IMG/VR virus record: IMGVR_UViG_3300046463_000548
Location: 89,707 to 153,706 of that record
Source of the DNA: a virus
Direction: 5' to 3' (one strand)
Length of the DNA stretch: 64,000 nt
The notes under the pieces are model-generated. The model had not been told where the DNA came from. It was given only the letters and a program-made list of their open reading frames with translations, and made no database searches. This document shows, piece after piece, positions 1 through 64,000 of the stretch. Each line of letters begins with the position of its first letter. Positions within the stretch are counted from its first letter, which is position 1. The position numbers were made by a program, and so were the translations under genes.

Positions 1-252
1 GTTGTCTGCGCGGATACCCTGTTCCAACTGTGCGTACGACGCTTCGAATTTCTTCGCCTGCACTTCGGATGCGGAGATTGCCTGTGCGAATGTGGTTGCT
101 GCGAGAGACGAAAGACCGTTCAGGACCGAAGAGACTCGCGAGAAGTCTGCGGTGGATGCTCGACCCTGAACGATGTTGTTGAGTGACGAGCCTGCGCTGT
201 TTTGCAGGCTCTGCCATTTCTTTGATGCCTGATCACTATTGAACCCAGCCAT
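1..252 (-). CDS. Partial gene: N-terminus of an unknown tail-region protein
   Basis: This frame is open from an ATG at 252 to the window edge, giving the first 84 residues; the rest lies outside. The visible part begins MAGFNSDQASKKWQ, is rich in Ala, Ser and Gln, and looks helical, with no signal peptide or membrane segment. It follows a short gene and a gp26-like baseplate gene on the same strand. In T4-like gene orders, hub or tape-measure genes follow gp26 and gp51, so a tape-measure or hub protein is possible by position, but nothing in the residues proves it. Confidence 0.7.
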   Translation of the reverse strand, partial: MAGFNSDQASKKWQSLQNSAGSSLNNIVQGRASTADFSRVSSVLNGLSSLAATTFAQAISASEVQAKKFEASYAQLEQGIRADN

Positions 253-255
253 CTT

Positions 256-408
256 TTACCCCACGTACTGTTTTCCTTCCTGTGCCGCTTTGATACGGTC
301 ATCCCGCCGCGCCTGTGCAGCATCGGAAAACTGCTGGAATTGATAGATAGGGGTGTCCTCGCTGATCTGAACGTGGTATTCGCTCAGAATCAGCAGATGC
401 CTATCCAT
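256..408 (-). CDS. Small protein after the gp26-like gene (gp51-like position)
   Basis: A 50-residue protein starting MDRHLLILSEYHVQ. I chose the ATG at 408 because AAGGA lies five bases upstream; an in-frame ATG at 453 would overlap the previous gene by 32 bases and has no ribosome site. It is charged and helical, and ends two codons before the next gene. T4 has a small gene, 51, after gene 26 for hub assembly; the match here is by position only. No known domain is recognised. Confidence 0.55.
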   Translation of the reverse strand: MDRHLLILSEYHVQISEDTPIYQFQQFSDAAQARRDDRIKAAQEGKQYVG

Positions 409-421
409 CACTTCCTTGGCG

Positions 422-1765
422 CTAGTTAGCGGGAAAGAAGCTGTGGGCAGCAAGCGAAAGCTTACTTTCGCTCATTGCACCACACCCCTTGCACTGGATT
501 TTTACGGTTTGATCTACGCCATAGTTACGAACTGCTTTGTCGTAGTCCTTAATTAGCTGCACCTGATCAGGAGTCGCGTTCTCAACGATGGCCACACGCT
601 GATCCAACGTCAGATGAAGCTCCTGATGTTGGATGTGCGTAGCCAACTGCGCGAGGAACGAAAACTCAGCACGCTGATCCGGGTCCTGCATCTTCGGATG
701 CTCTGCGAATTCGATTACATCGCGCATCGTCGGCGGACGAAACACCATGGTCGATGCGTCGCTGAAGTGATAAATCTCCGGGTCAGGAATCGTTTCGAGT
801 TCGGTGACTTTGACTGACGCGTTGGTGATGACTTGCGAAATCTCCAGCGACGATTCAGGAAGAACTGCCGCTTCGATTTCCGCGTAGTGCTCGTCCGTCA
901 TCTGGCCCGCGCGCACCATCGCCTGGAAGTCGATCAAGCGCAGACCATTCTCTACGCGACGTGTATGCTCCGGGTTCTTGCATCTCGTGGTGTGCACGAA
1001 ATTCGATTTCGTGAATGAGTTCTGACGCAGCCAGAACAGCACGAAGTAGAAATCAGGTAGCGTCAGTTCGAACGCGAGAGGCACGCCATTCCATGCCGGA
1101 TCACTCGTGTACAGAACAGAAGACACAGCCTCAACTACAGGCTGCAGCGACTGCTCGCGATGCGCCTTCTGGAGCTTGGCTATATGCTTGGCGAGAAACG
1201 GCTTTGCATAGAGGTCCTTGAACCCGTAAAAGGCGAAATGCGAGGGCAGACCCAGCGAGAATGAGGAACCATCCGCGACCGGTGTCTGAAACCCGGGCAT
1301 GGGATTGCCCACTTGATTTTGTGTATCCGGCGCGGTCTCGTGCTGTTGCATGGACTGATGGACCCACGAGAAATCATCGGCCGCTGGTACCTGCGGTTGC
1401 ACAGCCTGAGCAATCGGCCGTTGCTGCGTTTGCGGGGGCCGTGATTGAGCCTGTTGCTTGGCCTGCGGAGGAACGCGGTGCTGAACCATCGGAGACGGCT
1501 GCGGTTGAGCAGCCGGTGCTGCATGCGTTTGCGTTTGAGCCAGAGCCATCTGGTCCAAGCTCTGCGCGTGCATTGCAATGCCAGGACGCTGCGGCTGCTG
1601 TACACGGGGACCTTGGTCCTCAGTCGGCACCATCATCGGAACGCCCGGGAGCTTGATCGGCTTCGGAAAATGCGCGACGCTTTTCATGCGGTCCTGTTGG
1701 GCGCGTGCCAGTGCATCCTTTTTGTCCTGCGTAAATGGCATGAATTCTGTCTTCTTTTCAGACAC
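422..1765 (-). CDS. Baseplate hub/assembly prot., T4 gp26-like C-terminal domain
   Basis: A 447-residue protein. Residues 1 to about 160 are a disordered linker rich in Gln, Pro and Ala. From about residue 170 a folded domain contains FELTLPDFYFVLFWLRQNS followed by a Cys-His site (RCKNPEH), and the C-terminus carries a second zinc-type pair (CKGCG) ending in a hydrophobic SFFP tail. This layout, a Leu-Pro-Asp-Arg-type core with a closing Cys-x2-Cys-Gly and a terminal Phe-Phe, is that of the T4 gp26 baseplate family. It lies directly downstream of the gp54-like gene, as expected for baseplate genes. The long Q/P linker is unusual, since T4 gp26 is about 208 residues. Confidence 0.65.
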   Translation of the reverse strand: MSEKKTEFMPFTQDKKDALARAQQDRMKSVAHFPKPIKLPGVPMMVPTEDQGPRVQQPQRPGIAMHAQSLDQMALAQTQTHAAPAAQPQPSPMVQHRVPPQAKQQAQSRPPQTQQRPIAQAVQPQVPAADDFSWVHQSMQQHETAPDTQNQVGNPMPGFQTPVADGSSFSLGLPSHFAFYGFKDLYAKPFLAKHIAKLQKAHREQSLQPVVEAVSSVLYTSDPAWNGVPLAFELTLPDFYFVLFWLRQNSFTKSNFVHTTRCKNPEHTRRVENGLRLIDFQAMVRAGQMTDEHYAEIEAAVLPESSLEISQVITNASVKVTELETIPDPEIYHFSDASTMVFRPPTMRDVIEFAEHPKMQDPDQRAEFSFLAQLATHIQHQELHLTLDQRVAIVENATPDQVQLIKDYDKAVRNYGVDQTVKIQCKGCGAMSESKLSLAAHSFFPAN

Positions 1766-1794
1766 GTTGTTAACTCCGGTTTATGAGCAAGAAT

Positions 1795-2949
1795 TTAGAG
1801 TGAGGCGAAGCCCGAACCAACGGCATTAATCCCGCGTTGAAGCAGGGCAGAGCCCGCGTTGGTTATCACTGAACCAAAGCTGTTGATGGTTGCGGTTATC
1901 GCGTTGTTAGTGCCGTTTTGAGCCACCGAGCCGGGAAGGATTGAACCCGCGTCCACCAGGTTCACGAAAACGTCCCCGACTTCGAAGGTCACTTGATTGA
2001 TGATCCGGTTGCTGTTGCCAGATTCCATGGCGTACGACTCAACGTTAGACGGCCAGCATTCGGTGTACTCGACAATCGCGAGAACGTTCGACGTAACGTC
2101 CAGCAGGTAGATGAAGATCGGAAACTTGTAGTCGGAAGGACGACCCCAACCACCTCCCATACTCGCTGCCTGATTAGCGGAGAACGGCGTGATAATCGCG
2201 TTCTGCCACGCCTGTATGTAGGTCAGCGCAACGTTTGATGAGTCCGCGTAGATTCCGAGACGCAAGCTGCCGACTGAATACTTCGCTGGGTACGCACGCG
2301 GGCGGCCCTCACGGAAAATGTGCTGAGCCTCAAACGTGCGGAAGGGCAGGGTAGCCTGCTCAACGTAGTACCACGGAAGCTGCGCGGCGTTAGATGTTGC
2401 AATCTGGCCGCCCAAGGCCGATGTCAACCCACCGGCCAGTGCTGAACTCAGGTTCGATAGAATCGAACTGGAAGTCGCATTGGATGCCGTCTGGTTCGAG
2501 CCGGGAGTAATCACGGGCATCTGCGCGTACCACGTGTACGCGAGCATAGGATCGGAGCGAGCTTGCGCACCAGCCAGATCGTAGCCCGGGTTGATACCGT
2601 TATTTGACGAGCTTTGGAAGGAGGTCCCGGGACTCGAAAGCACGGAGCCGGAAGACGCCATCCCACCTAAGCCGGATATAGCGGCCGAAAATGCGTTTGC
2701 CGGGGCCGAGGCGAGCGTAGAAACCGCTGCAGAGACATTCCCCGTGAGTAGGTCACCGGCTGCACCAACGACCGAACCTAAGGCCGATTTGACGGTATTG
2801 GACGCGGCACCTACGACATTGGATACAACTGTGTTCTTGGCGTTTGAAACGGCACCGGTAATGCCAGTCTTGATACTGTTGATCTGGCCTTTGGTATTTA
2901 CTTTGATTTGACTTTCGGCGGAAGATACTGCATCGGAGAGAAACGACAT
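1795..2949 (-). CDS. Tail-tube initiator / baseplate protein, T4 gp54-like
   Basis: A 384-residue protein. The first 150 residues are a low-complexity Ala/Ser/Gly/Val stretch. A tube-fold domain follows at about residues 185-320, with LPWYYVEQATLPFRTFEAQ, a basic strand around REGRPRAYPAKYSVGSL and FPIFIYLLDVTSNVL, patterns seen in the gp19/gp54 tube family. The family initiates the tail tube on the baseplate. The start ATG at 2949 is preceded by AAAGG, which lies in a small hairpin (see 2961-2974). It is transcribed ahead of the gp26-like gene. Confidence 0.7.
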   Translation of the reverse strand: MSFLSDAVSSAESQIKVNTKGQINSIKTGITGAVSNAKNTVVSNVVGAASNTVKSALGSVVGAAGDLLTGNVSAAVSTLASAPANAFSAAISGLGGMASSGSVLSSPGTSFQSSSNNGINPGYDLAGAQARSDPMLAYTWYAQMPVITPGSNQTASNATSSSILSNLSSALAGGLTSALGGQIATSNAAQLPWYYVEQATLPFRTFEAQHIFREGRPRAYPAKYSVGSLRLGIYADSSNVALTYIQAWQNAIITPFSANQAASMGGGWGRPSDYKFPIFIYLLDVTSNVLAIVEYTECWPSNVESYAMESGNSNRIINQVTFEVGDVFVNLVDAGSILPGSVAQNGTNNAITATINSFGSVITNAGSALLQRGINAVGSGFASL

Positions 2950-2960
2950 AGGGCAGACCT

Positions 2961-3029
2961 TTCAAAAGGTGCGCCCTAACAATGAATGACAGGCGTTTGA
3001 ACCTCTAACGCCTGTCTGTGCGTTAGGGC
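2961..3029 (-). promoter_or_regulatory. Structured 5' leader of the gp54-like gene
   Basis: Two structures precede the start codon at 2949. A nested hairpin has outer arms 2973-2980 and 3022-3029 (GCCCTAAC/GTTAGGGC) and inner perfect arms 2989-2997 and 3007-3015 (ACAGGCGTT/AACGCCTGT). Nearer the gene, ACCTTTTGAAAGGT at 2961-2974 can pair the AAAGG ribosome site with CCTTT. Control of gp54 translation is an inference. Confidence 0.45.
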
Positions 3030-3073
3030 AAAAAAGAGGGCGGCAAACCCTCGAAGGTCTTAGCGCCGCCCTT
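3030..3073 (-). terminator. Rho-independent terminator
   Basis: Read on the minus strand, GGGCGGC (3071-3065) pairs with GCCGCCC (3044-3038) and is followed by a run of six T (3035-3030). It lies downstream of the gene ending at 3173 and upstream of the gp54-like leader, separating the portal group from the tail group. Confidence 0.75.
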
Positions 3074-3172
3074 GATACAGTTACATGCAAGCCCCCTTCC
3101 CTATGGGAATTCCGTGGCCCTTGCTCAAAGCCAACTTGCATGCACCTGTTCGAGTTACTATGAAATTGGAGG

Positions 3173-3631
3173 TCAGTTGCCCCAGATCATCAACAACGCC
3201 GGGTCTACCGGGATATAGCCATTAGGTGCTGGTCTCAGCAGTGATATGGAATCCGGCGCGAGCCGCCCCTGCGGAGGCAAGTAATAGCCGTTGTTTCTGG
3301 CGTCATCAAGAACGACCATCTTGGGATCGGCCTTCGGCACGTACAGGTCACGCTGAATCAGCGTCCGTGTGTTTTCCACTTCTTCCGGCCAGTGCTCTTC
3401 TGTCCGATAGGCAATCCAGTCCTTGGCTAGTTCCGGCTTTACGAGCAGGGTCAATCCGAGTCCTGAAAGCATACGTTCCGGCTGCTTGTCGAGACCAACG
3501 ACCACCACCTCTGAGTACTGTTGACGGGCGTTAGCCAGCAGCGTAAGACAGTCGCGAAGCATCTGCCCTTCAACTGCTGGCGTGTACTTCGTGTAAGTCA
3601 CACCGATGTAGAAAATACGAGGCTTTTTCAT
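3173..3631 (-). CDS. Hypothetical protein
   Basis: A 152-residue soluble protein starting MKKPRIFYIGVTYTKYTP. It has alternating hydrophobic strands such as EVVVVGLDK and KMVVLDDARNN that suggest an alpha/beta fold like a nucleotide-binding or glycosyltransferase-like domain, but I see no catalytic motif. It overlaps the previous gene by an ATGA and is the last gene before the terminator at 3030-3073. Confidence 0.7.
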   Translation of the reverse strand: MKKPRIFYIGVTYTKYTPAVEGQMLRDCLTLLANARQQYSEVVVVGLDKQPERMLSGLGLTLLVKPELAKDWIAYRTEEHWPEEVENTRTLIQRDLYVPKADPKMVVLDDARNNGYYLPPQGRLAPDSISLLRPAPNGYIPVDPALLMIWGN

Positions 3632-3855
3632 CTCTTTGTCCCCTTAGCTAGGGCTCGCGCTTTCTCCAGCGGAACCAGATAGACGCGATCATTTGATGTC
3701 AGAGTAAATCGCACCAGGTCAGGATCAGAGGACTGACGAACTCCAAACTTTGTACCTTTCTCCAAAGTAACACTGCTCGTTATCTTCAACGACCGGCCGC
3801 TGTAAGTGAACCAGTCGAAGTTTTCCTCAGTTTTCTTCAGAAGGAAGCTGTACAT
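3628..3855 (-). CDS. Small hypothetical protein
   Basis: A 75-residue basic protein starting MYSFLLKKTEENFDW, predicted mainly beta strand. Its start overlaps the portal stop and its stop overlaps the next start (ATGA), so it is translated in the portal operon. No family recognised. Confidence 0.65.
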   Translation of the reverse strand: MYSFLLKKTEENFDWFTYSGRSLKITSSVTLEKGTKFGVRQSSDPDLVRFTLTSNDRVYLVPLEKARALAKGTKR

Positions 3856-5750
3856 TATTTGTAATTCCCAAAACCCGGAAGCGTTGCGCGGCCCAGCTTT
3901 TGCACGTTAGCCCGACGCAGCTTCTCCTGATAGTGCGGGTCACCATCGACCTTCTTCGCGATCTTCATAATCTGATCGTGCGCACGGTGGCGACGGTCTG
4001 CCATCGCCGCAGAAGGGATGTGCCGAACCTGATCGGTTTTCGTCAGCGCCCACGCATCACCCGAATCACCGAAGTCACGTGAAAGCAGGGGCTTGCGGTA
4101 CGCGCGTTGCTGCATGAGGTTTGCGCTCATCGACGTATGCTGGTTAGTCCGTTCGATCAATGCGGAGAGTTCCGGCTGCTCTGCGTCATCGATTTCACGC
4201 TCGTCATCATCGAACTCGTTGGAGAAATGATCCTCGCCCTCGTGCGATGTATCCTTGCCGGTGAATTCCTCCAGGCGCTGACGCAACACCTTGTCTTCAT
4301 CGAGGTCGCGTACCAGCGCGTCCGGGTCGATCTTTGCAGCGGCCATCCACATCTTGAGAGGGATAGGGACGCCCTTTTCCGAAGCCATTTCGAGCAGTTC
4401 CATCATGTTCTCTTCGCCCTTCGCTTCAAGCTCCTTGTGCCAGTGAAGCTGCGGCATCTTGAGGTTCGAACGGTTGGCGCGGTTGAACAGGAAGTCCACA
4501 ATCTTGCCGCTCTTCGCTTTGTTCTTCGGATCGACATACAGATCGTTGACCACAGCAATCAGCGGGAACAGCTTCGCGTAGAACACGCGGTCCGTCAGGT
4601 CTGTGCGGTAGCTATTCATCGTTTCGAGGAACGTTGAATATGCAGACTCTGCTGCCGCGTACGACGATTCGCCAGACAGGAACGACTCACTGATGCCCAG
4701 CGCCCGGAGCTTGTACGGAACAAGCACATCGGCCATGTCCGTCCACTTCCAGAAATCGCCACCTGGTCGGATGTCTGCAGCCTGCACCGAATTACGTGTC
4801 GAAATCCATCCGCCCAACGGGTCGAATTCGGCCTGCTGGAACTGCGATACGAGCGCCTGGAGTTCTTCGCCGGTCGGAGTCCAGTTGTCATCGCCAGCCG
4901 TCAGGTGAGTCATCGCGCGTTGACGACGCTGAGCCTCAACAAGCGTCCCACGGAACAGCGTCTTTTCGATCAGATACATCGGCAAGATGCGGTGCAAGTA
5001 GGACGTGTATGCGCGGTCCGTTGTTGAACGGCGCGGGACGAACAGTGTGGTCACCGGGTCCAGCGTGAACGCGCCCGACTTCAGCATGTCCAGGAACTGC
5101 GGAGGCATCGAGTCGAGATACTTCCGCGCGTACTCTGACGTGTCGTGCATGAACTGCTGTGTTGACTGTCCAACACGCACATTGATCGTCGGGTCGATAC
5201 CCCAGAACGGGGAGGGGATCACGGCGCAGGACAGCGCGTCATGAATCAGCGTGTCCATGAACTGCTTTGAACGGGGATCGAACACCAACGATCCACAGAA
5301 GAAACCATCAGTCAGGTGAGCCGTCGATATCGTAGGCATCATCTGGCGGAGGTTCAGTCGGTCTAACGCCTCTTCATAGAACTTCAGTTCTTTCTCTTCC
5401 AGACCGCGCAGTTCCCAATCGGAGAACGGAAAATGCGACTGGATGTCCACAGACGAACCCGCTGTGTTATCGAACAGATACATATCCCGGTAGAACAGGG
5501 CTAGGGTAGAGGTGTCGATCAGATGCGGGTCTGCCGGGATGATACCCGTCATGTAGTACTGGTAGTTCGACTGCCAAAACCCGTTCACGGACATTGATGC
5601 GCCGCCCGATGTTCCGCTCATACCCATGCTTGCGGTCACCTGCGTCATCGAACGCGGGGACGCACGGTGTACGATGGTGTTCCCCGGTGATTCGCCCATC
5701 ATGTTTATTGAGCCGTTTGTAACGCCCAAAATGCGCTTCTTGCTGTACAT
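3855..5750 (-). CDS. Portal protein (T4 gp20-type role)
   Basis: The portal forms the ring at one capsid vertex through which DNA enters and to which the tail joins. The 631-residue protein has the portal-type segment LIEKTLFRGTLVEAQRRQR, then HLTAGDDNWTPTGEELQ, DPLGGWISTRN, GGDFWKWTD and LRALGISESFLSGE in the expected order at about residues 250-390. The last 100 residues are acidic and then basic, and may be flexible. I chose the ATG at 5750 (MYSKKRILGVTNG), with AGGA upstream; an in-frame ATG at 5828 would overlap the previous gene by 41 bases. A piece of this sequence recurs in the gene at 43305-43910. Confidence 0.85.
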   Translation of the reverse strand: MYSKKRILGVTNGSINMMGESPGNTIVHRASPRSMTQVTASMGMSGTSGGASMSVNGFWQSNYQYYMTGIIPADPHLIDTSTLALFYRDMYLFDNTAGSSVDIQSHFPFSDWELRGLEEKELKFYEEALDRLNLRQMMPTISTAHLTDGFFCGSLVFDPRSKQFMDTLIHDALSCAVIPSPFWGIDPTINVRVGQSTQQFMHDTSEYARKYLDSMPPQFLDMLKSGAFTLDPVTTLFVPRRSTTDRAYTSYLHRILPMYLIEKTLFRGTLVEAQRRQRAMTHLTAGDDNWTPTGEELQALVSQFQQAEFDPLGGWISTRNSVQAADIRPGGDFWKWTDMADVLVPYKLRALGISESFLSGESSYAAAESAYSTFLETMNSYRTDLTDRVFYAKLFPLIAVVNDLYVDPKNKAKSGKIVDFLFNRANRSNLKMPQLHWHKELEAKGEENMMELLEMASEKGVPIPLKMWMAAAKIDPDALVRDLDEDKVLRQRLEEFTGKDTSHEGEDHFSNEFDDDEREIDDAEQPELSALIERTNQHTSMSANLMQQRAYRKPLLSRDFGDSGDAWALTKTDQVRHIPSAAMADRRHRAHDQIMKIAKKVDGDPHYQEKLRRANVQKLGRATLPGFGNYK

Positions 5751-5787
5751 GTGTTTAATCCTGTTGTTCGATGCACTCGTACACGGC

Positions 5788-6285
5788 TCATTGCCTTGAC
5801 CTTCGCGCGTATCGGTTAAAGTCGGCATTCCGGAAGGCCAAACGTATGCATAGGTTCAGCTTTGTGTCAGAGGCGATTTCTCGGTATTCCGCACGTTGAA
5901 CCATGCGCAGGGTGTACCTAGCGCTCGCACCGTTCTTGGCTATGAACTTACGGACAACGAAGATGCCAACGCCTTTCGGAATGTCGCCCTTGATCGTCTC
6001 GTAGGTCTTGGAACCAACTACGAAAAACAATTTATTCGAGTAGTCCAGATACTTGGGCCACTTACCTGCACGGTGATCCACGTAGAAATCAGCGGGGCAG
6101 CTTTTGATTTCGCAGATGACGACTTCGCCTTTCATGTTGACGGCGAGTAGGTCTGCACGCAGCGCCCCGCTTGGGTTTAATCCGACCTCCGCATTCACCG
6201 CATAGCACTTATCTGTGTAATACCTTCGCACCTGATCCTTCAGAAGCTGTGCGATATCCTTGCGGGTCATCTGTGTTTTGATCAT
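5788..6285 (-). CDS. MmcB-like PD-(D/E)XK nuclease-fold protein
   Basis: A 165-residue protein with RADLLAVNMKGEVVICEIKS at about residues 43-62, the D...E-x-K core of PD-(D/E)XK nucleases, followed by KWPKYLDYSNKLFFVV, a pattern typical of the MmcB DNA-repair family. MmcB proteins are linked to mutagenic repair in alphaproteobacteria. In a phage it may act in DNA repair or host DNA breakdown. Its 3' end lies next to the portal gene. The family call is from motif memory, not a search. Confidence 0.65.
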   Translation of the reverse strand: MIKTQMTRKDIAQLLKDQVRRYYTDKCYAVNAEVGLNPSGALRADLLAVNMKGEVVICEIKSCPADFYVDHRAGKWPKYLDYSNKLFFVVGSKTYETIKGDIPKGVGIFVVRKFIAKNGASARYTLRMVQRAEYREIASDTKLNLCIRLAFRNADFNRYARRSRQ

Positions 6286-6971
6286 CGTTGAAGGAACTTC
6301 ACCATGTCGTCTCGTATCTTTCCGTACTGATCCTGGAGGAACGCTGCGATACGTTCCCGGCTATCCAGTTGGACCTTTCGAAACTGTTTGTACTGTTCCT
6401 CGTCACCCACAACTTCCTTGGTATCGTGCGCAACCTTTGCATACTCGGTCATCACCTGCATCGCCATGTCCAGGAACGCGGGGCGCAAGATGTTTTCTGT
6501 TATGGCGACGCCTAGCGCGCCCCGATCCTTAGTTGATTGCAGATCGATCACAAGCTCGCGAATCGTCTGAACCAGCCCGTTGTACGAGTGGACACCGTAC
6601 CGGCCGTTCGACTCGTGAACGCCCTTTTCGACTTGCGCAATCAGGTTGATTGACGACTGAATCAGTCGCTTGTTGAGTTTGGAGATAGTGGAGTCATCAT
6701 CGTCACCAGACTCCAGCAATTCGACCATCTCTTCAGCGTCGTCACCGAAAACGGTGCGGAGATTGGCGAGGTTCGACGGAGCGTCTGTCGCTGCTTTCTT
6801 ACTCTTGCGCTCAGGCTCAACGATCACCAGTTCTGTGCTCGCTTTCTTTTTCTTCAGACGGGGTTGGTCGTCATCATCGTCATCCAGCGACATCGTGGGG
6901 CGCTTGCTCTTCGGCTTGCGATTAAGATTGAAGTCCTCATCGACTTCGACAGCAACAGACTTTTTCGGCAT
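6282..6971 (-). CDS. Hypothetical protein with acidic/lysine-rich N-terminus
   Basis: A 229-residue protein. Residues 1-65 are low complexity with a run of Asp (LDDDDDDQPRLKKKK), resembling the tails of the proteins at 13407-14912 and 63151-63921. The rest is helical, from about residue 65, with no enzyme motif. It sits between the portal-MmcB pair and a zinc protein, with an ATGA overlap downstream. A scaffold or small-terminase role is possible by position only. Confidence 0.7.
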   Translation of the reverse strand: MPKKSVAVEVDEDFNLNRKPKSKRPTMSLDDDDDDQPRLKKKKASTELVIVEPERKSKKAATDAPSNLANLRTVFGDDAEEMVELLESGDDDDSTISKLNKRLIQSSINLIAQVEKGVHESNGRYGVHSYNGLVQTIRELVIDLQSTKDRGALGVAITENILRPAFLDMAMQVMTEYAKVAHDTKEVVGDEEQYKQFRKVQLDSRERIAAFLQDQYGKIRDDMVKFLQR

Positions 6972-6974
6972 GGC

Positions 6975-7481
6975 TTAGACTTGGGAATCAGGGATCGGTA
7001 TTGCGATGCGATGCTCGTCGCACGTGAGCACCGGGAATCCGTTTGCGTGGGAGCGCTCCATCGGCTTGCGGCACTCCGGGCAGAGACCGGCACCGGCCAC
7101 GTCGGCGGACATGTCGATACGCGCGTGAACCTTGGACGCAGACGCTTCGAGCTTTTTCTGTTTGTCAGAGACGGTTGCAGATGCCGTCATAAATGCTGCT
7201 GGTATCTTCTTCATAATCAAGTCCTTTGGGGTGAATAAGGCATCCTGACGGGGCGTCATTCCGTCAGGACACGCGAGATACTGAATGGATGCCACGCCCA
7301 CCGAACCCCAATGGGGATTTGACCGTTCGGCGTCTAGCCTACGTAACTCCTGGCAGTAGTCCCTTCGCCACACAACGCCTAGGTGAGCAGCGGCTTTGGA
7401 GGCGAAATATTTCGGGTTTCTATGCCACTCGGTGATCGTTCCGTCTTTCAAGACACACCGTCCCCACACGTACCAGTTCAT
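6975..7481 (-). CDS. Hypothetical protein with C-terminal zinc site and a likely internal start
   Basis: Starting at the ATG at 7481 (ATGA overlap with the previous stop) the protein has 168 residues. The C-terminal part contains CPECRKPME and a later Cys-Asp-Glu-His, a zinc-binding layout. An in-frame ATG at 7214 has a strong AAAGGA site eight bases upstream, like those of the phage's main genes, so a separate 79-residue zinc protein (6975-7214) may also be made. No family recognised. Confidence 0.6.
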   Translation of the reverse strand: MNWYVWGRCVLKDGTITEWHRNPKYFASKAAAHLGVVWRRDYCQELRRLDAERSNPHWGSVGVASIQYLACPDGMTPRQDALFTPKDLIMKKIPAAFMTASATVSDKQKKLEASASKVHARIDMSADVAGAGLCPECRKPMERSHANGFPVLTCDEHRIAIPIPDSQV

Positions 7482-7915
7482 AATTGGGGCCCGGTGATCA
7501 CAGCTTCGTGGTTCAGACCGTGCACGATCAAAATACTGACCTTGGCAAACAACGTGTACGGCGGGTCGGCTTTGTCGCTGTTCCGGAACGGAGACATGAG
7601 CGGACAAACCGTAACGAAAATGCGGGGGCACACTTCGCCGCGAACCTGTTGGCGCATCATCGAGGTGATTGTCTGAATGATGGAGTGGGTGAATACGTGC
7701 GCTCGCGCTTCCTCATCTTTCGCAGATGTCACAACTTCCAGGCCGAACGGCAGCGGGGTATAGATACGACCGTCAACCTCATGTGTGGGCTGCTCACCCT
7801 CTCCAAGGATTGCGCAGTTGATACCCATATCGTTCAGTCCGGCCGTCACTACGTCGGGAAGGATTAGGCTCATCGGGTGGTACCGATGCATATCGACAAG
7901 CTTGAGTTCTGGCAT
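7478..7915 (-). CDS. Hypothetical protein
   Basis: A 145-residue protein beginning MPELKLVDMHRYHPM at the ATG at 7915; a start further upstream at 7993 would overlap the previous gene. It has mixed alpha/beta character with a strand-rich C-terminus (FAKVSILIVHGLN). Start and stop are joined to neighbours in the resolvase group. Function unknown. Confidence 0.65.
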   Translation of the reverse strand: MPELKLVDMHRYHPMSLILPDVVTAGLNDMGINCAILGEGEQPTHEVDGRIYTPLPFGLEVVTSAKDEEARAHVFTHSIIQTITSMMRQQVRGEVCPRIFVTVCPLMSPFRNSDKADPPYTLFAKVSILIVHGLNHEAVITGPQL

Positions 7916-7949
7916 CTTTGATTTTTGTCTTTGAATAACAGTTTCAGGG

Positions 7950-8312
7950 CTAACCCCGTCCACGGATGAATGTTGCGTGTGCCCGCAGTACACTGACGAA
8001 CGTGTTCACCTGATAGGTGCCGTTCTCGATTTCAACAACGTGAATCTCACGGAGCGTCATCTTGTCCGTACCTTCAGTCGCGGCCTTAGCAAAGGCACTA
8101 GAGAAATCCCGCAGCAGATCACGCGCGACTTCAAAAGGCGTTGGCGTGTGATCGTAGCTTTTGGTCCACGGAAATTCTGGGCAGGTGATCCACTTGCCTC
8201 GTTCCGGACCTTTAGTCACGGACCAAGCGGAGACCATTCCGTCGTCCAGCCAGACCAACCTAACCCCTTGTTGATCTAGATATTCCTGAATCCGTTCGGA
8301 GTTCGTGATCAT
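7950..8312 (-). CDS. Hypothetical protein
   Basis: A 120-residue soluble protein starting MITNSERIQEYLDQQG. Its start overlaps the resolvase stop (ATGA), so the two are translationally coupled. No domain recognised; the C-terminus is rich in beta strand (IHVVEIENGTYQVNTFVSVL). Confidence 0.65.
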   Translation of the reverse strand: MITNSERIQEYLDQQGVRLVWLDDGMVSAWSVTKGPERGKWITCPEFPWTKSYDHTPTPFEVARDLLRDFSSAFAKAATEGTDKMTLREIHVVEIENGTYQVNTFVSVLRAHATFIRGRG

Positions 8313-8926
8313 GCTGAATCCCTTCGGATGCGCCGCTGCTTCGGGGGCAGGAGCGATGAGTTCTCCGCCTGCATCATGATCTTGTGCGGGTCATAATCGA
8401 GCAGCGAGCCGGTTCCCTTTTCCAGACCGAAGATGCCGATGAAACACGCGTCCAACTGGTGAGGGGTGATCGCGCATTCTGCGTACATCGCATCGAGAGT
8501 CAGCGGATCAAATCGCCTGTTCCAAGCGTTCTTCCAGGTAGCGGCTGTGATTGCCTTGATCGGCAGTCTGTAGCCCCCTAGAAGCCCGACCATGACCCCC
8601 ACGTATTCGATCAGGGGCCCAGACTGTCCGCGCGTCTGGAACCGCTCTACGACGATTCCATTAGGCTGGTACACCGCAACCCATTTGTCGATTTCGGCAA
8701 GGAAGTCGTTGCGCTGCTGACCGTACGCAACCAGATCAGAAATCGGCTTTGTTACCAGCGAGTTCGCAACGATCTTCACCTTGCCGTGTTCGTTGCACGC
8801 AACTACTGAAATTCCGCAGTTGCGCGAACCAGGGTCCAGAGCGAGCACACGTTTTGTTGCATCGAGCAAGCCCGAACTTTCCGGAAGTGTGTATTCCTTG
8901 TTCGGTTTTATTGGTTTTTTCGGCAT
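8309..8926 (-). CDS. RuvC-like Holliday junction resolvase
   Basis: RuvC-type nucleases cut four-way DNA junctions; in phages they clear branches before packaging. The 205-residue protein has the three acidic RNase H-fold sites: VLALDPGSRNCG (first Asp, near residue 31), IVVERFQTRGQS (Glu, about 95) and a C-terminal HQLDACFIGIFG (Asp, about 157). The position next to the large terminase supports the packaging role. The start at 8926 gives MPKKPIKPNKEYT. Confidence 0.8.
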   Translation of the reverse strand: MPKKPIKPNKEYTLPESSGLLDATKRVLALDPGSRNCGISVVACNEHGKVKIVANSLVTKPISDLVAYGQQRNDFLAEIDKWVAVYQPNGIVVERFQTRGQSGPLIEYVGVMVGLLGGYRLPIKAITAATWKNAWNRRFDPLTLDAMYAECAITPHQLDACFIGIFGLEKGTGSLLDYDPHKIMMQAENSSLLPPKQRRIRRDSA

Positions 8927-8972
8927 CTCTTATAGACCTCAGGAAGATGCTATGAAATTAAAGCGAATCACC

Positions 8973-11183
8973 TCATCTGTAGCGCTGGCCGTAGCGGTTA
9001 GCCATACCGGAACGTGACGCAAATCCTGGCATTGGCATGCCCACTCGATTGCCGTCGTAGTTGTACTTTCGAGCCTCAGACAAGCGCTCCATGACCTTTT
9101 CGTTATGGATGCATTTAGTCAGCAGCACAATCGCCCGCCAGATATCGTCCGTGGTGTGTTCGCCCTTTTCGGGTGCCCGCGTCGGGCCCGCATCGCGAAC
9201 GGTCACTGCCTGCAACAGGAAGTGAGCCACGGGCTTATTCATCATTTCCGTACGGTAGTTCTCCACGCGTCCGTCCAAGATGAAATCGATGTCTATTTGC
9301 TGGACTGTCGGCAGTATCAGGTTCTTGTTCTCGAACATCGCACGTGTCGCCTCAAAGTCGGCACGCTTTGGCGAATACTGCTTTGGCAGGGTCCGGGGTT
9401 TTCCATCCGGATTCAAGCCCATGTCCTGACGTATGCGGTACAGCAAGTCAATCGACTGCCACTGGTCGGCACCGAGCCCCACGGCGTTCAGGTCCTTTGC
9501 CAACTTCAAAATCACTTCCTGATATAACAGGTTGAAGTTGATCTTTCGGCCGTCCGTAGGCATACATTCAAGAATCGTGGATACGATGGTCTTGCCCGTA
9601 TCGAAATCGTAGTGCCCACCAGTAATCACGAATGAGTTGTTGGTGTGCCCCGCGTCGATTGCGATCACGGAGGGGTAGCGGAACGTTCTGATCTTCTCGA
9701 TCTTTCCGTAGACCTCGCCCGCGATGTCGTACTGGTAAATGAAGTTGTGACTGTTGTTGCCGTTGACGAAAATTCCTTCCTTCATCGTAGACGGCTGGAT
9801 AAAACGCGAGTGCACCGCTGGAGGGTTCGCGCCCCAATCTCGCTCTGCTTTTTCATAATTAGAGTTATAAGCAGCGACGATCATTGGTGATTGTCGTGTG
9901 AAACCTGGGTTCACTTCCCAGGTTGGCAAGTTAATGCCTAAGATGGTTTCACGTCCTACGTCTGTCTCTTTCGATTCCTTCAGCAGGCGCATCATCTTGT
10001 CGCGCATGGAGTAGGGTGAGGACACATTGAAGAGAACAGGTTTCGGGCAGGTGAAGTAGCCTTGCTTCATCAGGCTCTCATACACCATGTTCATCGTACC
10101 GAGACTTGTGAAAAGCGATTTGTGAGCTTCGTCAGCGTTGGCACGCTCCGAAGTCTCGTCTTCTTCCGTGTCGCCCTTCGGCAAAGGGAAGAGACCCAAC
10201 TCGTCCAGACCGGCGAAGATTCGCGTGTCACCACGGAGAACCGTTGAGCGCGGTCCAGACGGGTAGATAAAGAGGTTCCGGTGGTGGAATCGCATGTACT
10301 CGGTTGATACCTTGTACAGTTCCTTGCCGTATTTCTCTTTGTAGTGATCCATGATTTCGAAGTACTGCTGGAACCACACAGAGTCTTCGATAATCTTTTT
10401 ATACGGTGCCCACATCAAACCACGGGCTTTGCCAAACGTCAGGCTGACGAACGTACCCGTAAGTTCGGTTGACGACTGCATCAGCTTTGTGAGCGTAGCA
10501 ATCGGCGGGAATTTCAGATGCTTGTGCGTCAAGTACGACGAGTACATGGCCAGAGTCAGCGACTTACCGGAACGCTGACCTAGGACGTTCGCCAACTGGA
10601 TATAGTCGTTCAGACCATACTTACGTTTCAGCAGACGCTTCGACCGGCCGCAGTCAGGACACTTTCCCTTTTCCAGCAGTACGAGGTGGCGGGTGAGCTT
10701 ACGGGTGTCGTAGTCCACCGGCACATTGTGGACATCTAGCCATTCTTTCTTCGAGCAGCAGGGGCACACTTCACCGAAGAGCATCAACCCAATCCACATT
10801 TGCCGTGCGAACGGTGGATTGATCTTCTCGCCAAGAAGGTTGAAGCAGTAATCGAAGAAGTTTTTCGCCATCTTCAGATCGCGAGTATCAATCTTCAGAT
10901 CGTGCAGGGTCCCGGTCTCGTGATCCTCCGCCTCGTGCATGTAGCGACGGATGTCGAAGTCATCAATAGGGGAGCCGTCCGTGTCGTACCCGCCATCCTT
11001 GATGATATATTCCGTGTCCTTAACTTCCTTGACCTTGACGCCCCTTGGTGTGCTCTTGATCCGCTTTTTCTGAATGTCCTCCATCTGACTATCCGACAGG
11101 AGCATCGGAAACAGAATGTCGGCTTTTGCCTTCATCAAGCGAGTCGTCGCATCGTCTACCTGGCTATAATCTACCTTTCTCAT
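8973..11183 (-). CDS. Terminase large subunit (DNA packaging ATPase and nuclease)
   Basis: A 736-residue protein, somewhat longer than T4 gp17. An N-terminal part carries a four-cysteine zinc site (VCPCCSKKEW and KCPDCGRSKR) at about residues 135-185. The ATPase has a Walker A-type VLGQRSGKSLTLA near residue 205 and Walker B IFAGLDELGLF near residue 320. The nuclease domain begins with VIAIDAGHTNNSFVITGG near residue 510 and continues with LGADQWQSIDLLYRI. It powers DNA into the procapsid through the portal and cuts concatemers. The zinc site before the ATPase is distinctive. Confidence 0.9.
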   Translation of the reverse strand: MRKVDYSQVDDATTRLMKAKADILFPMLLSDSQMEDIQKKRIKSTPRGVKVKEVKDTEYIIKDGGYDTDGSPIDDFDIRRYMHEAEDHETGTLHDLKIDTRDLKMAKNFFDYCFNLLGEKINPPFARQMWIGLMLFGEVCPCCSKKEWLDVHNVPVDYDTRKLTRHLVLLEKGKCPDCGRSKRLLKRKYGLNDYIQLANVLGQRSGKSLTLAMYSSYLTHKHLKFPPIATLTKLMQSSTELTGTFVSLTFGKARGLMWAPYKKIIEDSVWFQQYFEIMDHYKEKYGKELYKVSTEYMRFHHRNLFIYPSGPRSTVLRGDTRIFAGLDELGLFPLPKGDTEEDETSERANADEAHKSLFTSLGTMNMVYESLMKQGYFTCPKPVLFNVSSPYSMRDKMMRLLKESKETDVGRETILGINLPTWEVNPGFTRQSPMIVAAYNSNYEKAERDWGANPPAVHSRFIQPSTMKEGIFVNGNNSHNFIYQYDIAGEVYGKIEKIRTFRYPSVIAIDAGHTNNSFVITGGHYDFDTGKTIVSTILECMPTDGRKINFNLLYQEVILKLAKDLNAVGLGADQWQSIDLLYRIRQDMGLNPDGKPRTLPKQYSPKRADFEATRAMFENKNLILPTVQQIDIDFILDGRVENYRTEMMNKPVAHFLLQAVTVRDAGPTRAPEKGEHTTDDIWRAIVLLTKCIHNEKVMERLSEARKYNYDGNRVGMPMPGFASRSGMANRYGQRYR

Positions 11184-11185
11184 GA

Positions 11186-11893
11186 TCAGTCCAGTTGTTC
11201 AGACTCTTCGCTGATTGGTTTTCGTTTAGGCTTCGACGTTACCGGCTGCGGCTGCGTTGATGCTGATCGGCGCTCCGGTTCTGTTGGGTGGAGTATCATC
11301 ACTTCCTTTTTGGGAGTGATCGAGCCGACGAGTTCAGGAACGAGCGTTTCCGGCACGCCCATGTATTTCGCGATGAACTGTGCCATCCGGTAGCCGTGTG
11401 CGTACCGCATCATTTTTTCGAACTGCGCGAACGGCTCCTGATCAATAGGGGCGTCCAGTGTTCGCTGAAGCACGTCCATCGCCTGCGTGGTGCCCGCACT
11501 GACAGCCAGCACCTTGGGACCCATTTCCTTCGTGAAGAAGGAATAGACCTTTTCAATGTTGGGCGTCAGCTTAGGCGGCAGTTCCTTCGCGTACAGCTTG
11601 AGCTTCTTTTCAACTTCGCCGTTCACCACTTCCAGAGTGGTTGGTTGCACGCCTTGTTTAAGCGTATCCACCGACTCAGCGAACGATGGGCTTAGATGAA
11701 AAAAGAAGCGCGAGCGTTTCTTTTGCTGCTTGTTCTTTTCGGGCTTTGGTTTGCGCTTCGGGGCAGGGTCATCTGCAGCACGCTTCGCTGACGGCGTTGC
11801 GTACGCAATGTTAGCAATGGCCGAAAGCACGTCATCTGCATCCTGCTCCTGCTTCCTTGTCTGAAGAACCAAATAACTGCTGCTTCCGGCCAT
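11186..11893 (-). CDS. Hypothetical protein upstream of the large terminase
   Basis: A 235-residue protein with basic disordered ends (KRKPKPEKNKQQKKRSR near residue 45 and PKRKPISEESEQLD at the end) and a helical middle part. It is two bases from the terminase gene on the same strand. Phage small terminase subunits often lie here, so it is a positional candidate, but no helix-turn-helix is obvious. Confidence 0.65.
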   Translation of the reverse strand: MAGSSSYLVLQTRKQEQDADDVLSAIANIAYATPSAKRAADDPAPKRKPKPEKNKQQKKRSRFFFHLSPSFAESVDTLKQGVQPTTLEVVNGEVEKKLKLYAKELPPKLTPNIEKVYSFFTKEMGPKVLAVSAGTTQAMDVLQRTLDAPIDQEPFAQFEKMMRYAHGYRMAQFIAKYMGVPETLVPELVGSITPKKEVMILHPTEPERRSASTQPQPVTSKPKRKPISEESEQLD

Positions 11894-11898
11894 TTCGT

Positions 11899-13317
11899 TT
11901 ATTCCTCGTCGCTCTCTGCGGTCTTGCCAGCCTGACGTGTCAGGCTGAACAGTTCTTCTGCCTTGCCGGACCGCATCTGTTTGAAACAGTATTTCCGCAA
12001 GTCAAACGGCTTGTAGCCGAGTTGATTACAGATTTCCGTTTTCTGTGCCTTGTCGCCCAGAATCCATTGCTTCAGAGTCAGCCAATGAACAGGCTTGGCT
12101 GTCGGTCCAAAACCGTCGATGTTGACCTTCAGCTTCTTGCGGTCGTTACCGACAATCTGTCCCGTCAACTGCATGTAGTACAGCGTGTCGAACACAGGAT
12201 CGATACCGCGAGCCTCACCCTTTTGGTCTTCAACCCAAAGGCGAATCCAGACCTTGCGATCTGGTAGCGAAAGCTTGTTCTTCTTGTTCTGGATACGCAC
12301 GTAGCGGTAGCGGTCCACGCCTTTACCATCGGCAGACTTCTCGATTTCGCGGCGCTCTTCCTTGTCCAACTGACCATTGAACGGAAAGCCTGAGGTCAGC
12401 GACGTGAACCATGAGCGCGCGTCACTGTAAAACTTGAGCGCGTTACCGCACGCTTCCTTTTCCTTCGGTCCATACATGGCCATCGGAATTTCGCGCAACT
12501 GGTTCAGGCCGTACAGCGCGACCATCTTGTCAGCCATGCGCGCCTTGATCCGGGGCAGGTGCTTTGCGTAGAATCGTGCGTGAACACCCAGCGAGTTATC
12601 TACTTCTTCCTCGTCGTTCGAATCCGGATTCAGCGCAGGCCACGAGTCCATAATGATCAGGCCCTGGAGTTTGCCGTCTTTGGCTTTAACCCACAGACCC
12701 TTACCGTATTTCCGGCGCATGGTTGCATCTGCAACATCGCCTACCATCGCTTTGTGTTTCTTGTTGTCCTCATCGAACACGAGCCACCACTCATCACCAA
12801 CGTAGCGCTTGTCCGGTAGCATCTTCAGCGTCGAGTGAAACCAGTTGAAGAACCGTTCGCCAGACTTCGGGCTCATGTAACGAACGCGAGGTGTGATCAC
12901 CCACTTGCCGCTGGTCTTGTCCTTCTTGCCGAAGAGTTGGTCGGTCGTGAGGTTCACGCCCATCGTGCGCAGAATGTTCGACACGTACGGAATCGAATTG
13001 CGCGTTGAGCCTTCTGCGTCGGCAAAGACGATCATGTCGATGTTTTCCTGCACGGCCGATGCCATCACGTTCACTGCCGCAGTCGTCTTCGATGACTGCT
13101 CGAAGCCCGCGCCACCGTACATTGCCGGACGGACACCGCCACCCAACAGGTGGTCATAACACAGCAGGCCGGTTGACATCGGCTCCGAGACATCATTGAT
13201 GTCTGTATCGAGACCTTGCCGAGCACCGACCTCGTCAAGCGTGTCGTTGATCATCCCCGAAATATCGAAGTATGATGTTTCCTGTGTTGCTTCTTTCGCA
13301 ACTTTTTTCGTCGCCAT
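11899..13317 (-). CDS. RecA/UvsX-like recombinase
   Basis: A 472-residue strand-exchange ATPase. The Walker A site is GGAGFEQSSKTTAA near residue 70, a variant like the phage UvsX forms. It follows LLCYDHLLGGGVRPAMYG, the RecA-type substrate loop, and precedes DMIVFADAEGSTRN with the catalytic acidic residue. The Walker B region is around GLIIMDSWPAL near residue 215. It lies next to the gp32-like gene, as expected for partners in recombination-dependent replication. The acidic C-terminus (TAESDEE) is also typical. Confidence 0.85.
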   Translation of the reverse strand: MATKKVAKEATQETSYFDISGMINDTLDEVGARQGLDTDINDVSEPMSTGLLCYDHLLGGGVRPAMYGGAGFEQSSKTTAAVNVMASAVQENIDMIVFADAEGSTRNSIPYVSNILRTMGVNLTTDQLFGKKDKTSGKWVITPRVRYMSPKSGERFFNWFHSTLKMLPDKRYVGDEWWLVFDEDNKKHKAMVGDVADATMRRKYGKGLWVKAKDGKLQGLIIMDSWPALNPDSNDEEEVDNSLGVHARFYAKHLPRIKARMADKMVALYGLNQLREIPMAMYGPKEKEACGNALKFYSDARSWFTSLTSGFPFNGQLDKEERREIEKSADGKGVDRYRYVRIQNKKNKLSLPDRKVWIRLWVEDQKGEARGIDPVFDTLYYMQLTGQIVGNDRKKLKVNIDGFGPTAKPVHWLTLKQWILGDKAQKTEICNQLGYKPFDLRKYCFKQMRSGKAEELFSLTRQAGKTAESDEE

Positions 13318-13340
13318 TCAATGCACCTGAGTTTGGGGTA

Positions 13341-13382
13341 CAAAAGAAAAGGCCCGCAGCCCTCAAGAGAGGGTCACGGGCC
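13341..13382 (-). terminator. Rho-independent terminator after the gp32-like gene
   Basis: Minus-strand hairpin: GGCCCG (13382-13377) with CGGGCC (13356-13351), inner pair CCCTC/GAGGG, followed by TTTTCTTTTG. It ends the gp32-like gene and separates it from the recombinase gene. Confidence 0.85.
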
Positions 13383-13406
13383 GGGTTTCAATCGAGGGAC
13401 TAACGA

Positions 13407-14912
13407 TCAATCGTCTAGGTCGTCGTCATCCTCATCACGGGCAGGCTTACGCTTCGAACTGCGCTTAGGAGCGGGTTCGTCGTCTTCATCTTCATCCGGA
13501 TCGGGACGGCGTTTCTTCGAGGTGCGCTTCGGTGCCGGTTCGTCGTCTTCGTCTTCGTCATCGCGGGACGCTTTGCCACGCTTCTTGGGCGGCTCGTCGT
13601 CTTCATCTTCGTCGTCTTCATCCGGATCAGGGCGACGCTTCTTGTTCGACTTCGACTTGGCGCTCACGCCTTCGTCGTCCTCGTCTTCGTCTGAATCGTC
13701 ATCCCCGTCATCGTCGTCTTCCTCAGAGGCACGTTTTGAGCGACCCTTGGCTGAACTGGCGCTGCTTGTGCCGGTCTTGCCTTTGCCACGACGCGGTTCA
13801 TCGTCATCATCGTCTTGATCGTCATCGTCTTCATCCTCATCGCGCGATGATTTCGAACCACGCTTCTTGGGCGGCTCATCCTCATCGTCCAGATCGTCGT
13901 CATCGTCATCACGCGACGGCTTACCGCGCTTTTTCGAAGCGGGTTCGTCGTCGTCATCCTCATCCTCATCCGGGTCGGGGCGGCGCTTGCTGCTACGCTT
14001 GGGGCGATCTTCTTCGTCCTCGTCTTCATCTTCGTCAGATGAACGACGCTTGCTGCGCTTCGGCTGCTCGTCCTCGTCGTCCTCGTCTTCGTCACGCTTC
14101 TTCGAACGTTGCTTGCGCTTCGGTTCGTCATCGAGTTCGATACCGGCGCGTTTGCAGAACCCTTCAAAGTCGCGCTTGACTTCTTCGTCGGTCTGCTCGG
14201 TGACCAGATTCGACGTGTCGTAGCGGAGAAGTGCCAGTTCTTCTTCGGTCAGCGGCGTGCGCTCGCCCAACTGAATCTGATACTGATCAGCCGGTGACTT
14301 CTCACCGTCGTAATAGATGCGAACATCGCAACCGTATGCTTCGTCGGCAACGCTGTAGGCTTTGCTACCTGACTTCTTCGAACGAACGACGTTCAGCCCC
14401 TTGAGTTCCTTCACCTTCTCAACGAGTGAAGGGGGCATTGCAAACACCGTCCATGGCGTCCACGTGTCCGAATCCTTGTCCTTGAATCCCGACTCGCGCT
14501 CTGCACGCGTGGGCTTCGTCAGAGTTGACGGAGCCTGACGTTGTGCCGAGCGCAACAGGAAGTCCGCATAGAACTTCTTGTTGATCTGGATCGTCATCTT
14601 CTCTTTCGCTACACCCTCGTCCTTCTCTTTCTGCCAGAGCGCGAACCAAGGATCGTAGATCGTGGAATCGAACGAGCCAGACTGCGGGTCCCACGAGCGA
14701 AGATTGACCGGGAATTTCCCCTTGCCGCCGCCGTCCTTCTTCTTGTAATTAACCCAGCCGGTTGCATAGCTGTTCAGTCCGCCATACAGTCGCCCCGTTA
14801 CCCATTTCTTTTCAGGAAGCTTGAGTAGGTTGACCAGGTCAGTTACCTTGACCTTTTCTGAGCGCGAGTTTGTCTTAGCGTCGTCAAAAGAGACGCTTCG
14901 TTGCTTAGCCAT
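13407..14912 (-). CDS. Candidate ssDNA-binding protein (gp32-like role) with very long acidic repeat tail
   Basis: A 501-residue protein. Residues 1 to about 270 form a basic-aromatic domain (KLPEKKWVTGRLYGGLNS, GWVNYKKKDGGGKGKFPVN) and residues 270-501 are a repeat tail of Asp/Glu runs alternating with units such as PAPKRSSKRKP. Acidic tails are a hallmark of SSB and gp32 proteins for partner docking, but this one is far longer than usual. It has its own late-type promoter (14947-14953), a strong AAAGGA site and a terminator, and it follows the sigma gene and precedes UvsX. The DNA-binding role is inferred from context and tail; I cannot confirm an OB fold. Confidence 0.6.
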   Translation of the reverse strand: MAKQRSVSFDDAKTNSRSEKVKVTDLVNLLKLPEKKWVTGRLYGGLNSYATGWVNYKKKDGGGKGKFPVNLRSWDPQSGSFDSTIYDPWFALWQKEKDEGVAKEKMTIQINKKFYADFLLRSAQRQAPSTLTKPTRAERESGFKDKDSDTWTPWTVFAMPPSLVEKVKELKGLNVVRSKKSGSKAYSVADEAYGCDVRIYYDGEKSPADQYQIQLGERTPLTEEELALLRYDTSNLVTEQTDEEVKRDFEGFCKRAGIELDDEPKRKQRSKKRDEDEDDEDEQPKRSKRRSSDEDEDEDEEDRPKRSSKRRPDPDEDEDDDDEPASKKRGKPSRDDDDDDLDDEDEPPKKRGSKSSRDEDEDDDDQDDDDDEPRRGKGKTGTSSASSAKGRSKRASEEDDDDGDDDSDEDEDDEGVSAKSKSNKKRRPDPDEDDEDEDDEPPKKRGKASRDDEDEDDEPAPKRTSKKRRPDPDEDEDDEPAPKRSSKRKPARDEDDDDLDD

Positions 14913-14946
14913 CTGGAAAGTCCTTTGAGGGGAGGGTTACACTATT

Positions 14947-14953
14947 TATTTAC
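14947..14953 (-). promoter_or_regulatory. Late-type promoter motif, gp32-like gene
   Basis: GTAAATA followed by AATAGTGTAACC on the minus strand, 34 bases before the start at 14912. The TAA stop of the preceding gene (Gln codon CAG then TAA) lies inside the motif. Confidence 0.7.
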
Positions 14954-15315
14954 TGCGGAGCAACCGGTTTCATGTGCTCAACACAACTCGTTAAATCTCG
15001 CAACATGTCCAATAAAATCCGCCGTTGTTCAGCAGCGTCCTGCGTTTGAAGCACAGCGTTGAGAGAGACAACCGTTGCTTGAAGCACTGCCTGCTGCTGA
15101 ACGGAGCGCTCATATGCCTTAAGCTTGATTTGCTCAGTGATCAGCGAAACGACGGCGGCCATTTGCTGGTCGTTCAGTTTGTCCATGAGCAGGCGACCCG
15201 CTAGCTCTTCAGCTTGCTTCGCCCGCATCGCATAGTTGGAGACGAGGCTCTTCATCGCAGCTAGCGACAGTTCAAGTGAGGCTTCGCGGCTGTTGTTGCG
15301 TGACTGGAATGTCAT
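14950..15315 (-). CDS. Hypothetical helical protein downstream of the sigma gene
   Basis: A 121-residue all-helical protein starting MTFQSRNNSREASLELSL; its start overlaps the sigma-factor stop (ATGA). The coupling suggests a partner of the sigma factor, such as a co-activator like T4 gp33, but this is only positional. Its stop codon is inside the next promoter motif. Confidence 0.65.
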   Translation of the reverse strand: MTFQSRNNSREASLELSLAAMKSLVSNYAMRAKQAEELAGRLLMDKLNDQQMAAVVSLITEQIKLKAYERSVQQQAVLQATVVSLNAVLQTQDAAEQRRILLDMLRDLTSCVEHMKPVAPQ

Positions 15316-16286
15316 GCATCCTCCAGAACAAACATTCGGAGTATTTCGCGATGCTCAGGACTGACGGTCTCAGGTATGCCCATGGACGCGCGGAGTATCC
15401 CCAGAGGGTCGAGCGGCTTCGTGATGTGCGCAACGTGCTCGATCAACTCTGAGGAAGTGTCTTGCTCGCAGTAGCCGATTACGTCTGAGACGGAATCTCC
15501 AAGCTCTTCAACCAGAGACTCATACGACTGATCGTTCTGTGTCTTGGCTAACTCAGCTACTTCGGATCGGCCGCTCTTAAACCAGTTCTGAATGAACGTC
15601 GTGAGAACACCCTGACGCGCGTCGCACCGGTCAATCGCCCGCGATGTCACCATGAGATAAATCTGCACAATGTCATCGAGCTTGATGTAGTGGTTGTAGT
15701 CCTTGTACGTGGCTTGGGCGGAGTTCAGCGCCAACCGGTAATACTTCTCGGTGATCATCTCCTTCCACTTTTGCGCCTTCTCATACCAGTACTTGACCTG
15801 GAGAATGCAGTTGTAGAGTGAGCCGCCCGTGCGCAGACCAACGGCGCGTTCCATCTGCCACATTTTCGATTTGCGGATCGTCGTGTCCATCTCGACAAAC
15901 GGCGAATGCAGCTTCTCGTAGCCTGCCAGGCAGCGTAGGAAGACCAGGATCAATCCGAATGACAGACCACGGTTCAGGAACATCTTCTTCGCGTGCTCGC
16001 GCGCCTTAACCGTATCCTGCGTTGTCACCAGATTGAAGAGATGGATGGGCAGCTTCGAGCGGTCGTCGCTGGAAAACTTGGTGCTCGATTTGAGCGTCTG
16101 GTTGGAGACAACCTTAGCGATGTAGTTATTGAAGAAAGCTGGACACTCATCGTGTATCGGGGATAGCGCGTTCCATAGGAACATGTCCAGCGTCTGCAAA
16201 TATTCCAAGCTGAGAAGATTCTTTTCGATCTTCTCCCGTATGTTCTTCAGCTTGGAAAATGATTCTGAATGTTCATAGTCCTTCAT
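15312..16286 (-). CDS. Sigma-like factor, probable T4 gp55-type late sigma
   Basis: A 324-residue protein. Residues about 195-250 look like sigma70 region 2: IKLDDIVQIYLMVTSRAIDR, then CDARQGVLTTFIQNWFKSG. This pattern (Asp-x-Ile-x-Gln, Arg-Ala-x-Asp-Arg-x-Asp, Thr-x-Phe-Ile-x-x-Trp) binds core polymerase and the -10 element in sigma70 proteins. There is no clear region 4, as in T4 gp55. The genome has many TATAAATA-like sites (see GTAAATA features), which this factor could read. It overlaps both neighbours by ATGA. N-terminal about 190 residues are helical with no match I recognise. Confidence 0.65.
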   Translation of the reverse strand: MKDYEHSESFSKLKNIREKIEKNLLSLEYLQTLDMFLWNALSPIHDECPAFFNNYIAKVVSNQTLKSSTKFSSDDRSKLPIHLFNLVTTQDTVKAREHAKKMFLNRGLSFGLILVFLRCLAGYEKLHSPFVEMDTTIRKSKMWQMERAVGLRTGGSLYNCILQVKYWYEKAQKWKEMITEKYYRLALNSAQATYKDYNHYIKLDDIVQIYLMVTSRAIDRCDARQGVLTTFIQNWFKSGRSEVAELAKTQNDQSYESLVEELGDSVSDVIGYCEQDTSSELIEHVAHITKPLDPLGILRASMGIPETVSPEHREILRMFVLEDA

Positions 16287-17113
16287 TTTCTACCTTTCGA
16301 TGCCGGACCACGGTTCGCGCGTCCCGGTGCGGATTTCGAGCTTGGCGCTCGCATTGCTGCGGGTGGCGGTTTCACGGCTACGGGCTTCGGTGCTGTTCTG
16401 GGGGCAGTCATCATCGCAGGGGGTGCTGAGCGCGGAGGCTGCGACTTAACGGCTGGTGATTTCTTCGCTGGCGGGTTCTGCATTGACTTCGGAAGCGTGG
16501 ATTGTTTCTTGCCCGGTTTCACTGAACGCTGAACATTCTTCGGCGTGTTGATCTTCACGGGCTTGATCAGTTGCTCCTTGCGTTTGCGTTCTTCCTCTTC
16601 CTTCCGGCGCTTCAACTCGGAAGGCGGAACCTGAATCTCAGGCACACCGATGGGCGACTGGCCCTTCTTAGGAGGCTTCGGTCTTGGCAACTGATCTTTG
16701 ATCTTGTTGTACAGAGCAACAAGGTGCTTGCACTGAGCGGGCCGCATTTGTGGGTTGCGGATCACTGGCAGTTCGCCGTTCGAATATTCGATGTCGGCCG
16801 CCTGCTTGTGATTCAACGCGACTTCCCAACGGTATTTGAAGTCAGCACACGAGCACGAAACAATCACGTGTAGATACGTGTCGAGAAAGATGATGACGGT
16901 CACGTACCGGTTTGGCTTTCCGTTCTTGCCCGTCTTGTTCTTTACGAATTTCTGCTTGTAGTGATCCCAGACCTTTGTTGAGTAGGATGCGGAGGCAACA
17001 TAGCCACGTCCCAGCGAATCCCAGCCCTTTTTCTGGTGCACGATCTTTACGTACTTTGCAGACTCGTGGCGACGTTTGTTAACTCTTTTGACAATCTGGG
17101 GCAGCGTTAGCAT
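16283..17113 (-). CDS. SWIM zinc-finger protein
   Basis: A 276-residue protein with the SWIM signature Cys-x-Cys...Cys-x-His: VIVSCSCADFKYRW near residue 85 and PAQCKHLVALYNKI near residue 127. SWIM fingers bind DNA or proteins. Residues about 145-276 are a basic Pro/Lys/Ala-rich tail. AGAGGT precedes the ATG at 17113. It is translationally coupled to the sigma-like gene, so a role in transcription or DNA binding is plausible. Confidence 0.75.
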   Translation of the reverse strand: MLTLPQIVKRVNKRRHESAKYVKIVHQKKGWDSLGRGYVASASYSTKVWDHYKQKFVKNKTGKNGKPNRYVTVIIFLDTYLHVIVSCSCADFKYRWEVALNHKQAADIEYSNGELPVIRNPQMRPAQCKHLVALYNKIKDQLPRPKPPKKGQSPIGVPEIQVPPSELKRRKEEEERKRKEQLIKPVKINTPKNVQRSVKPGKKQSTLPKSMQNPPAKKSPAVKSQPPRSAPPAMMTAPRTAPKPVAVKPPPAAMRAPSSKSAPGRANRGPASKGRK

Positions 17114-17168
17114 AGTTACCTCTAATGCCTTATGTAGAACATCAAATTACGCTGCCCCGTGCTTCGCT

Positions 17169-18230
17169 CTATGCTTCGTACAAGAAGGTTGTGCCTCCGA
17201 CAAGTTTGCGATTCGCAGACGTTGACTGAACAAAAACCGTGTACTTGCTTGTATCAAAACCTGCATCCCGTGGATTCAGATTGATAGATGCACCATGGGG
17301 CAGACCCAACACCTCACGAGCAGCCGCACCCTCGAACAGGTCACCGGTCTCGCGGTCGAGAATCAGGACTTCTTTCGATGCCTGAATCGTTTCGCGCTTG
17401 GTGAATTCGTAGAAGCCACGACCGATCTTGAAAACAAGGCCGTTATCGAGCACGAACTCCTTGATAGCTCGGTCTGTCGTGACTGGAATGCGTTGGAATC
17501 GCGATGGGTCTGTAGCACGGGCATCGACCGAAGCGAACGTGCCGGTTGCCGGATCACGCTTCATCACCTTGTCGAAGATCGCGGACAGCGAACGGGTCAT
17601 GCGCTTTTCGGCTACGACTTCGGCCTCGTACGTCTGTACCGCTTCCGGACTCACCTGGCTGTAGGCAAGCGCAACCAGCATTTCCGTCGCTTCGCTAAAC
17701 TGCGAGAGACGCAGGTGGGCACCACCAGTTGTCGCTGCAATCGTCTGGTAGAAAGATTCGGCGTACCGGTTGTTGAGAGCCTGCACGCCGTGGATCACGA
17801 CACCCAGATCGAGCAGCGCTTTCGCTTCGGCTCTCCAGTCGATATGTCCAGGGTTATGCGCAAGCATGTGCGGCACATCGTCCCCGATCATGATCAACAG
17901 ACGACGCGAGTCGGGCGTCCACTGCATTTTCGTGCGGGCCTCTTGAAGCACCAGTTCGTAGCATTCGGGCGCGTCACCGCCGTGGGTAGCTTCGACGTTC
18001 TTGACGAAATATGAAACGGCGTTCGGATCGTTCGTCAGTTGCAGGTGCTTCGTCACGTAGGTCCGACCCGCGTCGCAGTAGTCACCGTGCGCGATGATGC
18101 CAACGCGCAGATTGGGAACTTCCTTGAACAGCCGGGTAGCAGTCGCGTCCACACGACGGCGCACCTCAGACAGGCACGGGTACATTGAACCCGTTGTATC
18201 GAAGCTCAGAACAATGTCAATCGGTTGCAT
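17169..18230 (-). CDS. VWA-domain protein (MIDAS type)
   Basis: A 353-residue protein beginning MQPIDIVLSFDTTGSMYPCL; DTTGSM is a MIDAS metal site (Asp-x-Thr-Gly-Ser), followed by a Thr/Gly-Gly-Asp loop (ATHGGDAPECYE near residue 85) and LLIMIGDDVPH. VWA domains bind proteins through a metal ion. The last 150 residues are a separate domain of unknown type. GGAGAATAA precedes the start. A second VWA protein is at 46348-47085. Confidence 0.8.
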   Translation of the reverse strand: MQPIDIVLSFDTTGSMYPCLSEVRRRVDATATRLFKEVPNLRVGIIAHGDYCDAGRTYVTKHLQLTNDPNAVSYFVKNVEATHGGDAPECYELVLQEARTKMQWTPDSRRLLIMIGDDVPHMLAHNPGHIDWRAEAKALLDLGVVIHGVQALNNRYAESFYQTIAATTGGAHLRLSQFSEATEMLVALAYSQVSPEAVQTYEAEVVAEKRMTRSLSAIFDKVMKRDPATGTFASVDARATDPSRFQRIPVTTDRAIKEFVLDNGLVFKIGRGFYEFTKRETIQASKEVLILDRETGDLFEGAAAREVLGLPHGASINLNPRDAGFDTSKYTVFVQSTSANRKLVGGTTFLYEA

Positions 18231-18255
18231 TTATTCTCCAGGGAAGGGAGTTCGA

Positions 18256-18312
18256 TCAGAACAGGCGGAAGAACACGCCGAACCACAGCATGCAAATTGT
18301 GTAGAAGCGCAT
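18256..18312 (-). CDS. Possible 18-residue hydrophobic peptide
   Basis: MRFYTICMLWFGVFFRLF, starting at a TGATG junction with the 43-residue gene upstream, so re-initiation is possible. It is almost all hydrophobic and could sit in the membrane. So short that coding status is doubtful. Confidence 0.3.
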   Translation of the reverse strand: MRFYTICMLWFGVFFRLF

Positions 18313-18443
18313 CAGATGACCCTCACATGCTTGTAGATAAACGCGCAGGCCGCGCCTATCTGCTGCCCACACGACCAGATACCGCTGATCCCCGACCATA
18401 AGATCACGGCGAGGATCAGCCCCCGCTGAATATGGCGCTTCAT
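18312..18443 (-). CDS. Small membrane protein (43 residues)
   Basis: Starts MKRHIQRGLILAVILWSG at an ATGA overlap with the thyX stop. A positive N-terminus followed by about 20 hydrophobic residues gives one transmembrane helix. The clean coupling on both sides supports expression. Function unknown. Confidence 0.55.
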   Translation of the reverse strand: MKRHIQRGLILAVILWSGISGIWSCGQQIGAACAFIYKHVRVI

Positions 18444-19381
18444 TTCGCTGTCCCGTAAAGAGCCACGGTCTTGCCGTACACTTGGCGCATCGCCTGGATC
18501 GAGCCAAGACGCTCCAAGATGTCGCGGTGCTGGAACCAGCCGCCTGTGAAGTTGCGGCAGGAGCCGTTAACCTCCGCACCGTATGCTTGGTGCTCGGTCG
18601 GTGAGGCGTGAAGTGGCTTGGACTCAACGAGCCGCTCATAGAGCGCAATATCTGAATCGCGCGAGGGATTTTTCTTGTCGTGAGTCAGATACGAAACGCG
18701 TGCGCAGCGTGCGGCCGACATCGCCAAAAGGTCACTGACGGGAACATGCATACGCTCTTCGAGCGAGATGTATGGCAGGTGCCAGTTGCGTGCGTCGGAG
18801 CCGTTTGATGCGTATTTCACGACGCGCGGCTTTGACGCTTCGTAGGCCGTGATCATCGTGTGTGCCAGGTCTTGAATGTCCGGCTGCGCGTCTTCGTGGT
18901 CACGCAGTTCGTACCAGTTCTCCCATTCCGTAGCGGTAGCTACGACAGAGATTCGGGAATACGGCTCCAGATGTCGATTCACGATCTGTTTGTGGTAACC
19001 GGCTTCTGAGAACGCTTCAGCCCAGTTAGCAGAGTGCGCGGCTGCACGGTCCCACGCTTCCTCGCGGGTCAGGAGTTCGCCCGTCATCGGATCGGCCACG
19101 AGGTTAGTGCACTCTTCGTGTGCTTGCATACCCGGTTGGTTCTTCCCCCAGTGCACGGGCTTTGCCGCATCCGTGCGTACTTCTTCGAGCAGCTTCGCAG
19201 TCGGGATGGCCCGCGACGAGGAAGCATTGCGCGAGAAGACTCGGTGAGTTAAGAACTCCGCATGGACGGCACGCCAGTAGCGTAGCTGGAACGTGAGCAG
19301 TTCTTTGCCGGTGTGTCCGTTGATCGAGTGTTCGATGACTGATACGAGTGCGGCTTTGCCTTGGAAGGTTTGATAGTTCAT
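18440..19381 (-). CDS. thyX: Flavin-dependent thymidylate synthase
   Basis: ThyX makes dTMP from dUMP with FAD and methylene-tetrahydrofolate. The 313-residue protein has the ThyX signature in FLTHRVFSRNASSSRAIP near residue 42 (HR...S-x-N-x-S-S-x-R), plus SVVATATEWENWYELRDH and ARCARVSYLTHDKK as in the family's FAD- and dUMP-binding parts. It supplies thymidylate for phage DNA synthesis. Coupled by ATGA to the methyltransferase gene upstream. Confidence 0.9.
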   Translation of the reverse strand: MNYQTFQGKAALVSVIEHSINGHTGKELLTFQLRYWRAVHAEFLTHRVFSRNASSSRAIPTAKLLEEVRTDAAKPVHWGKNQPGMQAHEECTNLVADPMTGELLTREEAWDRAAAHSANWAEAFSEAGYHKQIVNRHLEPYSRISVVATATEWENWYELRDHEDAQPDIQDLAHTMITAYEASKPRVVKYASNGSDARNWHLPYISLEERMHVPVSDLLAMSAARCARVSYLTHDKKNPSRDSDIALYERLVESKPLHASPTEHQAYGAEVNGSCRNFTGGWFQHRDILERLGSIQAMRQVYGKTVALYGTAK

Positions 19382-20739
19382 TTCTTCTCTTTGTTGAACA
19401 AGTTTTGAGTTTTGGTTTCAGCCGTTTTTCGAGCGTGCTTGATCCGGGCCCGTGAAATCTCGACGTACTCTGGCGTCATGTCGATACCCGCGAATTTGAA
19501 ACCTTCGAGCATGCAGGCTTTGCCCGTCGAACCTGAGCCCATGAAGGGGTCAAGCACAATTCCGTTGGGTGGAGTTACGAGTCGGACCAGATATCGCATC
19601 AAGTCTGTAGGCTTGACTGTGGGGTGAATATTGGCTCTTGGAAGATTCGGATTTTTAGCCGCATCTTTTGACCACCCACCGCCCCCGCCGTCCTTACTAG
19701 CTATGTGTGCCTTGGACTTCTTTTCAAAACTTTCCAGTCCGTCGTCACGATCTTTCTTTGATGCCTTGGCGCAGTAGAAGAACCGTGCGGCTGACCCGCT
19801 GTCCGCATGAAAGGCACCCGCCACACGCTCCCGAACACCCGTAACGTTTCCGACACTTGCTCTGCTTTTCTCAGTTCCACGTACGGGGGCTGCCGCACCG
19901 CGCTCTCCAAACTTGGCGAATGCTTCTACCACTTCATCTGAACCATCGTGGATGATGTTAGCGGGCCATCTTCCGAGGTTTGAAGGGCCTTCGCGGTCTA
20001 CGGTGTCACCTTGCTGTCCTGGCACCGCCGTCAGCTTCTTGGAGGGTCCTCCCCAACCGGGGGTACCTATCTTCGGCGCAATACCTTGGGGCCAACCAAC
20101 ACGACACGCATCAACGTTCACAGCACCCGTTCTGTGCGTCAGCACATTGTTAGCTACTGTTCCTTTGAAAGGTTTGCGCGCAACACAGATGGGCTCGTGT
20201 GCCGGTTTAAGTGCGGTGCCCCACCCGTCCCATTCTTTTGCTTCATCGGTTGCGGCTGCTGTAATTTTGAGCGTTTGCGCGCCACGCATTGATTCAGTCC
20301 AGACATCTTGTGCGAACGTGCCAGCCCCGCCTATCCCAGCGCCTTTTCGGGTGCCGATAACTTTGCGTTCAGCACCGGCTGCTTTGTCCAGAGCCTTTCC
20401 AACATTCTGCGATTTTGGAAACCCACTTCCGTAAAGCCACATAATCTGGTCACGAATTTCGAAACCCGCATCTTCGATTGCGCACACCATCCGATGGTAG
20501 GTACGCGATCCGCTGAACGCTAGAAGATGTCCACCCGGTTTCAGAACTCGAAGTGCTTCTTTCCACAGATCGACGTTGTTGGCTATCCCCGATTTGTCCC
20601 AACCTTTTCCCATGAATCCGAGTTCGTACGGCGGATCACAAACTATCGAATGCACGGAGTTAGAGGGTATGGTTTTTAGAACTTGTTCGGACTTCCCCAG
20701 GAACAACTGATATCTTGAACACTTATACTTTGGTTTCAT
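19378..20739 (-). CDS. DNA methyltransferase, N4-cytosine/N6-adenine type (beta order)
   Basis: A 453-residue enzyme from the ATG at 20739 (MKPKYKCSRYQLFLG). The catalytic motif IV (IVCDPPYELGF, DPPY) comes near residue 30, and the AdoMet motif I (VLDPFMGSGSTGKA) near residue 405, the order of the beta class. It likely adds a methyl group to a specific site to protect phage DNA from restriction or to alter regulation. The start overlaps the upstream gene by 17 bases. The middle 250 residues probably hold the target recognition part. Confidence 0.85.
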   Translation of the reverse strand: MKPKYKCSRYQLFLGKSEQVLKTIPSNSVHSIVCDPPYELGFMGKGWDKSGIANNVDLWKEALRVLKPGGHLLAFSGSRTYHRMVCAIEDAGFEIRDQIMWLYGSGFPKSQNVGKALDKAAGAERKVIGTRKGAGIGGAGTFAQDVWTESMRGAQTLKITAAATDEAKEWDGWGTALKPAHEPICVARKPFKGTVANNVLTHRTGAVNVDACRVGWPQGIAPKIGTPGWGGPSKKLTAVPGQQGDTVDREGPSNLGRWPANIIHDGSDEVVEAFAKFGERGAAAPVRGTEKSRASVGNVTGVRERVAGAFHADSGSAARFFYCAKASKKDRDDGLESFEKKSKAHIASKDGGGGGWSKDAAKNPNLPRANIHPTVKPTDLMRYLVRLVTPPNGIVLDPFMGSGSTGKACMLEGFKFAGIDMTPEYVEISRARIKHARKTAETKTQNLFNKEKK

Positions 20740-21463
20740 ATTCGAACGGCTGGAGTAGGTCTGGTTGGACCACGATGAACTGCGCACGCGACGAGTCAGA
20801 GCCCGGGTTCTCATTCACCCACTGCATGTTTCTGTCCAGTGCCATATCCGTGAAGATCAGGCGACCGTGAACCTCCAGGATCAGGCCAACCTTCTTGAAC
20901 TGAGCGGGAGGGACAATCGCGTCCTTTTGGAACGTCTCGAAGTCATCGCTCAGAAGCTGAGCGGTGCTTGCGTCAACCACAATGTGCTGCACTTCGGGCA
21001 TCGATATACGCTTGAGGAACTCGTCTGTCGTCGTGAAGTCGAGCCGTTTCACGTTTGCCGGGAAATGTTTGTAGCGGTAATGCTGTCTATGGCTCATAAT
21101 TTCCTCGTAGTGGTCAACGCTTAAGAGCCAGTCACCTTCTTTTTCAAGCCGCCTGATGGGAAACACGCCACGAAATGCGAAACCGTCCACCAGGAAATCA
21201 AGCTTGGCCTGATAGGTAATCTCACCGAGTCGGTGGCCCATGAAGTAACTGAGCAGACACTCCAGGTGTTGAACAACGTTTCGATCTAGAGGGTCGAAAT
21301 TGATAACGACTGTTTTATCCCGCGCAGGGTGTTGAAACGGAAGGGGCCGTCTGAACGCAACTAACTCGGAGGTCCCAAGCATCAAACCTAGAACGCCTCC
21401 GCGCAGTTCGTAGCCTTCTTCAAATGCTTGTTCCGGTTGGTCCGGTAATCTGACTAGGCGCAT
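20723..21463 (-). CDS. Hypothetical protein
   Basis: A 246-residue protein starting MRLVRLPDQPEQAFEEGYEL, mixed alpha/beta, with hydrophobic strands such as KKVGLILEVHGRLIFTDM near residue 190. No membrane segment or enzyme motif. It overlaps the previous gene by 44 bases. Confidence 0.6.
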   Translation of the reverse strand: MRLVRLPDQPEQAFEEGYELRGGVLGLMLGTSELVAFRRPLPFQHPARDKTVVINFDPLDRNVVQHLECLLSYFMGHRLGEITYQAKLDFLVDGFAFRGVFPIRRLEKEGDWLLSVDHYEEIMSHRQHYRYKHFPANVKRLDFTTTDEFLKRISMPEVQHIVVDASTAQLLSDDFETFQKDAIVPPAQFKKVGLILEVHGRLIFTDMALDRNMQWVNENPGSDSSRAQFIVVQPDLLQPFEYETKV

Positions 21464-21809
21464 AGGCGATTCCGCGTGGATGTTGAATGACGCAGTCCAT
21501 GAATCTCTGACGGAACGACTCAGGAATGTCTGGGTGTTGCTTGACGAATTGGAGCAGGAGGTTCTTCACCTGGAGTGCAATGGCTCTTGGATCAGAGCCG
21601 TCCCAGATAAACGCATCAGTGAACTTGAGGTGGTGACCTCTGCGCGTTGATTCGAAGGCGAACTTGCAGGAGGCTTGAGGTCTTCCGACTGTTCCGTGGA
21701 TGTTGAGGAAAGCGCGGCCCGAATTCATGTTCATTGAGTAACTGAAAGACGTTACGTCAACGGTCATCGCACCCTGCTTCTCATCTTTGAACGTAAATTT
21801 TGTTCCCAT
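21420..21809 (-). CDS. Hypothetical protein
   Basis: A 129-residue protein starting MGTKFTFKDEKQGAMTVDV, beta-rich in the first half and helical in the second. It overlaps both neighbours by about 45 bases, which is unusually long even for this genome, so one start may be wrong. No family recognised. Confidence 0.55.
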   Translation of the reverse strand: MGTKFTFKDEKQGAMTVDVTSFSYSMNMNSGRAFLNIHGTVGRPQASCKFAFESTRRGHHLKFTDAFIWDGSDPRAIALQVKNLLLQFVKQHPDIPESFRQRFMDCVIQHPRGIAYAPSQITGPTGTSI

Positions 21810-22021
21810 TGTTTGTAGTATTTCCGTTCGATTCGTTTTTGTATGTGAGCACCGCGATTGTCGTCAGGTGGATCAAACAATGGTTGGCACTGCTCAGCCT
21901 CAAAGACTTTCGCTTGTTCGACAAGAATTTTTGCGATGCTCTCTGACAAAGGGGATGGCCCCACAACGAGGATTGGCGTTCGATCACGTTGTGGTGAATC
22001 TTTCGGCTTCTGGTCCATCAC
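21764..22021 (-). CDS. Small charged hypothetical protein
   Basis: An 85-residue protein (MMDQKPKDSPQRDRTP) with a basic C-terminus. An alternative frame at 21781-21987 has a poorer composition, so this one is preferred. Function unknown. Confidence 0.5.
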   Translation of the reverse strand: MMDQKPKDSPQRDRTPILVVGPSPLSESIAKILVEQAKVFEAEQCQPLFDPPDDNRGAHIQKRIERKYYKQWEQNLRSKMRSRVR

Positions 22022-22307
22022 TATCTCCGTTTGTCCACTGGCTAAGCCGCTCCCGCTCCTGTTCTACCCACCAGTCAGGCGGTCGCACATCTATGTTCAA
22101 AAATCCACTTTGTATGGACTCAGGCGGGTTGTTTGATTCGTCGCATATCAGGATGTATTGAAGCGGTTCGATTGAACCCTCGTTCTTCCACTTCTCCAGC
22201 AACTGATGCGCACGGTTGGTGATTTCACGCAGCAGCATTGGACTGATGGGTTCAGAGAGGAATTCATCAACTAGCAAGTCGCGCAGGTACTGAGCGTTGA
22301 CTGACAT
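21984..22307 (-). CDS. Small protein resembling a tail-sheath C-terminal domain
   Basis: A 107-residue protein. The stretch LQYILICDESNNPPES, followed about ten residues later by FLNIDVRPPDWW, looks like the C-terminal domain of T4-type sheath proteins (cDetNNtpe...l-vdi...P). The protein has only this domain. It could be a structural or assembly protein, or an unrelated phage family using the same fold. It is followed by two small paralogous genes. Confidence 0.5.
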   Translation of the reverse strand: MSVNAQYLRDLLVDEFLSEPISPMLLREITNRAHQLLEKWKNEGSIEPLQYILICDESNNPPESIQSGFLNIDVRPPDWWVEQERERLSQWTNGDSDGPEAERFTTT

Positions 22308-22553
22308 CTAGCGCCTCCCAGTCCGAGCACGTGCTCGCTTCTTGTCTCGAGGGAGGGCTTTACGAAGCGCTCGATTTTTACGTCGAGCTTCTTCGGGGCG
22401 CTCCCAGCTATTGCCGTGGTACACGATCCATCCAGAAGCGCCCTCCGGTGGTGCGGGAAGTGTTAGGGTCAGAGTGTTCGATTCCGAGTCTGTGCAATCG
22501 GGAAGCTCTCTCCAACCGTTGCCGAAGGTCACATGCGTTGTCCTGAATTCCAC
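22308..22553 (-). CDS. Small basic protein, tandem paralog 1
   Basis: An 81-residue protein with a beta-rich N-terminus and a strongly basic end (KKRARARTGRR). The core IVYHGNSWERPEEARRKNRA matches IIYTGRDWERMKDWRLRMRA in the adjacent gene, and both end in ARARTGRR. Basic tails suggest nucleic acid or ribosome binding; the role is unknown. Confidence 0.65.
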   Translation of the reverse strand: MEFRTTHVTFGNGWRELPDCTDSESNTLTLTLPAPPEGASGWIVYHGNSWERPEEARRKNRALRKALPRDKKRARARTGRR

Positions 22554-22798
22554 TAGCGCCTCCCGGTACGAGCGCGTGCCTGCTTCTTGCGCTTATGCAG
22601 AGTCTTTCGATAGGCGCGCATACGCAAGCGCCAGTCTTTCATCCGCTCCCAGTCGCGGCCCGTGTAGATGATGTATTCGGTAACACCTTCAAATGGATTG
22701 AACGTCAGCTCTATTTCGGGTTCTTTAGAAGGCGCGCTGAAGTACGTCATTCGCGCTACTTCTCCTATCTCGCCGCTGATCAGGTCACTTGGACTCAT
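22553..22798 (-). CDS. Small basic protein, tandem paralog 2
   Basis: An 81-residue protein (MSPSDLISGEIGEVARM) that is the same length as and similar to the neighbour at 22308-22553, including the identical end ARARTGRR. The two arose by tandem duplication; their start and stop share one base. Function unknown. Confidence 0.65.
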   Translation of the reverse strand: MSPSDLISGEIGEVARMTYFSAPSKEPEIELTFNPFEGVTEYIIYTGRDWERMKDWRLRMRAYRKTLHKRKKQARARTGRR

Positions 22799-23807
22799 TT
22801 TGTGTTCTCACATGGGACAGCGATTTCTCCACGAGAGCGACGATAGACTTCGGAAGCTTCACACCGGTCAGGTGCAGAGATACGGACTCAGCAAATAGCT
22901 CAGCGACGCTCTTTGTGGCGTACTCGGTGACCAGCGGCTTCAGGTCGTTCATCGAGACGCCTGACACGGGCCACACCTCGCGGATGTCGTCTTTGAACCC
23001 GGCTTCGAACAAAACGTCCAATTCCTTGATCGAGAGCTTGTGCTGCTGCTTGATGTGCTTCAGTATCCACTTCAGGGCGAGTGAATTTTCTTCGTCCAGT
23101 TGACCCTTGAAATCAGATGGGAGGTCCTCCTGTGACAGAAACTGGTCTAGCAACTCAGTGCACACTTTCTTGCCGATGTCTTCGACCAGGATCGTTGAGT
23201 TGTACAATTGCACCCACTGACCACGCAGCGACTTCGAGTGCAGAAACTCGCGGTCCATGTGGTGTGCGTGCTCGTGCAGGATGACCCACAGATAGTCTTT
23301 CGGCTCAACCATTTCCGGCCGGAAGATGAAGCGGTGCGGATTCTTTTCGGGATCGCGCGAACGCTTGTACATACCGCAATACTTCTCGCCGTTGTAGCGC
23401 TGGATTTCCCAGATGCTCGATTCCGGCTGAATCGTAAAGTCCAGACGCTGTTGCTTGAGAACGCGTGCGGCTTTATCGAATGACTTGAAGATGCGTTCAG
23501 CGACTTCCTGTTCTGGTTTATAGAACCAGTAAAGGGTGCCAAACTGATCATGCGTCTTGCGACCCTTGTACAGCGTCGTCAAATCGCAGTCGTACGCTTT
23601 GCCCGGTCGTGGGCTGCGCCCAAGATTTATGATGATGTCTTTGGTCGGAACCTCAACGGTTTTACGCAGGGCGCGCACATGAGAATCCTTTTCGAGGGCC
23701 CCCACGACAATCCCTTGATCAACACCGGACACCTTGAAAAGAAAATTCTTGCCGCTATCGCCAGTACTGGCAATGACGTAGTCACCACTTTCGAATTTGG
23801 ACATCAC
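22785..23807 (-). CDS. Zincin-type metallopeptidase-like protein
   Basis: A 340-residue protein with the zinc motif VILHEHAHHMDREF (HExxH) near residue 181 and a later AELFAESVSLHL, whose Glu could be the third zinc ligand. The first 80 residues form a beta-rich domain. Phages use peptidases to cut capsid or tail precursors, or host proteins; the substrate here is unknown. It is preceded by the terminator at 23820-23852. Confidence 0.7.
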   Translation of the reverse strand: MMSKFESGDYVIASTGDSGKNFLFKVSGVDQGIVVGALEKDSHVRALRKTVEVPTKDIIINLGRSPRPGKAYDCDLTTLYKGRKTHDQFGTLYWFYKPEQEVAERIFKSFDKAARVLKQQRLDFTIQPESSIWEIQRYNGEKYCGMYKRSRDPEKNPHRFIFRPEMVEPKDYLWVILHEHAHHMDREFLHSKSLRGQWVQLYNSTILVEDIGKKVCTELLDQFLSQEDLPSDFKGQLDEENSLALKWILKHIKQQHKLSIKELDVLFEAGFKDDIREVWPVSGVSMNDLKPLVTEYATKSVAELFAESVSLHLTGVKLPKSIVALVEKSLSHVRTQNESK

Positions 23808-23819
23808 ACAGACCTATAG

Positions 23820-23852
23820 AAAAAGGCCCGAACCTTGTTTCAGGATCGGGCC
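23820..23852 (-). terminator. Rho-independent terminator
   Basis: Minus strand: GGCCCGA...TCGGGCC followed by TTTTT, directly after the gene ending at 23876. It isolates that gene from the peptidase gene. Confidence 0.85.
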
Positions 23853-23875
23853 TCGTACACGGAGCAGACGGGCAC

Positions 23876-24976
23876 TTATTGGGCCATCACCTGAACAACG
23901 GGAGCTTGCGGAACGACAGGGATCACAATCGGTTGCGGAACCGGCTGCGGCTGAATCGTGATCGGCGTCTCGACCACTTCCGGGGCGGGTGCGGGCGCTG
24001 CGACTTCGGCAGGGATCAGAGCTTCAGTGACCACTGCGGGAGCCTCCACGGCTGCTTCCGGTGCTCCTGCGACCGTTTCTTGCGCGGCCAGGATCGTAGC
24101 CGGATCGAACTCGCTTTCTGCGGAGCTAACAACGGGCTGCGCTGCCACGGGGCCAAGCTCCACAGCTTCCACGCCCGGGGTAGGTGCCGTATCGAGCGTC
24201 TTGTTCGCCGTGCCCACCAGAACCGCAGCGTACAGGCCGTTCACCGAGTATTCAGGAACGATGCCGATCCATGCGTCCCACACGATTTCGTCACGGCGGA
24301 ACTTCGTCAGGACCGTGAAGTAATCGACCGTGTTGACTTCTGTTGACGGGTGGAACACTTCGCGCAGCGACTCTTCCGTGATGTTGCCTTCGAGCGGGAA
24401 GAGCAGCTTGTGTTCGGTCAGGTCGTATTGTTCGTTGGGCGAGTTCGAGTACAGAACGACTGCCTGCGACAAGTCTTCAGCCGTCAGCTTCGGCATGCGA
24501 AGGTCCGGATTCTGAGAGATTGCGAACGACACGCTCAGGTGCGTCGGCTCTTCGTTGCTCGCGGTCAATTCGCGCAGCATCTGCTCCGCAAGCGTCTCGT
24601 CGGAGTTTGCCGTGGCCGGTGCGCGAACGATCAACGAATCTTCGTCTTCGCCGTCGTCCGTGATTTGGATTACCGCGTCGTCTTCGTCTTCAAGGGTGCT
24701 GTAATCAGCCGGGTTGAAGACGATCAGGCGATTCAGGCGCTGTTCAAGCTCGCCATCGACGTTGTAGAACTGGTAGACCTTCAGAAACTTGTCCACGTCA
24801 CGGTTGTACACGTTGCCTTCAACGTCCGTGTAGATGACCTGTGGCGGATGGTCTTCCTGTGTTTTCGGGCTCAGGGTCAGGTTCGTCAGGAACAGGAATT
24901 TGACCTGGCTACCGTCCTTGCGCATCCATACACTGCCTTTTGACAGTTGCAAATCGAGGTTTTCGTTAGACGACAT
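23876..24976 (-). CDS. Hypothetical acidic protein with Pro/Ala/Val-rich tail
   Basis: A 366-residue protein. The first 75 residues (GSVWMRKDGSQVKFLFLTN, PPQVIYTDVEGNVYNRDVD) match the C-terminal domain of the protein at 43305-43910 and look like a DUF1653-type beta domain. The middle part is acidic; residues 270-366 are a low-complexity Ala/Pro/Val tail ending PVVQVMAQ. It has its own late-type promoter (25020-25026) and terminator, so it is probably abundant, perhaps structural. Confidence 0.7.
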   Translation of the reverse strand: MSSNENLDLQLSKGSVWMRKDGSQVKFLFLTNLTLSPKTQEDHPPQVIYTDVEGNVYNRDVDKFLKVYQFYNVDGELEQRLNRLIVFNPADYSTLEDEDDAVIQITDDGEDEDSLIVRAPATANSDETLAEQMLRELTASNEEPTHLSVSFAISQNPDLRMPKLTAEDLSQAVVLYSNSPNEQYDLTEHKLLFPLEGNITEESLREVFHPSTEVNTVDYFTVLTKFRRDEIVWDAWIGIVPEYSVNGLYAAVLVGTANKTLDTAPTPGVEAVELGPVAAQPVVSSAESEFDPATILAAQETVAGAPEAAVEAPAVVTEALIPAEVAAPAPAPEVVETPITIQPQPVPQPIVIPVVPQAPVVQVMAQ

Positions 24977-25018
24977 TCTAAAAATCCTTTAGGGAAGGGG
25001 TTACGCCTGCTTCATTAG

Positions 25019-25393
25019 TTATTTACTCGTCGCAGGTGCATCTTTCGCAGGTATTTGTGCACCCGCTTTCACGTTTATATTCAACAACTTAGAGGTCAGT
25101 CGCACGTATCTGGCAAAGCGTCCGGAGCAGTCGGTATAAGCGTTTGCCCATGCAGAAATGGGGTCCAACGTGTCGCTTTCTGAGTACGGCCGGGTGTCAA
25201 GCAAAGCCATCGGCGTGCACGGTGCGATTAGCTGCTCGTCAATCGTTACGGACTGCTTGTTAGCCACGGTGGCCGGTAGGTCAGGGGCCACAGGTTTAGG
25301 CGGGGCCATTGAGCAGCCGCTAACAAGCACGGACACGCCAACAACAAAAAGTGCAAGTGCCACCAGCACTAGATCGCTCTTCTGTAGCTTCAT
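25019..25393 (-). CDS. Outer-membrane spanin (Rz1-like lipoprotein)
   Basis: A 124-residue lipoprotein: MKLQKSDLVLVALALFVVG is a signal peptide ending in a lipobox (VLVSGCS, lipidated Cys near residue 27), with a Pro-rich stretch after it (PPKPVAPDLP). With the partner upstream it forms the spanin complex that fuses inner and outer membranes at lysis, which implies a Gram-negative host. The start overlaps the Rz-like stop. The stop (AAA TAA) lies in the next promoter motif. Confidence 0.75.
   Translation of the reverse strand: MKLQKSDLVLVALALFVVGVSVLVSGCSMAPPKPVAPDLPATVANKQSVTIDEQLIAPCTPMALLDTRPYSESDTLDPISAWANAYTDCSGRFARYVRLTSKLLNINVKAGAQIPAKDAPATSK
25020..25026 (-). promoter_or_regulatory. 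Late-type promoter motif, 23876-24976 gene
   Basis: GTAAATA followed by ACTAATGAAGC on the minus strand; the stop codon of the o-spanin gene is embedded in it. Confidence 0.6.
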
Positions 25394-25800
25394 TGAGATG
25401 CCCCGATAGGTGCTGAGGCAGGCGACTCAGCTTTCAGTATGTTGTTGATCGCTTGGACCGTTGGCAGAGACCAGCCGCACGATTTCGCTGTTTGCGGATT
25501 GGCTTCGCGATACTGCGTGACAACGCGCGACCGGGTAGTCATGGCCGCGAACGTAGCTGAGGCTGCGTCGGCGCGTGCGGCCTGCGCGTCACTCTCGAAC
25601 TGCTCCAGCTTGCCGTTGTTTGCTGCAACCTGGAGATTGTTCGCATCGACCATCTTGTTGATTGTGGTTTGCTGCGTGTCCCAGGCCACTTGATAGCCCT
25701 TGCTGTAGCCGTGACTCGAACCGGCCTCAAACGCACCGAGTAGGATCGCTAGGACTGCGACAAGGGGTAGCACGTACTTCAAAAGTAACGTTCCAATCAT
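25390..25800 (-). CDS. Inner-membrane spanin (Rz-like)
   Basis: A 136-residue protein starting MIGTLLLKYVLPLVAVLAI: an N-terminal membrane anchor then a long helical periplasmic domain (TINKMVDANNLQVAANNGKL, with many Ala and Gln). This is the Rz layout, with the Rz1-like lipoprotein gene following. I chose the ATG at 25800, overlapping the primase stop (ATGA). Confidence 0.7.
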   Translation of the reverse strand: MIGTLLLKYVLPLVAVLAILLGAFEAGSSHGYSKGYQVAWDTQQTTINKMVDANNLQVAANNGKLEQFESDAQAARADAASATFAAMTTRSRVVTQYREANPQTAKSCGWSLPTVQAINNILKAESPASAPIGASQ

Positions 25801-26840
25801 TCCTGCACCTCGCATGAGAAGTACTTCGATTTGATACGGTCGATAATCCACGCGGGACAGTTGCCGGGATCAAACAAATCAACCCCGTCCTCTTTCGCGC
25901 GTTTCGACGGTTCCGGATAGTGCGCATATAGCTGGTATGGCGAACCCTTCACGGCCCACAACCTGATGGCCACAACGTCGAAGAAATTCCTTAGCTGGGG
26001 TTTCAATTTGTCGGTTGCGTCGATGCCCGCGTCGTCACCGTCCATCATCAAAATGATGCGTTCGACTCCTGAGATTTCCAGCAGACGGGACTTCTTGTCC
26101 GACCATGACTGGGTGCCGAAAATACACACAGCAGGAATGCCCGACATAATCAAACGCAGCGCATCTCGCTGACCTTCGACCAGCACCAGCGTGTTCAATC
26201 CCATGTCCTTCATCATCTGCAACGACAGATCGAATGGCCACAATCCGCGCGATTTTGACCAGCCGTCGTGATCGATGGCAGCGGCCAGCAGGTAGGAGGG
26301 TTTGTCCTTTTTCTTCTTCAGACGTGCGAGAAAGAAGCCTTCGGTTTCACCCTTGACGACGACCGGGAAATGAATAAATTTTTCGGTTCCCCATTTTTCA
26401 TATTCTTCGAACCACCGATAACAAAAACGAGCGCCAAGCTCGATCAGGAGATTCGTGGGTATCTGACGCCAGAATTTGTTTCGGGGAAGCTTCGAGAACT
26501 TGAATTTGTCCTTGCGATATTTCTCTTGGACAGTGAGCATCGATAGACCTTTGCTCATTAACAGGTCCATCGCTTCCTCATCCTTGGGCGGCCCCTTGGT
26601 GTAGGGCTGCAGTCCCAAGCGAGGTGCAACTTCGTCCCACGTAGCACGAGCAGGGCACGCAAAGCATTTGAAACGGCCTAGTCCACGTTCCCCTAACCAG
26701 ATGCTGCCTGAGGGCGTCCGCTCGCTGTGGTAGGGGCACAGGATCATCACCCGGTTACCTGCGTCTTTCTTCTGCCCCGCGTACCGTGCTAGCTGATCAC
26801 GGATGAAGTTGTATTTATTCTGCCGATCAATCGCGTCCAT
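25797..26840 (-). CDS. DNA primase (CHC2 zinc finger plus TOPRIM)
   Basis: A 347-residue primase: CHC2-type zinc motif CPYHSERTPSGSIW with FKCFACPARATWDEVA near residues 35-70, and TOPRIM core LVLVEGQRDALRLI then ILMMDGDDAGIDATD near residues 205-265. It makes RNA primers for lagging-strand synthesis like T4 gp61. I chose the ATG at 26840; an earlier Met at 26870 lies inside the upstream gene. No helicase domain is attached, so the replicative helicase is separate. Confidence 0.85.
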   Translation of the reverse strand: MDAIDRQNKYNFIRDQLARYAGQKKDAGNRVMILCPYHSERTPSGSIWLGERGLGRFKCFACPARATWDEVAPRLGLQPYTKGPPKDEEAMDLLMSKGLSMLTVQEKYRKDKFKFSKLPRNKFWRQIPTNLLIELGARFCYRWFEEYEKWGTEKFIHFPVVVKGETEGFFLARLKKKKDKPSYLLAAAIDHDGWSKSRGLWPFDLSLQMMKDMGLNTLVLVEGQRDALRLIMSGIPAVCIFGTQSWSDKKSRLLEISGVERIILMMDGDDAGIDATDKLKPQLRNFFDVVAIRLWAVKGSPYQLYAHYPEPSKRAKEDGVDLFDPGNCPAWIIDRIKSKYFSCEVQE

Positions 26841-27564
26841 TTTCCGTTTTCCGTCTAGGCGGAAGCACATCTAGATTCGGGTTCTTGTACAGCACCGCTT
26901 CGAGCGCGTTAAACGCTTTCAGCAAGCCATCGGTTTCCGTGAACGTGTTGCCCCACGAGTACCAGCGTGAGCACAGACTTTGCGTGTGGATGAACAACGG
27001 CCGGTTGTAGATCGCGGGGTACCGATAGAACACGTACCGCGTTGGCTCCTGATCGCGGATTTCCGGAATCCAGGAGTCGTCCGTCGAAAACAGCAGCCTC
27101 ACAGACTTATTTACTACGTCGTAGCAGCCCGTGAGGTGTAGCGGAACTTTTTCGGCCAGGACAATGAAGTACGAGTGATCCGACTGGTTGTTGATGATCG
27201 CTAGATACGGATCGTCTAACAGCAACCGAACATCCGACATCATCTGGTTGAGCTTGTACAGATTGCGTGCGCCTTCGAATCTTGAATCTATTTCCGTCAG
27301 CAACTCTTTGAGCTTGGTTGTGATGGTCGCAGATGCCGGACCGGATTCAGATATCACCGATACAGTGAGATACTTGTTGCGCTGGGGGATCGCAACAACG
27401 TCCTCTGTCTTGTTCAGACTGGATATGAGCAGGGAATAGATACCGCGAAATCGGGATTCGGTGTGAGCCCCGTGTTTCGTCTGTTCGTCCCTGAAAACGG
27501 GGAACGGTTTTACTGGCGTTGTTGCAGCCAGCATCACCGAGCCATAGACAGATGACTCTTGCAT
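26827..27564 (-). CDS. Hypothetical protein
   Basis: A 245-residue soluble protein starting MQESSVYGSVMLAATTPVKP. It sits between the polymerase operon and primase and overlaps the primase gene by 14 bases, so a replication accessory role is plausible. No domain recognised. A GTAAATA motif lies inside it (27108-27114). Confidence 0.65.
   Translation of the reverse strand: MQESSVYGSVMLAATTPVKPFPVFRDEQTKHGAHTESRFRGIYSLLISSLNKTEDVVAIPQRNKYLTVSVISESGPASATITTKLKELLTEIDSRFEGARNLYKLNQMMSDVRLLLDDPYLAIINNQSDHSYFIVLAEKVPLHLTGCYDVVNKSVRLLFSTDDSWIPEIRDQEPTRYVFYRYPAIYNRPLFIHTQSLCSRWYSWGNTFTETDGLLKAFNALEAVLYKNPNLDVLPPRRKTENGRD
27108..27114 (-). promoter_or_regulatory. Possible internal late-type motif
   Basis: GTAAATA followed by AGTCTGTGAGG inside the coding region (codons for Val-Asn-Lys). 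It could drive primase and spanins, but it lacks the AGTG spacing of the better sites and may be chance. Confidence 0.3.
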
Positions 27565-27585
27565 AGGGGAACCTCTGAGGGCTGG

Positions 27586-27957
27586 TTAATTCGTGGCGAG
27601 CATCTGGGGGACGGTGATCGCGCGGTTGCGGACCGTTCCACCAAAGAGGTGCGCGAGTTCGACGGGATTCTCAATCTCTGAATCCATGAGCACGTCAATT
27701 ACGTCGAATATCAGTAGCTCGCGCTGATCGGCCGTAGAGGCAAAAAACATCGTTGAGTACAGTTCCTGCTCAAAGACGTAAGTGCCTCTAGGCTCAGATG
27801 CGTCGTATGACGTGATGGTGAGTTGCATGTCGAACACGCCGCTAACCTTCGTCACAAACAGCAGATACGTGATGGGCGTGTCCTGCTTCTCCGCATCAAA
27901 TATCTGCCATTCATCATCACCAACCCGATCTACTGTGTATCGGGCCTGTGCTGTCAT
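27586..27957 (-). CDS. Hypothetical protein
   Basis: A 123-residue acidic protein starting MTAQARYTVDRVGDDEWQIF, overlapping the polymerase stop by ATGA. Beta-rich first half, helical second half. The operon suggests replication, but no motif is visible. Confidence 0.65.
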   Translation of the reverse strand: MTAQARYTVDRVGDDEWQIFDAEKQDTPITYLLFVTKVSGVFDMQLTITSYDASEPRGTYVFEQELYSTMFFASTADQRELLIFDVIDVLMDSEIENPVELAHLFGGTVRNRAITVPQMLATN

Positions 27958-30900
27958 GCTTCTACTTCCTCCTTAATTGCGTCCCTGATCTGTGCGTCAA
28001 GATCGGGAACGTTCAGCAGCGGGAAATTCTTCTGGAGCCAACGGCGCGTATCCTTCATCGTCCACGGCTTGAGAATCTTCTCTAAAACTTCGGACTGTGT
28101 GCCTTCGAGCACGCCTAGTTCCTCCGAGTCCTTCAGGGTTGATTTCAGACCGGAAATGAGGTTAGGCAACGACCAGTCCCACTTGTAGGTCTGTGCGTCG
28201 TGTGCCCCGATTTCGATTTCGATTTCGGGCTCGACCGTGAACTCGATGTTGAAGTCTTCGAGGTACGCTTGAGTCACGCCATACGTCGCCTGGTATTGCA
28301 GAATGTGGATGAACGGAATCACCATTTCGTAGGGGACGCTGTAGTAATTTGCGTCGTGCACAGTTCGATTGAACAGAACACGCCAGTCCCAGTTGGTCCC
28401 ATCGAGGCTTAGCCACTCCTTGAAGCGTCGCAGGTGCATGTAGTAAGCCTTCATGATTTCCCGCCCAGCCTTCACCCCAATCTCCGACGCCATACCCTGC
28501 ACTGGAGCGTTAGAACCACGCCGCACCTGTTCCGCAACGATTGCCCGGTTCTCTGTCATGGCCGCAGGCAGGAAGCGACGACGGCCGTTAGGCGCGTAGA
28601 CGTAATACTCGTTTTCTGCCATCTCCTGCATCTTCTTGGTCCAACGCGCGCCAGCTTTGAATTCCTTGAACATCTTGTCGATGATGTCCTGCGCGTAGCC
28701 CGTGCGATCTTCTTCGAGCAGGGCGGTCAGTTTCAGGTCAAGCTCTTCGAGCATCTTGTTGATTTCGATCAGACGCTTGCTGTCCTTCGTGACCAGCGAT
28801 TCTTCGTAGAGCGCGGAAATCTTGCCCTTCAACGAATCCATGTCACCCTTCTTCGTGTCGATACCAAGGGTCTTTGCTCCCTTGCCGTACAGCACGCCGA
28901 ACACAACGGCCTTCACTGCATCACGGAGCGGGTGATCCTTGTCCACCAACTGACCGAAGAACCGCAGCACGTTCAAGATGTGAATGTCACCTTTCTCCTT
29001 GATCGCCTTCTTGTTCTCGTCTGTCGGGTTCTTGATGAAGTCCTGACGCAGCTTCTGGCCTGCACGGAACGCTTCGGCCAATACCTTGTCCCCAGCGATA
29101 ATCGACCACACGCGAACTTCGTGAGCAGAGTAGTCGTACCGGATCATCAGGTACCCTTTCTTCGCCACGAACATGCGCTTGATGATCTTCGCGAGCTTCC
29201 CGCGCGATGGAATCTGCTGAAGGTTCGGACCCATCGAAGCTAGACGGCCGGTGACCACGGCCCAGATCGAGTAGTCTGGTCTCAGGTGATTGTCGAACGC
29301 CGCGTCGATGTTCACGGTGAGCCGCTTGTACCACCCCTTGACGTAGGTGGACATCAACTTGTGCAACGCTTGAAATTCACCGTACAGCGAGATGATCTTG
29401 TTCGTGTCCTTGTAGTGAGCAACGAACGCTTTGTCGATGGCCGGTGCGCCCGTAGCAGTCTGAGATAGCGGCTCTAGCCCCAGGATATCGAGAAAGAGCT
29501 TCCGCTTGTGGAGCGGCTTCGTCAGCTTGAACATCCAGGTTGCTGCGACATTCTTGAACCCTAGTCCCGCAGACTTGAATCCCGACTCGTTCAGCAGTTC
29601 CTTGTTTGCCTGCTTTACTTCCCGATGGACCTTGAACTCGCCTTCCGCCCGTGTCAGTTCCTTCTGGAGTGGCGACTCCGCACCGAGCAGGTGCTTCAGG
29701 TACGATTTCTGGATCAGAGACCCGTCCTGCTTCAAATGCGATAGCTGGTGAGCGGTGTCGCCCATCTGGCAGAGCATGTGCCGCAGGTAATACGGCTTGT
29801 AGTTCTGCCCAGCAATCTCCATGAACGACGAGCGGCGTATCTGCTCTTTACGTATGTGGAAAATCGACACAACGTCAGTCGCAGCGTACGCCAGAAAGTC
29901 TTTGGATGACGGATCGGTCGAACCGGTGTTCGAACGTTCCTCTTTCGAGAATGCGGCCTTGAAATAGAAGTCGTTGCCGTACGAGCAGTAGATCGGCCGC
30001 AGACCACCGAACTTCGAACTGTCGTTTGCTGCTTCATCGCGGATCGACGTGACGTGATTAAGCGCCGAAATGTTTTCGTCTAGCTCGTGCTCGCCAAACG
30101 TCACTTCCCAAACGTCGTGCCAGATGATCGGAATCTTCAGGCATTGTCTGATCACACGCAAATCAAACATGCCGTTCATCGTTATGAGAAGCTTGCGATC
30201 CTCGTAGTCCTTCGAGAACCGTTTTTTCAACTCACGTTTTATGTACAGACGCTCGTCGTCCGTCCAGTGCACCAGCGGGTGATCAACAGGAATCACGTAG
30301 CCGGTTTCTGGCGCGTGGTCCATACAGAACTGGATCGTATATATTCGATTGAACAGGACCGACAGGTTACGTGTTTCCGTGTCTACCGCGATGATCCGCG
30401 CTTCATCGAAACGGCGCATCACCTGGTTGAATTTCTCAATCGTATCTACATACTTTGGCTTTGCCTGTATGTGCGAGAGATTGTGCGGCATCCTTCCGAT
30501 AAACAGATTCATCAGATGCCGACACCAGAACCCTAAGAGGTTTGCGTACTCGCCGTCCTTCTCCATGAGTTTGAAGAAGTCCAGGGTCGATACCACTTTC
30601 AGATCGAGCCCCTGGACCTTCAGTTCGTGGACCCACCCACGTTTGTATTGTGGGTGTTCGATCATCGGAAATAGCGCACGCATCGCCTGATCGCCGGACA
30701 CCAGGATGTGTGTCGGCTTGATTTTCTGAATCAGCTTGTGGATGCGTTCGGCAAACAGGCCCTCAGCCTCACGGCGATGGCCCGGACTCAAATGCAGATG
30801 TCGGAACGCGTTGAAGTTGGCAACCGTGTAAGCCGCTTCAGGTAGCCCCTTCTTCTGGTAGGGAACCGACAGCTTCCGTGCGTATTTGATAGCGTTCTTC

Positions 30901-31097
30901 ACCGGGGTCATCGTGTCCTGATGACCAAGCATCTCGCCTTCTTTCAGGTCCCGGATGTCTACCGTCTGCATCACGACCAGGACGCGGGTCTTTGAGTCAC
31001 CCCACGTCCTACACTGCTTGATGCCTAGCCCGTAAGGCTCGCGTTTGGCGAACGCTTCGGTTTGTATGTCAAATGCAAATGCCCGCTCAAGCAACAT
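27954..31097 (-). CDS. DNA polymerase, family A (Pol I type) with 3'-5' exonuclease
   Basis: A 1047-residue replicase. Residues 1 to about 215 form an extra domain (RVLVVMQTVDIRDLK, KPTHILVSGDQAMRALF) resembling the uracil-DNA-glycosylase-like N-terminus of some phage Pol I enzymes. The DnaQ-type exonuclease starts at IIAVDTETRNLSVL near residue 238. Polymerase motif A is LMIRYDYSAHEVRVW, motif B KAVVFGVLYGKGAKTLG and motif C TVHDANYYSVPY. Motif C has HDA where Pol I has HDE, so one carboxylate is changed. It has its own late-type promoter (31130-31136). Confidence 0.9.
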   Translation of the reverse strand: MLLERAFAFDIQTEAFAKREPYGLGIKQCRTWGDSKTRVLVVMQTVDIRDLKEGEMLGHQDTMTPVKNAIKYARKLSVPYQKKGLPEAAYTVANFNAFRHLHLSPGHRREAEGLFAERIHKLIQKIKPTHILVSGDQAMRALFPMIEHPQYKRGWVHELKVQGLDLKVVSTLDFFKLMEKDGEYANLLGFWCRHLMNLFIGRMPHNLSHIQAKPKYVDTIEKFNQVMRRFDEARIIAVDTETRNLSVLFNRIYTIQFCMDHAPETGYVIPVDHPLVHWTDDERLYIKRELKKRFSKDYEDRKLLITMNGMFDLRVIRQCLKIPIIWHDVWEVTFGEHELDENISALNHVTSIRDEAANDSSKFGGLRPIYCSYGNDFYFKAAFSKEERSNTGSTDPSSKDFLAYAATDVVSIFHIRKEQIRRSSFMEIAGQNYKPYYLRHMLCQMGDTAHQLSHLKQDGSLIQKSYLKHLLGAESPLQKELTRAEGEFKVHREVKQANKELLNESGFKSAGLGFKNVAATWMFKLTKPLHKRKLFLDILGLEPLSQTATGAPAIDKAFVAHYKDTNKIISLYGEFQALHKLMSTYVKGWYKRLTVNIDAAFDNHLRPDYSIWAVVTGRLASMGPNLQQIPSRGKLAKIIKRMFVAKKGYLMIRYDYSAHEVRVWSIIAGDKVLAEAFRAGQKLRQDFIKNPTDENKKAIKEKGDIHILNVLRFFGQLVDKDHPLRDAVKAVVFGVLYGKGAKTLGIDTKKGDMDSLKGKISALYEESLVTKDSKRLIEINKMLEELDLKLTALLEEDRTGYAQDIIDKMFKEFKAGARWTKKMQEMAENEYYVYAPNGRRRFLPAAMTENRAIVAEQVRRGSNAPVQGMASEIGVKAGREIMKAYYMHLRRFKEWLSLDGTNWDWRVLFNRTVHDANYYSVPYEMVIPFIHILQYQATYGVTQAYLEDFNIEFTVEPEIEIEIGAHDAQTYKWDWSLPNLISGLKSTLKDSEELGVLEGTQSEVLEKILKPWTMKDTRRWLQKNFPLLNVPDLDAQIRDAIKEEVEA

Positions 31098-31129
31098 GGG
31101 TTGATCCTTAGTTCGAACTCTCTACTTGC

Positions 31130-31136
31130 TATTTAC
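31130..31136 (-). promoter_or_regulatory. Late-type promoter motif, polymerase gene
   Basis: GTAAATA followed by GCAAGTAGAGAG on the minus strand, 33 bases before the polymerase start; the stop codon of the HD gene (CAG TAA) is inside it. Confidence 0.65.
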
Positions 31137-31852
31137 TGCGGGCAAAGCGCTTCATTGCGGTGTTGAGCGATGTCGTCCCCTAACGCCAGCAGACAGTCGT
31201 TGAGGAAAGTTGACTGCATGTACTGCCCATGCTCGGTGTACATACGGGCACCAGTCAGGAACTTGCTAGTCTGTTCGATGAACCGATCATGATCAGACAT
31301 GAAGTTGAAACCCATCTCCAAGCCCAGACCGATTGTCAGTTGACGACCTTCGGCTGAATAAATCATCATCAGATCGGCGTCACGCATGCACTGATGCATG
31401 AGCGAAGCGGGTTCGCGGGGAAAGGTCCCGTTGGAGAACTCCGTGCAGCGGATGGTGTCGATCACCTTCGCGAGCGTTGAACTGGAGACCACGTCGTGTA
31501 GCCGGTACTGCGCGAAGCGGGTCGCGCGGTTGATGTTCTCGCGGTCGGACGTGCGGCCTCCGCTGTGATTGTGGTCATGGAACAGCGCAGCGAGGACGAG
31601 CGCGGGGATGCTGGTATCTAGCAGGGGGCCTGGGCTGTTCATGGCGCACGAGTGGGCCCAGTAAACACAACTCAACTCGTGGTGCAGATTGTGGTATGGG
31701 TTCTGCGTGTGCGTGCCCGATTGCGCGAGAAGCATGAGGGTACTGAAATCATCGGGGAAGTAATGCGAGAGAATATTCAAACCCTCAACTGAGGGTTCGA
31801 GTGCCACCTCGTCCGAGATTAGCGGGATGATCCGGGTGTTTTCGTTAGTCAT
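31133..31852 (-). CDS. HD-domain phosphodiesterase-like protein
   Basis: A 239-residue protein with the metal ligands of class I cyclic-nucleotide phosphodiesterases: NPYHNLHHELSCVYWA near residue 51, LAALFHDHNHSGGRTSD near residue 88 and MRDADLMMIYSAEG near residue 135. Enzymes of this fold hydrolyse cyclic nucleotides or other phosphoesters. A phage could use it to remove a host signal nucleotide or adjust nucleotide pools. It overlaps the upstream methyltransferase gene by eight bases. Confidence 0.7.
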   Translation of the reverse strand: MTNENTRIIPLISDEVALEPSVEGLNILSHYFPDDFSTLMLLAQSGTHTQNPYHNLHHELSCVYWAHSCAMNSPGPLLDTSIPALVLAALFHDHNHSGGRTSDRENINRATRFAQYRLHDVVSSSTLAKVIDTIRCTEFSNGTFPREPASLMHQCMRDADLMMIYSAEGRQLTIGLGLEMGFNFMSDHDRFIEQTSKFLTGARMYTEHGQYMQSTFLNDCLLALGDDIAQHRNEALCPQ

Positions 31853-32849
31853 TTTTGAGTTTGAGCAGGTGAGGGAGGATCATTGATGCGACGTGTTGCA
31901 TCAGAGGAACAACCACTGAATTACCGAACTGCTTGTAGGCACGTGTGTCGGAGACTGGGATTACGAATGAATCGGGGAATCCCATCAGGCGCGCGCACTC
32001 GCGGGGTGTCAGCTTGCGTGGGTTCATCGAACCACGGCTAACGAGAATTTCGGAGCCGTCCTTGTAGTAGCGGGCACTCAGCGTACGCGCGACATCTGAC
32101 GGTCCGACGACCGAGCAGCCGAACCCGTTACCCGCGTCCTTGTGCTTCTGTGCGTAACCCTGAAGGAACGCCCACAGTTTGTCGCTCAGGACGTAGCGCG
32201 GATTAATGCCACCCGGAACGATGAAACGGTCGTCCACGGGCTCGGACCGTCTGTGTAGTACCTGAGCCATAGTGACGCCATCCGTAGTCGGTAACGGCTT
32301 CTGATCGAAGGAGAAGGGCACGGGCCTGCGGAACCCAACGATCACAATGCGCAGCCGCTTCTGCGGTGTGAAGTGCTGGCCGTTCAGCACGCGATAGTGC
32401 ACGTCGTAACCAAGATCGGTCAGCGTCTGGTAGATCACGCGGAACGTGTTGCCGCCGTCGTGGGACAAAAGATTGCGGACGTTTTCAAGCATGAACGCGT
32501 GAGGCTGCTTGTGCTTGATGATGCGTGCAACATCGAAGAAGAGGGTGCCGCGCGTCTCGTCTTCGAACCCGTGCTTGCGGCCCATCGAATTGTTTTTCGA
32601 TACGCCTGCAATTGAGAACGGCTGACACGGAAACCCTGCAACCAGCACGTCATGGTCTGGAATAGAGGACGCTTTGATCTTCGTGATGTCCCCATGGATC
32701 GGATCGTCACCGAAGTTAGCGCGGTACGTCTGCTGTGCGTAAGAGTCGAACTCAGAGGTGAACACGCATTCACCACCCACGTTTTCAAACGCAGTGCGGA
32801 GCCCGCCGATCCCTGCAAACAGGTCAATGAACGTAAATTTTCTATTCAT
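31845..32849 (-). CDS. C5-cytosine DNA methyltransferase
   Basis: A 334-residue Dcm-type enzyme from the ATG at 32849 (MNRKFTFIDLFAGIGG). Motif I is DLFAGIGGLRTAF, motif IV LVAGFPCQPFSIAG (catalytic Cys), motif VI FMLENVRNLLSHD, and a C-terminal motif region is RKLTPRECARLMGFPDS. It methylates cytosine at position 5. The start is coupled (ATGA) to a Lar-like gene, so both probably serve against host restriction. Confidence 0.9.
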   Translation of the reverse strand: MNRKFTFIDLFAGIGGLRTAFENVGGECVFTSEFDSYAQQTYRANFGDDPIHGDITKIKASSIPDHDVLVAGFPCQPFSIAGVSKNNSMGRKHGFEDETRGTLFFDVARIIKHKQPHAFMLENVRNLLSHDGGNTFRVIYQTLTDLGYDVHYRVLNGQHFTPQKRLRIVIVGFRRPVPFSFDQKPLPTTDGVTMAQVLHRRSEPVDDRFIVPGGINPRYVLSDKLWAFLQGYAQKHKDAGNGFGCSVVGPSDVARTLSARYYKDGSEILVSRGSMNPRKLTPRECARLMGFPDSFVIPVSDTRAYKQFGNSVVVPLMQHVASMILPHLLKLKND

Positions 32850-33052
32850 GCTCTTTTGTTCCACAGTTCGACTGCCTCTCTCTCGCGCTCCCCAACCGGT
32901 CCCGATGCTTCGGGCCCCAGAGCCCCGCATTTTGAGCAACGGACGCACCAGAACGAGAACCCGAAGCCAACTTCATAATTTTCAATTTCGTTGAGGCTAC
33001 CTTTACCGTTATCGAATGGGCACGGAAGGATGGAAGGGAGCTTAGACTTCAC
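32846..33052 (-). CDS. Lar-like restriction-alleviation zinc protein
   Basis: A 68-residue protein with ILPCPFDNGKGSL, then WCVRCSKCGALGPEASGP and the closing AVELWNKRA, the layout of the Lar family (C-P-F...C-x2-CGA-x-GP...W-N-R). One cysteine of the first pair is replaced (CPFD rather than CPFC). Lar of the Rac prophage reduces host restriction. Coupled to the C5 methyltransferase. Confidence 0.75.
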   Translation of the reverse strand: MKSKLPSILPCPFDNGKGSLNEIENYEVGFGFSFWCVRCSKCGALGPEASGPVGEREREAVELWNKRA

Positions 33053-33248
33053 GAACGATCCTCAGGGCCTCAACACGCTGGATATCCAGGCGACCCTCCG
33101 GAGTGCTTACGTTCATTAGCAAGCGCCACGACCCGTCGGGCAGTTTGTCTAGATGGATGAATTCCTTTTCAACGGCGGGCGTCGCGAACTTCGACAGGTC
33201 TAGCAACAGGTGAAGGTCAGGACCTTCAATCTTGATCGAGCGTTTCAT
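33042..33248 (-). CDS. Small hypothetical protein
   Basis: A 68-residue protein starting MKRSIKIEGPDLHLLLDL, beta-rich, overlapping both neighbours. No family recognised. Confidence 0.6.
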   Translation of the reverse strand: MKRSIKIEGPDLHLLLDLSKFATPAVEKEFIHLDKLPDGSWRLLMNVSTPEGRLDIQRVEALRIVREV

Positions 33249-33847
33249 TTCGCGGGTGCCCTCTTGATGCGCGACAGGAAATCGGGATACTTCGAAAGAA
33301 GCTTCAGGTGGACTAGAGCCTGATTCTCTGCATCGTTGAGCGCTGTGTGTTGAGCTTCAGACGTGGGCCATTCGAGTTCATCGATATACAGAATGCCTAG
33401 CGTCCGGAAGTCGATCTTCTTCTTGTAATGCCATGGCGCAGAGCCCCACATCGATTCCAGAACAGGCAGATCAAAGTCGTTGCCGTTGGCAGACATGTAG
33501 AGTTCGGTCGGGTCGTCCAGTTCTAGCGAGCACTGAACATCTGCATAGAACCTGCAGAACTCGGCTAGCGATTCGGCCACTGTCATTCGGTCGCGGGAGG
33601 CAACGTCGCGACGTGCGCTTTCTGACTGCTGGAGCCACCAGAAGAACGCATCTTGTTCCGGCTTCCTACCGGAGTCGAACTGCTCCTGTAGCTCGATAAA
33701 CGCTTCGAAGCGCTTAAACACCCCGAACGTGAGGTTGTAGGCAACGGCACCAATACTCAGGACCGGGGCGCTCGACTTTAGCCCCATAGTTTCGCAATCG
33801 ATCATGATGAACGAGCGGTCACCAGCGCCTTTAATTCCGTTTGTCAT
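33245..33847 (-). CDS. 3'-5' exonuclease, DEDDh type (DexA-like)
   Basis: Sites of the DEDDh family: FIMIDCETMGLKSSAPVLS near the N-terminus (Asp, Glu), SANGNDFDLPVLES in the middle and AQHTALNDAENQALVHL near the end (His, Asp). The WWLQQ pattern is typical of the DexA/Rv2179c-like group. T4 DexA degrades DNA or RNA 3' ends. I prefer the ATG at 33847 (MTNGIKGAGDRSF); an in-frame ATG at 33868 is also possible. Confidence 0.8.
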   Translation of the reverse strand: MTNGIKGAGDRSFIMIDCETMGLKSSAPVLSIGAVAYNLTFGVFKRFEAFIELQEQFDSGRKPEQDAFFWWLQQSESARRDVASRDRMTVAESLAEFCRFYADVQCSLELDDPTELYMSANGNDFDLPVLESMWGSAPWHYKKKIDFRTLGILYIDELEWPTSEAQHTALNDAENQALVHLKLLSKYPDFLSRIKRAPAK

Positions 33848-33917
33848 TATCTGTTCTTTTATGAGCATGACGATTCGCCGGTCTTCTTCCGGATCGTCGT
33901 AAATGGTTGTTTGCAAC

Positions 33918-34259
33918 TCAGTCACCCAGCAGTCGATCTGCTGCACGCACGATGACTTTCACGGCCTTGTCGTCGTACAGCTTTTCCATATGTGGGTCTT
34001 TGATGCAGGTGACTTCCAGCCGCTGACCAATGTGCTTTTCGGTCCAGTCCTGGATAATCTTGGTTTTCTCTTCAACCGTCAGTTCGTCGTCTTCAGCGAC
34101 ACGTGCTGTGAATATCTTGACAGTCTTGCCCTGCGCGAGATAGCGCTTGATCAACGCCACGATCTTCGGTACGGGCTCACCAATGTGTTCCGAGCCTTTC
34201 CAGCCATCGTAGTAGGCCGTCGTGTTGTCCAAATCGAAACCGATCCAGCCGTCACTCAT
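33918..34259 (-). CDS. HAD-family phosphatase-like protein
   Basis: A 113-residue protein with HAD motif I near the start (WIGFDLDNTTAYYDGW, D-x-D-x-T), motif II KIFTARV (Thr) and the C-terminal KLYDDKAVKVIV. Small stand-alone HAD domains in phages are often nucleotide or polynucleotide phosphatases. Because this phage seems to join RNA halves, a 3'-phosphatase role is of interest, but it is only a guess. It overlaps the previous gene by eight bases. Confidence 0.75.
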   Translation of the reverse strand: MSDGWIGFDLDNTTAYYDGWKGSEHIGEPVPKIVALIKRYLAQGKTVKIFTARVAEDDELTVEEKTKIIQDWTEKHIGQRLEVTCIKDPHMEKLYDDKAVKVIVRAADRLLGD

Positions 34260-34770
34260 GTCCCGCTCCGATATAAACAGGTATTGTCTGTTCAGCTAGC
34301 TTCATCCCTTCAGGGGAGATAGCGACGCTTGCGTTGTGCCGAAGTACATTCAATTCTTCGGGGCTGATCCAGGCATCAGGCTGACTTGCCCTAGGCCATT
34401 TGATCAATACCTCGTCTTCAATTGCACGTGCGAATTGACGCCATCCCCAAAGCTTCGCGAAGCTATCCAGACCACCGGGCATCGACTGCGCAACCGTGTC
34501 GATATCTGGATCGGAGAGTCGTGGCGGGTCTGCTTGGGGAGCAAGTTCCGGTTTGCTATCGGAAAGCTTCCTGATGTTCCAGGCTTCACCAATGTTGAAT
34601 GTCATATTGCGTGCGTACGAGAATTTCGGGCCCGTAGCTCCGCACCCGGTACACACGCAAAATAGATTGACGGCAGGTTGACCTTCGTAGCCCACTGTTA
34701 CGCCCTGCGAACCGCAGAAAGGGCATGAGTCAAAGACCGTTTGTGGTTGTTCCATCGATAGTGTTTCCAT
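34252..34770 (-). CDS. Lar-like zinc domain fused to an unknown C-terminus
   Basis: A 172-residue protein. SCPFCGSQGVTVGYEG and VCTGCGATGPKFSYARN with AWNIRKL give a Lar-type zinc domain in the first 65 residues, here with all four cysteines. The remaining 100 residues are unknown (WAWRQF-type helices around SFAKLWGWRQFARAIEDEV). It is the second Lar-like gene in 2 kb. Confidence 0.7.
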   Translation of the reverse strand: METLSMEQPQTVFDSCPFCGSQGVTVGYEGQPAVNLFCVCTGCGATGPKFSYARNMTFNIGEAWNIRKLSDSKPELAPQADPPRLSDPDIDTVAQSMPGGLDSFAKLWGWRQFARAIEDEVLIKWPRASQPDAWISPEELNVLRHNASVAISPEGMKLAEQTIPVYIGAGHE

Positions 34771-36375
34771 TTAATCCTCCGCTAGAACGAGAGCCATCGA
34801 TTCAGAGGCTCTGGTTGCTGCTGTATAAAGATGATTCCAACGCTGATCGGCGAACACCTGTGATTCGTCAATGACCAGCGTCTTTCCGAATTGCGAGCCC
34901 TGCAACTTGTGCACGGTCCCCGCGTATGCGAACGTGAACGCGTCGGTTCCTGCAATGTCCTTCCAGTAGGGTTCGGGCAGACTCTCATCGAAGTGATGAG
35001 TCGAACACACTGTGTCGATAATCACGGGTGAGCCATTCGCATCGAACAGGTCAAGAGCACGGACCTTGAAGTGCAGACCCTCAACGCGCGTAGCTTCGAA
35101 CCCAAGTTCTGGCCTACGGTGGTCTATGAGCTTCATCATCGGCTTGATTTCAGGCGTGGAGCACGTCCACTGCGTACCGTTCAGGAAGCCGTTCTGCTTG
35201 TTGTTCTTCGTGCACATCAGCTTGTCGCCGCGCACAGGGAACTGCGTATCAACGTCGAATTTCCCGCTCAGGATTCGGTGGCGTCGATTCAGGGTGTGTC
35301 GCGTGCGGTTCAGTCCAACGATGACCTGATCGCTGCCGATGATCATTTCATCGGTGACCTTGAAGCCGGGGCGGTACACGCGAGATTCGCCGTATCTACC
35401 GGGCTTTGGTAATCGCCCGTTGCGAATCTCTGTCGCTAGCCAGATCAACGGATTTTCGGCCGCTACCCGCTCCACCTCTGTTAGGGTGATGTCTGCGTCG
35501 CCACGCGTGAAGAATCCTTCGCCCTTGATAGGCTTCACCTGACCGGGGTCTCCCAGCACGAGAATCGGGATACCGAACGAAAGTAGATCAGCCCCTAGCT
35601 CGTCATTGACCATAGACATTTCGTCACAGATCAGCAGCTTCGCCTCGCACAGCGGAGACTCAGGGTTTAGGGTGAATCCCTTCGCCTTGCCCGTTACGTA
35701 ATCGATAACTGGCTTGTAGATCAGCGAGTGCAGGGTAGATGCACCTGCACAGCCTTTTGACGCTAGGACAGACGCAGCTTTGCCGGTGTATGCAGCGAAC
35801 AGGACTTGCCCTCGTTCGCCACCGGACTCGCCGTTCTCGATACACCACGCAATCTCTTTGGCTAGTGTCGTCTTGCCGGTGCCCGCGAAACCGAACAGCC
35901 TGAAAACCTGCTTGCGACCATTTGACTTGTACCACTTGAATACAGAGCGCAGCGCTTTCGACTGCTGCCCGTTCCACTTCAGATTGGGTCTATCGGCTAC
36001 AACGTGCGAGCCGACTGCCGCGATCCCGCCGAACAGTTCGTCTAACGTTGGGTCGGGTACCGGTTGCGGTGGTTCGTCGTGCTTTGAAGGTTCCCAAAAA
36101 TCCGCAGGATCATTGAGAACAAACGCGGTGATCAGGTCGTGCAAAAGAAGATAGCGCGAGTCCTCTTTCAACACAGGAGGATCGCGCTTCTCAAGTACAG
36201 ATCGTCTTCGAAAAATGTTGTGTGGATCAGCTTCAAGGTGGACCATGCAGGAAGAAAATACGATACGTGTAGTTTGCTTCTGCAGGTCCAATACCTGGTC
36301 AGTCGTCAGAGTCGTTCTGAGTGCAGCATCTTGGATGAGCGAACGAGTAACGCTTTTTGTTTTGTTCCGTAACAC
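34771..36375 (-). CDS. SF1 helicase, RecD/Dda-like
   Basis: A 534-residue ATP-driven helicase: motif I FGFAGTGKTTLAKEI near residue 165, motif II LLICDEMSMVNDEL near residue 244, motif III VLGDPGQVKPIKGEGFF, motif IV-type IVGLNRTRHTLN, motif V/VI region AYAGTVHKLQGSQFGK and LYTAATRASES near the C-terminus. T4 Dda acts in origin initiation and removal of proteins from DNA. The first 130 residues are unique. It is clustered with other replication genes. Confidence 0.88.
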   Translation of the reverse strand: MLRNKTKSVTRSLIQDAALRTTLTTDQVLDLQKQTTRIVFSSCMVHLEADPHNIFRRRSVLEKRDPPVLKEDSRYLLLHDLITAFVLNDPADFWEPSKHDEPPQPVPDPTLDELFGGIAAVGSHVVADRPNLKWNGQQSKALRSVFKWYKSNGRKQVFRLFGFAGTGKTTLAKEIAWCIENGESGGERGQVLFAAYTGKAASVLASKGCAGASTLHSLIYKPVIDYVTGKAKGFTLNPESPLCEAKLLICDEMSMVNDELGADLLSFGIPILVLGDPGQVKPIKGEGFFTRGDADITLTEVERVAAENPLIWLATEIRNGRLPKPGRYGESRVYRPGFKVTDEMIIGSDQVIVGLNRTRHTLNRRHRILSGKFDVDTQFPVRGDKLMCTKNNKQNGFLNGTQWTCSTPEIKPMMKLIDHRRPELGFEATRVEGLHFKVRALDLFDANGSPVIIDTVCSTHHFDESLPEPYWKDIAGTDAFTFAYAGTVHKLQGSQFGKTLVIDESQVFADQRWNHLYTAATRASESMALVLAED

Positions 36376-36402
36376 AGGCGGTCCTCACTGTGGCCTTTCG
36401 GT

Positions 36403-36894
36403 TTAATGTAGGTATGCTGGCACCTCATCGTCGGATTCTTCGTCCATGCCCAGGACCGTGTCCGCGTCAGAATCCAGATCGACAGTGCGCTGAGTCGGGA
36501 CCTTGGACATCGAGCGCATTTCGTAGATCAGATGGCGCTGAACAAACTCTTCAAGCGCCTCTTCGGGCAGATCGTCAGGCAAGTCATCTGCATCCGGGAT
36601 AAACGCAAGCGCCTGCCGGAAGATCAGAGCGCGCTGCCACTCTGGATGAGGAAGTACCGTGTACACAAAATCAATGAACCGATCTGTGTATATCTCCATA
36701 GCAAACTTTCGGTGCATGTAGGAAGCCGATGGAATCTGCTTGGCCTTCGCTATGTTTTCTTCGGTGAATTGAGGGCACTCCTTGATAAAGCCGCCGTAGT
36801 GCACGGCTCCAAGGAAATCAGCATCGGCTAGCGCTGGGTCATCTACGTCAACCAGGACCAGCAACTTGTCTACATCCGCATGGCTCATCGTCAT
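36403..36894 (-). CDS. Hypothetical acidic protein
   Basis: A 163-residue protein from the ATG at 36894, with GAGG six bases upstream; a TTG at 36906 is less likely. Helical core with an Asp/Glu-rich C-terminus (DLDSDADTVLGMDEESDDE). No family recognised. Confidence 0.65.
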   Translation of the reverse strand: MTMSHADVDKLLVLVDVDDPALADADFLGAVHYGGFIKECPQFTEENIAKAKQIPSASYMHRKFAMEIYTDRFIDFVYTVLPHPEWQRALIFRQALAFIPDADDLPDDLPEEALEEFVQRHLIYEMRSMSKVPTQRTVDLDSDADTVLGMDEESDDEVPAYLH

Positions 36895-36951
36895 AACTAA
36901 CCTCAACTGAAAGTGGTACCTCTAAATGGGCACTACCATCAAATTCGGAGG

Positions 36952-37341
36952 CTAGTCTTTGCTCAGGAGCTTCATGTCTACGTCGATTACGTCCGGGTCC
37001 GATTCAATCAGGCGCGGTGCATACCGATGATGTGACGGCCCACTCAGCGCTGGCGTTCGCTCTACGCTAGGAGCGGCCTGCATGACCACACACCCGCCGA
37101 TGTTGAACGTTGGGTTCGCCCGCTCACCGTCCCAAGACATGTACGATTTTCGAATCGGAACAGTGCACTGAAACCACATCGAAGGGCGGTCCAGTGTATG
37201 AAAGCAGTCGCCCACCGTCACCTGCGATAGGTACGCCTCGAAAATCTGGTTGCCCCGGAATATCTCTACGAGCTTATCGTTGTAGCCTTGTCTGTGATGC
37301 CCAAGAGCGTGCTCTTGCTTCTTCTGGATATCCTGGCCCAT
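36952..37341 (-). CDS. Hypothetical protein
   Basis: A 129-residue protein starting MGQDIQKKQEHALGHHRQGY, with a beta-rich middle part. It lies ten bases after the zinc-ribbon gene, in the same operon. Function unknown. Confidence 0.6.
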   Translation of the reverse strand: MGQDIQKKQEHALGHHRQGYNDKLVEIFRGNQIFEAYLSQVTVGDCFHTLDRPSMWFQCTVPIRKSYMSWDGERANPTFNIGGCVVMQAAPSVERTPALSGPSHHRYAPRLIESDPDVIDVDMKLLSKD

Positions 37342-37351
37342 GATTTACCCT

Positions 37352-37729
37352 TCAATGGCGCGTCTGTGGTTCGAAATCTCCTAGTGAAGATTCGACCTTC
37401 GAACCAGCCGTGTCCGCTACGTGCTGGAATTCTTCTTGCATGCTCAGCGGCCCGACGTTCGGGTGTTGTTCGCGAATACCCTTGAGGATGCCTGCGACGA
37501 CATCTGGAGCGTTCGATAGTGCGCTGCTCTTGAGCAGAGAATCGGCGTAGTTTGCGGCCCAGATCGTGAGGATTCGCAGTTCGTGACGAGTGATCTTGAG
37601 GTCCAGCATTTCGCGGAGGTCGGCGGGAATTCCTGCAGAACCGCAGTGAGGGCAAGACGTGGCTGTCGCTGTCTCTTCGGCCGTAAAGGTGGTTCTGCAT
37701 TCCACGCACAGAATGTATTTCTCTGTCAT
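37352..37729 (-). CDS. Zinc-ribbon protein
   Basis: A 125-residue protein. The N-terminus has two cysteine pairs (ILCVECRTTF and ATSCPHCGSAGIP), a zinc ribbon, followed by a helical region. Such ribbons occur in nucleic-acid-binding and transcription proteins. It is the first gene after the late-type motif at 37771-37777. Confidence 0.65.
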   Translation of the reverse strand: MTEKYILCVECRTTFTAEETATATSCPHCGSAGIPADLREMLDLKITRHELRILTIWAANYADSLLKSSALSNAPDVVAGILKGIREQHPNVGPLSMQEEFQHVADTAGSKVESSLGDFEPQTRH

Positions 37730-37770
37730 TGTGTTCTCCGTTTTAACGGGGGCAAATACCCCTCACTTCT

Positions 37771-37777
37771 TATTTAC
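37771..37777 (-). promoter_or_regulatory. Late-type promoter motif, zinc-ribbon gene
   Basis: GTAAATA followed by AGAAGTGAGGGG on the minus strand, 42 bases before the ATG at 37729. Confidence 0.65.
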
Positions 37778-37830
37778 GACAGTGCAGCAAGAAAGGGAAG
37801 CTGACTGGAAGTACGGGATCGACAGACGCA

Positions 37831-37866
37831 AAAAAGGGGAGTCGGATTTTAGTTTCCGCTCCCCTT
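37831..37866 (-). terminator. Terminator of the permuted-tRNA unit
   Basis: Minus strand: AAGGGGAGCGGA pairs with TCCGACTCCCCTT and is followed by TTTT. It lies 145 bases after the tRNA-Glu 5' half and ends the unit that starts at the promoter at 38484. Confidence 0.8.
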
Positions 37867-38010
37867 GCTATTTTCTTTCTTCTGAACACTTCATAGTCAA
37901 ATGTGCAGGAGAAAGAGCGAATGCAGAAATCGTAGCTGAATCTGCATCCGCACTTCGGACGTTAATCCCAATCACATAGAGCAAGTCATCAAGGCTAGTT
38001 ACGATAACAA

Positions 38011-38119
38011 GAAAAGCCGACCCTCTACCGCTGAGGTACTCACCTCCCAAGATCACTTCAGCCGACAAATGATCTAGGGCAGGTGAGACGGGATTCGAAC
38101 CCGCGTCTTTCGACTTGAA
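38011..38119 (-). tRNA. Circularly permuted tRNA-Glu(UUC): 3' half precedes 5' half
   Basis: Read on the minus strand, the 3' half comes first (38119-38080): end of anticodon loop TTCAA, stem GTCGA, variable AAGAC, T arm GCGGG-TTCGAAT-CCCGT, acceptor CTCACCT, discriminator G and CC. A 34-base linker (38079-38046) follows, folding on itself (nine of ten pairs: CCCTAGATCA/TGATCTTGGG). Then the 5' half (38045-38011): acceptor AGGTGAG, TA, D arm CCTC-AGCGGTA-GAGG, G, anticodon stem TCGGC and TTTTC. Joined, the loop is TTTTCAA (anticodon UUC) and all four stems pair, with two G-U pairs. TTC is shared by both ends, so the exact joint cannot be fixed. The gene order is impossible for a normal tRNA. 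Confidence 0.85.
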
Positions 38120-38155
38120 CCAGTGCTCTCATCCATTGGGTGCACTGGCAACCTT
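38120..38155 (-). promoter_or_regulatory. Structured leader of the permuted tRNA-Glu
   Basis: Just before the 3' half, CCAGTGC and GCACTGG (38148-38142 and 38126-38120) form a 7-bp hairpin. AAGGTT (38155-38150) can pair with AGCCTT (37996-37991) after the 5' half, whose trailer has its own small hairpin GTTA-TCG-TAAC. These bring the two anticodon-loop ends together. Confidence 0.5.
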
Positions 38156-38196
38156 CCGCCTGCTTTAAACTGCGATTGCTTAATACAATGAGATTT

Positions 38197-38477
38197 GGGT
38201 AATACGATCAATGAAAGTTGCCGCTCGCTGCCGCACGTCTACCAATTCCGTCACCTCTGCACCAAACACGCTGCCATACTCAAAACCGGGTTATCGAGAA
38301 CCGGCTCTGATTAGAGCAGACGACCCAAACTTTTCCCAAGAAAAGATCGCTACCGTGGGAATCCACCTCCCGTCGAGAAAGGTGGCACGACTACATACAG
38401 CAGCGTGTTTGGTGCAGAGGGGTGGAGTCGAACCACCACTGAGCTTCTACTATCAACGATAACGATCAACGCTACCC
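38197..38477 (-). tRNA. Circularly permuted Leu-type tRNA gene, anticodon arm unresolved
   Basis: Minus strand: the 3' part (T arm GGTGG-TTCGACT-CCACC at 38437-38421, acceptor CCTCTGC, A, encoded CCA at 38412-38410) comes before the 5' part (acceptor GCAGAGG at 38260-38254, TG, then a Leu-type D arm ACG-GAATTGGTAGA-CGT). The acceptor pairs perfectly, and the helix continues past the CCA: 38254-38274 and 38400-38420 are a perfect 21-bp inverted repeat. The 125-base region between contains several hairpins, such as GCTCT-GATT-AGAGC. The anticodon stem is uncertain; CGGC/GTTG is the best pairing I see. Outer ends share TTGATCGT and can pair GGGTA/TACCC. Confidence 0.65.
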
Positions 38478-38483
38478 ATTCTC

Positions 38484-38490
38484 TATTTAC
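38484..38490 (-). promoter_or_regulatory. Late-type promoter motif, permuted-tRNA unit
   Basis: GTAAATA followed by GAGAATGGGTAG on the minus strand; transcription would begin a few bases before the Leu 3' half. The stop codon of the gene at 38487-38681 (CAG TAA) is inside the motif. Confidence 0.65.
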
Positions 38491-38681
38491 TGCTGACTCT
38501 TGGAATCAAATCTGAACGTGACCTGAATTTCAACAAGCCCAGTCGTCTCGTCAGCTTCCGCGTCCTCCATTGCAGGGGCAATCGGATAACAATCCGTGAA
38601 GGTCATTTGCCTGTCATCTGTCGTTAGCACCGTGAGATTCGGCCCTTCCCACCACAAACGTTTGACGCGGAGTTCGACCAT
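38487..38681 (-). CDS. Small hypothetical protein
   Basis: A 64-residue beta-rich protein starting MVELRVKRLWWEGPNLTVL, two bases after the previous stop. Ends GLVEIQVTFRFDSKSQQ. Function unknown. Confidence 0.6.
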   Translation of the reverse strand: MVELRVKRLWWEGPNLTVLTTDDRQMTFTDCYPIAPAMEDAEADETTGLVEIQVTFRFDSKSQQ

Positions 38682-38683
38682 GA

Positions 38684-39478
38684 TTAAATCTGGTTGCTGG
38701 CTGGCGGATTACGCAGCGGCTCAAGGATCACTGCAATCAGGTCGCGGCCGATGTTCTGCGTCATCACAGGCACCGAGTTCGCGCGGGTCCGAGCCTGCTT
38801 AACAGCCGTGATCAGTTCGTCCAGAGTCGCGATAACCTGCGCCTTCTGGATTGCGGTCGTCGCGCCCGACACGTTTTCCTGCGTGAACGTGCCGATGATC
38901 TTGTCGCTGGTCACTTCCTTGACCTGTGCCGGGTGCTTGTCCGAGTGCGGGTACAGGACCACGGGCACAGTCTGCTTTTCGGTCTTGGTCGTGATCGACG
39001 GATGTGCTGCCTTCCACGTACCGGCTTGTGCCGCGTTGGGGTCGATGCGCCAATCCTTCGATGCGTCGAGCGTCGGGATTTGCATCGCGAGCTTGCGCAG
39101 TTCGCCCAGACGCACTTCGAGACCCATCAACTCATCGACCGGCACATTCTCCGCGAATGTCTGTCCACGGAATTCGATGTTGGCGAGAGCGGTCGTGTTG
39201 GTCAGGTTCTTCGACGCCAGAACGTCTTCGGCCTTCGCCCAGTAGCTCAGGAAGTAGTCCAGAGTCGTGAGCACCGTTGTCGGCAGCGTCTTATCCTGGC
39301 GCGCGGCCTTTTCGAGGTCTTCGTTGTTCGGATCGTCACCGAGCAGCTTCAGGGTCTTCGTGAAGCCCGTGAAGTAGTTGTCACCCTTTTCAAATTTCGT
39401 CAGGGTGTCCTTAGCCATCGCGTCGCGCGAATTTGTTGCCGTCTTTTCAGCGGCCAACAGTTCATGAAGTTGAGCCAT
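38684..39478 (-). CDS. Conserved protein of unknown function (MAQLHELLAAE family)
   Basis: A 264-residue protein from the ATG at 39478 (MAQLHELLAAEKTATNS). The pattern VPVDELMGLEVRLGELRKLA, then IPTLDASKDW and KTEKQTVPVVLYPHSDKHPA with QARTRANSV near the end, matches a family of unnamed bacterial and phage proteins I recall (DUF7873-like). No role is known. It has its own late-type promoter. No good ribosome site is visible; a TTG at 39496 is an alternative start. Confidence 0.7.
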   Translation of the reverse strand: MAQLHELLAAEKTATNSRDAMAKDTLTKFEKGDNYFTGFTKTLKLLGDDPNNEDLEKAARQDKTLPTTVLTTLDYFLSYWAKAEDVLASKNLTNTTALANIEFRGQTFAENVPVDELMGLEVRLGELRKLAMQIPTLDASKDWRIDPNAAQAGTWKAAHPSITTKTEKQTVPVVLYPHSDKHPAQVKEVTSDKIIGTFTQENVSGATTAIQKAQVIATLDELITAVKQARTRANSVPVMTQNIGRDLIAVILEPLRNPPASNQI

Positions 39479-39519
39479 GTGTGTTTGTATGAGCAAGAGT
39501 TATGGGGCCTTACACTTCT

Positions 39520-39526
39520 TATTTAC
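39520..39526 (-). promoter_or_regulatory. Late-type promoter motif, 38684-39478 gene
   Basis: GTAAATA followed by AGAAGTGTAAGG on the minus strand, one of the best matches to the extended pattern. Confidence 0.7.
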
Positions 39527-39559
39527 TGGAGCATCCGCGTTTCCGCACAATTATTTTAG

Positions 39560-39587
39560 TTGACGGTCTGTGCATTGCGTGTACAAT
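39560..39587 (+). promoter_or_regulatory. Sigma70-type promoter for the plus-strand island
   Basis: TTGACG (39560-39565) and TACAAT (39582-39587) with 16 bases between, upstream of the small gene at 39625. It faces away from the minus-strand late motif at 39520, making a divergent control region. Confidence 0.65.
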
Positions 39588-39624
39588 CGTTTCTGTGGTG
39601 ATGACGAGCGAACTGGGGAACGAA

Positions 39625-39819
39625 ATGGCTACGAAGAAGAGACTGACACCGGCACAAAAGGCTGCGTTGAAGGCGTACGAATACGCTTTGAGGCAGGAAG
39701 ATCGTTACCTTGGTTCTGTGTTCGTTACGCCTCAAGGTCAGCGCGATGTCGAAGCGAAGACGAAGGCAGCATACGACCACTGCAAGTCGTTGGGCATGAC
39801 GCACGAGCACGGTCTTTGA
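39625..39819 (+). CDS. Small protein, plus-strand island gene 1
   Basis: A 64-residue helical charged protein starting MATKKRLTPAQKAALKAYEY, with GGGGA upstream. It is the first gene after the sigma70-type promoter and so is probably early. Function unknown. Confidence 0.65.
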   Translation: MATKKRLTPAQKAALKAYEYALRQEDRYLGSVFVTPQGQRDVEAKTKAAYDHCKSLGMTHEHGL

Positions 39820-39843
39820 AACAAAACGAATCGGAGGGGCGGA

Positions 39844-40146
39844 ATGGAGCAATTGACATCGTTCGAGCTAACCCTGCACCCGTTCCAAGCGGTTACAGTG
39901 ACCCCCTTAGACGGCTCCACTCAGGTCACTGCAAGCGTGAAGGTTCGAGGACAACGATATTTTCTGAGCTTCGGTATCAAGTGCAGGGATGCCGTTCCGG
40001 CAGTCGCCGCCTTTTCGAGCAGGATAGAGACATTCTGCGGTAAGCCGGTGCGTAGCAAAGCAAATATTGAACTAGAGGGCTTGATGGATACTCTGAAGGA
40101 AGCGGCTCTTAAGGCAGTAGGCACCAACCTGAAGGGGGAGCTATGA
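39844..40146 (+). CDS. Hypothetical protein, island gene 2
   Basis: A 100-residue protein (MEQLTSFELTLHPFQAVTV), beta-rich then helical, with a strong GGAGGGG site. Overlaps the next gene by ATGA. Function unknown. Confidence 0.7.
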   Translation: MEQLTSFELTLHPFQAVTVTPLDGSTQVTASVKVRGQRYFLSFGIKCRDAVPAVAAFSSRIETFCGKPVRSKANIELEGLMDTLKEAALKAVGTNLKGEL

Positions 40147-40325
40147 CTTTCGAAGAATGGATGCAGCGGCCGGTGTACGTTGCTCAGTGTAAGACTGCGA
40201 CGCTGGCCGGGGAGTTGGGAATCAGCGGCTACTATTTCCGCAAGCTACCGGCGTACCGAAGCGAACAGGACAAGGCTGACCGAAAACTGATAGCGGACGC
40301 GATGCGCAAGCAGCGCAAGAAGTAA
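40143..40325 (+). CDS. Small basic protein, island gene 3
   Basis: A 60-residue basic protein, MTFEEWMQRPVYVAQCKTA, with a helix-turn-helix-like middle (TLAGELGISGYYFRKLPAYR). It could bind DNA or be a small regulator. Last gene of the island. Confidence 0.6.
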   Translation: MTFEEWMQRPVYVAQCKTATLAGELGISGYYFRKLPAYRSEQDKADRKLIADAMRKQRKK

Positions 40326-40341
40326 CGGGCAAGCCTGCTGA

Positions 40342-40704
40342 TCACTTCAATCGCAGCGTGTACTGCAGGCTTCGCCAGTGTGGAATCAACCCTTCGATCA
40401 TCTCGAAGTCTTTGAACAGCAGTTCCATCTTCATGTGCCGGGGCCGATCACGCAGCCACTTACTGCGTGCACGTGCCATGCGTTGGTACCCCTCGCTCTT
40501 CTCGTAGAACAGCCACCCCCAACGGTCATTGAACATCGCGCCATCGAAGTCGCGCGATTCAGGAGCGACCTCTCCGAACATCGAGCAGGACTGATCGCGT
40601 ACACGACGGAATAGGGGCTCTTCCAAGGCAGTGAACTCGATACGCGCATCCACTAGCCACGGTACCCCAAGCAGCCGCTCCTGATCCATTCTGACAACGT
40701 TCAT
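40342..40704 (-). CDS. Hypothetical protein
   Basis: A 120-residue basic protein starting MNVVRMDQERLLGVPWLVDA, meeting the plus-strand island tail to tail. Located just after tRNA-Gln. Contains WGWLFYEKSEGYQRMARARS. No family recognised. Confidence 0.65.
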   Translation of the reverse strand: MNVVRMDQERLLGVPWLVDARIEFTALEEPLFRRVRDQSCSMFGEVAPESRDFDGAMFNDRWGWLFYEKSEGYQRMARARSKWLRDRPRHMKMELLFKDFEMIEGLIPHWRSLQYTLRLK

Positions 40705-40768
40705 CGGTATTCTCCGGGCCCGGATAAAGGAAAAGCCCCATCAAATCGCTTCGAGGGGGCTGGGATGT

Positions 40769-40845
40769 GGCAGGGGGTACAGGATTCGAACCTGTGCATG
40801 CTGGGATCAAAACCCAGTGCCTTAACCGGACTTGGCTAACCCCCA
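40769..40845 (-). tRNA. tRNA-Gln(UUG)
   Basis: Standard cloverleaf: acceptor TGGGGGT/ACCCCCT (first pair T-T), D arm GCC...GGC, anticodon loop TTTTGAT, T arm ACAGG-TTCGAAT-CCTGT, discriminator G, CC encoded. Confidence 0.9.
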
Positions 40846-40860
40846 ACTGAAACAAACTAC

Positions 40861-40992
40861 TGGTCGGAACAGCAGGAATCGAACGCTGCGTCATCCTCTC
40901 CCTACCGGGCTTCAAGACACATGCGGTGTGCATGAGTGCATGCTGAATTGTGGGTCCCGGCGAGGATTACTCTACCTTTGAGCTATGCTCCG
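40861..40992 (-). tRNA. tRNA-Pro-like gene with about 56 extra bases in the anticodon loop
   Basis: The acceptor CGGAGCA/TGTTCCG has the C1-G72 pair and A73 typical of bacterial tRNA-Pro, with CCA encoded and a normal D arm (GCTC-AAAGGTA-GAGT). The anticodon stem ATCCTC/GAGGAT encloses 63 bases (40899-40961) instead of seven. Both ends of this stretch look like Pro loops: GCCGGGA on the 5' side (CGG) and GTAGGGA on the 3' side (AGG). The insert has hairpins GCATG-CACT-CATGC and CACA...TGTG. The T stem has a bulged C (GCAG-C-G). It could be an intron, or a decayed gene. Confidence 0.6.
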
Positions 40993-41081
40993 AGTGAAAC
41001 AGGGTGAGCGTGCGTGCGCTCAAGAAGTGGCGAGTTTCAGGCGGGCCTCTATGTTGTGTTGCTCGCACGCTCAAAACTTAC

Positions 41082-41369
41082 TTACGAAACGACGCCCATG
41101 ATTTCAGCTTCTTGGAAAAGCGTCAGTTCTTCACCGTCAACCTCTACCGGGTAACCAGCGTTCGGATCGAAGTGAACGATGTCACCGACCTTCACTATCA
41201 TAGGTACGACGCGGCCGTCAGCCACGAAATGACCGGCACCGACTGCAACGACTTCGCCCTGATCGGGACGCTGCTCGCGGTTGGAAGGGATCACGATGCC
41301 TGAGGCAGTCGTCTGCGGCTTAACAGTGACACGGACCAGCAGGCGAGCATACAGCGGTTGAAACGGCAT
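41082..41369 (-). CDS. GroES-like co-chaperonin
   Basis: A 95-residue protein, MPFQPLYARLLVRVTVKPQT, with ASGIVIPSN as the mobile loop part, GEVVAVGAG, VKVGDIVHFDPNAG and the C-terminal ELTLFQEAEIMGVV, all in the order of GroES. Phage co-chaperonins such as T4 gp31 replace host GroES for folding the capsid protein. AAAGG precedes the ATG at 41369. Confidence 0.85.
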   Translation of the reverse strand: MPFQPLYARLLVRVTVKPQTTASGIVIPSNREQRPDQGEVVAVGAGHFVADGRVVPMIVKVGDIVHFDPNAGYPVEVDGEELTLFQEAEIMGVVS

Positions 41370-41399
41370 TTTGTACCTTTGATTTGAGCAAGAAACTTT

Positions 41400-41474
41400 G
41401 GCTCCATAGCCTGGGCTCGAACCAGGGACCACACGATTAACAGTCGCGTACTCTACCAACTGAGCTACTATGGA
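41400..41474 (-). tRNA. tRNA-Asn(GUU)
   Basis: Acceptor TCCATAG/CTATGGA, anticodon loop CTGTTAA in stem CGCGA/TCGTG, T arm CCTGG-TTCGAGC-CCAGG, G73 and CC. Standard gene. Confidence 0.9.
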
Positions 41475-41493
41475 ACAGACGAGAACTTAATTC

Positions 41494-41579
41494 GTATAGG
41501 CGGTGATAATCGAAGCCAGCGGGCCCGCTAGGAGGCGCGTACAAGGAAGACGCGCTACGACGATCATCACCGCCTATAC
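41494..41579 (-). ncRNA. Candidate structured RNA: three-way junction between tRNA-Asp and tRNA-Asn
   Basis: A perfect 14-bp inverted repeat (GTATAGGCGGTGAT at 41494-41507 and its complement at 41566-41579) closes two inner hairpins: GCGCGT/ACGCGC with a 9-base loop (41535-41555) and the palindrome AGCGGGCCCGCT (41518-41529). No T-run follows on either strand, so a terminator is unlikely. It may be a processing element or small RNA. Confidence 0.45.
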
Positions 41580-41593
41580 AAACTTGAGGGGCG

Positions 41594-41612
41594 GAGACTT
41601 ATCGTCTCCGAC
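41594..41612 (-). other. Hairpin in tRNA spacer
   Basis: CGGAGAC and GTCTCCG form a perfect 7-bp stem with a 5-base loop, 15 bases upstream (minus strand) of the three-way junction element. The rest of 41580-41732 shows no convincing gene. Confidence 0.4.
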
Positions 41613-41732
41613 TTCTTGTGCCGACAGCAGGTAGCTAATCCGCTGAATACCTGTAGATTCAGGTTGTCCTGGTGCGCTAGACAATGCAGGCTCCGTTTCC
41701 AGAGCGTTGCAAGCGTGACCGGCGAATTCTGG

Positions 41733-41805
41733 CGAGGTGTAGGGGATTCGAACCCCTGACATGCGGATAGACAATCCGCTGCTCTACCAACTGAGCTAAC
41801 ACCCC
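41733..41805 (-). tRNA. tRNA-Asp(GUC)
   Basis: Acceptor GGGGTGT/ACACCTC, D arm GCTC-AGTTGGTA-GAGC, anticodon loop TTGTCTA in stem GCGGA/TCCGC, T arm AGGGG-TTCGAAT-CCCCT, G73 and CC. Confidence 0.9.
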
Positions 41806-41821
41806 TTTACTGATTGAAACT

Positions 41822-41982
41822 CGAAGGTCGGGCAGGATTCGAACCTGCGGACGGTATGGGAAAGTCGGACCTTCGACACCGATAGCCTGATCAGGAGCAA
41901 CCGCCTACGCGTTGATGCTCTGGTCAGACAGTCCCAACCCGTTCTTGTCTCGGTCACCATTAAGCCACTCTGGCACCGACCC
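41822..41982 (-). tRNA. tRNA-like gene with long insertion and extended variable region
   Basis: Acceptor GGGTCGG/CCGACCT, a D arm GCCA-GAGTGGCTTAA-TGGT and a normal T arm GCAGG-TTCGAAT-CCTGC are clear. ACCGA (41954-41950) and TCGGT (41882-41878) could be the anticodon stem, but 67 bases lie between them. A 29-base variable region follows, and most of it can also pair with part of the insertion. I cannot assign an anticodon. It may be an intron-bearing tRNA or a tRNA-like RNA. Confidence 0.5.
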
Positions 41983-41991
41983 TCACAACTC

Positions 41992-42249
41992 TTAAGCTCC
42001 GTGCGGCGTCAGCCTTACATGCCCGTCGTCGCTAAGTACTGCCCGCCACTGATCACCACCGTGAGACTTTGGCGTTCGCATGATGTAGTGAACAGCATCA
42101 CGTGTCCGGTACCCGCTGAGGATGTGTACAGGAGGGTCCCAGCGCGCTTCGTTATCTCGCATTTCCGACACGGTCAGCGCCCGTGGCCAGGGCCAACTCT
42201 GCGGTTGCGTGACACCAAAGCCGAATATCGAAGACACCTCAACTTGCAC
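41992..42249 (-). CDS. Hypothetical protein
   Basis: An 85-residue protein starting at a GTG (42249) with AGGTGA upstream: MQVEVSSIFGFGVTQPQSW. Lies between tRNA-Tyr and the tRNA-like gene. Function unknown. Confidence 0.55.
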   Translation of the reverse strand: MQVEVSSIFGFGVTQPQSWPWPRALTVSEMRDNEARWDPPVHILSGYRTRDAVHYIMRTPKSHGGDQWRAVLSDDGHVRLTPHGA

Positions 42250-42273
42250 GGATCACCTCGTCAAAACGTTTAG

Positions 42274-42358
42274 TGGTGGGTGCGGAAGGATTCGAACCTT
42301 CGAAGGCAGAGCCGCCGGATTTACAGTCCAGCCCGTTTGACCGCTTCGGTACACACCC
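42274..42358 (-). tRNA. tRNA-Tyr(GUA)
   Basis: Class II tRNA: acceptor GGGTGTG/CGCACCC, anticodon loop CTGTAAA in stem CTGGA/TCCGG, long variable arm, T arm GAAGG-TTCGAAT-CCTTC, A73 and encoded CCA. Confidence 0.9.
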
Positions 42359-42398
42359 ATTACTAAATGTTCCAATTACTACGGCCCAAAGAGTTGGG

Positions 42399-42509
42399 CA
42401 TCCCCGGGAGGACTCGAACCTCACAGCGTCCCGTAACTGCTTTCGCAGCGCGAGACACGTCGGACCGAAGTCCGCACATACAGGCTACCAATTACCTGCA
42501 TACAGGGGT
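42399..42509 (-). tRNA. tRNA-like gene with expanded anticodon region, possibly degenerate
   Basis: Acceptor ACCCCTG/CGGGGAT has one mismatch, the D arm GCAGG...CCTGT is good and the T arm (TGAGG-TTCGAGT-CCTCC) has one mismatch. Between them are two extra hairpins, CGGAC-TTCG-GTCCG and CTGC-GAAA-GCAG, and a GTCTC/GGGAC stem enclosing 19 bases. It is 11 bases before tRNA-Ser in the array. No anticodon can be assigned safely. Confidence 0.4.
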
Positions 42510-42520
42510 ACTGATACAAT

Positions 42521-42608
42521 TGGCGGAAGCGGTGAGATTCGAACTCACGGATAGTTTCCCATCGCCGGTTTTCAAGACCGGTGCCTTAAACCCCTCGGCC
42601 ACACTTCC
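42521..42608 (-). tRNA. tRNA-Ser(UGA)
   Basis: Class II tRNA: acceptor GGAAGTG/CGCTTCC, anticodon loop CTTGAAA in stem CCGGT/ACCGG, variable arm, T arm GTGAG-TTCGAAT-CTCAC, G73 and encoded CCA. A late-type motif lies 13 bases upstream. Confidence 0.92.
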
Positions 42609-42620
42609 CCTTCACTAACC

Positions 42621-42627
42621 TATTTAC
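42621..42627 (-). promoter_or_regulatory. Late-type promoter motif, tRNA-Ser and downstream tRNAs
   Basis: GTAAATA followed by GGTTAGTGAAGG on the minus strand, ending 13 bases before tRNA-Ser. It would start a unit running through the tRNA-like gene, Tyr and beyond. Confidence 0.65.
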
Positions 42628-42795
42628 TACAGCGCTTCGGTTTCCCGAAACTTTCTTTGCAAATCTTTCTGCTGTGCCCGACGCTGCTTCGACTGAACGT
42701 TGCGCCCGTGCTTTCCACGCTCGCGAAACATCATCTCTGCAATCATCGGGTTGCGCGGCTTCATCAGATTGTCCACCACGTTACCTTTTCAAATT

Positions 42796-42871
42796 GGAGG
42801 CGGTACCCAGATTCGAACTGGGGAACCAAGGATTTGCAATCCTGGACCTTAGACCACTCAGACATACCGCC
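42796..42871 (-). tRNA. tRNA-Cys(GCA)
   Basis: Acceptor GGCGGTA/TACCGCC, anticodon loop TTGCAAA, T arm CCCAG-TTCGAAT-CTGGG, T73 as expected for Cys, CC encoded. Confidence 0.88.
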
Positions 42872-42882
42872 GTATTTAAAAC

Positions 42883-42959
42883 TGGTGGGCCGTGCCTGAC
42901 TCGAACAGGCAACCAACGAATTATGAGTTCGCTGCTCTAACCGCTTGAGCTAACGGCCC
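42883..42959 (-). tRNA. tRNA-Met(CAU)
   Basis: Acceptor GGGCCGT/ACGGCCC, D arm GCTC-AAGCGGTTA-GAGC, anticodon loop CTCATAA in stem GCGAA/TTCGT, A73 and encoded CCA. An elongator Met or an Ile tRNA with modified C34 is possible; the sequence cannot tell. Confidence 0.88.
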
Positions 42960-42961
42960 AC

Positions 42962-43174
42962 TTACAGAATGAATAACAGTTCCCTGAGCTTGCCGTTCTG
43001 CTCCAGCAATACCTTGCAACCCGCGTCTCGCTGCTTCTGCAAGAAGCTCTCGGTGCTGATGGCCCTGCGTACGGCTTCTGACAGGCTGATGCTTTGCGAT
43101 TCCGCTAGATACTGGAGAGCGTCAGCCACGTCCGGTGCGAGGTCTGCGTTCAATCTCACTTTCTTCGTCTTCAT
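42962..43174 (-). CDS. Ribbon-helix-helix (Arc/CopG-like) DNA-binding protein
   Basis: A 70-residue protein with an N-terminal strand KKVRLNADLAPDVADALQYL and a second helix SISLSEAVRRAISTESFL, the ribbon-helix-helix layout. Such proteins act as repressors. It ends two bases before the tRNA-Met gene. Confidence 0.65.
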   Translation of the reverse strand: MKTKKVRLNADLAPDVADALQYLAESQSISLSEAVRRAISTESFLQKQRDAGCKVLLEQNGKLRELLFIL

Positions 43175-43304
43175 TTTCTGCCCCGATTCGGTGTTGTAAC
43201 TGAGGCGATTTTACGGAGCAGTGAAGCGACTGTGTGATCGGTGTTCTACTAGGAGTACCGCAGAGCAGGTAAGTCTTTGATTCTACAAGTAGCACCTGCA
43301 ACAT

Positions 43305-43910
43305 CTATTGCGGTTCGAACGTGAACTTTTCCAGGAACTCTGAAACCGGACGCGACCATATGGCACCAGCTTCGTCACGGTACACGACAGTCGGAACGAA
43401 ATCCGGCTTTGTCGAGCGTTCGTTCGACACGATGAGAACTTCGTATTCGTTGCCAGTCTTCAGGTGCGTCCACTTGCGGCCTGCTCGCAGATTTTCAGGA
43501 ATCGGCGCGGGGGCACGGACTGCAGCCACGTTTACGACTTCCGCGCCTTGCACAAACGTGGTCGTAAATTCCACGCAGTCACGGGTTGCGACGAGTCCGA
43601 TTTTGCCATCGTCAACGTTCAAGCCTTTGGTGAAGCGTGCAGCGATGTCCTGAAGCTCAGCCTCGGTCGGGGTCCACGAGTCGTTGCCTGCCGTGATGTG
43701 AAGCAGCGTGCGTACTTTGTCTGTCATGTTCGATCCTTCGTTCAGTCCTTTCTTGTAGGACTGGAAAATTGCGTCTGCTAGGCATGGAACATCCCAAGGA
43801 CGCTTGTTGATAAACAAGGAGGCGATTGAGTTGGCTTCGCTCATGCACCACGCGGGGATTCCGTGAAACGTTCCGTCATCTCTGGCGTTGAAACCTTCGG
43901 GCATCGTCAT
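43305..43910 (-). CDS. Protein with a portal-like segment and a DUF1653-like C-terminal domain
   Basis: A 201-residue protein. Residues 66-112 (LHITAGNDSWTPTEAELQDI, then IGLVATRDCVEF) clearly resemble the portal segment HLTAGDDNWTPTGEELQALV...GGWISTRNSVQ. Residues about 140-201 (WTHLKTGNEYEVLIVSN, VVYRDEAGAIWSRPVSEFLE) look like a DUF1653 beta domain and match the N-terminus of the protein at 23876-24976. An in-frame ATG at 43727 has AAGGATC upstream, so a shorter form lacking the first 61 residues may also be made. Confidence 0.7.
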   Translation of the reverse strand: MTMPEGFNARDDGTFHGIPAWCMSEANSIASLFINKRPWDVPCLADAIFQSYKKGLNEGSNMTDKVRTLLHITAGNDSWTPTEAELQDIAARFTKGLNVDDGKIGLVATRDCVEFTTTFVQGAEVVNVAAVRAPAPIPENLRAGRKWTHLKTGNEYEVLIVSNERSTKPDFVPTVVYRDEAGAIWSRPVSEFLEKFTFEPQ

Positions 43911-44089
43911 AGATCAAGAAATGTTTTGTAGAAGGACTCGAACTGCTTTTCGCATTCGATGATTGCCATCTGCTCAGCGTCCGGCCGTCCCTTCAATAGT
44001 TTGCGTCTGCGCCGGATGTCCTCGAAGTCCAGAAGCATAGACTTGTAGAATTCCGGATCGAAGAAATCACGGTTGGATATCAGCACCAT
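43907..44089 (-). CDS. Small hypothetical protein
   Basis: A 60-residue basic helical protein, MVLISNRDFFDPEFYKSML, with ATGA coupling downstream. Function unknown. Confidence 0.6.
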   Translation of the reverse strand: MVLISNRDFFDPEFYKSMLLDFEDIRRRRKLLKGRPDAEQMAIIECEKQFESFYKTFLDL

Positions 44090-44361
44090 ACGACTTTGTT
44101 TTCGCGCACGAAGTAGTGCGAGTTGCACGGCATCTGGAAATTGCCGATAGAAGGGGAGAGCGTCACCTTGCCGTCGATGTTCGTCATGGACCAGCCGGTG
44201 TACGGATTGTGAATCGGCGTGACCGTCTGTTGGTTACACCAGCCACACGCACACAGGTGGATTGCTACCCCGTATTTCTCGGATATGTACAGCTTGCCTT
44301 GTTCGAGTTCGGAGTCGATAAGCTCAACGAAAACAGGCTCCAGTTCAAACAGCTTGGTCAT
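44080..44361 (-). CDS. DUF6527-like protein
   Basis: A 93-residue protein with LYISEKYGVAIHLCACGWCN, VTLSPSIGNFQMPCNSHYFV and a closing NKVVWC. The CxC-x2-C site and SHYFV match a small zinc-type family (DUF6527) found beside bacterial and phage genes of unknown role. Confidence 0.65.
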   Translation of the reverse strand: MTKLFELEPVFVELIDSELEQGKLYISEKYGVAIHLCACGWCNQQTVTPIHNPYTGWSMTNIDGKVTLSPSIGNFQMPCNSHYFVRENKVVWC

Positions 44362-44381
44362 TCGTGCCTCACAGAATGAAA

Positions 44382-44412
44382 CAGGCTGCTACCTGTTGAG
44401 GGCAGCAGCCTG
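44382..44412 (-). terminator. Hairpin, probable terminator
   Basis: CAGGCTGCT/AGCAGCCTG on the minus strand followed by TTTCATTC, right after the gene ending at 44416. The T-run is short, so confidence is moderate. Confidence 0.5.
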
Positions 44413-44415
44413 CGT

Positions 44416-44688
44416 TCAAAAGTCCGGATAGACTCCGGTATCCAGAAACTCATGCCAGCGGTTGTATGCGCGGTTAGCCAGTTCATCCGAGTCGGACACC
44501 TCGTCAAAGTACGCGCGTTCGTCAAACGATTCTTCGCTGCGTTCGATGCGAGTGAGTAACCGTTCTTCTATCTTACGAACGAACCGGCGTTCGCGCTGCC
44601 GATGCTTTGGGCTGGGTCCACAGCACGGGCAGTGGTAGCCGCCCGGACCGTAACTGATGAGTTTGTGGTGATAGCCTTTTGCTTTCAT
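44416..44688 (-). CDS. Small zinc-type protein
   Basis: A 90-residue basic protein from the ATG at 44688 with GGAGG upstream. HCPCCGP near residue 19 gives a partial zinc site; the rest is charged helix (RKIEERLLTRIERSEESF). Function unknown. Confidence 0.65.
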   Translation of the reverse strand: MKAKGYHHKLISYGPGGYHCPCCGPSPKHRQRERRFVRKIEERLLTRIERSEESFDERAYFDEVSDSDELANRAYNRWHEFLDTGVYPDF

Positions 44689-44754
44689 GATTGCCTCCAT
44701 TAGATGATCTAATGTCGCTTCATGATCGCCTCCTTAAAAGTCGTTACTCTTCAG

Positions 44755-44761
44755 TATTTAG
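44755..44761 (-). promoter_or_regulatory. Late-type promoter motif (variant CTAAATA)
   Basis: CTAAATA followed by CTGAAGAGTAAC on the minus strand, upstream of the gene at 44688; the stop codon of the previous gene (GAC TAA) is inside the motif. Confidence 0.45.
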
Positions 44762-44973
44762 TCTCTAGTCCGATACTCATCTGGGTACAGAGCAGACATC
44801 GCCACCACGGAACAGTACGAAGCGCACCGCTCATCCGCTAGGCCCAGGTTCATTGCGTCGGCTATCAACAGTAACGCCCTGCGTGTGCGCGTAGGCGCAT
44901 GCGGTTCATTCGTTACTGACTTCACCAAGTCCACGCACTTCGCCTGTATAGCTGCGTCGGTACTCCAGACCAT
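44758..44973 (-). CDS. Small hypothetical protein
   Basis: A 71-residue helical protein starting MVWSTDAAIQAKCVDLVKSV, rich in Ala. Its stop is embedded in the next promoter motif. Function unknown. Confidence 0.6.
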   Translation of the reverse strand: MVWSTDAAIQAKCVDLVKSVTNEPHAPTRTRRALLLIADAMNLGLADERCASYCSVVAMSALYPDEYRTRD

Positions 44974-44976
44974 AGC

Positions 44977-45195
44977 TCAACTCCTGTAGAAACCCATGTC
45001 GATGAAATCAGAGTTGTTCAGGCCAAAGTACTCGAACTCTGCGTACGCCTTGTCTGAAATCTTCACGGGCTGGCCATTTGCGCCCAGCCATTCGATGTCT
45101 TTGAGTTCGTGCTTGTTCACAGAACGCAGGAACTTGCGCGCGTTGAGCACGTCCTGAACGTTGATCTTGACCTTTTCCTTGGGTTTCTGTGCCAT
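44977..45195 (-). CDS. Small hypothetical protein
   Basis: A 72-residue protein, MAQKPKEKVKINVQDVLNAR, lying just after tRNA-Pro. No family recognised. Confidence 0.6.
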   Translation of the reverse strand: MAQKPKEKVKINVQDVLNARKFLRSVNKHELKDIEWLGANGQPVKISDKAYAEFEYFGLNNSDFIDMGFYRS

Positions 45196-45213
45196 GCTTC
45201 TCTCTTGTATGTG

Positions 45214-45290
45214 TGGTCGGAGATACAGGATTCGAACCTGTGACCCCTTGATCCCAAATCAAGTGCGCTACCAGACTGCGCTAATCTCCG
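45214..45290 (-). tRNA. tRNA-Pro(UGG)
   Basis: Acceptor CGGAGAT/ATCTCCG with C1-G72 and A73, D arm GCGC-AGTCTGGTA-GCGC, anticodon loop TTTGGGA in stem CTTGA/TCAAG, encoded CCA. This standard gene makes the insertion-bearing Pro gene at 40861 redundant. Confidence 0.92.
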
Positions 45291-45304
45291 AATGAACGCC
45301 CACT

Positions 45305-45419
45305 CCCCTGAATTTGCAGCAGGGGGCTAGACGCTCGGATGTTTCACCGAACGCAACTACCGCGATGTTTCACCAGGCGCGGTGTTCCTGGATGACCTGA
45401 AAGTCGGACAATCAGGTCA
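45305..45419 (-). ncRNA. Candidate structured RNA with four hairpins between tRNA-Gly and tRNA-Pro
   Basis: Minus strand order: TGACCTGA/TCAGGTCA (perfect 8 bp, 11-base loop), CCGCG/CGCGG, CGTTCGG/CCGAGCG and CCCCTG/CAGGGG. The second and third loops both contain GGTGAAACAT, and GATGTTTCACC (plus strand) is an exact 11-bp direct repeat at 45338-45348 and 45364-45374. No open reading frame is convincing. A phage small RNA or leader is likely. Confidence 0.5.
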
Positions 45420-45426
45420 CGGGGAT

Positions 45427-45501
45427 GGAGCAGGATACCGGGCTCGAACCGGTGACCGACAGCTTGGAAGGCTGCGACTCTACCAACTGAGTTAATCCTG
45501 C
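45427..45501 (-). tRNA. tRNA-Gly(UCC)
   Basis: Acceptor GCAGGAT/ATCCTGC, anticodon loop CTTCCAA in stem GCAGC/GCTGT, T arm ACCGG-TTCGAGC-CCGGT, T73, CC encoded. Confidence 0.9.
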
Positions 45502-45507
45502 GTTACC

Positions 45508-45702
45508 TTAGAGACGTCGCGCTTTGAGCGCGGCTTGCAGCAATGACCTACGTGACTGCCAGAAGCGGCGCTGCGTAGCTTCCGATAGATAAGAAGCGCC
45601 TTGGCCCATCTCATAGTTCATCGCGTAGTCGGCCGCTTCCTGCGCTGCGGCCTTCAGTTCTTCGTCTGACATCGCGTCGATGTTCAGTGGTCTGGTGTCC
45701 AT
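45508..45702 (-). CDS. Small hypothetical protein
   Basis: A 64-residue helical protein from the ATG at 45702 (MDTRPLNIDAMSDEELKAA), with AAGGG upstream. A start at 45804 would overlap the previous gene. It ends six bases before tRNA-Gly. Confidence 0.6.
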   Translation of the reverse strand: MDTRPLNIDAMSDEELKAAAQEAADYAMNYEMGQGASYLSEATQRRFWQSRRSLLQAALKARRL

Positions 45703-45950
45703 CTGGTTAAACCCTTGGCTACTAGATAAGGGACCGACGACACATGTCGGTACGTGCGTTTGCTGCGTTTGGCCATTTCCCACACGCATTCCATACCCGC
45801 ACACACCGCGTGCAACTTCAGCGCCTCGTCACGCAACATAAATACATGATCGCGATTGTGGAAATGGCGCTCGCACACGTGGCACCGATCCTTGGTGAAC
45901 GCGGGCGGAAACTTCCGGTTGAACAGAAACGTACGGATGAACTTGATCAT
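45684..45950 (-). CDS. Small zinc-type protein
   Basis: An 88-residue basic protein with CHVCERHFHNRDH near residue 23 and a later Cys; a possible zinc finger. It lies 14 bases after tRNA-Thr. Function unknown. Confidence 0.6.
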   Translation of the reverse strand: MIKFIRTFLFNRKFPPAFTKDRCHVCERHFHNRDHVFMLRDEALKLHAVCAGMECVWEMAKRSKRTYRHVSSVPYLVAKGLTRWTPDH

Positions 45951-45963
45951 TGCGTGTTCCGTG

Positions 45964-46041
45964 TGGTGCCCCGTGACGGATTCGAACCGCCAACCATCGC
46001 ATTACAAGTGCGCTGCTCTACCAGTTAAGAGCTAACGGGGC
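45964..46041 (-). tRNA. tRNA-Thr(UGU)
   Basis: Acceptor GCCCCGT/ACGGGGC, anticodon loop CTTGTAA in stem GCGCA/TGCGA, T arm GGCGG-TTCGAAT-CCGTC, A73, encoded CCA. Confidence 0.9.
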
Positions 46042-46068
46042 ATCAGACTCACATCTCAGCGAGTCCTT

Positions 46069-46326
46069 TTAAATTGCGGCCAGTGCGTCGAACTTGCGCT
46101 TACGGTTCTGGAAGTCAACTTGGATCACGTTGCTTGGAGGCGGGATGATCCCGTCGTCCTTCATGGCTGTGATGATCTTCCGATGAAGTTCCTCAGCCTT
46201 CTTGGTAACCAGGGAGCCAGCATTCGAACTGGTGAGGAACGCGGGTCCCCATCGGTGCTCAGAACGAAGCGTGTCGCCGTTTCGTTCAACGTATTCAAAC
46301 GAGATGATGAAGTTACCGTCGATCAC
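46069..46326 (-). CDS. Small hypothetical protein
   Basis: An 85-residue protein starting MIDGNFIISFEYVERNGDTL: a beta-rich N-terminus then helix. It ends in FQNRKRKFDALAAI. Function unknown. Confidence 0.6.
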   Translation of the reverse strand: MIDGNFIISFEYVERNGDTLRSEHRWGPAFLTSSNAGSLVTKKAEELHRKIITAMKDDGIIPPPSNVIQVDFQNRKRKFDALAAI

Positions 46327-46347
46327 GCTTTGTCCTATACCAGAAAG

Positions 46348-47085
46348 TTAGTTTGCCAGGTTGTCCACGTCGCCACCGGACACTACCGACGAGTACGCGC
46401 AGTCCATGCTCGTCGCACCCGCAGCCGTAGCTACGAAGTAGTTGGCCGTTGACGCATTCAGCGCTGATTTCGCGAAGCCTCGCGAGCGAAGCGACGACGG
46501 ATCGAACTGCACTGTGTTGCCCGTCTTCACGCCCAGGTTCTTCGTGAAAAGATCAAGCTGCCCACGCGGGCCCATGACCGTCACAGTCCAGCGGCCGGTT
46601 GCGTTCAGTTCTTCGATCATGGACTTCAGTTTCGAAGCCGTGTAGCGACGTGACACGTTCTCGTCGCCGTCCGTGAAGATTTGCAGCAGGAACTGTGCGC
46701 TCGCGTCGGCACCCTCGAAATTACGCGACAGTTCGAGCGCGTAGCCGATAGCGTCATACAGAGCAGTCATGCCGCGTGGAGCGTAATTCGAGCGATGGAG
46801 GCGCGTGGCGCGGTCAGGCGTCGATTCCTTGTACTCTGCCTTCACCTTATCCGCGTCCGAGAACGTGATGAGGGTGGCGGTCGTCTTTGCGACGCCTTCC
46901 TTCTGCTGGGACAGGATGTCGAGATTTTCGTTGAAGGCACCAATCGTGATGTCGATACCGGTGTCCATGGAACTGGATTTGTCCAGCACCTGAATCACGT
47001 GCACGATCTTCGAACCGACAGCCTGCGCTTTCTTCGCCTGCAACGTTTGCAGGATTTGTTCTTCTTCGGGGGTCAAGCCTGACAT
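46348..47085 (-). CDS. VWA-domain protein (DKSSSM MIDAS site)
   Basis: A 245-residue protein made almost only of a VWA domain: VIQVLDKSSSMDTG (MIDAS Asp-x-Ser-x-Ser) near residue 32, TLITFSDADKVKAEY, then PRGMTALYDAIGYAL (the MIDAS Thr region) and QIFTDGDENVS. Has its own late-type promoter and good expression signals. Unlike the VWA protein at 17169, it has no extra domain. Partner unknown. Confidence 0.8.
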   Translation of the reverse strand: MSGLTPEEEQILQTLQAKKAQAVGSKIVHVIQVLDKSSSMDTGIDITIGAFNENLDILSQQKEGVAKTTATLITFSDADKVKAEYKESTPDRATRLHRSNYAPRGMTALYDAIGYALELSRNFEGADASAQFLLQIFTDGDENVSRRYTASKLKSMIEELNATGRWTVTVMGPRGQLDLFTKNLGVKTGNTVQFDPSSLRSRGFAKSALNASTANYFVATAAGATSMDCAYSSVVSGGDVDNLAN

Positions 47086-47116
47086 GCGTTTCTCCGTTCT
47101 GTTAAGTTTCCGGGTC

Positions 47117-47386
47117 TTACACTTGGCTATTTACTAGACCCTGAGCCAATTCGTGAAAGTTAATTCTCACGACCTCTCGAAAGTTGTAGGACGTGGTTGA
47201 GAGCGCGACGAAGCAGCGTAGGGCGCTCGCCGCTGACCCGGGGACTGTGAAGCGTGGATCGTTGGACCAGCGCTGCAGGGTCCGCTGACTCACGCCCAAG
47301 AGCGACGCGACTTCACGCTTTGTCAGATTCAGATGCTTGACGATCAGGTGCATCTCCGCACCCGTCATTTCCATGCTGCTGCTCAT
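47117..47386 (-). CDS. Helix-turn-helix DNA-binding protein
   Basis: An 89-residue protein with NLTKREVASLLGVSQRTLQR near residue 20, a Cro/Xre-type helix-turn-helix followed by WSNDPRFTVP. GGGAG precedes the ATG. A likely transcription regulator. Its coding region runs through the motif at 47128-47134 and stops just after. Confidence 0.7.
   Translation of the reverse strand: MSSSMEMTGAEMHLIVKHLNLTKREVASLLGVSQRTLQRWSNDPRFTVPGSAASALRCFVALSTTSYNFREVVRINFHELAQGLVNSQV
47128..47134 (-). promoter_or_regulatory. Late-type promoter motif, VWA gene
   Basis: GTAAATA followed by GCCAAGTGTAAG on the minus strand, 43 bases before the ATG at 47085, inside the last codons of the helix-turn-helix gene. Confidence 0.65.
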
Positions 47387-47678
47387 CTAATTCTCCCAAC
47401 TGTTCTGCGTACTGCACTAACCATCTACGCTCTTCGAGAGTAAGCCTTTCACCCTTGAACCAAGCATGACGACGAGTATTGCCGCAACCAGAACATGAAC
47501 ATAGCTGAGGCGTATGTACGACCATACCCAACTGCTTAGCTTCCATCGGCTCACGCGCGACAGGAGGACCATCCACACCGGAGGGAGCGCACCAACGAGG
47601 ATAACCCCAGTAATTACGGCGATTACGCTTGAGTCGCTGCACATGATGGCGGCGTTCCGCACGATTTGAGACTCGCAT
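47313..47678 (-). CDS. Conserved small protein with CSC-x2-CGN motif
   Basis: A 121-residue basic protein with RRHHVQRLKRNRRNYWG, then LCSCSGCGNTRRHAWF and LTLEERRW. This matches a widespread small bacterial and phage family (CSC..CGN.RR...) of unknown role. It overlaps the helix-turn-helix gene by 74 bases. GGAGAAG precedes the ATG, and a strong hairpin (47692-47730) lies upstream. Confidence 0.7.
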   Translation of the reverse strand: MRVSNRAERRHHVQRLKRNRRNYWGYPRWCAPSGVDGPPVAREPMEAKQLGMVVHTPQLCSCSGCGNTRRHAWFKGERLTLEERRWLVQYAEQLGELDEQQHGNDGCGDAPDRQASESDKA

Positions 47679-47691
47679 TTTGCTTCTCCAA

Positions 47692-47730
47692 CCGTGCCCC
47701 CTGCGGTGGACCCGCAGACCCGGAGCACGG
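47692..47730 (-). other. Strong leader hairpin
   Basis: CCGTGC/GCACGG outer and CTGCGG/CCGCAG inner arms form a long stem just upstream of the ribosome site for the gene at 47678. No T-run, so it is a leader or processing structure rather than a terminator. Confidence 0.45.
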
Positions 47731-47807
47731 CGTGAAGAAAGCTCGATACTGTTTAGATGTGTTCATCTCTACTATTCCTTTTTGTGAGCGGGGTAGGCTA
47801 TCGGCAC

Positions 47808-48275
47808 TTAAATTACTGTGAAGTCGTCCTTCGACTCAAGTGCAGCGACGAGACCTTCCACGGATTCAGGAGGTACTATCTTGAGTTTGCGGAACTCCGC
47901 AAACGCCAGACGTTGAGCATTGCGGGCCGATGCCGCACGATGGTTGTAAATGTCCTCTTGGCGGCTCTTACGCAGGAGGAACGACTCCAGGGCTTCAGCC
48001 TTTGTCGGGAGTGCGTAACGCTTGCGCGCGGTCAGCAATACGAATCTCTTCTCACCGAATCCCATGGAGAGCCACACGCCTTTGGGTGTACGCTTGATCA
48101 CAGGATACGTCCGATGTACGAGTTTGTGGGTACCCACGCCTATCGGGTCATCGAACTCGTCTAGCATGGGAGCGTAGTGTTGATCGTCATAGCGATGGAA
48201 CACTTCATTAGTTTCGTTCGTGTGCTCGGTGTGGGGTGAGGCAAACGACGGAGCCTCAACAATTTTCACGCTCAT
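47808..48275 (-). CDS. Hypothetical protein
   Basis: A 155-residue protein starting MSVKIVEAPSFASPHTEHTN, with basic helices near the end (LRKSRQEDIYNHRAASARNA). Function unknown. Confidence 0.65.
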   Translation of the reverse strand: MSVKIVEAPSFASPHTEHTNETNEVFHRYDDQHYAPMLDEFDDPIGVGTHKLVHRTYPVIKRTPKGVWLSMGFGEKRFVLLTARKRYALPTKAEALESFLLRKSRQEDIYNHRAASARNAQRLAFAEFRKLKIVPPESVEGLVAALESKDDFTVI

Positions 48276-48283
48276 TTGTAGAC

Positions 48284-48610
48284 CTACCTGTCGTAGTATT
48301 GTTCTAGCGTCAGCCCGAAATATTTGCTATCTGATTCGAACCGCGAACCAACGATCACGTAGCTACCGCAAGTTTCGTCCACCGTATCAGACGAGTCGTC
48401 AAGAATCGCATCGGTCTGGAACGCGCGTAGCTTTTCAACGAACGCGCGCCAGAATTTTTCATGTGGGTAGCCGTCGCTCGATTGCAATATCTCGTCGCTG
48501 AGATTTAGTCTGCGGTTTCCCGCGTCGTCGTTTTCGAGTACGAGCGACCACTTGTTCAGGAACACGATTTCTTTGCGGGTATGACTCACCGCGTAGTAGA
48601 GAACACCCAT
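48284..48610 (-). CDS. Hypothetical protein
   Basis: A 108-residue protein from the ATG at 48610 (MGVLYYAVSHTRKEIVFLN) with GGAG upstream; a frame continuing to 48721 would run through a tRNA-like gene. Function unknown. Confidence 0.65.
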   Translation of the reverse strand: MGVLYYAVSHTRKEIVFLNKWSLVLENDDAGNRRLNLSDEILQSSDGYPHEKFWRAFVEKLRAFQTDAILDDSSDTVDETCGSYVIVGSRFESDSKYFGLTLEQYYDR

Positions 48611-48628
48611 GAATTTCTCCGGTTGAGT

Positions 48629-48706
48629 CGGGAGAGTGCAGGAATCGAACGCTGCATCTTTTGCCCAGGCGTAGGCAACTGTAAAGGCCACTCCACTACC
48701 TCTCCC
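48629..48706 (-). tRNA. tRNA-like gene, non-standard, anticodon unclear
   Basis: Acceptor GGGAGAG/CTCTCCC is perfect, a D stem GTGG/TTAC with loop AGTGGCCT is possible and a stem TTGCC/GGCAA encloses eight bases (TACGCCTG). The T arm TGCAG-C-G-TTCGATT-C-CTGCA has a bulged C, the same as in the Pro-like gene at 40861. It may be a variant or decayed tRNA. Confidence 0.5.
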
Positions 48707-48829
48707 CAAGTCAGGCAGCACACCGCTTTGAATCCAAGGTAGCGAACGGCTTGCGCCGCACGATATGTGACCCGTGGTTTATCAAAAAGTGGTTAAAGGA
48801 ACGGTGCGCTGTTCATCCCTGACAATTCG

Positions 48830-48836
48830 TATTTAC
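48830..48836 (-). promoter_or_regulatory. Late-type promoter motif, tRNA-like gene and 48284-48610
   Basis: GTAAATA followed by CGAATTGTCAGG on the minus strand; contains the stop codon (CCG TAA) of the short frame at 48833-48985. Confidence 0.45.
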
Positions 48837-48985
48837 GGGAGCCCAGCGGATTTCTCTGAAACTATTTGCAGATTGGCGTCGCTTGCCCCCGCAAGATAAC
48901 GGCGGGCGACGAGGTTGAGCGGGTTGGTAAGTGACGGCGTAATGATCACTACCCAAAACGATTTCGTGAGTTTCAGCGTGTCCAA
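48833..48985 (-). CDS. Possible 50-residue protein with TTG start
   Basis: An open frame with good codon character, including LKLTKSFWVVIITPSL, and a stop inside the next promoter motif, as for several other genes here. There is no ATG; TTG at 48985 is the best start. It might instead be reached by frameshifting from the gene ending at 49020. Confidence 0.35.
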   Translation of the reverse strand: MDTLKLTKSFWVVIITPSLTNPLNLVARRYLAGASDANLQIVSEKSAGLP

Positions 48986-49019
48986 TAACTCGAAATTGCC
49001 CTTGCCGTCATATTTGCGA

Positions 49020-49223
49020 TCACGCTCGTAGGAGGCCGATCATCCCGTTACTCAGGTTGTAGATTTTCAAATCGGGATGTTTCTCCTGATAAGCAGCACA
49101 CAGTGCGCCAATCTCGGAGTCAGCGCGTTCCGCCGATTCCCTGTCCACAGCGCGCAGAACAATCGCTTCGAACCCTTCCTTGAACTCCAGGTGCCCTCGC
49201 ATAAACTCAATGTTCTCTGACAT
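49020..49223 (-). CDS. Small hypothetical protein
   Basis: A 67-residue acidic helical protein starting MSENIEFMRGHLEFKEGFEA, coupled to the upstream gene (shared base at 49223). Function unknown. Confidence 0.6.
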   Translation of the reverse strand: MSENIEFMRGHLEFKEGFEAIVLRAVDRESAERADSEIGALCAAYQEKHPDLKIYNLSNGMIGLLRA

Positions 49224-49762
49224 CAGATCGTGCCCTCGGATTCGAGGGCCGATGCGCGACGCGATTTCACGTCTGCCTCGAACTCAGCGAGTTGCAGATA
49301 GTTCTGCGGACCGCGCACGGGGAACCGGCCGATTTCGATTCCGTTGTCGGACATGTACAGCACGTCCTCTGTCCGGTTGTGCCACCACTGGTAGAGGTGC
49401 GTTTCGCGCGGAATTACCCCACCACCATCTGCTGATTTGCCTTCTTCGTCCTGTGCGAACGAATCGTTGTAGCGAAGAGCCACGTCTACGCCACGAAGGT
49501 CGTAGCCCTGCTGGAACCCTTCGAGCAAAACCAGATCGCGCATATGCTCTTCGATCCAGTGAATCGGGTTCGAGCCCTTGAAGTGAAGCGAGCGCGCTTC
49601 GAGTTCGGACAGCGGGTAATGACGGAAGACTTTGAACTGCGCATCCTGTGCGCTCGGTGCCTCGCCGTGGAACGGCAGGCGGAAGCATGTGCCTTTTGCA
49701 TACACGTTCAGGCGGTTGTTCTCGAAGCTGAGCGAGAGGTTGATGGTGAGGCTGTTGTTCAT
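49223..49762 (-). CDS. Hypothetical protein
   Basis: A 179-residue protein starting MNNSLTINLSLSFENNRLNV, beta-rich N-terminus, with YQWWHNRTEDVLYMSDNG near residue 125. Coupled to both neighbours. Function unknown. Confidence 0.65.
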   Translation of the reverse strand: MNNSLTINLSLSFENNRLNVYAKGTCFRLPFHGEAPSAQDAQFKVFRHYPLSELEARSLHFKGSNPIHWIEEHMRDLVLLEGFQQGYDLRGVDVALRYNDSFAQDEEGKSADGGGVIPRETHLYQWWHNRTEDVLYMSDNGIEIGRFPVRGPQNYLQLAEFEADVKSRRASALESEGTI

Positions 49763-50124
49763 TTCTTTTCCTTCGGTGGTGGTAACTGGATACCTTTACT
49801 TTCGACCTGGTTGAATTCCGTCTTGCCTAGCACACCCGCATAATCCTCAACGTCTTCAACCTGCTGATGTGTGAACGCCAAAATCTCCACGTGACGCCAA
49901 GCGCTCTGTATCTGATGGATGGGTGCCGTCTCCATCAGCGCAAATGACATTTGCAGGAAATTCCGGAGCTTCGCTAGGTCCTCAATCGAGACCGTGCCCT
50001 TTTCGATGTCGCGCATCACGCGCATCACGTTGGTCCGGTAAGTCTTGATGTAGGAGGCGTGATTGATGATCTGGCCGTTCTCGGCTTGACTCAACTTCTT
50101 TTGTGACTTCTTCGCTGCTGTCAT
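49759..50124 (-). CDS. Hypothetical helical protein
   Basis: A 121-residue protein, basic start (MTAAKKSQKKLSQAENG) and helical body. ATGA coupling downstream. Function unknown. Confidence 0.65.
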   Translation of the reverse strand: MTAAKKSQKKLSQAENGQIINHASYIKTYRTNVMRVMRDIEKGTVSIEDLAKLRNFLQMSFALMETAPIHQIQSAWRHVEILAFTHQQVEDVEDYAGVLGKTEFNQVESKGIQLPPPKEKK

Positions 50125-50134
50125 TGTCCGGCTC

Positions 50135-50428
50135 TTAGCTCGTGCTCTTAACCGGCGTAACGAAGGCAGCTACGCCCGACAAGAATCCAACATACTGCTC
50201 GAAGGTCATCGGCAGTTTGGTCCGACTACCTGTCACCGTATTTTCGATCACGACAGTCACACCGTCCTTGCCGATAGTGTGGGACCTGGTATCAGTCCAG
50301 ATTTTCAGGGGTGTAGGCTTCGAAGGCTCCACGTGCTTCGGTTTAACCTTCTTGCCTGTTTGCAATTTTTCGTTGGTTTGCTCCCGGATAATCGCGGGAA
50401 GCAGGGGAGACTTCGAGCCCGTTCTCAT
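50135..50428 (-). CDS. Small hypothetical protein
   Basis: A 97-residue basic protein, MRTGSKSPLLPAIIREQTNE, with a beta-rich second half. Its start shares one base with the upstream stop. Function unknown. Confidence 0.6.
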   Translation of the reverse strand: MRTGSKSPLLPAIIREQTNEKLQTGKKVKPKHVEPSKPTPLKIWTDTRSHTIGKDGVTVVIENTVTGSRTKLPMTFEQYVGFLSGVAAFVTPVKSTS

Positions 50429-51222
50429 TACTGACCTTCGACTTGCGGTGCGTTCTCTACGGCGGTCTCTTCAGGCTGCACGTACTCTTCGACATCAACC
50501 GTGTGGACAGGCGGCACCGACAGGTAGTTGACGTACACATCTGACAGTGCGCGCCAGACTTTGCCGTCCGTCGAATCAACGAAATGGAACACATCGCCCT
50601 CGTTGAGTTCGGTGAAGATCACTGGTTCACGCGGCGCACCGTCTTCGACGTGCTTAATGATCCACTGGACCGGATCAGACACGGCAGGGAGCTTCGAGCG
50701 CAGCGATTTAACCAGACTCAGGAAGAGGGCGCTCTTCGTTTGCTGATCGGCGGGCAAATCTGCGAAGGGCACCAAATCCGGATGCTCCTTCAGTTCGGCG
50801 CTTTCTTCAGGGCCGTATTTCCAACCGTCCTTGATGAGAGCCTCCAGCCAGGTCTGGTGATTTTGCTGCGGAGTCGGATCGTAGCGGAGCGCCGAAATCA
50901 CAGCGCGGATCACGTCGCTGCGGACTTCAATCGATGATCCATGCCAGTGTGCCGAGCGCTCGCCAAGGGCGTTGCTGTAGTCGGCAGTCGTGTCGAAGGC
51001 GATGCGCGCGATGTCTTCCACGCTGAACAGCGGGTAGACGTAGACACCCGAAATTTGTGCCGCGTCTTCGATCTGAATGTTGTGAATCGTCACGTCCGAA
51101 GGCGTCACGAAAATCGAATCTTTCTGATCGTTGTGGACCAGTGCCGCGATCTGCTCACCGACCTTTTGTTGTTGAGCAGGGGCCATCGACGCGGGCACCT
51201 GGATGTGGATGATACGTTTCAT
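50428..51222 (-). CDS. RyR-domain protein
   Basis: A 264-residue protein. Residues about 120-180 (TWLEALIKDGWKYGPEESAE, HPDLVPFADLPADQQTKSAL) match the RyR repeat (W...GW-x-YG...K-x-HP...P-x-x-L). RyR domains are found in bacterial and phage proteins of unknown role. Ends in an acidic tail. It has its own late-type promoter. Confidence 0.7.
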   Translation of the reverse strand: MKRIIHIQVPASMAPAQQQKVGEQIAALVHNDQKDSIFVTPSDVTIHNIQIEDAAQISGVYVYPLFSVEDIARIAFDTTADYSNALGERSAHWHGSSIEVRSDVIRAVISALRYDPTPQQNHQTWLEALIKDGWKYGPEESAELKEHPDLVPFADLPADQQTKSALFLSLVKSLRSKLPAVSDPVQWIIKHVEDGAPREPVIFTELNEGDVFHFVDSTDGKVWRALSDVYVNYLSVPPVHTVDVEEYVQPEETAVENAPQVEGQ

Positions 51223-51255
51223 TCAATTCTCCAATAGATAAGTGTGTTCCACTTT

Positions 51256-53430
51256 CTATTTACTAGAGGTGTTGTAGTACGCCTGAAAGTGCGCGTCGAG
51301 TGTTGAGCGTTCAACCTTCCATTGCGTCTTGATCGCTTCAAAGTCTGCTTCGAGTTTTGGCACCCGTTCAGAGTTTTCGCGGCGTGCCCGGGCAAGTGCT
51401 GCGCTCAGGGATTTGTACTTGCGATAGATTTCCGAGTGCTGCTTGTAATACGCGTCGCGCGCCATATTGCGTGCGCGCACATCTACGCGATCCTTGTACG
51501 CGCGTTCCTTGATTCGAACTGACGGCCGCTCTCTACGTTTGCGCTGTCGAGCCTTCGCATCTTCATCAACCAGGTGGTACGTCACGTCCTTCAGCGGAAT
51601 TCCGAAGTGTGAGGGTGGGACTAACTTCGGGAGCATCCCAAGCTGAGCACGCACCTTCATCGCGAGTTTCTTCTCTGTCACGATCAACAGAGGTTCGACC
51701 GTTGACCGCGTATCCCGAATTGCGCAACGCGTGAGCGACTGTATGCACTGATCGAGCGTGTGATCTAGGTCCGCGTTATATAGCGGGCAGAGTTGCGCGA
51801 ACAATTCCTTCACTTCAGGTGCCGCGTTCAGCGTCGCAAGAAATGCGATTGTCGGATGCCTCAGAAATCTGTTGAGCCCGTGGCTTTGCATCGGAAGCTC
51901 ACGAACCTTCGCTCCGAACATCGGTTTAATCTCTGTCGCGAAATATCGCATCTCGCGATTCTGGATGCCGCGATCACCAACGTTCACGGTGACCGGTACA
52001 GGCAGAATCTCGTAGCCCTTTTCGCGCTGCCACTTGCGACTCATGTAGGAAGCACACCGCACGTACCACTGGAGTGGGGTGTTGTCGCCCACGAGCCCGG
52101 GAAGCTTGCGCAGATGCTTTACGATCTGTTTGTCGATTGGCTGCGGGTCGGGAAATCCGGATTCAACGTAGCGCGATGCGACGCGCAGGGGCAGAAGTTT
52201 TCCGCCTGTCTCGGTCTTGCGTTCGAGCACCAACTGACGATACGTAGAGAAGAAATCGGACAGATCGAAATCAGACTTCGGGCTGAATACAGAACTGTCG
52301 ATCATCACGCCGGACTTCAGATGGTTCTGTGCAAACTCAGAATACGTACTGACGTAGGTGATCGAAGTCTTCGCGTAGCGGGCCATCACTTTCTGTACAC
52401 GCTTCGGGTTGACGATTTCGTCCGTCGCGTTCTTCAGCATGATGTACGAGTGATCACCCTCGAACGTGGCACGCGCTAAACGTTGACGAAATTCCTTCGC
52501 GCTCTCGTCTGAGCTTCTGCTCGATACATCGCGCGTGCGTAGAAGGTGATACATCTGCGAATTCTCAAAGAACGCAGAGAGCAGCGTGCACTCTTTCCAA
52601 CCGAAGAAAATCTGATACGGGACCAACAGCACCTGCATGCGTATGGTCATCAACTCGTCGTCATCCTCTTCATCGTCACGAATCGAGATTTTTCCGTACA
52701 GGTGGACCGACTCGTCGTCCACTGTCTGAAGAAGATTGAGCAGACGTTCGCGCAGTTTCCGCAAACCCTTGTTGTCACCGAACAGAGCATCGAATTCTGC
52801 TGTGTCCAGTTTCTTGCGCGGCCGAAGTCTTGAATACGATTCGGGGGTTGAGGGAGTGAAGTCCAGGAAGCGCGTGTTGATCGCGTTCGCCAGAGAGAAG
52901 GGCATCTTGAAATCGTACTTCGACACGTTGCACTTACGCGCCTCATCGAAGATCACGGAAATTTCGGCACGTCTCTCGAATTTCGGATTGCCGTCCTGAT
53001 CGTAACCATGGGGCAAGTTCGATACGAACGTAGCGTGCGTGATCAGGAACACTGAACCGCTCTTCATCTGCTGTGTTGGCAATCCGTACTGATCCGATGT
53101 TCCGTCGAGAGCCGTCCGAATCTGATTTCCTGTTCGATCACCCGTTCCCGACAGGATCAGCTTCACCTGATTTTTCATCTGCTGAGGTGTTAGCTCGCGT
53201 TCGAGGACCGTATGAACTTCGCGCAATAACTGGTGAGTGGGTGCAACGTAAAACGTGATTCCTGATTTTCCTTGTACGCGTTGAATCAGTTGTTTGATCG
53301 CCCAGAGAGTCTTGCCTGTGCCTGGGAGGACGGATGCGTACCGGACAACGGACGCCCGCTGTTGCAAAAGTTTGAGGTCGGAAGCCATGAATCGAGGTGC
53401 CTGATAGAAGCGTAAATACGGCGTTAGCAT
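51256..53430 (-). CDS. SF2-type helicase-like ATPase
   Basis: A 724-residue protein with ASVLPGTGKTLWAIKQLI near residue 33 (Walker A), FYVAPTHQLLREVH (motif Ia) and ISVIFDEARKCNVSKYD near residue 160 (DEAR, a DEAD-box-like Walker B). The later part has no clear motif VI that I can place; residues 600-720 are basic and coiled-coil. It could remodel DNA or RNA. Last gene of the minus-strand block, with a late-type promoter 16 bases before the start. Confidence 0.7.
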   Translation of the reverse strand: MLTPYLRFYQAPRFMASDLKLLQQRASVVRYASVLPGTGKTLWAIKQLIQRVQGKSGITFYVAPTHQLLREVHTVLERELTPQQMKNQVKLILSGTGDRTGNQIRTALDGTSDQYGLPTQQMKSGSVFLITHATFVSNLPHGYDQDGNPKFERRAEISVIFDEARKCNVSKYDFKMPFSLANAINTRFLDFTPSTPESYSRLRPRKKLDTAEFDALFGDNKGLRKLRERLLNLLQTVDDESVHLYGKISIRDDEEDDDELMTIRMQVLLVPYQIFFGWKECTLLSAFFENSQMYHLLRTRDVSSRSSDESAKEFRQRLARATFEGDHSYIMLKNATDEIVNPKRVQKVMARYAKTSITYVSTYSEFAQNHLKSGVMIDSSVFSPKSDFDLSDFFSTYRQLVLERKTETGGKLLPLRVASRYVESGFPDPQPIDKQIVKHLRKLPGLVGDNTPLQWYVRCASYMSRKWQREKGYEILPVPVTVNVGDRGIQNREMRYFATEIKPMFGAKVRELPMQSHGLNRFLRHPTIAFLATLNAAPEVKELFAQLCPLYNADLDHTLDQCIQSLTRCAIRDTRSTVEPLLIVTEKKLAMKVRAQLGMLPKLVPPSHFGIPLKDVTYHLVDEDAKARQRKRRERPSVRIKERAYKDRVDVRARNMARDAYYKQHSEIYRKYKSLSAALARARRENSERVPKLEADFEAIKTQWKVERSTLDAHFQAYYNTSSK
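51257..51263 (-). promoter_or_regulatory. Late-type promoter motif, RyR gene
   Basis: GTAAATA followed by GAAAGTGGAACA on the minus strand; the stop codon of the helicase gene (AAA TAG) overlaps it. Confidence 0.7.
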
Positions 53431-53445
53431 GATGCCTACACTTTC

Positions 53446-53452
53446 TATTTAC
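53446..53452 (-). promoter_or_regulatory. Late-type promoter motif, helicase gene
   Basis: GTAAATA followed by GAAAGTGTAGGC on the minus strand, 16 bases before the start codon at 53430. Confidence 0.7.
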
Positions 53453-53901
53453 TGCTCGAATGTTAGAAGCGTCACGGTGGACTTTATATATACAAACGAA
53501 TCTAACATCGTGCTACGCACAACCTTCAGAAAGTGTTTGAGGTCATGAACGCGTGATAGTCCCTAGATCGAGCAAAGAACAAAGAGAATTCGAACCGCAG
53601 GAGCGAAGCGACGCGGAATGAGGTGGAGCGGAGCGATCACCTCTCATCGAGGAAGCAGGGACCTTTCTTGCTTTCTGGATTCGATGAGAAAGTGTGCAAC
53701 TGAGCACTTCGGCGCATGCGCGCCTTCGCGCTCTATTCCGTGCACAGAGTCAACGCTACGCGTTTGTGAATTCTTCTTTTCCTTTTTCTCTCCGCTCCCC
53801 TGTTGGTCCACGACGCGTCAGGAATCGAAGGGCACGTCAGGAGCTTCGCTAACGCCGTTTTCACGCTTCTACCCGCGCTCTCGTATATGTATTACGCGCG
53901 A
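53453..53901. other. Divergent non-coding region
   Basis: About 450 bases between the minus and plus blocks, with no convincing gene (open frames have random composition). It holds a GAGGTG/CACCTC hairpin near 53620, direct repeats GGAGCG-A/G-AGCGA, a GCGCATGCGC palindrome near 53714, a polypyrimidine tract near 53775-53803 and TATATATA near 53485. Divergent late-type motifs flank it. An origin or control region is possible. Confidence 0.4.
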
Positions 53902-53908
53902 GTAAATA
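53902..53908 (+). promoter_or_regulatory. Late-type promoter motif, 53957 gene
   Basis: GTAAATA followed by AAAGGGTGAGAA, 48 bases before the ATG. Confidence 0.55.
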
Positions 53909-53956
53909 AAAGGGTGAGAAGGTCCGTCTTCATCATTCATCTTTATAGGTACGCAA

Positions 53957-54787
53957 ATGAATCACGTATTGAAATACATACACGGCGTTGAAACGCTGGA
54001 GTACGAAATCCCCTGTCCCGGTATGTACTGGGCGGATCGCACTACTCACCTGATGGTCAGGGTCGTGAAGTTCGAGGAAGCATCGCAAGATATGTTTCCG
54101 AAGTCTGCCGTTCACCTCGAAATTGTTCGTTCTCGCGTTCCGTTCTCGCTCACGGTTGAGGAATTGCGGAAGAATTACGTCCGTATTTCGACGCCCCCGT
54201 CAGAGAAGCCCTTTGCGTGGCTCCGGAAATTCTTCGAAAAGCGCCGGACCCTTTCCGTCCGTGACCTCGAACGGACCCCGCAAGACAAGTTGGAGCATCT
54301 GTACGTAATGAACGGGTTGACTGTTGAATCGTTTATGAAGCATCGCACGTTCACCAAGATTCCGTTCCCGATTCCGAAACAAATCATTCCGATACGGAAG
54401 CCTGAAGCTGGGGCCCGCTTCCTGTCGCTCTCAGTGTGGGAGTCGTGGGCACCGGTTGATCTGCTAGAGCAGTACGATCCATCAACAATTCTCGCCTCGA
54501 AAGAATTCCGGGATGCTGTCGCGGTCGGTAGCTTGTACGTACTTTCCGAAAAATACGCGAAGCGCTTGCTATCTCAGCAAGAGACGCAGGCAGAGATTGA
54601 GCGCCTGGCCCAAATGCAGCAATTCATCGCGAACTTCCAGCCGTCCTTTCGCGCCGTGGCTAACGGCCCGACCGACAACCAACCGGCGCACTATGCGGAC
54701 CTCGAAGCGGACCACAACACCTCCGGTCCCAACACTTTGTCGAAGAACGTCGAAATCATGGGCGATTTCGGCCGTCATCTGTCCTGA
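53957..54787 (+). CDS. Hypothetical protein, paralog of 57351-58058
   Basis: A 276-residue protein, MNHVLKYIHGVETLEYEIPC. Residues about 155-225 (VWESWAPVDLLEQYDPSTIL, KEFRDAVAVGSLYVLS, AKRLL...AEIERLAQMQ) match the region WLPMDAAAHFPRDRLL...STEFRKSVINGLVTIIS of the protein at 57351-58058. Both follow late-type motifs, so they may be structural or host-takeover proteins; the role is unknown. Confidence 0.65.
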   Translation: MNHVLKYIHGVETLEYEIPCPGMYWADRTTHLMVRVVKFEEASQDMFPKSAVHLEIVRSRVPFSLTVEELRKNYVRISTPPSEKPFAWLRKFFEKRRTLSVRDLERTPQDKLEHLYVMNGLTVESFMKHRTFTKIPFPIPKQIIPIRKPEAGARFLSLSVWESWAPVDLLEQYDPSTILASKEFRDAVAVGSLYVLSEKYAKRLLSQQETQAEIERLAQMQQFIANFQPSFRAVANGPTDNQPAHYADLEADHNTSGPNTLSKNVEIMGDFGRHLS

Positions 54788-54795
54788 CGCAGCAA

Positions 54796-54802
54796 GTAAA
54801 TA
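54796..54802 (+). promoter_or_regulatory. Late-type promoter motif, nuclease gene
   Basis: GTAAATA followed by AAAGTCGTGGGA, 51 bases before the ATG at 54854. Confidence 0.5.
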
Positions 54803-54853
54803 AAAGTCGTGGGACGCGCGGCGCGTCCTTTGACTGATACAAGGGTGAAACAG

Positions 54854-55885
54854 ATGCAGGCAATCGGGATCGGGGATTTGCACTTAACGGATATTGCGGG
54901 CACCGGAGGTCTGGCGAAATACATCGAGCAGCCAGACCTGATGGTGTGCAACGAAGTGCGGAACGTTTTGAAGTATGCAGAGAATCAGGGGATCACCGAA
55001 ATCTTTCAGTACGGCGATGTTTGCCAGAATCCGCGCATGTCGTACGAAGCGATGCTTTCCCTGTTTGATCTGCTCACGGAGAACACGCAGTTCAACTTCC
55101 ACATCATCGTAGGCAATCACGATATGTACGGGGAGACACCGCAAACCGGTCACTCTCTCCAGGTCCTGCAAAAGATGTTGATGGGTTACGACCACGTACG
55201 AATCTACACCAAGCCTCGCACAATCAAATACGGGAAGGGAAGGGACGTTGGGGTTCGGTTTCTACCGTATCCGTCTGAAGACTTCGACACGTCTGCGCTC
55301 AACATCTTCCACAAGGAAGTGTACGGCTGCTCGAACGATGCGGGGCGCGTCCATAAGGATGACGGCCTGTCGAAGTCGAAAGCAGTCACGTGTGCCGGAC
55401 ACATCCACACTGCACACCGGGTGCGAAATACATATTACTCAGGCACGTTGTACCAGACGAACTTCGGTGAACGTCTGCCCAAGTATTTTCACCACATCGA
55501 ATTTAACAGCGCCAAGGATTACGAAATCCAGTTGATCGAGCACGCGCCGAAATTCAAGCTCCACAACGTCGTGTTGCAGACGCGCGATGACCTTGCGCTG
55601 ATCCCGAAATCGGAATTCGATCTGGTGAAGCTGGTGATCCAGGATGGCTGCGATGTGTCTGGCTCCGACTATGCGCACCTGCAAAACGTCGTTGAGCACA
55701 AGAACTTCAAGACGAAAGACGAACTGAAGGCCGTCCTTCTCGAAGACCTGACCGAAGGCAAGGAACTGAAGATCAAGACCGAAGAGTTCTTTCAGTCATG
55801 GGTGGAGTCTCTGGACGTTGAACCAGCAATGCGCGAGCGCGTTGTATCTGTGCGTGAACGTGTTCTTACCAAGGTGAAGTCATGA
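54854..55885 (+). CDS. SbcD/Mre11-like nuclease subunit (T4 gp47-type)
   Basis: A 343-residue metallophosphoesterase from the ATG at 54854: IGIGDLHLTDIAG, IFQYGDVCQNPRMS, HIIVGNHDMYGETP and CAGHIHTAHRVRNTYYSGT, the sites of the family in order. With an SbcC/gp46-type ATPase it trims DNA ends for recombination. The partner gene is not in this window. AAGGG precedes the start. Confidence 0.85.
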   Translation: MQAIGIGDLHLTDIAGTGGLAKYIEQPDLMVCNEVRNVLKYAENQGITEIFQYGDVCQNPRMSYEAMLSLFDLLTENTQFNFHIIVGNHDMYGETPQTGHSLQVLQKMLMGYDHVRIYTKPRTIKYGKGRDVGVRFLPYPSEDFDTSALNIFHKEVYGCSNDAGRVHKDDGLSKSKAVTCAGHIHTAHRVRNTYYSGTLYQTNFGERLPKYFHHIEFNSAKDYEIQLIEHAPKFKLHNVVLQTRDDLALIPKSEFDLVKLVIQDGCDVSGSDYAHLQNVVEHKNFKTKDELKAVLLEDLTEGKELKIKTEEFFQSWVESLDVEPAMRERVVSVRERVLTKVKS

Positions 55886-56295
55886 GTAGTCCGCTTCCGA
55901 AATTCCGTATGTTCCAGCAGCGGTCGCAATCATTCCTGTTACTCCACACCAACCCGGCTGACGCGCAGCCGCTAGCGGTTTCTTCGGTGCAGCACGCGCA
56001 TGACCTGAATGTGTTCGGAGGGTGGGACGCAAAAGCCGATGAGTTTGCTTTTCTCTATCACTATCTCTTCGAATACATGGGTCCGATGATCGTGTGTGGT
56101 GTGGACAACGTAGGCCTGGCGCTCGATAGGTTCGGAGACACGATCAACGATTTCATCGCCATCAGCCAGTTGAGTGACGACCAGATTATCAATTGCGTTG
56201 CAGCGCTGGATAAAAGAAGAACAGGTGTTTTGCACCTGCTTCACCAGAAGCCCCCGGCCGCACCGCTCGTTGAATACCGGGAACTTAATCTATGA
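55882..56295 (+). CDS. Hypothetical protein
   Basis: A 137-residue protein, MSSPLPKFRMFQQRSQSFLL, with an ATGA overlap to the nuclease. Mixed alpha/beta. Function unknown. Confidence 0.65.
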   Translation: MSSPLPKFRMFQQRSQSFLLLHTNPADAQPLAVSSVQHAHDLNVFGGWDAKADEFAFLYHYLFEYMGPMIVCGVDNVGLALDRFGDTINDFIAISQLSDDQIINCVAALDKRRTGVLHLLHQKPPAAPLVEYRELNL

Positions 56296-56939
56296 GACAG
56301 GATGAAGTGCAACTAGACGTGCTGCAGATGAACTTGCGTCTGCGGCACTCGTATTACTGGTACCTGGGCCAGCACATAGGTCTGACCGCAGGGGGTCCTG
56401 ATCACATGCCTCCGAACCTGGACAGGGCAGATCAGGATAGCTGGATCGGGGGCTACCGGGAAGGACTGAAACAACGTGAAGATCAAAAGAACGGGAACCG
56501 AGCAAAGATGAAACACATGATTGGCGTAGCCGCCGTGCTCTTTGACGACAAGGGCTCGATACTGCTGGAGCACCGTGCCAAAGACCCCGGGTCTGGGCTG
56601 TTCGTTCTTGCGGGTGGAAAGCTGGATGAGCCCGACCCTCGCGATGGTGTATCGCGTGAAGTGAAAGAAGAGCTAGGGCTTGAGATTCATCCATCGCGCT
56701 TCACTCCCGTGTATTCGGGATTCGACACAATGGGCGATGGAACGCCCTTGATCATGCTGTATTTCGCTGCCCGCATCGAGCGGGGAACAGAGCGGAATAT
56801 GGAGCCCAACAAGTGTCACGGACTGCGTTGGTTCCGTCCTTATCTGCTGCCTACCGAAGAAATGTGGACCAATGATCGAAGCGCGATTTCCTACGCTGAC
56901 ACGATCTTCGATTTCCGACGCATGGGGATGTATCGATGA
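56292..56939 (+). CDS. Nudix hydrolase with extra N-terminal region
   Basis: A 215-residue protein. The Nudix box is around AGGKLDEPDPRDGVSREVKE and ELGLEI near residues 105-130; the REVKEELG core is complete. It cleaves nucleoside diphosphates linked to other groups. The first 75 residues are an extra domain (HSYYWYLGQHIGLTAGG), so it may be a fusion. Coupled to neighbours on both sides. Confidence 0.8.
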   Translation: MRQDEVQLDVLQMNLRLRHSYYWYLGQHIGLTAGGPDHMPPNLDRADQDSWIGGYREGLKQREDQKNGNRAKMKHMIGVAAVLFDDKGSILLEHRAKDPGSGLFVLAGGKLDEPDPRDGVSREVKEELGLEIHPSRFTPVYSGFDTMGDGTPLIMLYFAARIERGTERNMEPNKCHGLRWFRPYLLPTEEMWTNDRSAISYADTIFDFRRMGMYR

Positions 56940-57214
56940 AACCTGAGCGCGGTACATGGTGTGTCGTGATTGAACAGCAGTTGATGACTGCGACATGTCC
57001 ACTACCAAAAAACGGCTGCATGTGGAAACACGCAGTCAACGGACGCTGCACCTACGACCAAGAATTTGCCGAATCTCTCACTGATCCAAAGCTTGTGAAG
57101 AATCCGGTTGGAGAATTCGCGAATCACGTCGGTTTGGGTGCTCTAGACCCCGATATCGTGAAAATCATCAAGCGCTCGCTGGTTTCTGCAGTGAAAAAAG
57201 AGATCAGTACGTAA
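56936..57214 (+). CDS. Small hypothetical protein with several cysteines
   Basis: A 92-residue protein, MKPERGTWCVVIEQQLMTAT, with four Cys that could bind metal (TWC, TATCP, NGCMW, GRCTY). ATGA coupled to the Nudix gene. Function unknown. Confidence 0.6.
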   Translation: MKPERGTWCVVIEQQLMTATCPLPKNGCMWKHAVNGRCTYDQEFAESLTDPKLVKNPVGEFANHVGLGALDPDIVKIIKRSLVSAVKKEIST

Positions 57215-57228
57215 TTACATATGCGCGA

Positions 57229-57235
57229 GTAAATA
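57229..57235 (+). promoter_or_regulatory. Late-type promoter motif, 57351 gene
   Basis: GTAAATA followed by ATAAGTAGAGGA, upstream of the gene at 57351. Confidence 0.6.
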
Positions 57236-57350
57236 ATAAGTAGAGGATAAGTATTCAACTCTATGAGTACGCACCACAAGATGTGCGGCTCCTTGCTCTG
57301 TCACACCCCTTCCCGAATACACAAATCCCTGGTTATTTTTGGAGTTAGCA

Positions 57351-58058
57351 ATGAAATCAATCCCACTGTCAGAACTGGACGTAAAGGACACACGCGGCCC
57401 CATCTGGATCGTGAACACCGCAGCGCAATCAAAGTATCGCGTTACCGGCCAACTGATCATCAGCATTCCGTCGCTGAATGGCGGCAAGGAAGAAGCGCTG
57501 ACTGTTCCGTATACGTGGTTGCCGATGGACGCAGCAGCACACTTCCCGCGTGATCGCCTGCTCGTGTCCACGGAATTCCGCAAGTCAGTGATCAACGGCT
57601 TGGTCACGATCATCTCCGCGAATGATGCAAAACGTCTGGAAGAAACGGAAGGCGCGGACGAAGAACGCGAGCGTCTGAGCGAACTGGATGAAATCGTCCG
57701 TCAGCAGTCGTCAGCCCGTTCGATCAGCGACGCGAATGTGGAAATCAACGGTCAGCAGCAAGGCAAGGGCGAGGACTCGGAAACGGTTTCGATGTTCGGT
57801 TTCGATGAGACACCGTCGATTGCCAAGCAACTGGCAGGCAAGAAGAAACCGTCCGTGGACGATTCCGGCTTCACGAACCAGTTCCTGATGTTCGCGAACA
57901 AGGTCAAGGAAGACACGGACATGGGCGCGCTCAATCAAATCCGTGCGCGCTCGAAATTCACGCGCAAGGAAATCCGCTATCTGGCGGATCACCTGAGCAA
58001 CCACCCGAAGACGCAGAAGCAACTTCAGGCGCGCATCGCTGCGTTCGAAAAGGCGTAA
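57351..58058 (+). CDS. Hypothetical protein, paralog of 53957-54787
   Basis: A 235-residue protein from the ATG at 57351 (MKSIPLSELDVKDTRGPIW), with GGAG upstream. Middle: WLPMDAAAHFPRDRLLVSTE, GLVTIISANDAKRLEETEG; C-terminus: RKEIRYLADHLSNHPKTQKQ. Shares its middle part with the protein at 53957-54787. Role unknown; expression as late is suggested by the motif. Confidence 0.65.
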   Translation: MKSIPLSELDVKDTRGPIWIVNTAAQSKYRVTGQLIISIPSLNGGKEEALTVPYTWLPMDAAAHFPRDRLLVSTEFRKSVINGLVTIISANDAKRLEETEGADEERERLSELDEIVRQQSSARSISDANVEINGQQQGKGEDSETVSMFGFDETPSIAKQLAGKKKPSVDDSGFTNQFLMFANKVKEDTDMGALNQIRARSKFTRKEIRYLADHLSNHPKTQKQLQARIAAFEKA

Positions 58059-58082
58059 GCCTCCTGTTTTCTCCCAGAGGTT

Positions 58083-58090
58083 CATAAATA
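58083..58090 (+). promoter_or_regulatory. Late-type motif variant CATAAATA
   Basis: CATAAATA followed by CCCAGCGGAG, 34 bases before the GTG at 58124; closest to the T4 form TATAAATA. Confidence 0.4.
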
Positions 58091-58123
58091 CCCAGCGGAG
58101 ACTTTAACCAATGGGAGCAACCC

Positions 58124-58624
58124 GTGTCCGAGAGTCCCCAGTACGACATCATCAACAAGTCCAAGCACTACAACCAGCATCCGTCAGGTGTCGAGTGTAT
58201 CGAACTGGCTGAGCGTCTGTCTTTCTGCGCTGGCAACGCGTTCAAGTATGTGTTCCGGCGCGGTGAAAAGGATGATCCTGTTCAAGACCTGAAGAAAGCG
58301 ATCTACTACCTGAATCGCGAGCGCTACCAGATGGAGAATCTGATCCGCTGGCTGAGCAAGCAGGACGCTGACGCCATGATCGTCAATGACCACTTCACCC
58401 GCACCGACTATGCGAACATCGCGACGCTGCTCGAAACAGAGCCGAACAAGCGGGCCTGTGCTGTGTACTCACGAGTCTTCACGGGCGGAGTGAAGATCGA
58501 CTACTACATACAATCGCTGGAGTACGCGGCCGGGTATGTACGTGACATGATCGCGGAAATCGAGAATCCTCGCGCCGTGATCGAGCAGCCGGAATTCGGT
58601 GAAGCCACTGCAACAGAAATCTAA
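58124..58624 (+). CDS. DUF3310-containing protein
   Basis: A 166-residue protein starting at GTG with GGGAG upstream. HYNQHPSGVECIELAERLSF and AFKYVFRRGEKDD...DLKKAIYYL match DUF3310, common in phages and near nucleotide-metabolism genes. The C-terminal 90 residues are unique. Confidence 0.75.
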   Translation: MSESPQYDIINKSKHYNQHPSGVECIELAERLSFCAGNAFKYVFRRGEKDDPVQDLKKAIYYLNRERYQMENLIRWLSKQDADAMIVNDHFTRTDYANIATLLETEPNKRACAVYSRVFTGGVKIDYYIQSLEYAAGYVRDMIAEIENPRAVIEQPEFGEATATEI

Positions 58625-58629
58625 ATGTG

Positions 58630-58658
58630 TTGCACAATACGTCAGTGGCTGATAGTAT
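58630..58658 (+). promoter_or_regulatory. Sigma70-type promoter, tandem copy 1
   Basis: TTGCAC (58630-58635) and TAGTAT (58653-58658) with 17 bases between. The 16 bases TTGCACAATACGTCAG are repeated exactly at 58663. Confidence 0.55.
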
Positions 58659-58662
58659 GGCT

Positions 58663-58691
58663 TTGCACAATACGTCAGCTACTGGCTGTAT
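58663..58691 (+). promoter_or_regulatory. Sigma70-type promoter, tandem copy 2
   Basis: TTGCAC (58663-58668) and CTGTAT (58686-58691), 17-base spacing. Same repeat as copy 1. Upstream of the TTG start at 58760. Confidence 0.5.
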
Positions 58692-58759
58692 GTAACGGAT
58701 GGTCCGGTTTCTATACTTGACCTCCTTGATACCTACCTCCCTATGAAACGGAGCGCACA

Positions 58760-59107
58760 TTGAAGCAAATCAGCAACCAAACGGTTATCCAGCAGGCTGA
58801 CCGCTACCACGACCTCCAACGCAAACACCGCGATCTGATGGCACAGGCACGTGAAGCCGAAGCCGAAATGCGAAAAATTTACCCGGCTCTGATCAAGGCC
58901 GCACAAGGCCAGGATTTCAGCTTTCCCTCCGCCGACGAGTACATGAAAGTGTGTGAAATCAATCAAGTAGAGGGACCTGAGGACGTTCCAAAGATGCGCG
59001 AGATGCTGCTGAAGCTGCGCCGGAAAATCCCGATGACAACAAAAACTTCGGTCGTTGTTCGATATTTAACGGACGACGAGGTGCAAGAATCGGATTCGGA
59101 GCAGTAA
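58760..59107 (+). CDS. Hypothetical protein
   Basis: A 115-residue charged, probably coiled-coil protein starting at TTG with GGAG upstream (KQISNQTVIQQADRYHDLQR). First gene after the tandem promoters; likely early. Function unknown. Confidence 0.6.
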   Translation: MKQISNQTVIQQADRYHDLQRKHRDLMAQAREAEAEMRKIYPALIKAAQGQDFSFPSADEYMKVCEINQVEGPEDVPKMREMLLKLRRKIPMTTKTSVVVRYLTDDEVQESDSEQ

Positions 59108-59194
59108 ATGGGTATATGGGGACTGCTGTCGCTGTGCGTCGCTTTCCTCTGGGCCGTGTTCGGCATCGTCTATTTCATGGTGCCGAACAGATAA
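59108..59194 (+). CDS. Small membrane protein (28 residues)
   Basis: Starts MGIWGLLSLCVAFLWAVFGI at an ATG immediately after the previous TAA. One transmembrane helix and a short polar end. Too short for family assignment. Confidence 0.5.
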   Translation: MGIWGLLSLCVAFLWAVFGIVYFMVPNR

Positions 59195-59214
59195 ATTGAT
59201 CACGGGGGTGGTAA

Positions 59215-59415
59215 ATGCAAGTTGGTCTCCTGTTGCTGATCCTGCTGTCTGATTCATTTGCCTTCGGGCTACGCGCAAGCTGGGGCTACCCGACAGACCT
59301 AGCGGTCGCGTGGGTGCTTGGCTCGCTGCTTCTCATGTCCCTGCCTTACTTCAGAAAGCCAAAATGGACGGACGACTCAAAGTGGTTAAGCTCAGGTCAA
59401 GACCTCTGGTCGTGA
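59215..59415 (+). CDS. Small membrane protein
   Basis: A 66-residue protein, MQVGLLLLILLSDSFAFGLR, with two hydrophobic segments. GGGGGTGG precedes the ATG. Its end overlaps the next gene in another frame. Function unknown. Confidence 0.55.
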   Translation: MQVGLLLLILLSDSFAFGLRASWGYPTDLAVAWVLGSLLLMSLPYFRKPKWTDDSKWLSSGQDLWS

Positions 59416-59582
59416 CTGCGCATCGCGTATCCGATTTCAAAATAGAAATACGCGTGCTCCACTCACGGAGCAACAAGCTTCTGAAGTCTGTACCGTACTT
59501 TACGAACTCGAATCGTAATGCGCGGGATATCTGCACGCGTTACATACACAAGCACTATCCACAAACGGGGTCTGCAAAATGA
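59364..59582 (+). CDS. Small basic hypothetical protein
   Basis: A 72-residue basic protein from the ATG at 59364 (MDGRLKVVKLRSRPLVVTA), overlapping the membrane-protein gene by 52 bases. Start uncertain. Confidence 0.5.
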   Translation: MDGRLKVVKLRSRPLVVTAHRVSDFKIEIRVLHSRSNKLLKSVPYFTNSNRNARDICTRYIHKHYPQTGSAK

Positions 59583-59917
59583 ATGTTCGGCGCTTCAAGA
59601 ATTCCTTTCTTACTTTCTTCTTCGCTGCGGCCTTATTCGTTGCGTGGCTCGCGGAGCAGTCTTCGAGCCTTTATCAGCAACGAATGACGCTGCTGATCAG
59701 CGTCCTGATGCTGATGTTGTGCATTGCCCTGGCCCTGGCTATTTCAATGCCAGAACAGCCGAAACGGCCCAAAGCGGCGCGCTCGTCCCTGACACCGGAG
59801 CAGCAACGCAATGCCGCGATGTTCCGCCATCAACCGGCCAGCGCTCAGTTTAAGGTCCGCATGTTTTACAACGAGCAACTGCAGCGCACAGGCAGCAGGG
59901 TCCACCGTCAAGCTTAA
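59579..59917 (+). CDS. Membrane protein
   Basis: A 112-residue protein with two transmembrane helices in the first 60 residues (FLTFFFAAALFVAWLA and LLISVLMLMLCIALALAIS) and a basic soluble tail. ATGA overlap upstream. Function unknown. Confidence 0.6.
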   Translation: MNVRRFKNSFLTFFFAAALFVAWLAEQSSSLYQQRMTLLISVLMLMLCIALALAISMPEQPKRPKAARSSLTPEQQRNAAMFRHQPASAQFKVRMFYNEQLQRTGSRVHRQA

Positions 59918-59938
59918 TCAACCGTATTGGGTAGTGAA

Positions 59939-60388
59939 ATGAGTGAAGAAATGCAGCAGCCGCCCGAATTGCAGTTCCTGGAGCTAATCCGACAGTTGAA
60001 CGCAGAACTGCCACAGCATCTGAAAGATTATCAAGCGGACGCCTATAGAAGGCCCTCATTTGGAGAGCAGCCTAATCACACCGACCAAGCGCTTGCCATC
60101 TTCTTTCACCACATCGCGTTCGAAACATTCAGTGCGTTTGAGCGCGTGCGGCTAGAAGCCGATGGTGCAGAGGGTGGTGACTTCCCCGAAATCAAGTCGC
60201 CTGTCGTTCGTAACTTCTGGAGTCGCGTTGTAGAGCAGCGCACAGCGTCTCGTGACCGGCGCGCAGCGGAGATTCTGAACGCGCTGACTGAGGAAGACCG
60301 TCGCGCACTCATTCAAGCTGGTGTCCGCTTTCCATCTCCAGCAAAGCCTGTATCCACTAAGCACAGATCGACACGAAATATGTATTGA
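59939..60388 (+). CDS. Hypothetical protein
   Basis: A 149-residue helical protein from the ATG at 59939 (MSEEMQQPPELQFLELIRQL). Its stop codon lies inside the -35 box of the promoter at 60385. Function unknown. Confidence 0.6.
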   Translation: MSEEMQQPPELQFLELIRQLNAELPQHLKDYQADAYRRPSFGEQPNHTDQALAIFFHHIAFETFSAFERVRLEADGAEGGDFPEIKSPVVRNFWSRVVEQRTASRDRRAAEILNALTEEDRRALIQAGVRFPSPAKPVSTKHRSTRNMY

Positions 60389-60418
60389 CACTCTGTGCAT
60401 GGCTGTTTAAAGTGTCAA
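60385..60418 (+). promoter_or_regulatory. Sigma70-type promoter within an inverted repeat (operator)
   Basis: TTGACA (60385-60390) and TAAAGT (60408-60413), 17-base spacing. TTGACACT and AGTGTCAA (60411-60418) form an exact 8-bp inverted repeat covering both boxes, a likely repressor site. Confidence 0.6.
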
Positions 60419-60492
60419 TAACGGTGAGCGAAACAGAAAAGCGAACCGATAAGAAAATCCCAAACCACTCCTTATGAAACGGAGAAGAACAA

Positions 60493-60882
60493 ATGCAAAT
60501 CTTCAAAAGCAAGCTGGCTAAAACCGAAACCGCAACCGTTCAACTGAACGCTGACGAAATCGCGAAGTTGAAAAACGCGCTCGGCACTGCACCGGAAGCA
60601 ACGAAGATTAACCTGATCAACGGCGTATCGATGCGCCAACTGCCGAACCGCTGGTTCACGGTCGAAGCAGACAGCGCTCCCGTGTCGAAGGTCGAACGCA
60701 TCGAAGCTGCGCTGCAACTGATCGAAAAGTGCGTGGTGCACAACTATTCACTGAACGTGGAAGCGCCGGATGCCGACGAAGCAGAAAAGCCGGTTCAAGA
60801 AGTCGTACACGGCGGTGGTCGTTCGCACAAAACCCCGCCGTCGCAATTGCTGATCCAGATGTTTAGTCGCCTGTCGTTCTGA
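60493..60882 (+). CDS. Hypothetical protein
   Basis: A 129-residue protein with a good GGAGAAG site, MQIFKSKLAKTETATVQLNA. The first 80 residues are a compact alpha/beta domain, followed by a flexible part. Driven by the promoter at 60385. Function unknown. Confidence 0.65.
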   Translation: MQIFKSKLAKTETATVQLNADEIAKLKNALGTAPEATKINLINGVSMRQLPNRWFTVEADSAPVSKVERIEAALQLIEKCVVHNYSLNVEAPDADEAEKPVQEVVHGGGRSHKTPPSQLLIQMFSRLSF

Positions 60883-60959
60883 TCGACTCACAGCATTACT
60901 TCTAACGACGGCTCTGAAACACGGGCCGCCTGTGTAAAACCTCACTGGAGAAGTACCTC

Positions 60960-61307
60960 ATGTTCAATATCCTCGGTTCCTTCGCGAACGCAAAGAAGCC
61001 CAAGACCGTCGAAGCCTGCGCCGAATACGTCAAAGGTCACTGGGTTGTGTTGGTCCGCAATGCTGGTCACAAGAACTGGGTGCCGGTTCTGGATCACCAG
61101 AAGCAGATTTCCGACCACGATGCTTTTGGCGAAGTGATCCATACGCGTGCGTCAATCATGACGTTCGGAACTAAGGCCCAAGCTGACGACTATATCCGCG
61201 TTTCGATTCCGGAAGCGGCCGAACACCGCGCGCAGCGCAGGCCGTCCAAGGAACTGGTGAATTTTTCGATTCCTTCGGGATCACGGGATTCCATGATCGC
61301 TGCCTGA
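60960..61307 (+). CDS. Hypothetical protein
   Basis: A 115-residue protein, MFNILGSFANAKKPKTVEAC, with GGAGAAG upstream. Mixed alpha/beta. Followed by a hairpin and a late-type motif. Function unknown. Confidence 0.65.
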   Translation: MFNILGSFANAKKPKTVEACAEYVKGHWVVLVRNAGHKNWVPVLDHQKQISDHDAFGEVIHTRASIMTFGTKAQADDYIRVSIPEAAEHRAQRRPSKELVNFSIPSGSRDSMIAA

Positions 61308-61327
61308 CTCGTGAACTGTGTGGAGCG

Positions 61328-61346
61328 GGTGGGCGATTTGCCCACC
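61328..61346 (+). terminator. Hairpin, possible terminator
   Basis: GGTGGGC-GATTT-GCCCACC then TTCAG; the T-run is weak. It lies between the gene ending at 61307 and the late-type motif at 61351. Confidence 0.45.
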
Positions 61347-61350
61347 TTCA

Positions 61351-61357
61351 GTAAATA
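61351..61357 (+). promoter_or_regulatory. Late-type promoter motif, 61396 gene
   Basis: GTAAATA followed by AGATAGTAGAAC, 38 bases before the ATG. Confidence 0.6.
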
Positions 61358-61395
61358 AGATAGTAGAACCCTCCACATTTCACTGTAGGTAGCCT

Positions 61396-61677
61396 ATGCA
61401 GAATTCAGTTCCTGCGGTCGGGACCGAAATCCCGATTGTCGAAGGATCACTGGTCTTGAGCCGTGATCAACGCACGCAAGTGTGCCGTATCAAATACCAA
61501 AAAGATTCCGAAGACTGGGTTATGGTCCCCGCCCGCCTGAATCGACACGGATCGCTCATCAATCACGGACTGCTCGTGTTTCTGAACAGCCAAGCGACAG
61601 CGTCCAACACCCACATCCGAATCACTGCGATCCAACCAACCGGGAAAGGTGCTTATGCCAGTCCCGCTACGGTTTGA
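61396..61677 (+). CDS. Hypothetical protein
   Basis: A 93-residue beta-rich protein, MQNSVPAVGTEIPIVEGSLV. Overlaps the next gene by about 20 bases. Function unknown. Confidence 0.6.
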   Translation: MQNSVPAVGTEIPIVEGSLVLSRDQRTQVCRIKYQKDSEDWVMVPARLNRHGSLINHGLLVFLNSQATASNTHIRITAIQPTGKGAYASPATV

Positions 61678-62344
61678 CCTCGTAGCTGCCGACAGATCAA
61701 AGCTTAGTCTAGGTGCCCTGGCGGAATACCGCAAACTCAGGGCGCTAATCCCCCGGGAACGTGAGAAGTATTATCGGGTACACCAGCAAACGCTGCGTGT
61801 AGCGAACCTCTATTACGACCAACACGACCAGCGTGACTACGTGGTGCGGCTGCGCTTAAGCGTGCGCAACGCAACGCGGGGCTCTGTGCCGTCCTCAGGA
61901 ATGAGCACACCCACAGTCGCGGGCTACGTCACGAGCGGCACAGAGCAGCTATACAACGCAGAGCAGCACCTACTTTCTGCGGCCTATCGCAAAGTTCGTT
62001 CTCTGGTTCATCCCGACTCCAGTAAATTAAAGAATAGCCAAGAGCTATTTCAGTTAGTGAACGCAGCGTATCACCTGCGTGACCTGACGTTTTTACAGGA
62101 GACGTACTTTACGCTGGCTAAAGCGCACGATCTGTTCTGGCAGCAGACGGACGGTCTCGATTACGTAAAGCAGGAACTGGAGCGACCGAAGGCTAGCCTT
62201 CGCATCCTTCAGGCGTCTCCTGAATTCCGTATCTCGCAATTACATATGACTCGCAAGTTCGATGACGCGGCAAAGCTCGCTGATCTTCGTATCAAGCAGC
62301 TAATTGTCGAACTGACTGCCGAGCTTCATTCGCTGCTCACGTAG
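61655..62344 (+). CDS. J-domain (DnaJ-like) protein
   Basis: A 229-residue protein from the ATG at 61655 with AAAGG upstream. Residues about 105-150 (LLSAAYRKVRSLVHPDSSK, ELFQLVNAAYHLRD) form a J-domain with the His-Pro-Asp site. Such proteins activate DnaK; with the GroES-like gene this shows phage use of host chaperones. Confidence 0.75.
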   Translation: MPVPLRFDLVAADRSKLSLGALAEYRKLRALIPREREKYYRVHQQTLRVANLYYDQHDQRDYVVRLRLSVRNATRGSVPSSGMSTPTVAGYVTSGTEQLYNAEQHLLSAAYRKVRSLVHPDSSKLKNSQELFQLVNAAYHLRDLTFLQETYFTLAKAHDLFWQQTDGLDYVKQELERPKASLRILQASPEFRISQLHMTRKFDDAAKLADLRIKQLIVELTAELHSLLT

Positions 62345-62370
62345 TTCACCCATCTATTCAGAGGTATCAA

Positions 62371-63027
62371 TTGAAATCCACTACCAAGGTGAGTGGCGGG
62401 AATCTCACGCCCCTCGAAAAAGCACGTCTCGCGCGTGCTGCCAACAAGGCAAACGGCACAACGTCTACAGCTACACGTTCGGCGCTGCCCATCTACGAAG
62501 CGCCCGCAGATTTCACCCCGCACTTCCTGGAAGTGGTGGTGCGCACTGAGAAAGACGGTCTGTTCGCCACGGGCATCCGTGCGACTCGCTTCAAGGGTCG
62601 CTATGACCCGAACGCGGAAGACAAGAAAAAGTTCGATATGGCTGCGTACGACCAGACAACGATCATGGGAATCATGGCTCGCCTGTCGGCCGTCACGTTC
62701 AAGCCGACCAACGAGAACAAGTATCCCAAGTCGCCTAAAGAGCGCATTGGTCTCAAGGGTTCCTTCCGACTCCCGGCATCAACGAGCTTCAAGCTGATCA
62801 TGCGCGTTGGACGCCGCTCCGCCGATCAAGCACTGATGGTCGGCATCAAACAGATCAAGCAGGGCATCAAGAAAAACGGCGTGATGACTGCCATCACGTT
62901 GCCGAACGACGACCCTGTGTATCGGTTGCTTCGTCGCGCTACGCGGTTCCTGCCCGCTGCATTCGCGAATGTTCAGCAACCGCCTGCAAAGCGCCGCACG
63001 AAGAAAACCACAGAGTCCAACGAGTGA
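62371..63027 (+). CDS. Hypothetical protein
   Basis: A 218-residue protein starting at TTG with GAGGT upstream (KSTTKVSGGNLTPLEKARLA). Basic ends; middle alpha/beta (VVVRTEKDGLFATGIRATRF). No family recognised. Confidence 0.6.
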   Translation: MKSTTKVSGGNLTPLEKARLARAANKANGTTSTATRSALPIYEAPADFTPHFLEVVVRTEKDGLFATGIRATRFKGRYDPNAEDKKKFDMAAYDQTTIMGIMARLSAVTFKPTNENKYPKSPKERIGLKGSFRLPASTSFKLIMRVGRRSADQALMVGIKQIKQGIKKNGVMTAITLPNDDPVYRLLRRATRFLPAAFANVQQPPAKRRTKKTTESNE

Positions 63028-63042
63028 AATTCGAAGTCTCTA

Positions 63043-63049
63043 GTAAATA
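63043..63049 (+). promoter_or_regulatory. Late-type promoter motif, 63151 gene
   Basis: GTAAATA followed by AGCTTGTGAAGG, 101 bases before the ATG; the leader holds a CCGGT...ACCGG hairpin. Confidence 0.55.
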
Positions 63050-63150
63050 AGCTTGTGAAGGCCCTTCGAGGTTCCCCGCATTCAGGACGGATGCAAGGGT
63101 TGCCGGTCCCCACTCCGCAGACCGGTACTGCCTATCTTTGAGGAAATCAA

Positions 63151-63921
63151 ATGGCAAAGAAGAACGCTGCAACTGCCGCTGCACCGAAAGCATCGGCTAT
63201 CGGTTTGGCTGTCTACGCTCAGGTCACAGCCAAGGTTCTGGCTGATGGCGCACCGAAGGACGGTGCCTACTTCGGTGAAGGCGGTCTGGTGATCCCGCGC
63301 ACGAATGTTATCACGGTCGTGGGCAAGACGATTTACTACCGCAAGCTCGAACTGATCGGCAGCATTAAGGAAGTCACGATCAAGAACGACGTTGTGATCT
63401 ACATCACGGACGCAGGTCCTGTGATCGCGCTCAACCCGGCTGATCTTCACATCGGTGAAACTCTGAGCGCGCCGGTCGCTGCTGTTGCTGCTGAATCGGA
63501 CAGCGACGAAGAGGAAGACGACCAAGACGACGAACCGGCACCGGCTCCGAAGAAGCGCGGCGCTAAGAAGCCCGCTGTCGCTGCTGACGAAGACGACGAA
63601 GACGAAAATTCGGACAACGACGACGAAGATGAAGACGACGAACCCGCTCCGAAAAAGCGCGGCAAGAAAGTCGTTGACGAAGACGACGAAGACGACGAAC
63701 CGGCACCGAAGAAGCGCGGTAAGAAGGTCGTAGACGAAGACGACGAAGACGAAGATTCGGACAACGACGACGAAGACGAAGACGACGAACCGGCACCGAA
63801 GAAGCGTGGCGCCCGTAAGCCCGCTCGTGACGAAGATGAAGATGAAGACGACGAACCCGCTCCGAAAAAGCGTGGCAAGCCGTCGCGCGATGAAGACGAA
63901 GACGAAGAAGAGATGTTCTAA
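63151..63921 (+). CDS. Protein with long acidic repeat tail
   Basis: A 256-residue protein. The first 105 residues are a beta-rich domain (NVITVVGKTIYYRKLELIGS). Residues 110-256 are repeats of Asp/Glu runs with PAPKKRGKK units, nearly identical in style to the tail of the gp32-like protein at 13407-14912. It may use the tail to bind DNA or basic proteins, or mimic DNA. GAGG precedes the ATG. Confidence 0.7.
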   Translation: MAKKNAATAAAPKASAIGLAVYAQVTAKVLADGAPKDGAYFGEGGLVIPRTNVITVVGKTIYYRKLELIGSIKEVTIKNDVVIYITDAGPVIALNPADLHIGETLSAPVAAVAAESDSDEEEDDQDDEPAPAPKKRGAKKPAVAADEDDEDENSDNDDEDEDDEPAPKKRGKKVVDEDDEDDEPAPKKRGKKVVDEDDEDEDSDNDDEDEDDEPAPKKRGARKPARDEDEDEDDEPAPKKRGKPSRDEDEDEEEMF

Positions 63922-63938
63922 GTAGCCGTCTGCGTTGG

Positions 63939-63969
63939 GGTAGGGAGCACCTGTATTGCAGGAGGTTCC
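63939..63969 (+). terminator. Probable terminator after 63151-63921
   Basis: A hairpin with GGGA/TCCC and CCTG/CAGG arms followed by TGCCCCTTTTG on the plus strand, about 20 bases after the stop. Confidence 0.55.
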
Positions 63970-64000
63970 CTGCCCCTTTTGCGTTCGAAACATACATGGT

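Follow-up and report, generated by a model that had tools for sequence, protein, structure and literature searches.

A conserved phage locus with circularly permuted tRNA-like modules in a predicted RNA downstream of DUF7873 genes

In YrlA, Rsr binds to the basal stem, and the tRNA-like domain is both a binding site for PNPase and a substrate of DusA and TruB (PMC8394870). The locus described here resembles YrlA and its particles (Rsr/Ro60, TROVE; RYPER) in having a tRNA-like module ordered as T arm, closed acceptor and D arm, a predicted flank helix that encloses this module, an adjoining conserved protein gene, and possible tandem copies. It differs in its partner, which is DUF7873 and not TROVE, in its 6-nt UNANNN arrays, and in that the sequence outside the tRNA-like part is not recognised, with a score below the YrlA gathering threshold. 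The permuted tRNA genes of Cyanidioschyzon, green algae and Thermofilum also place the 3' half before the 5' half with a linker at the acceptor, but they are spliced to working tRNAs in hosts with a tRNA-splicing endonuclease, whereas the anticodon features of the present modules are not conserved; the linkers of such genes in algae and archaea can be as short as 1 nt (PMC3978253). A tRNA-like half lacking an anticodon arm is also found in tmRNA, including its permuted two-piece forms; in the window, however, ARAGORN called no tmRNA, and the Rfam beta_tmRNA model scored 24.4 bits against a gathering score of 84.

The window, i.e. the whole 64,000-nt stretch that we analysed, belongs to a linear virus contig of 153.7 kb (IMGVR_UViG_3300046463_000548). 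The terminase of this record is 60% identical to those of BcepSauron and BcepSaruman (262-264 kb), and the contig therefore probably covers only part of a jumbo phage genome.

Two permuted modules beside a DUF7873 gene

A scan of the entire 153.7-kb record for a T arm, a complementary acceptor and a D arm in permuted order returned exactly two modules, both downstream of the DUF7873 gene (Table 1). Module 2 (38011-38119, minus strand) holds a complete tRNA top half in permuted order (T arm, 7-bp acceptor, D arm), and the Leu-like module 1 (~38477-38216, minus; detected at 38437/38260) lies immediately upstream of it. Module 2 begins with TTCAA GTCGA AAGAC before its T arm, and G TCGGC TTTTC follows its D arm. 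That the tRNA 3' half precedes the 5' half, as an earlier note on this DNA had described, is evident from both the sequence and the scan, and its account of the rejoined cloverleaf as standard in every element was also correct: there is formally a 5-bp anticodon stem, U33, an anticodon and a plausible Glu anticodon loop, and ARAGORN reads the rejoined halves as tRNA-Glu(TTC). A continuous 7-bp helix also fits at the would-be splice junction, and its 5' strand, AAGTCGA, is the 3' side of the anticodon stem drawn in that note. In place, module 2 scores 19 bits with the Rfam tRNA model (cut-off 29). R1, a covariance model built from 43 module-2 sequences, gives 75.7 bits here over 38009-38119 and finds modules in relatives too. 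The second module, the inverted-repeat linkers and the adjoining DUF7873 gene had been missed.

In module 1, the T arm spans 38437-38421, and the linker ends prolong the acceptor into a helix of ~21 bp that encloses three hairpins; no anticodon loop is recognisable. No canonical tRNA-Glu or tRNA-Leu was found in the 153.7 kb of the record, and the ARAGORN call 'tRNA-Asp(atc)' at 38410-38493 was rejected as an artefact of the 3' half of module 1. The probable terminator after module 2 is not listed by the consensus scan, probably because its stem is interrupted. In G001, a relative chosen by its terminase, the module 1 homologue (L031:15634-15856) includes, within the 5' part, a complete anticodon arm of Arg(TCT) type, CCAGA-TTTCTAA-TCTGG, and its permutation point lies within the variable loop.

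Table 1. Features of the DUF7873 gene and the predicted RNA, in order along the minus strand (window coordinates).
Feature	Position	Strand	Basis
DUF7873 protein, 264 aa, start MAQLHELL	38684..39478 (ORF open to 39496)	minus	Pfam PF25283, E 5.5e-65
6-nt repeat stretch before module 1, GGGTAGCGTTGATCGTTATCGTTGATAGTAG	38447..38477	minus	lag-6 repetition, UNANNN unit across loci
Module 1 3' part: T arm GGTGG-TTCGACT-CCACC, acceptor 3' strand CCTCTGC, ACCA	38410..38437	minus	permuted-order scan
Module 1 linker	38261..38409	minus	fold z-score -5.5; ends conserved in G001
Module 1 5' part: acceptor 5' strand GCAGAGG, TG, Leu-like D arm ACG-GAATTGGTAGA-CGT	38235..38260	minus	permuted-order scan
7-bp hairpin CCAGTGC...GCACTGG just 5' of module 2	38120..38148	minus	sequence
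Module 2 outer helix 5' strand AAGTCGA and variable loop AAGAC	38105..38119	minus	7-bp helix with 38021-38011; swap test
Module 2 T arm and acceptor 3' strand	38081..38104	minus	covariance model R1, covariation
Module 2 T arm GCGGG-TTCGAAT-CCCGT	38104-38088	minus	
Module 2 acceptor 3' strand CTCACCT	38087-38081	minus	
Module 2 linker, 35 nt, hairpin prolonging the acceptor helix	38046..38080	minus	
Module 2 acceptor 5' strand, TA and D arm	38022..38045	minus	permuted-order scan, R1
Module 2 acceptor 5' strand AGGTGAG, then TA	38045-38039 (acceptor)	minus	
Module 2 D arm CCTC-AGCGGTA-GAGG	38036-38022	minus	
Module 2 outer helix 3' strand TCGGCTT	38011..38021	minus	
Conserved TTGTTATCGTAACTAG 3' of module 2	37995..38010	minus	same block in L044 and G001
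Probable terminator GGGGAGCGGA..TCCGACTCCCC, then TTTTTT	37830..37864	minus	by reading the sequence

Spread, conservation and covariation

A search with the DUF7873 protein of the window retrieved 28 IMG/VR loci, and 80 with a profile. The family occurs in 73 named phage records (Klebsiella, Vibrio, Rhizobium, Pseudanabaena, Arthrobacter, Gordonia and other phages) and in one bacterial chromosome, that of Calothrix brevissima. Conservation was measured over 82 non-redundant DUF7873 loci, whose phages are those of Proteobacteria, Actinobacteria and Cyanobacteria. In 74 of these, the same strand carries a permuted module, or more than one, no further than 1.2 kb downstream, compared with 5 of 82 upstream regions, none of 82 opposite strands, and none of 410 dinucleotide shuffles of the homologous downstream regions. 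Six of the eight loci missed by the scanner have a downstream module that R1 finds, while L142 and L148 gave no clear module downstream of DUF7873 with either method. In the named phages the modules sit in an unannotated gap 3' of DUF7873. Direct DNA searches in phages returned short tRNA-like pieces only, and an IMG/VR search with the pattern TATCGTAACT..TGGGATTAA gave G001 as the sole homologue, the four other matches lying in unrelated contigs in which no tRNA was found. Apart from G001, the relatives selected through their terminase (BcepSauron, BcepSaruman, Motura and others) have neither DUF7873 nor a module above 43 bits, the level reached by pairs of ordinary adjacent tRNAs.

Without being supplied with the pairing, RNAalifold recovered the T, acceptor and D stems, with compensatory double changes in 16 of 16 pairs. 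For the named structure, 268 double-change cells are counted, compared with 92 +/- 8 after shuffling; its covariation score is 0.713, compared with 0.210 when shuffled and at most 0.25 for slid versions. The scanner that chose the loci requires T, acceptor and D stems. How large a percentage is paired therefore depends on this selection, while pair diversity and the shuffle control are unaffected. The outer helix was not used in picking loci, and all five of its pairs form in 59% of cases, against 9% when partners are swapped between loci (maximum 18% in 300 swaps). The invariant alignment columns are U8, A14, G19, T54, U55, C56 and A58 (the T-loop positions being imposed by the scanner), which are the nucleotides that hold the tRNA elbow.

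The locus of the predicted RNA with its permuted tRNA-like modules is conserved, in synteny with DUF7873; the circular permutation of the predicted fold is real and conserved. By conservation and covariation, the modules are predicted to fold like the top half of a tRNA, with T arm, acceptor, D arm and elbow contacts, with a hairpin closing the acceptor and, in module 2, with the RNA flanks pairing into an outer helix where the anticodon arm would be. An origin as chance matches or decayed tRNA debris has negligible probability: tRNA clusters do hold fragments, e.g. the Leu 3' half of BcepSauron (L029:2760-2910), but permuted order, covariation and synteny are conserved across phages of several phyla, which already refutes this explanation. 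In G001, an HNH endonuclease reading frame (L031:15990-16490), flanked by CTCCGCCTCACTGTGTAT/ATACAGTGAGGCGGAG, lies within the module 2 linker, indicating that the acceptor-capping loop tolerates insertion.

tRNA gene or tRNA mimic

The earlier note had read module 2 as a tRNA-Glu gene whose RNA is cut at the acceptor end and joined at the anticodon loop. In such a gene a decoding tRNA would arise once leader and trailer are cut off in the anticodon loop, the new ends are ligated, and RNase P together with 3' processing takes out the linker at the acceptor. The standard rejoined cloverleaf and the algal and archaeal precedents speak for this pathway, as does the NCCA that follows the acceptor in 38 of 68 class-I-like modules and points to an origin from tRNA genes. 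The homologues argue the other way. U33 is present in 40% of 62 homologous modules as opposed to 93% of 233 true tRNAs from these phages, and a sixth 'anticodon' stem pair, by which the stem runs past 5 bp, in 55% as opposed to 18%; no anticodon is kept across the homologous modules, and the acceptor linkers range from 5 to 161 nt, many being 5-9 nt and capping the acceptor directly. Further points against a tRNA gene are the lack of a recognisable anticodon loop in the Leu-like partner module, the lack of a match in the record to RtcB (PF01139), the sole RNA ligase looked for, and the pairing of CCA with its own leader, seen in the window's module 1 and, on visual inspection, in many homologues, a pairing that inhibits bacterial RNase P (PMC9433436). 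The earlier note had also named related phages with a normal tRNA-Glu and decaying halves as a case that would speak against its reading; normal tRNA-Glu genes do accompany the module in L046 and in Rhizobium phage RHph_TM30, which is near to that case, but the halves are not decaying. We regard a permuted tRNA-Glu gene as very improbable; the RNA is probably part of an undescribed phage RNA-protein particle and not a tRNA gene that is spliced together.

A permuted intron-exon arrangement, in which group I/II intron halves flanking the tRNA circularise the exons, was rejected as having almost no likelihood. A group I intron could use GGCTT^..G^TTCAA as its splice junction, but no Rfam intron family matches at the gathering or a relaxed threshold, and the flanks of the homologues are too short, only tens of nt of simple 6-nt repeats with no catalytic core.

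YrlA (RF02553) is the best Rfam match and the sole family found that shares the topology (30.1 bits, E 3e-4); the permuted order is the same, but the match covers model positions 23-85 only and falls below the gathering score of 69. At that score YrlA is not called in any of 15 homologous loci. The window has flank helices, but these match none of the YrlA end positions, which form its stem. TROVE (PF05731) is absent from the 153.7-kb record and from eight relatives, and present in one of 16 DUF7873 records. The exception is RHph_TM30, which has DUF7873 with its own module (72 bits) as well as a TROVE/Rsr gene; the gap upstream of the latter (L161:415-1606) contains at least three further permuted modules matching YrlA (37 and 36 bits; R1 60 bits for the best), together with a repeated motif, GTTGCGA..TACTTCG, and no UNANNN array. 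This cluster is probably an array of phage Y RNAs. The two systems thus look like parallel RNPs, each combining its own partner protein with a permuted tRNA mimic of one shared kind. The locus in the window could itself encode a bona fide Y RNA of the YrlA family, serving a TROVE/Rsr protein of the host or of an unsequenced part of the phage; the Rfam match, the modules beside rsr in RHph_TM30 and the probably fragmentary record favour this, but it is unlikely given the partial match, the rarity of TROVE, the lack of UNANNN arrays in the Rsr-linked gap, and a constant neighbour that is DUF7873. A permuted tRNA mimic is of a known, Y-RNA-like kind, while the partner family DUF7873 is new.

A cis-acting leader or 3' UTR, in which the mimics would bind a synthetase or tRNA enzyme and control DUF7873 or the downstream genes, is quite unlikely. 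The fixed position 3' of DUF7873 and the terminator-like hairpin after the RNA agree with such an element, and tRNA mimicry is known in mRNA leaders. However, the downstream genes vary among phages, the RNA is 3' of the conserved gene, and two modules with binding-site-like repeats exceed the needs of a leader.

UNANNN repeats, DUF7873 and a proposed particle

The downstream regions have a 6-nt periodicity (z 15.3 at lag 6 and 0.5 at lag 3, compared with 8.9 at lag 3 in a coding control), indicating that the repeat stretches are not coding. With the modules masked, an unbiased search of letter pairs selected T-N-A at a fixed phase (110 triple repeats vs 9.3 in shuffles). Triple UNANNN repeats occur in 56 of 73 loci, and arrays of 3-5 units precede the first module and separate the modules, so that, statistically, the predicted single-stranded stretches before and between modules carry this 6-nt repeat. 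The window's own tract ahead of module 1 is akin to UNANNN but imperfect, mixing 6- and 7-nt steps. Such a tract is what regularly spaced protein-binding sites would look like, and DUF7873 may be the protein that binds it. TRAP offers an analogy, as short triplets set at regular intervals along single-stranded RNA point to one site for each protomer; no homology to TRAP is shown, and the unit here is UNA plus 3 nt.

DUF7873 itself has an invariant DKHPAQ (54-sequence alignment), located at the tip of a long beta-hairpin in an AlphaFold2 model with a confident alpha/beta fold (pLDDT 92.9, pTM 0.80). The fold has no match among solved structures at E<=0.001, a PDB sequence profile search gave none, and the protein is not recognisably TROVE. 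Cas7-like top ranks in Foldseek (E>0.03, TM about 0.1) were set aside; A0A7M1RW91, a 179-aa uncultured-phage protein in BFVD, is a weak match (prob 0.99, TM 0.43-0.61, E 0.065). A literature search found no paper naming DUF7873. As there is no solved match, RNA binding by this protein is proposed solely from synteny and the repeats.

It is highly probable that the tRNA-mimic RNA is functionally tied to DUF7873, while for direct binding of DUF7873 to the repeats we consider the chances evenly balanced. The explanation that we find likely overall is a phage non-coding RNA with two tandem permuted tRNA-mimic modules that forms an RNP with DUF7873 and tethers or sequesters a host tRNA factor. This phage RNP would be Y-RNA-like, with DUF7873 taking the role that Rsr has there. 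Modules and repeats would be transcribed as one RNA that is not cut and joined into tRNA-Glu; DUF7873 copies would bind the UNANNN repeats, one per 6 nt, and the resulting RNP would hold out the tRNA mimics, as Rsr and YrlA do, tethering or sequestering a tRNA-binding host factor during infection. The YrlA case suggests PNPase as this factor, and an enzyme that modifies, processes or cleaves tRNA is the other candidate, although any one named target is doubtful. More tentatively, these phage RNPs might be a new class that exists in parallel with Ro60-Y RNA and independently of it. In such particles a DUF7873 oligomer would read 6-nt-spaced UNANNN and the permuted mimics would capture host enzymes that handle or cleave tRNA, as a counter-defence or takeover device.

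The proposed particle would give DUF7873 and an unannotated RNA of jumbo and other phages a function-bearing context. Permuted tRNA mimicry would then reach past Ro60-Y RNA and have a second protein partner, and there would be a 6-nt code of RNA recognition that can be tested. A particle of this kind would also mean that phage 'permuted tRNA genes' can be mimics, and that tRNA finders misread them, as with the tRNA-Asp(atc) call here and, in Klebsiella phage FBKp24, an annotated tRNA-Sup(TTA) across a permuted module (L080:4013-4097), which is probably a false call.

Several other features were noted. From sequence reading, the gene after the RNA looks vWA-domain-like in L058 and L062 and like a MoxR-like AAA ATPase in L053; Ro60 also has a vWA domain. 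On the minus strand of the window, an unpermuted tRNA-like element at 41982-41825, missed by ARAGORN, has the acceptor GGGTCGG/CCGACCT, a Ser/Leu-like D region, a good T arm and ~100 nt replacing the anticodon arm. Another, at ~41028-40872 (minus), has the acceptor CGGAGCA/TGTTCCG with ACCA, a normal D arm and, where the anticodon arm would be, a long arm with structure (ATCCTC..GAGGAT around GCCGGG..CCCGGT). An odd tRNA-like stretch at ~42523-42400 (minus) comprises a D-arm-like CAGG..CCTG, a UUCG hairpin, a GCGAAAGC hairpin and a T arm, and a long hairpin, GTATAGGCGGTGATGATCG...CGATTATCACCGCCTATAC, lies between tRNA-Asp and tRNA-Asn at 41577-41492 (minus). ARAGORN also missed tRNA-like genes in L047 (8439-9118) and L044 (6566-6689) that are ~25-50 nt overlong between the D and T arms. 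The BcepSauron tRNA-Leu 3' half is followed by a ~20-bp inverted repeat, with no 5' half seen, and its counterpart in BcepSaruman (L030:2447-2533) is an intact tRNA-Leu. Finally, a GroES-like (Cpn10) gene lies among the tRNAs of the window (41082-41459, minus), and ParA-like and ParB-like genes stand side by side elsewhere in the record (L002:13025-15336).
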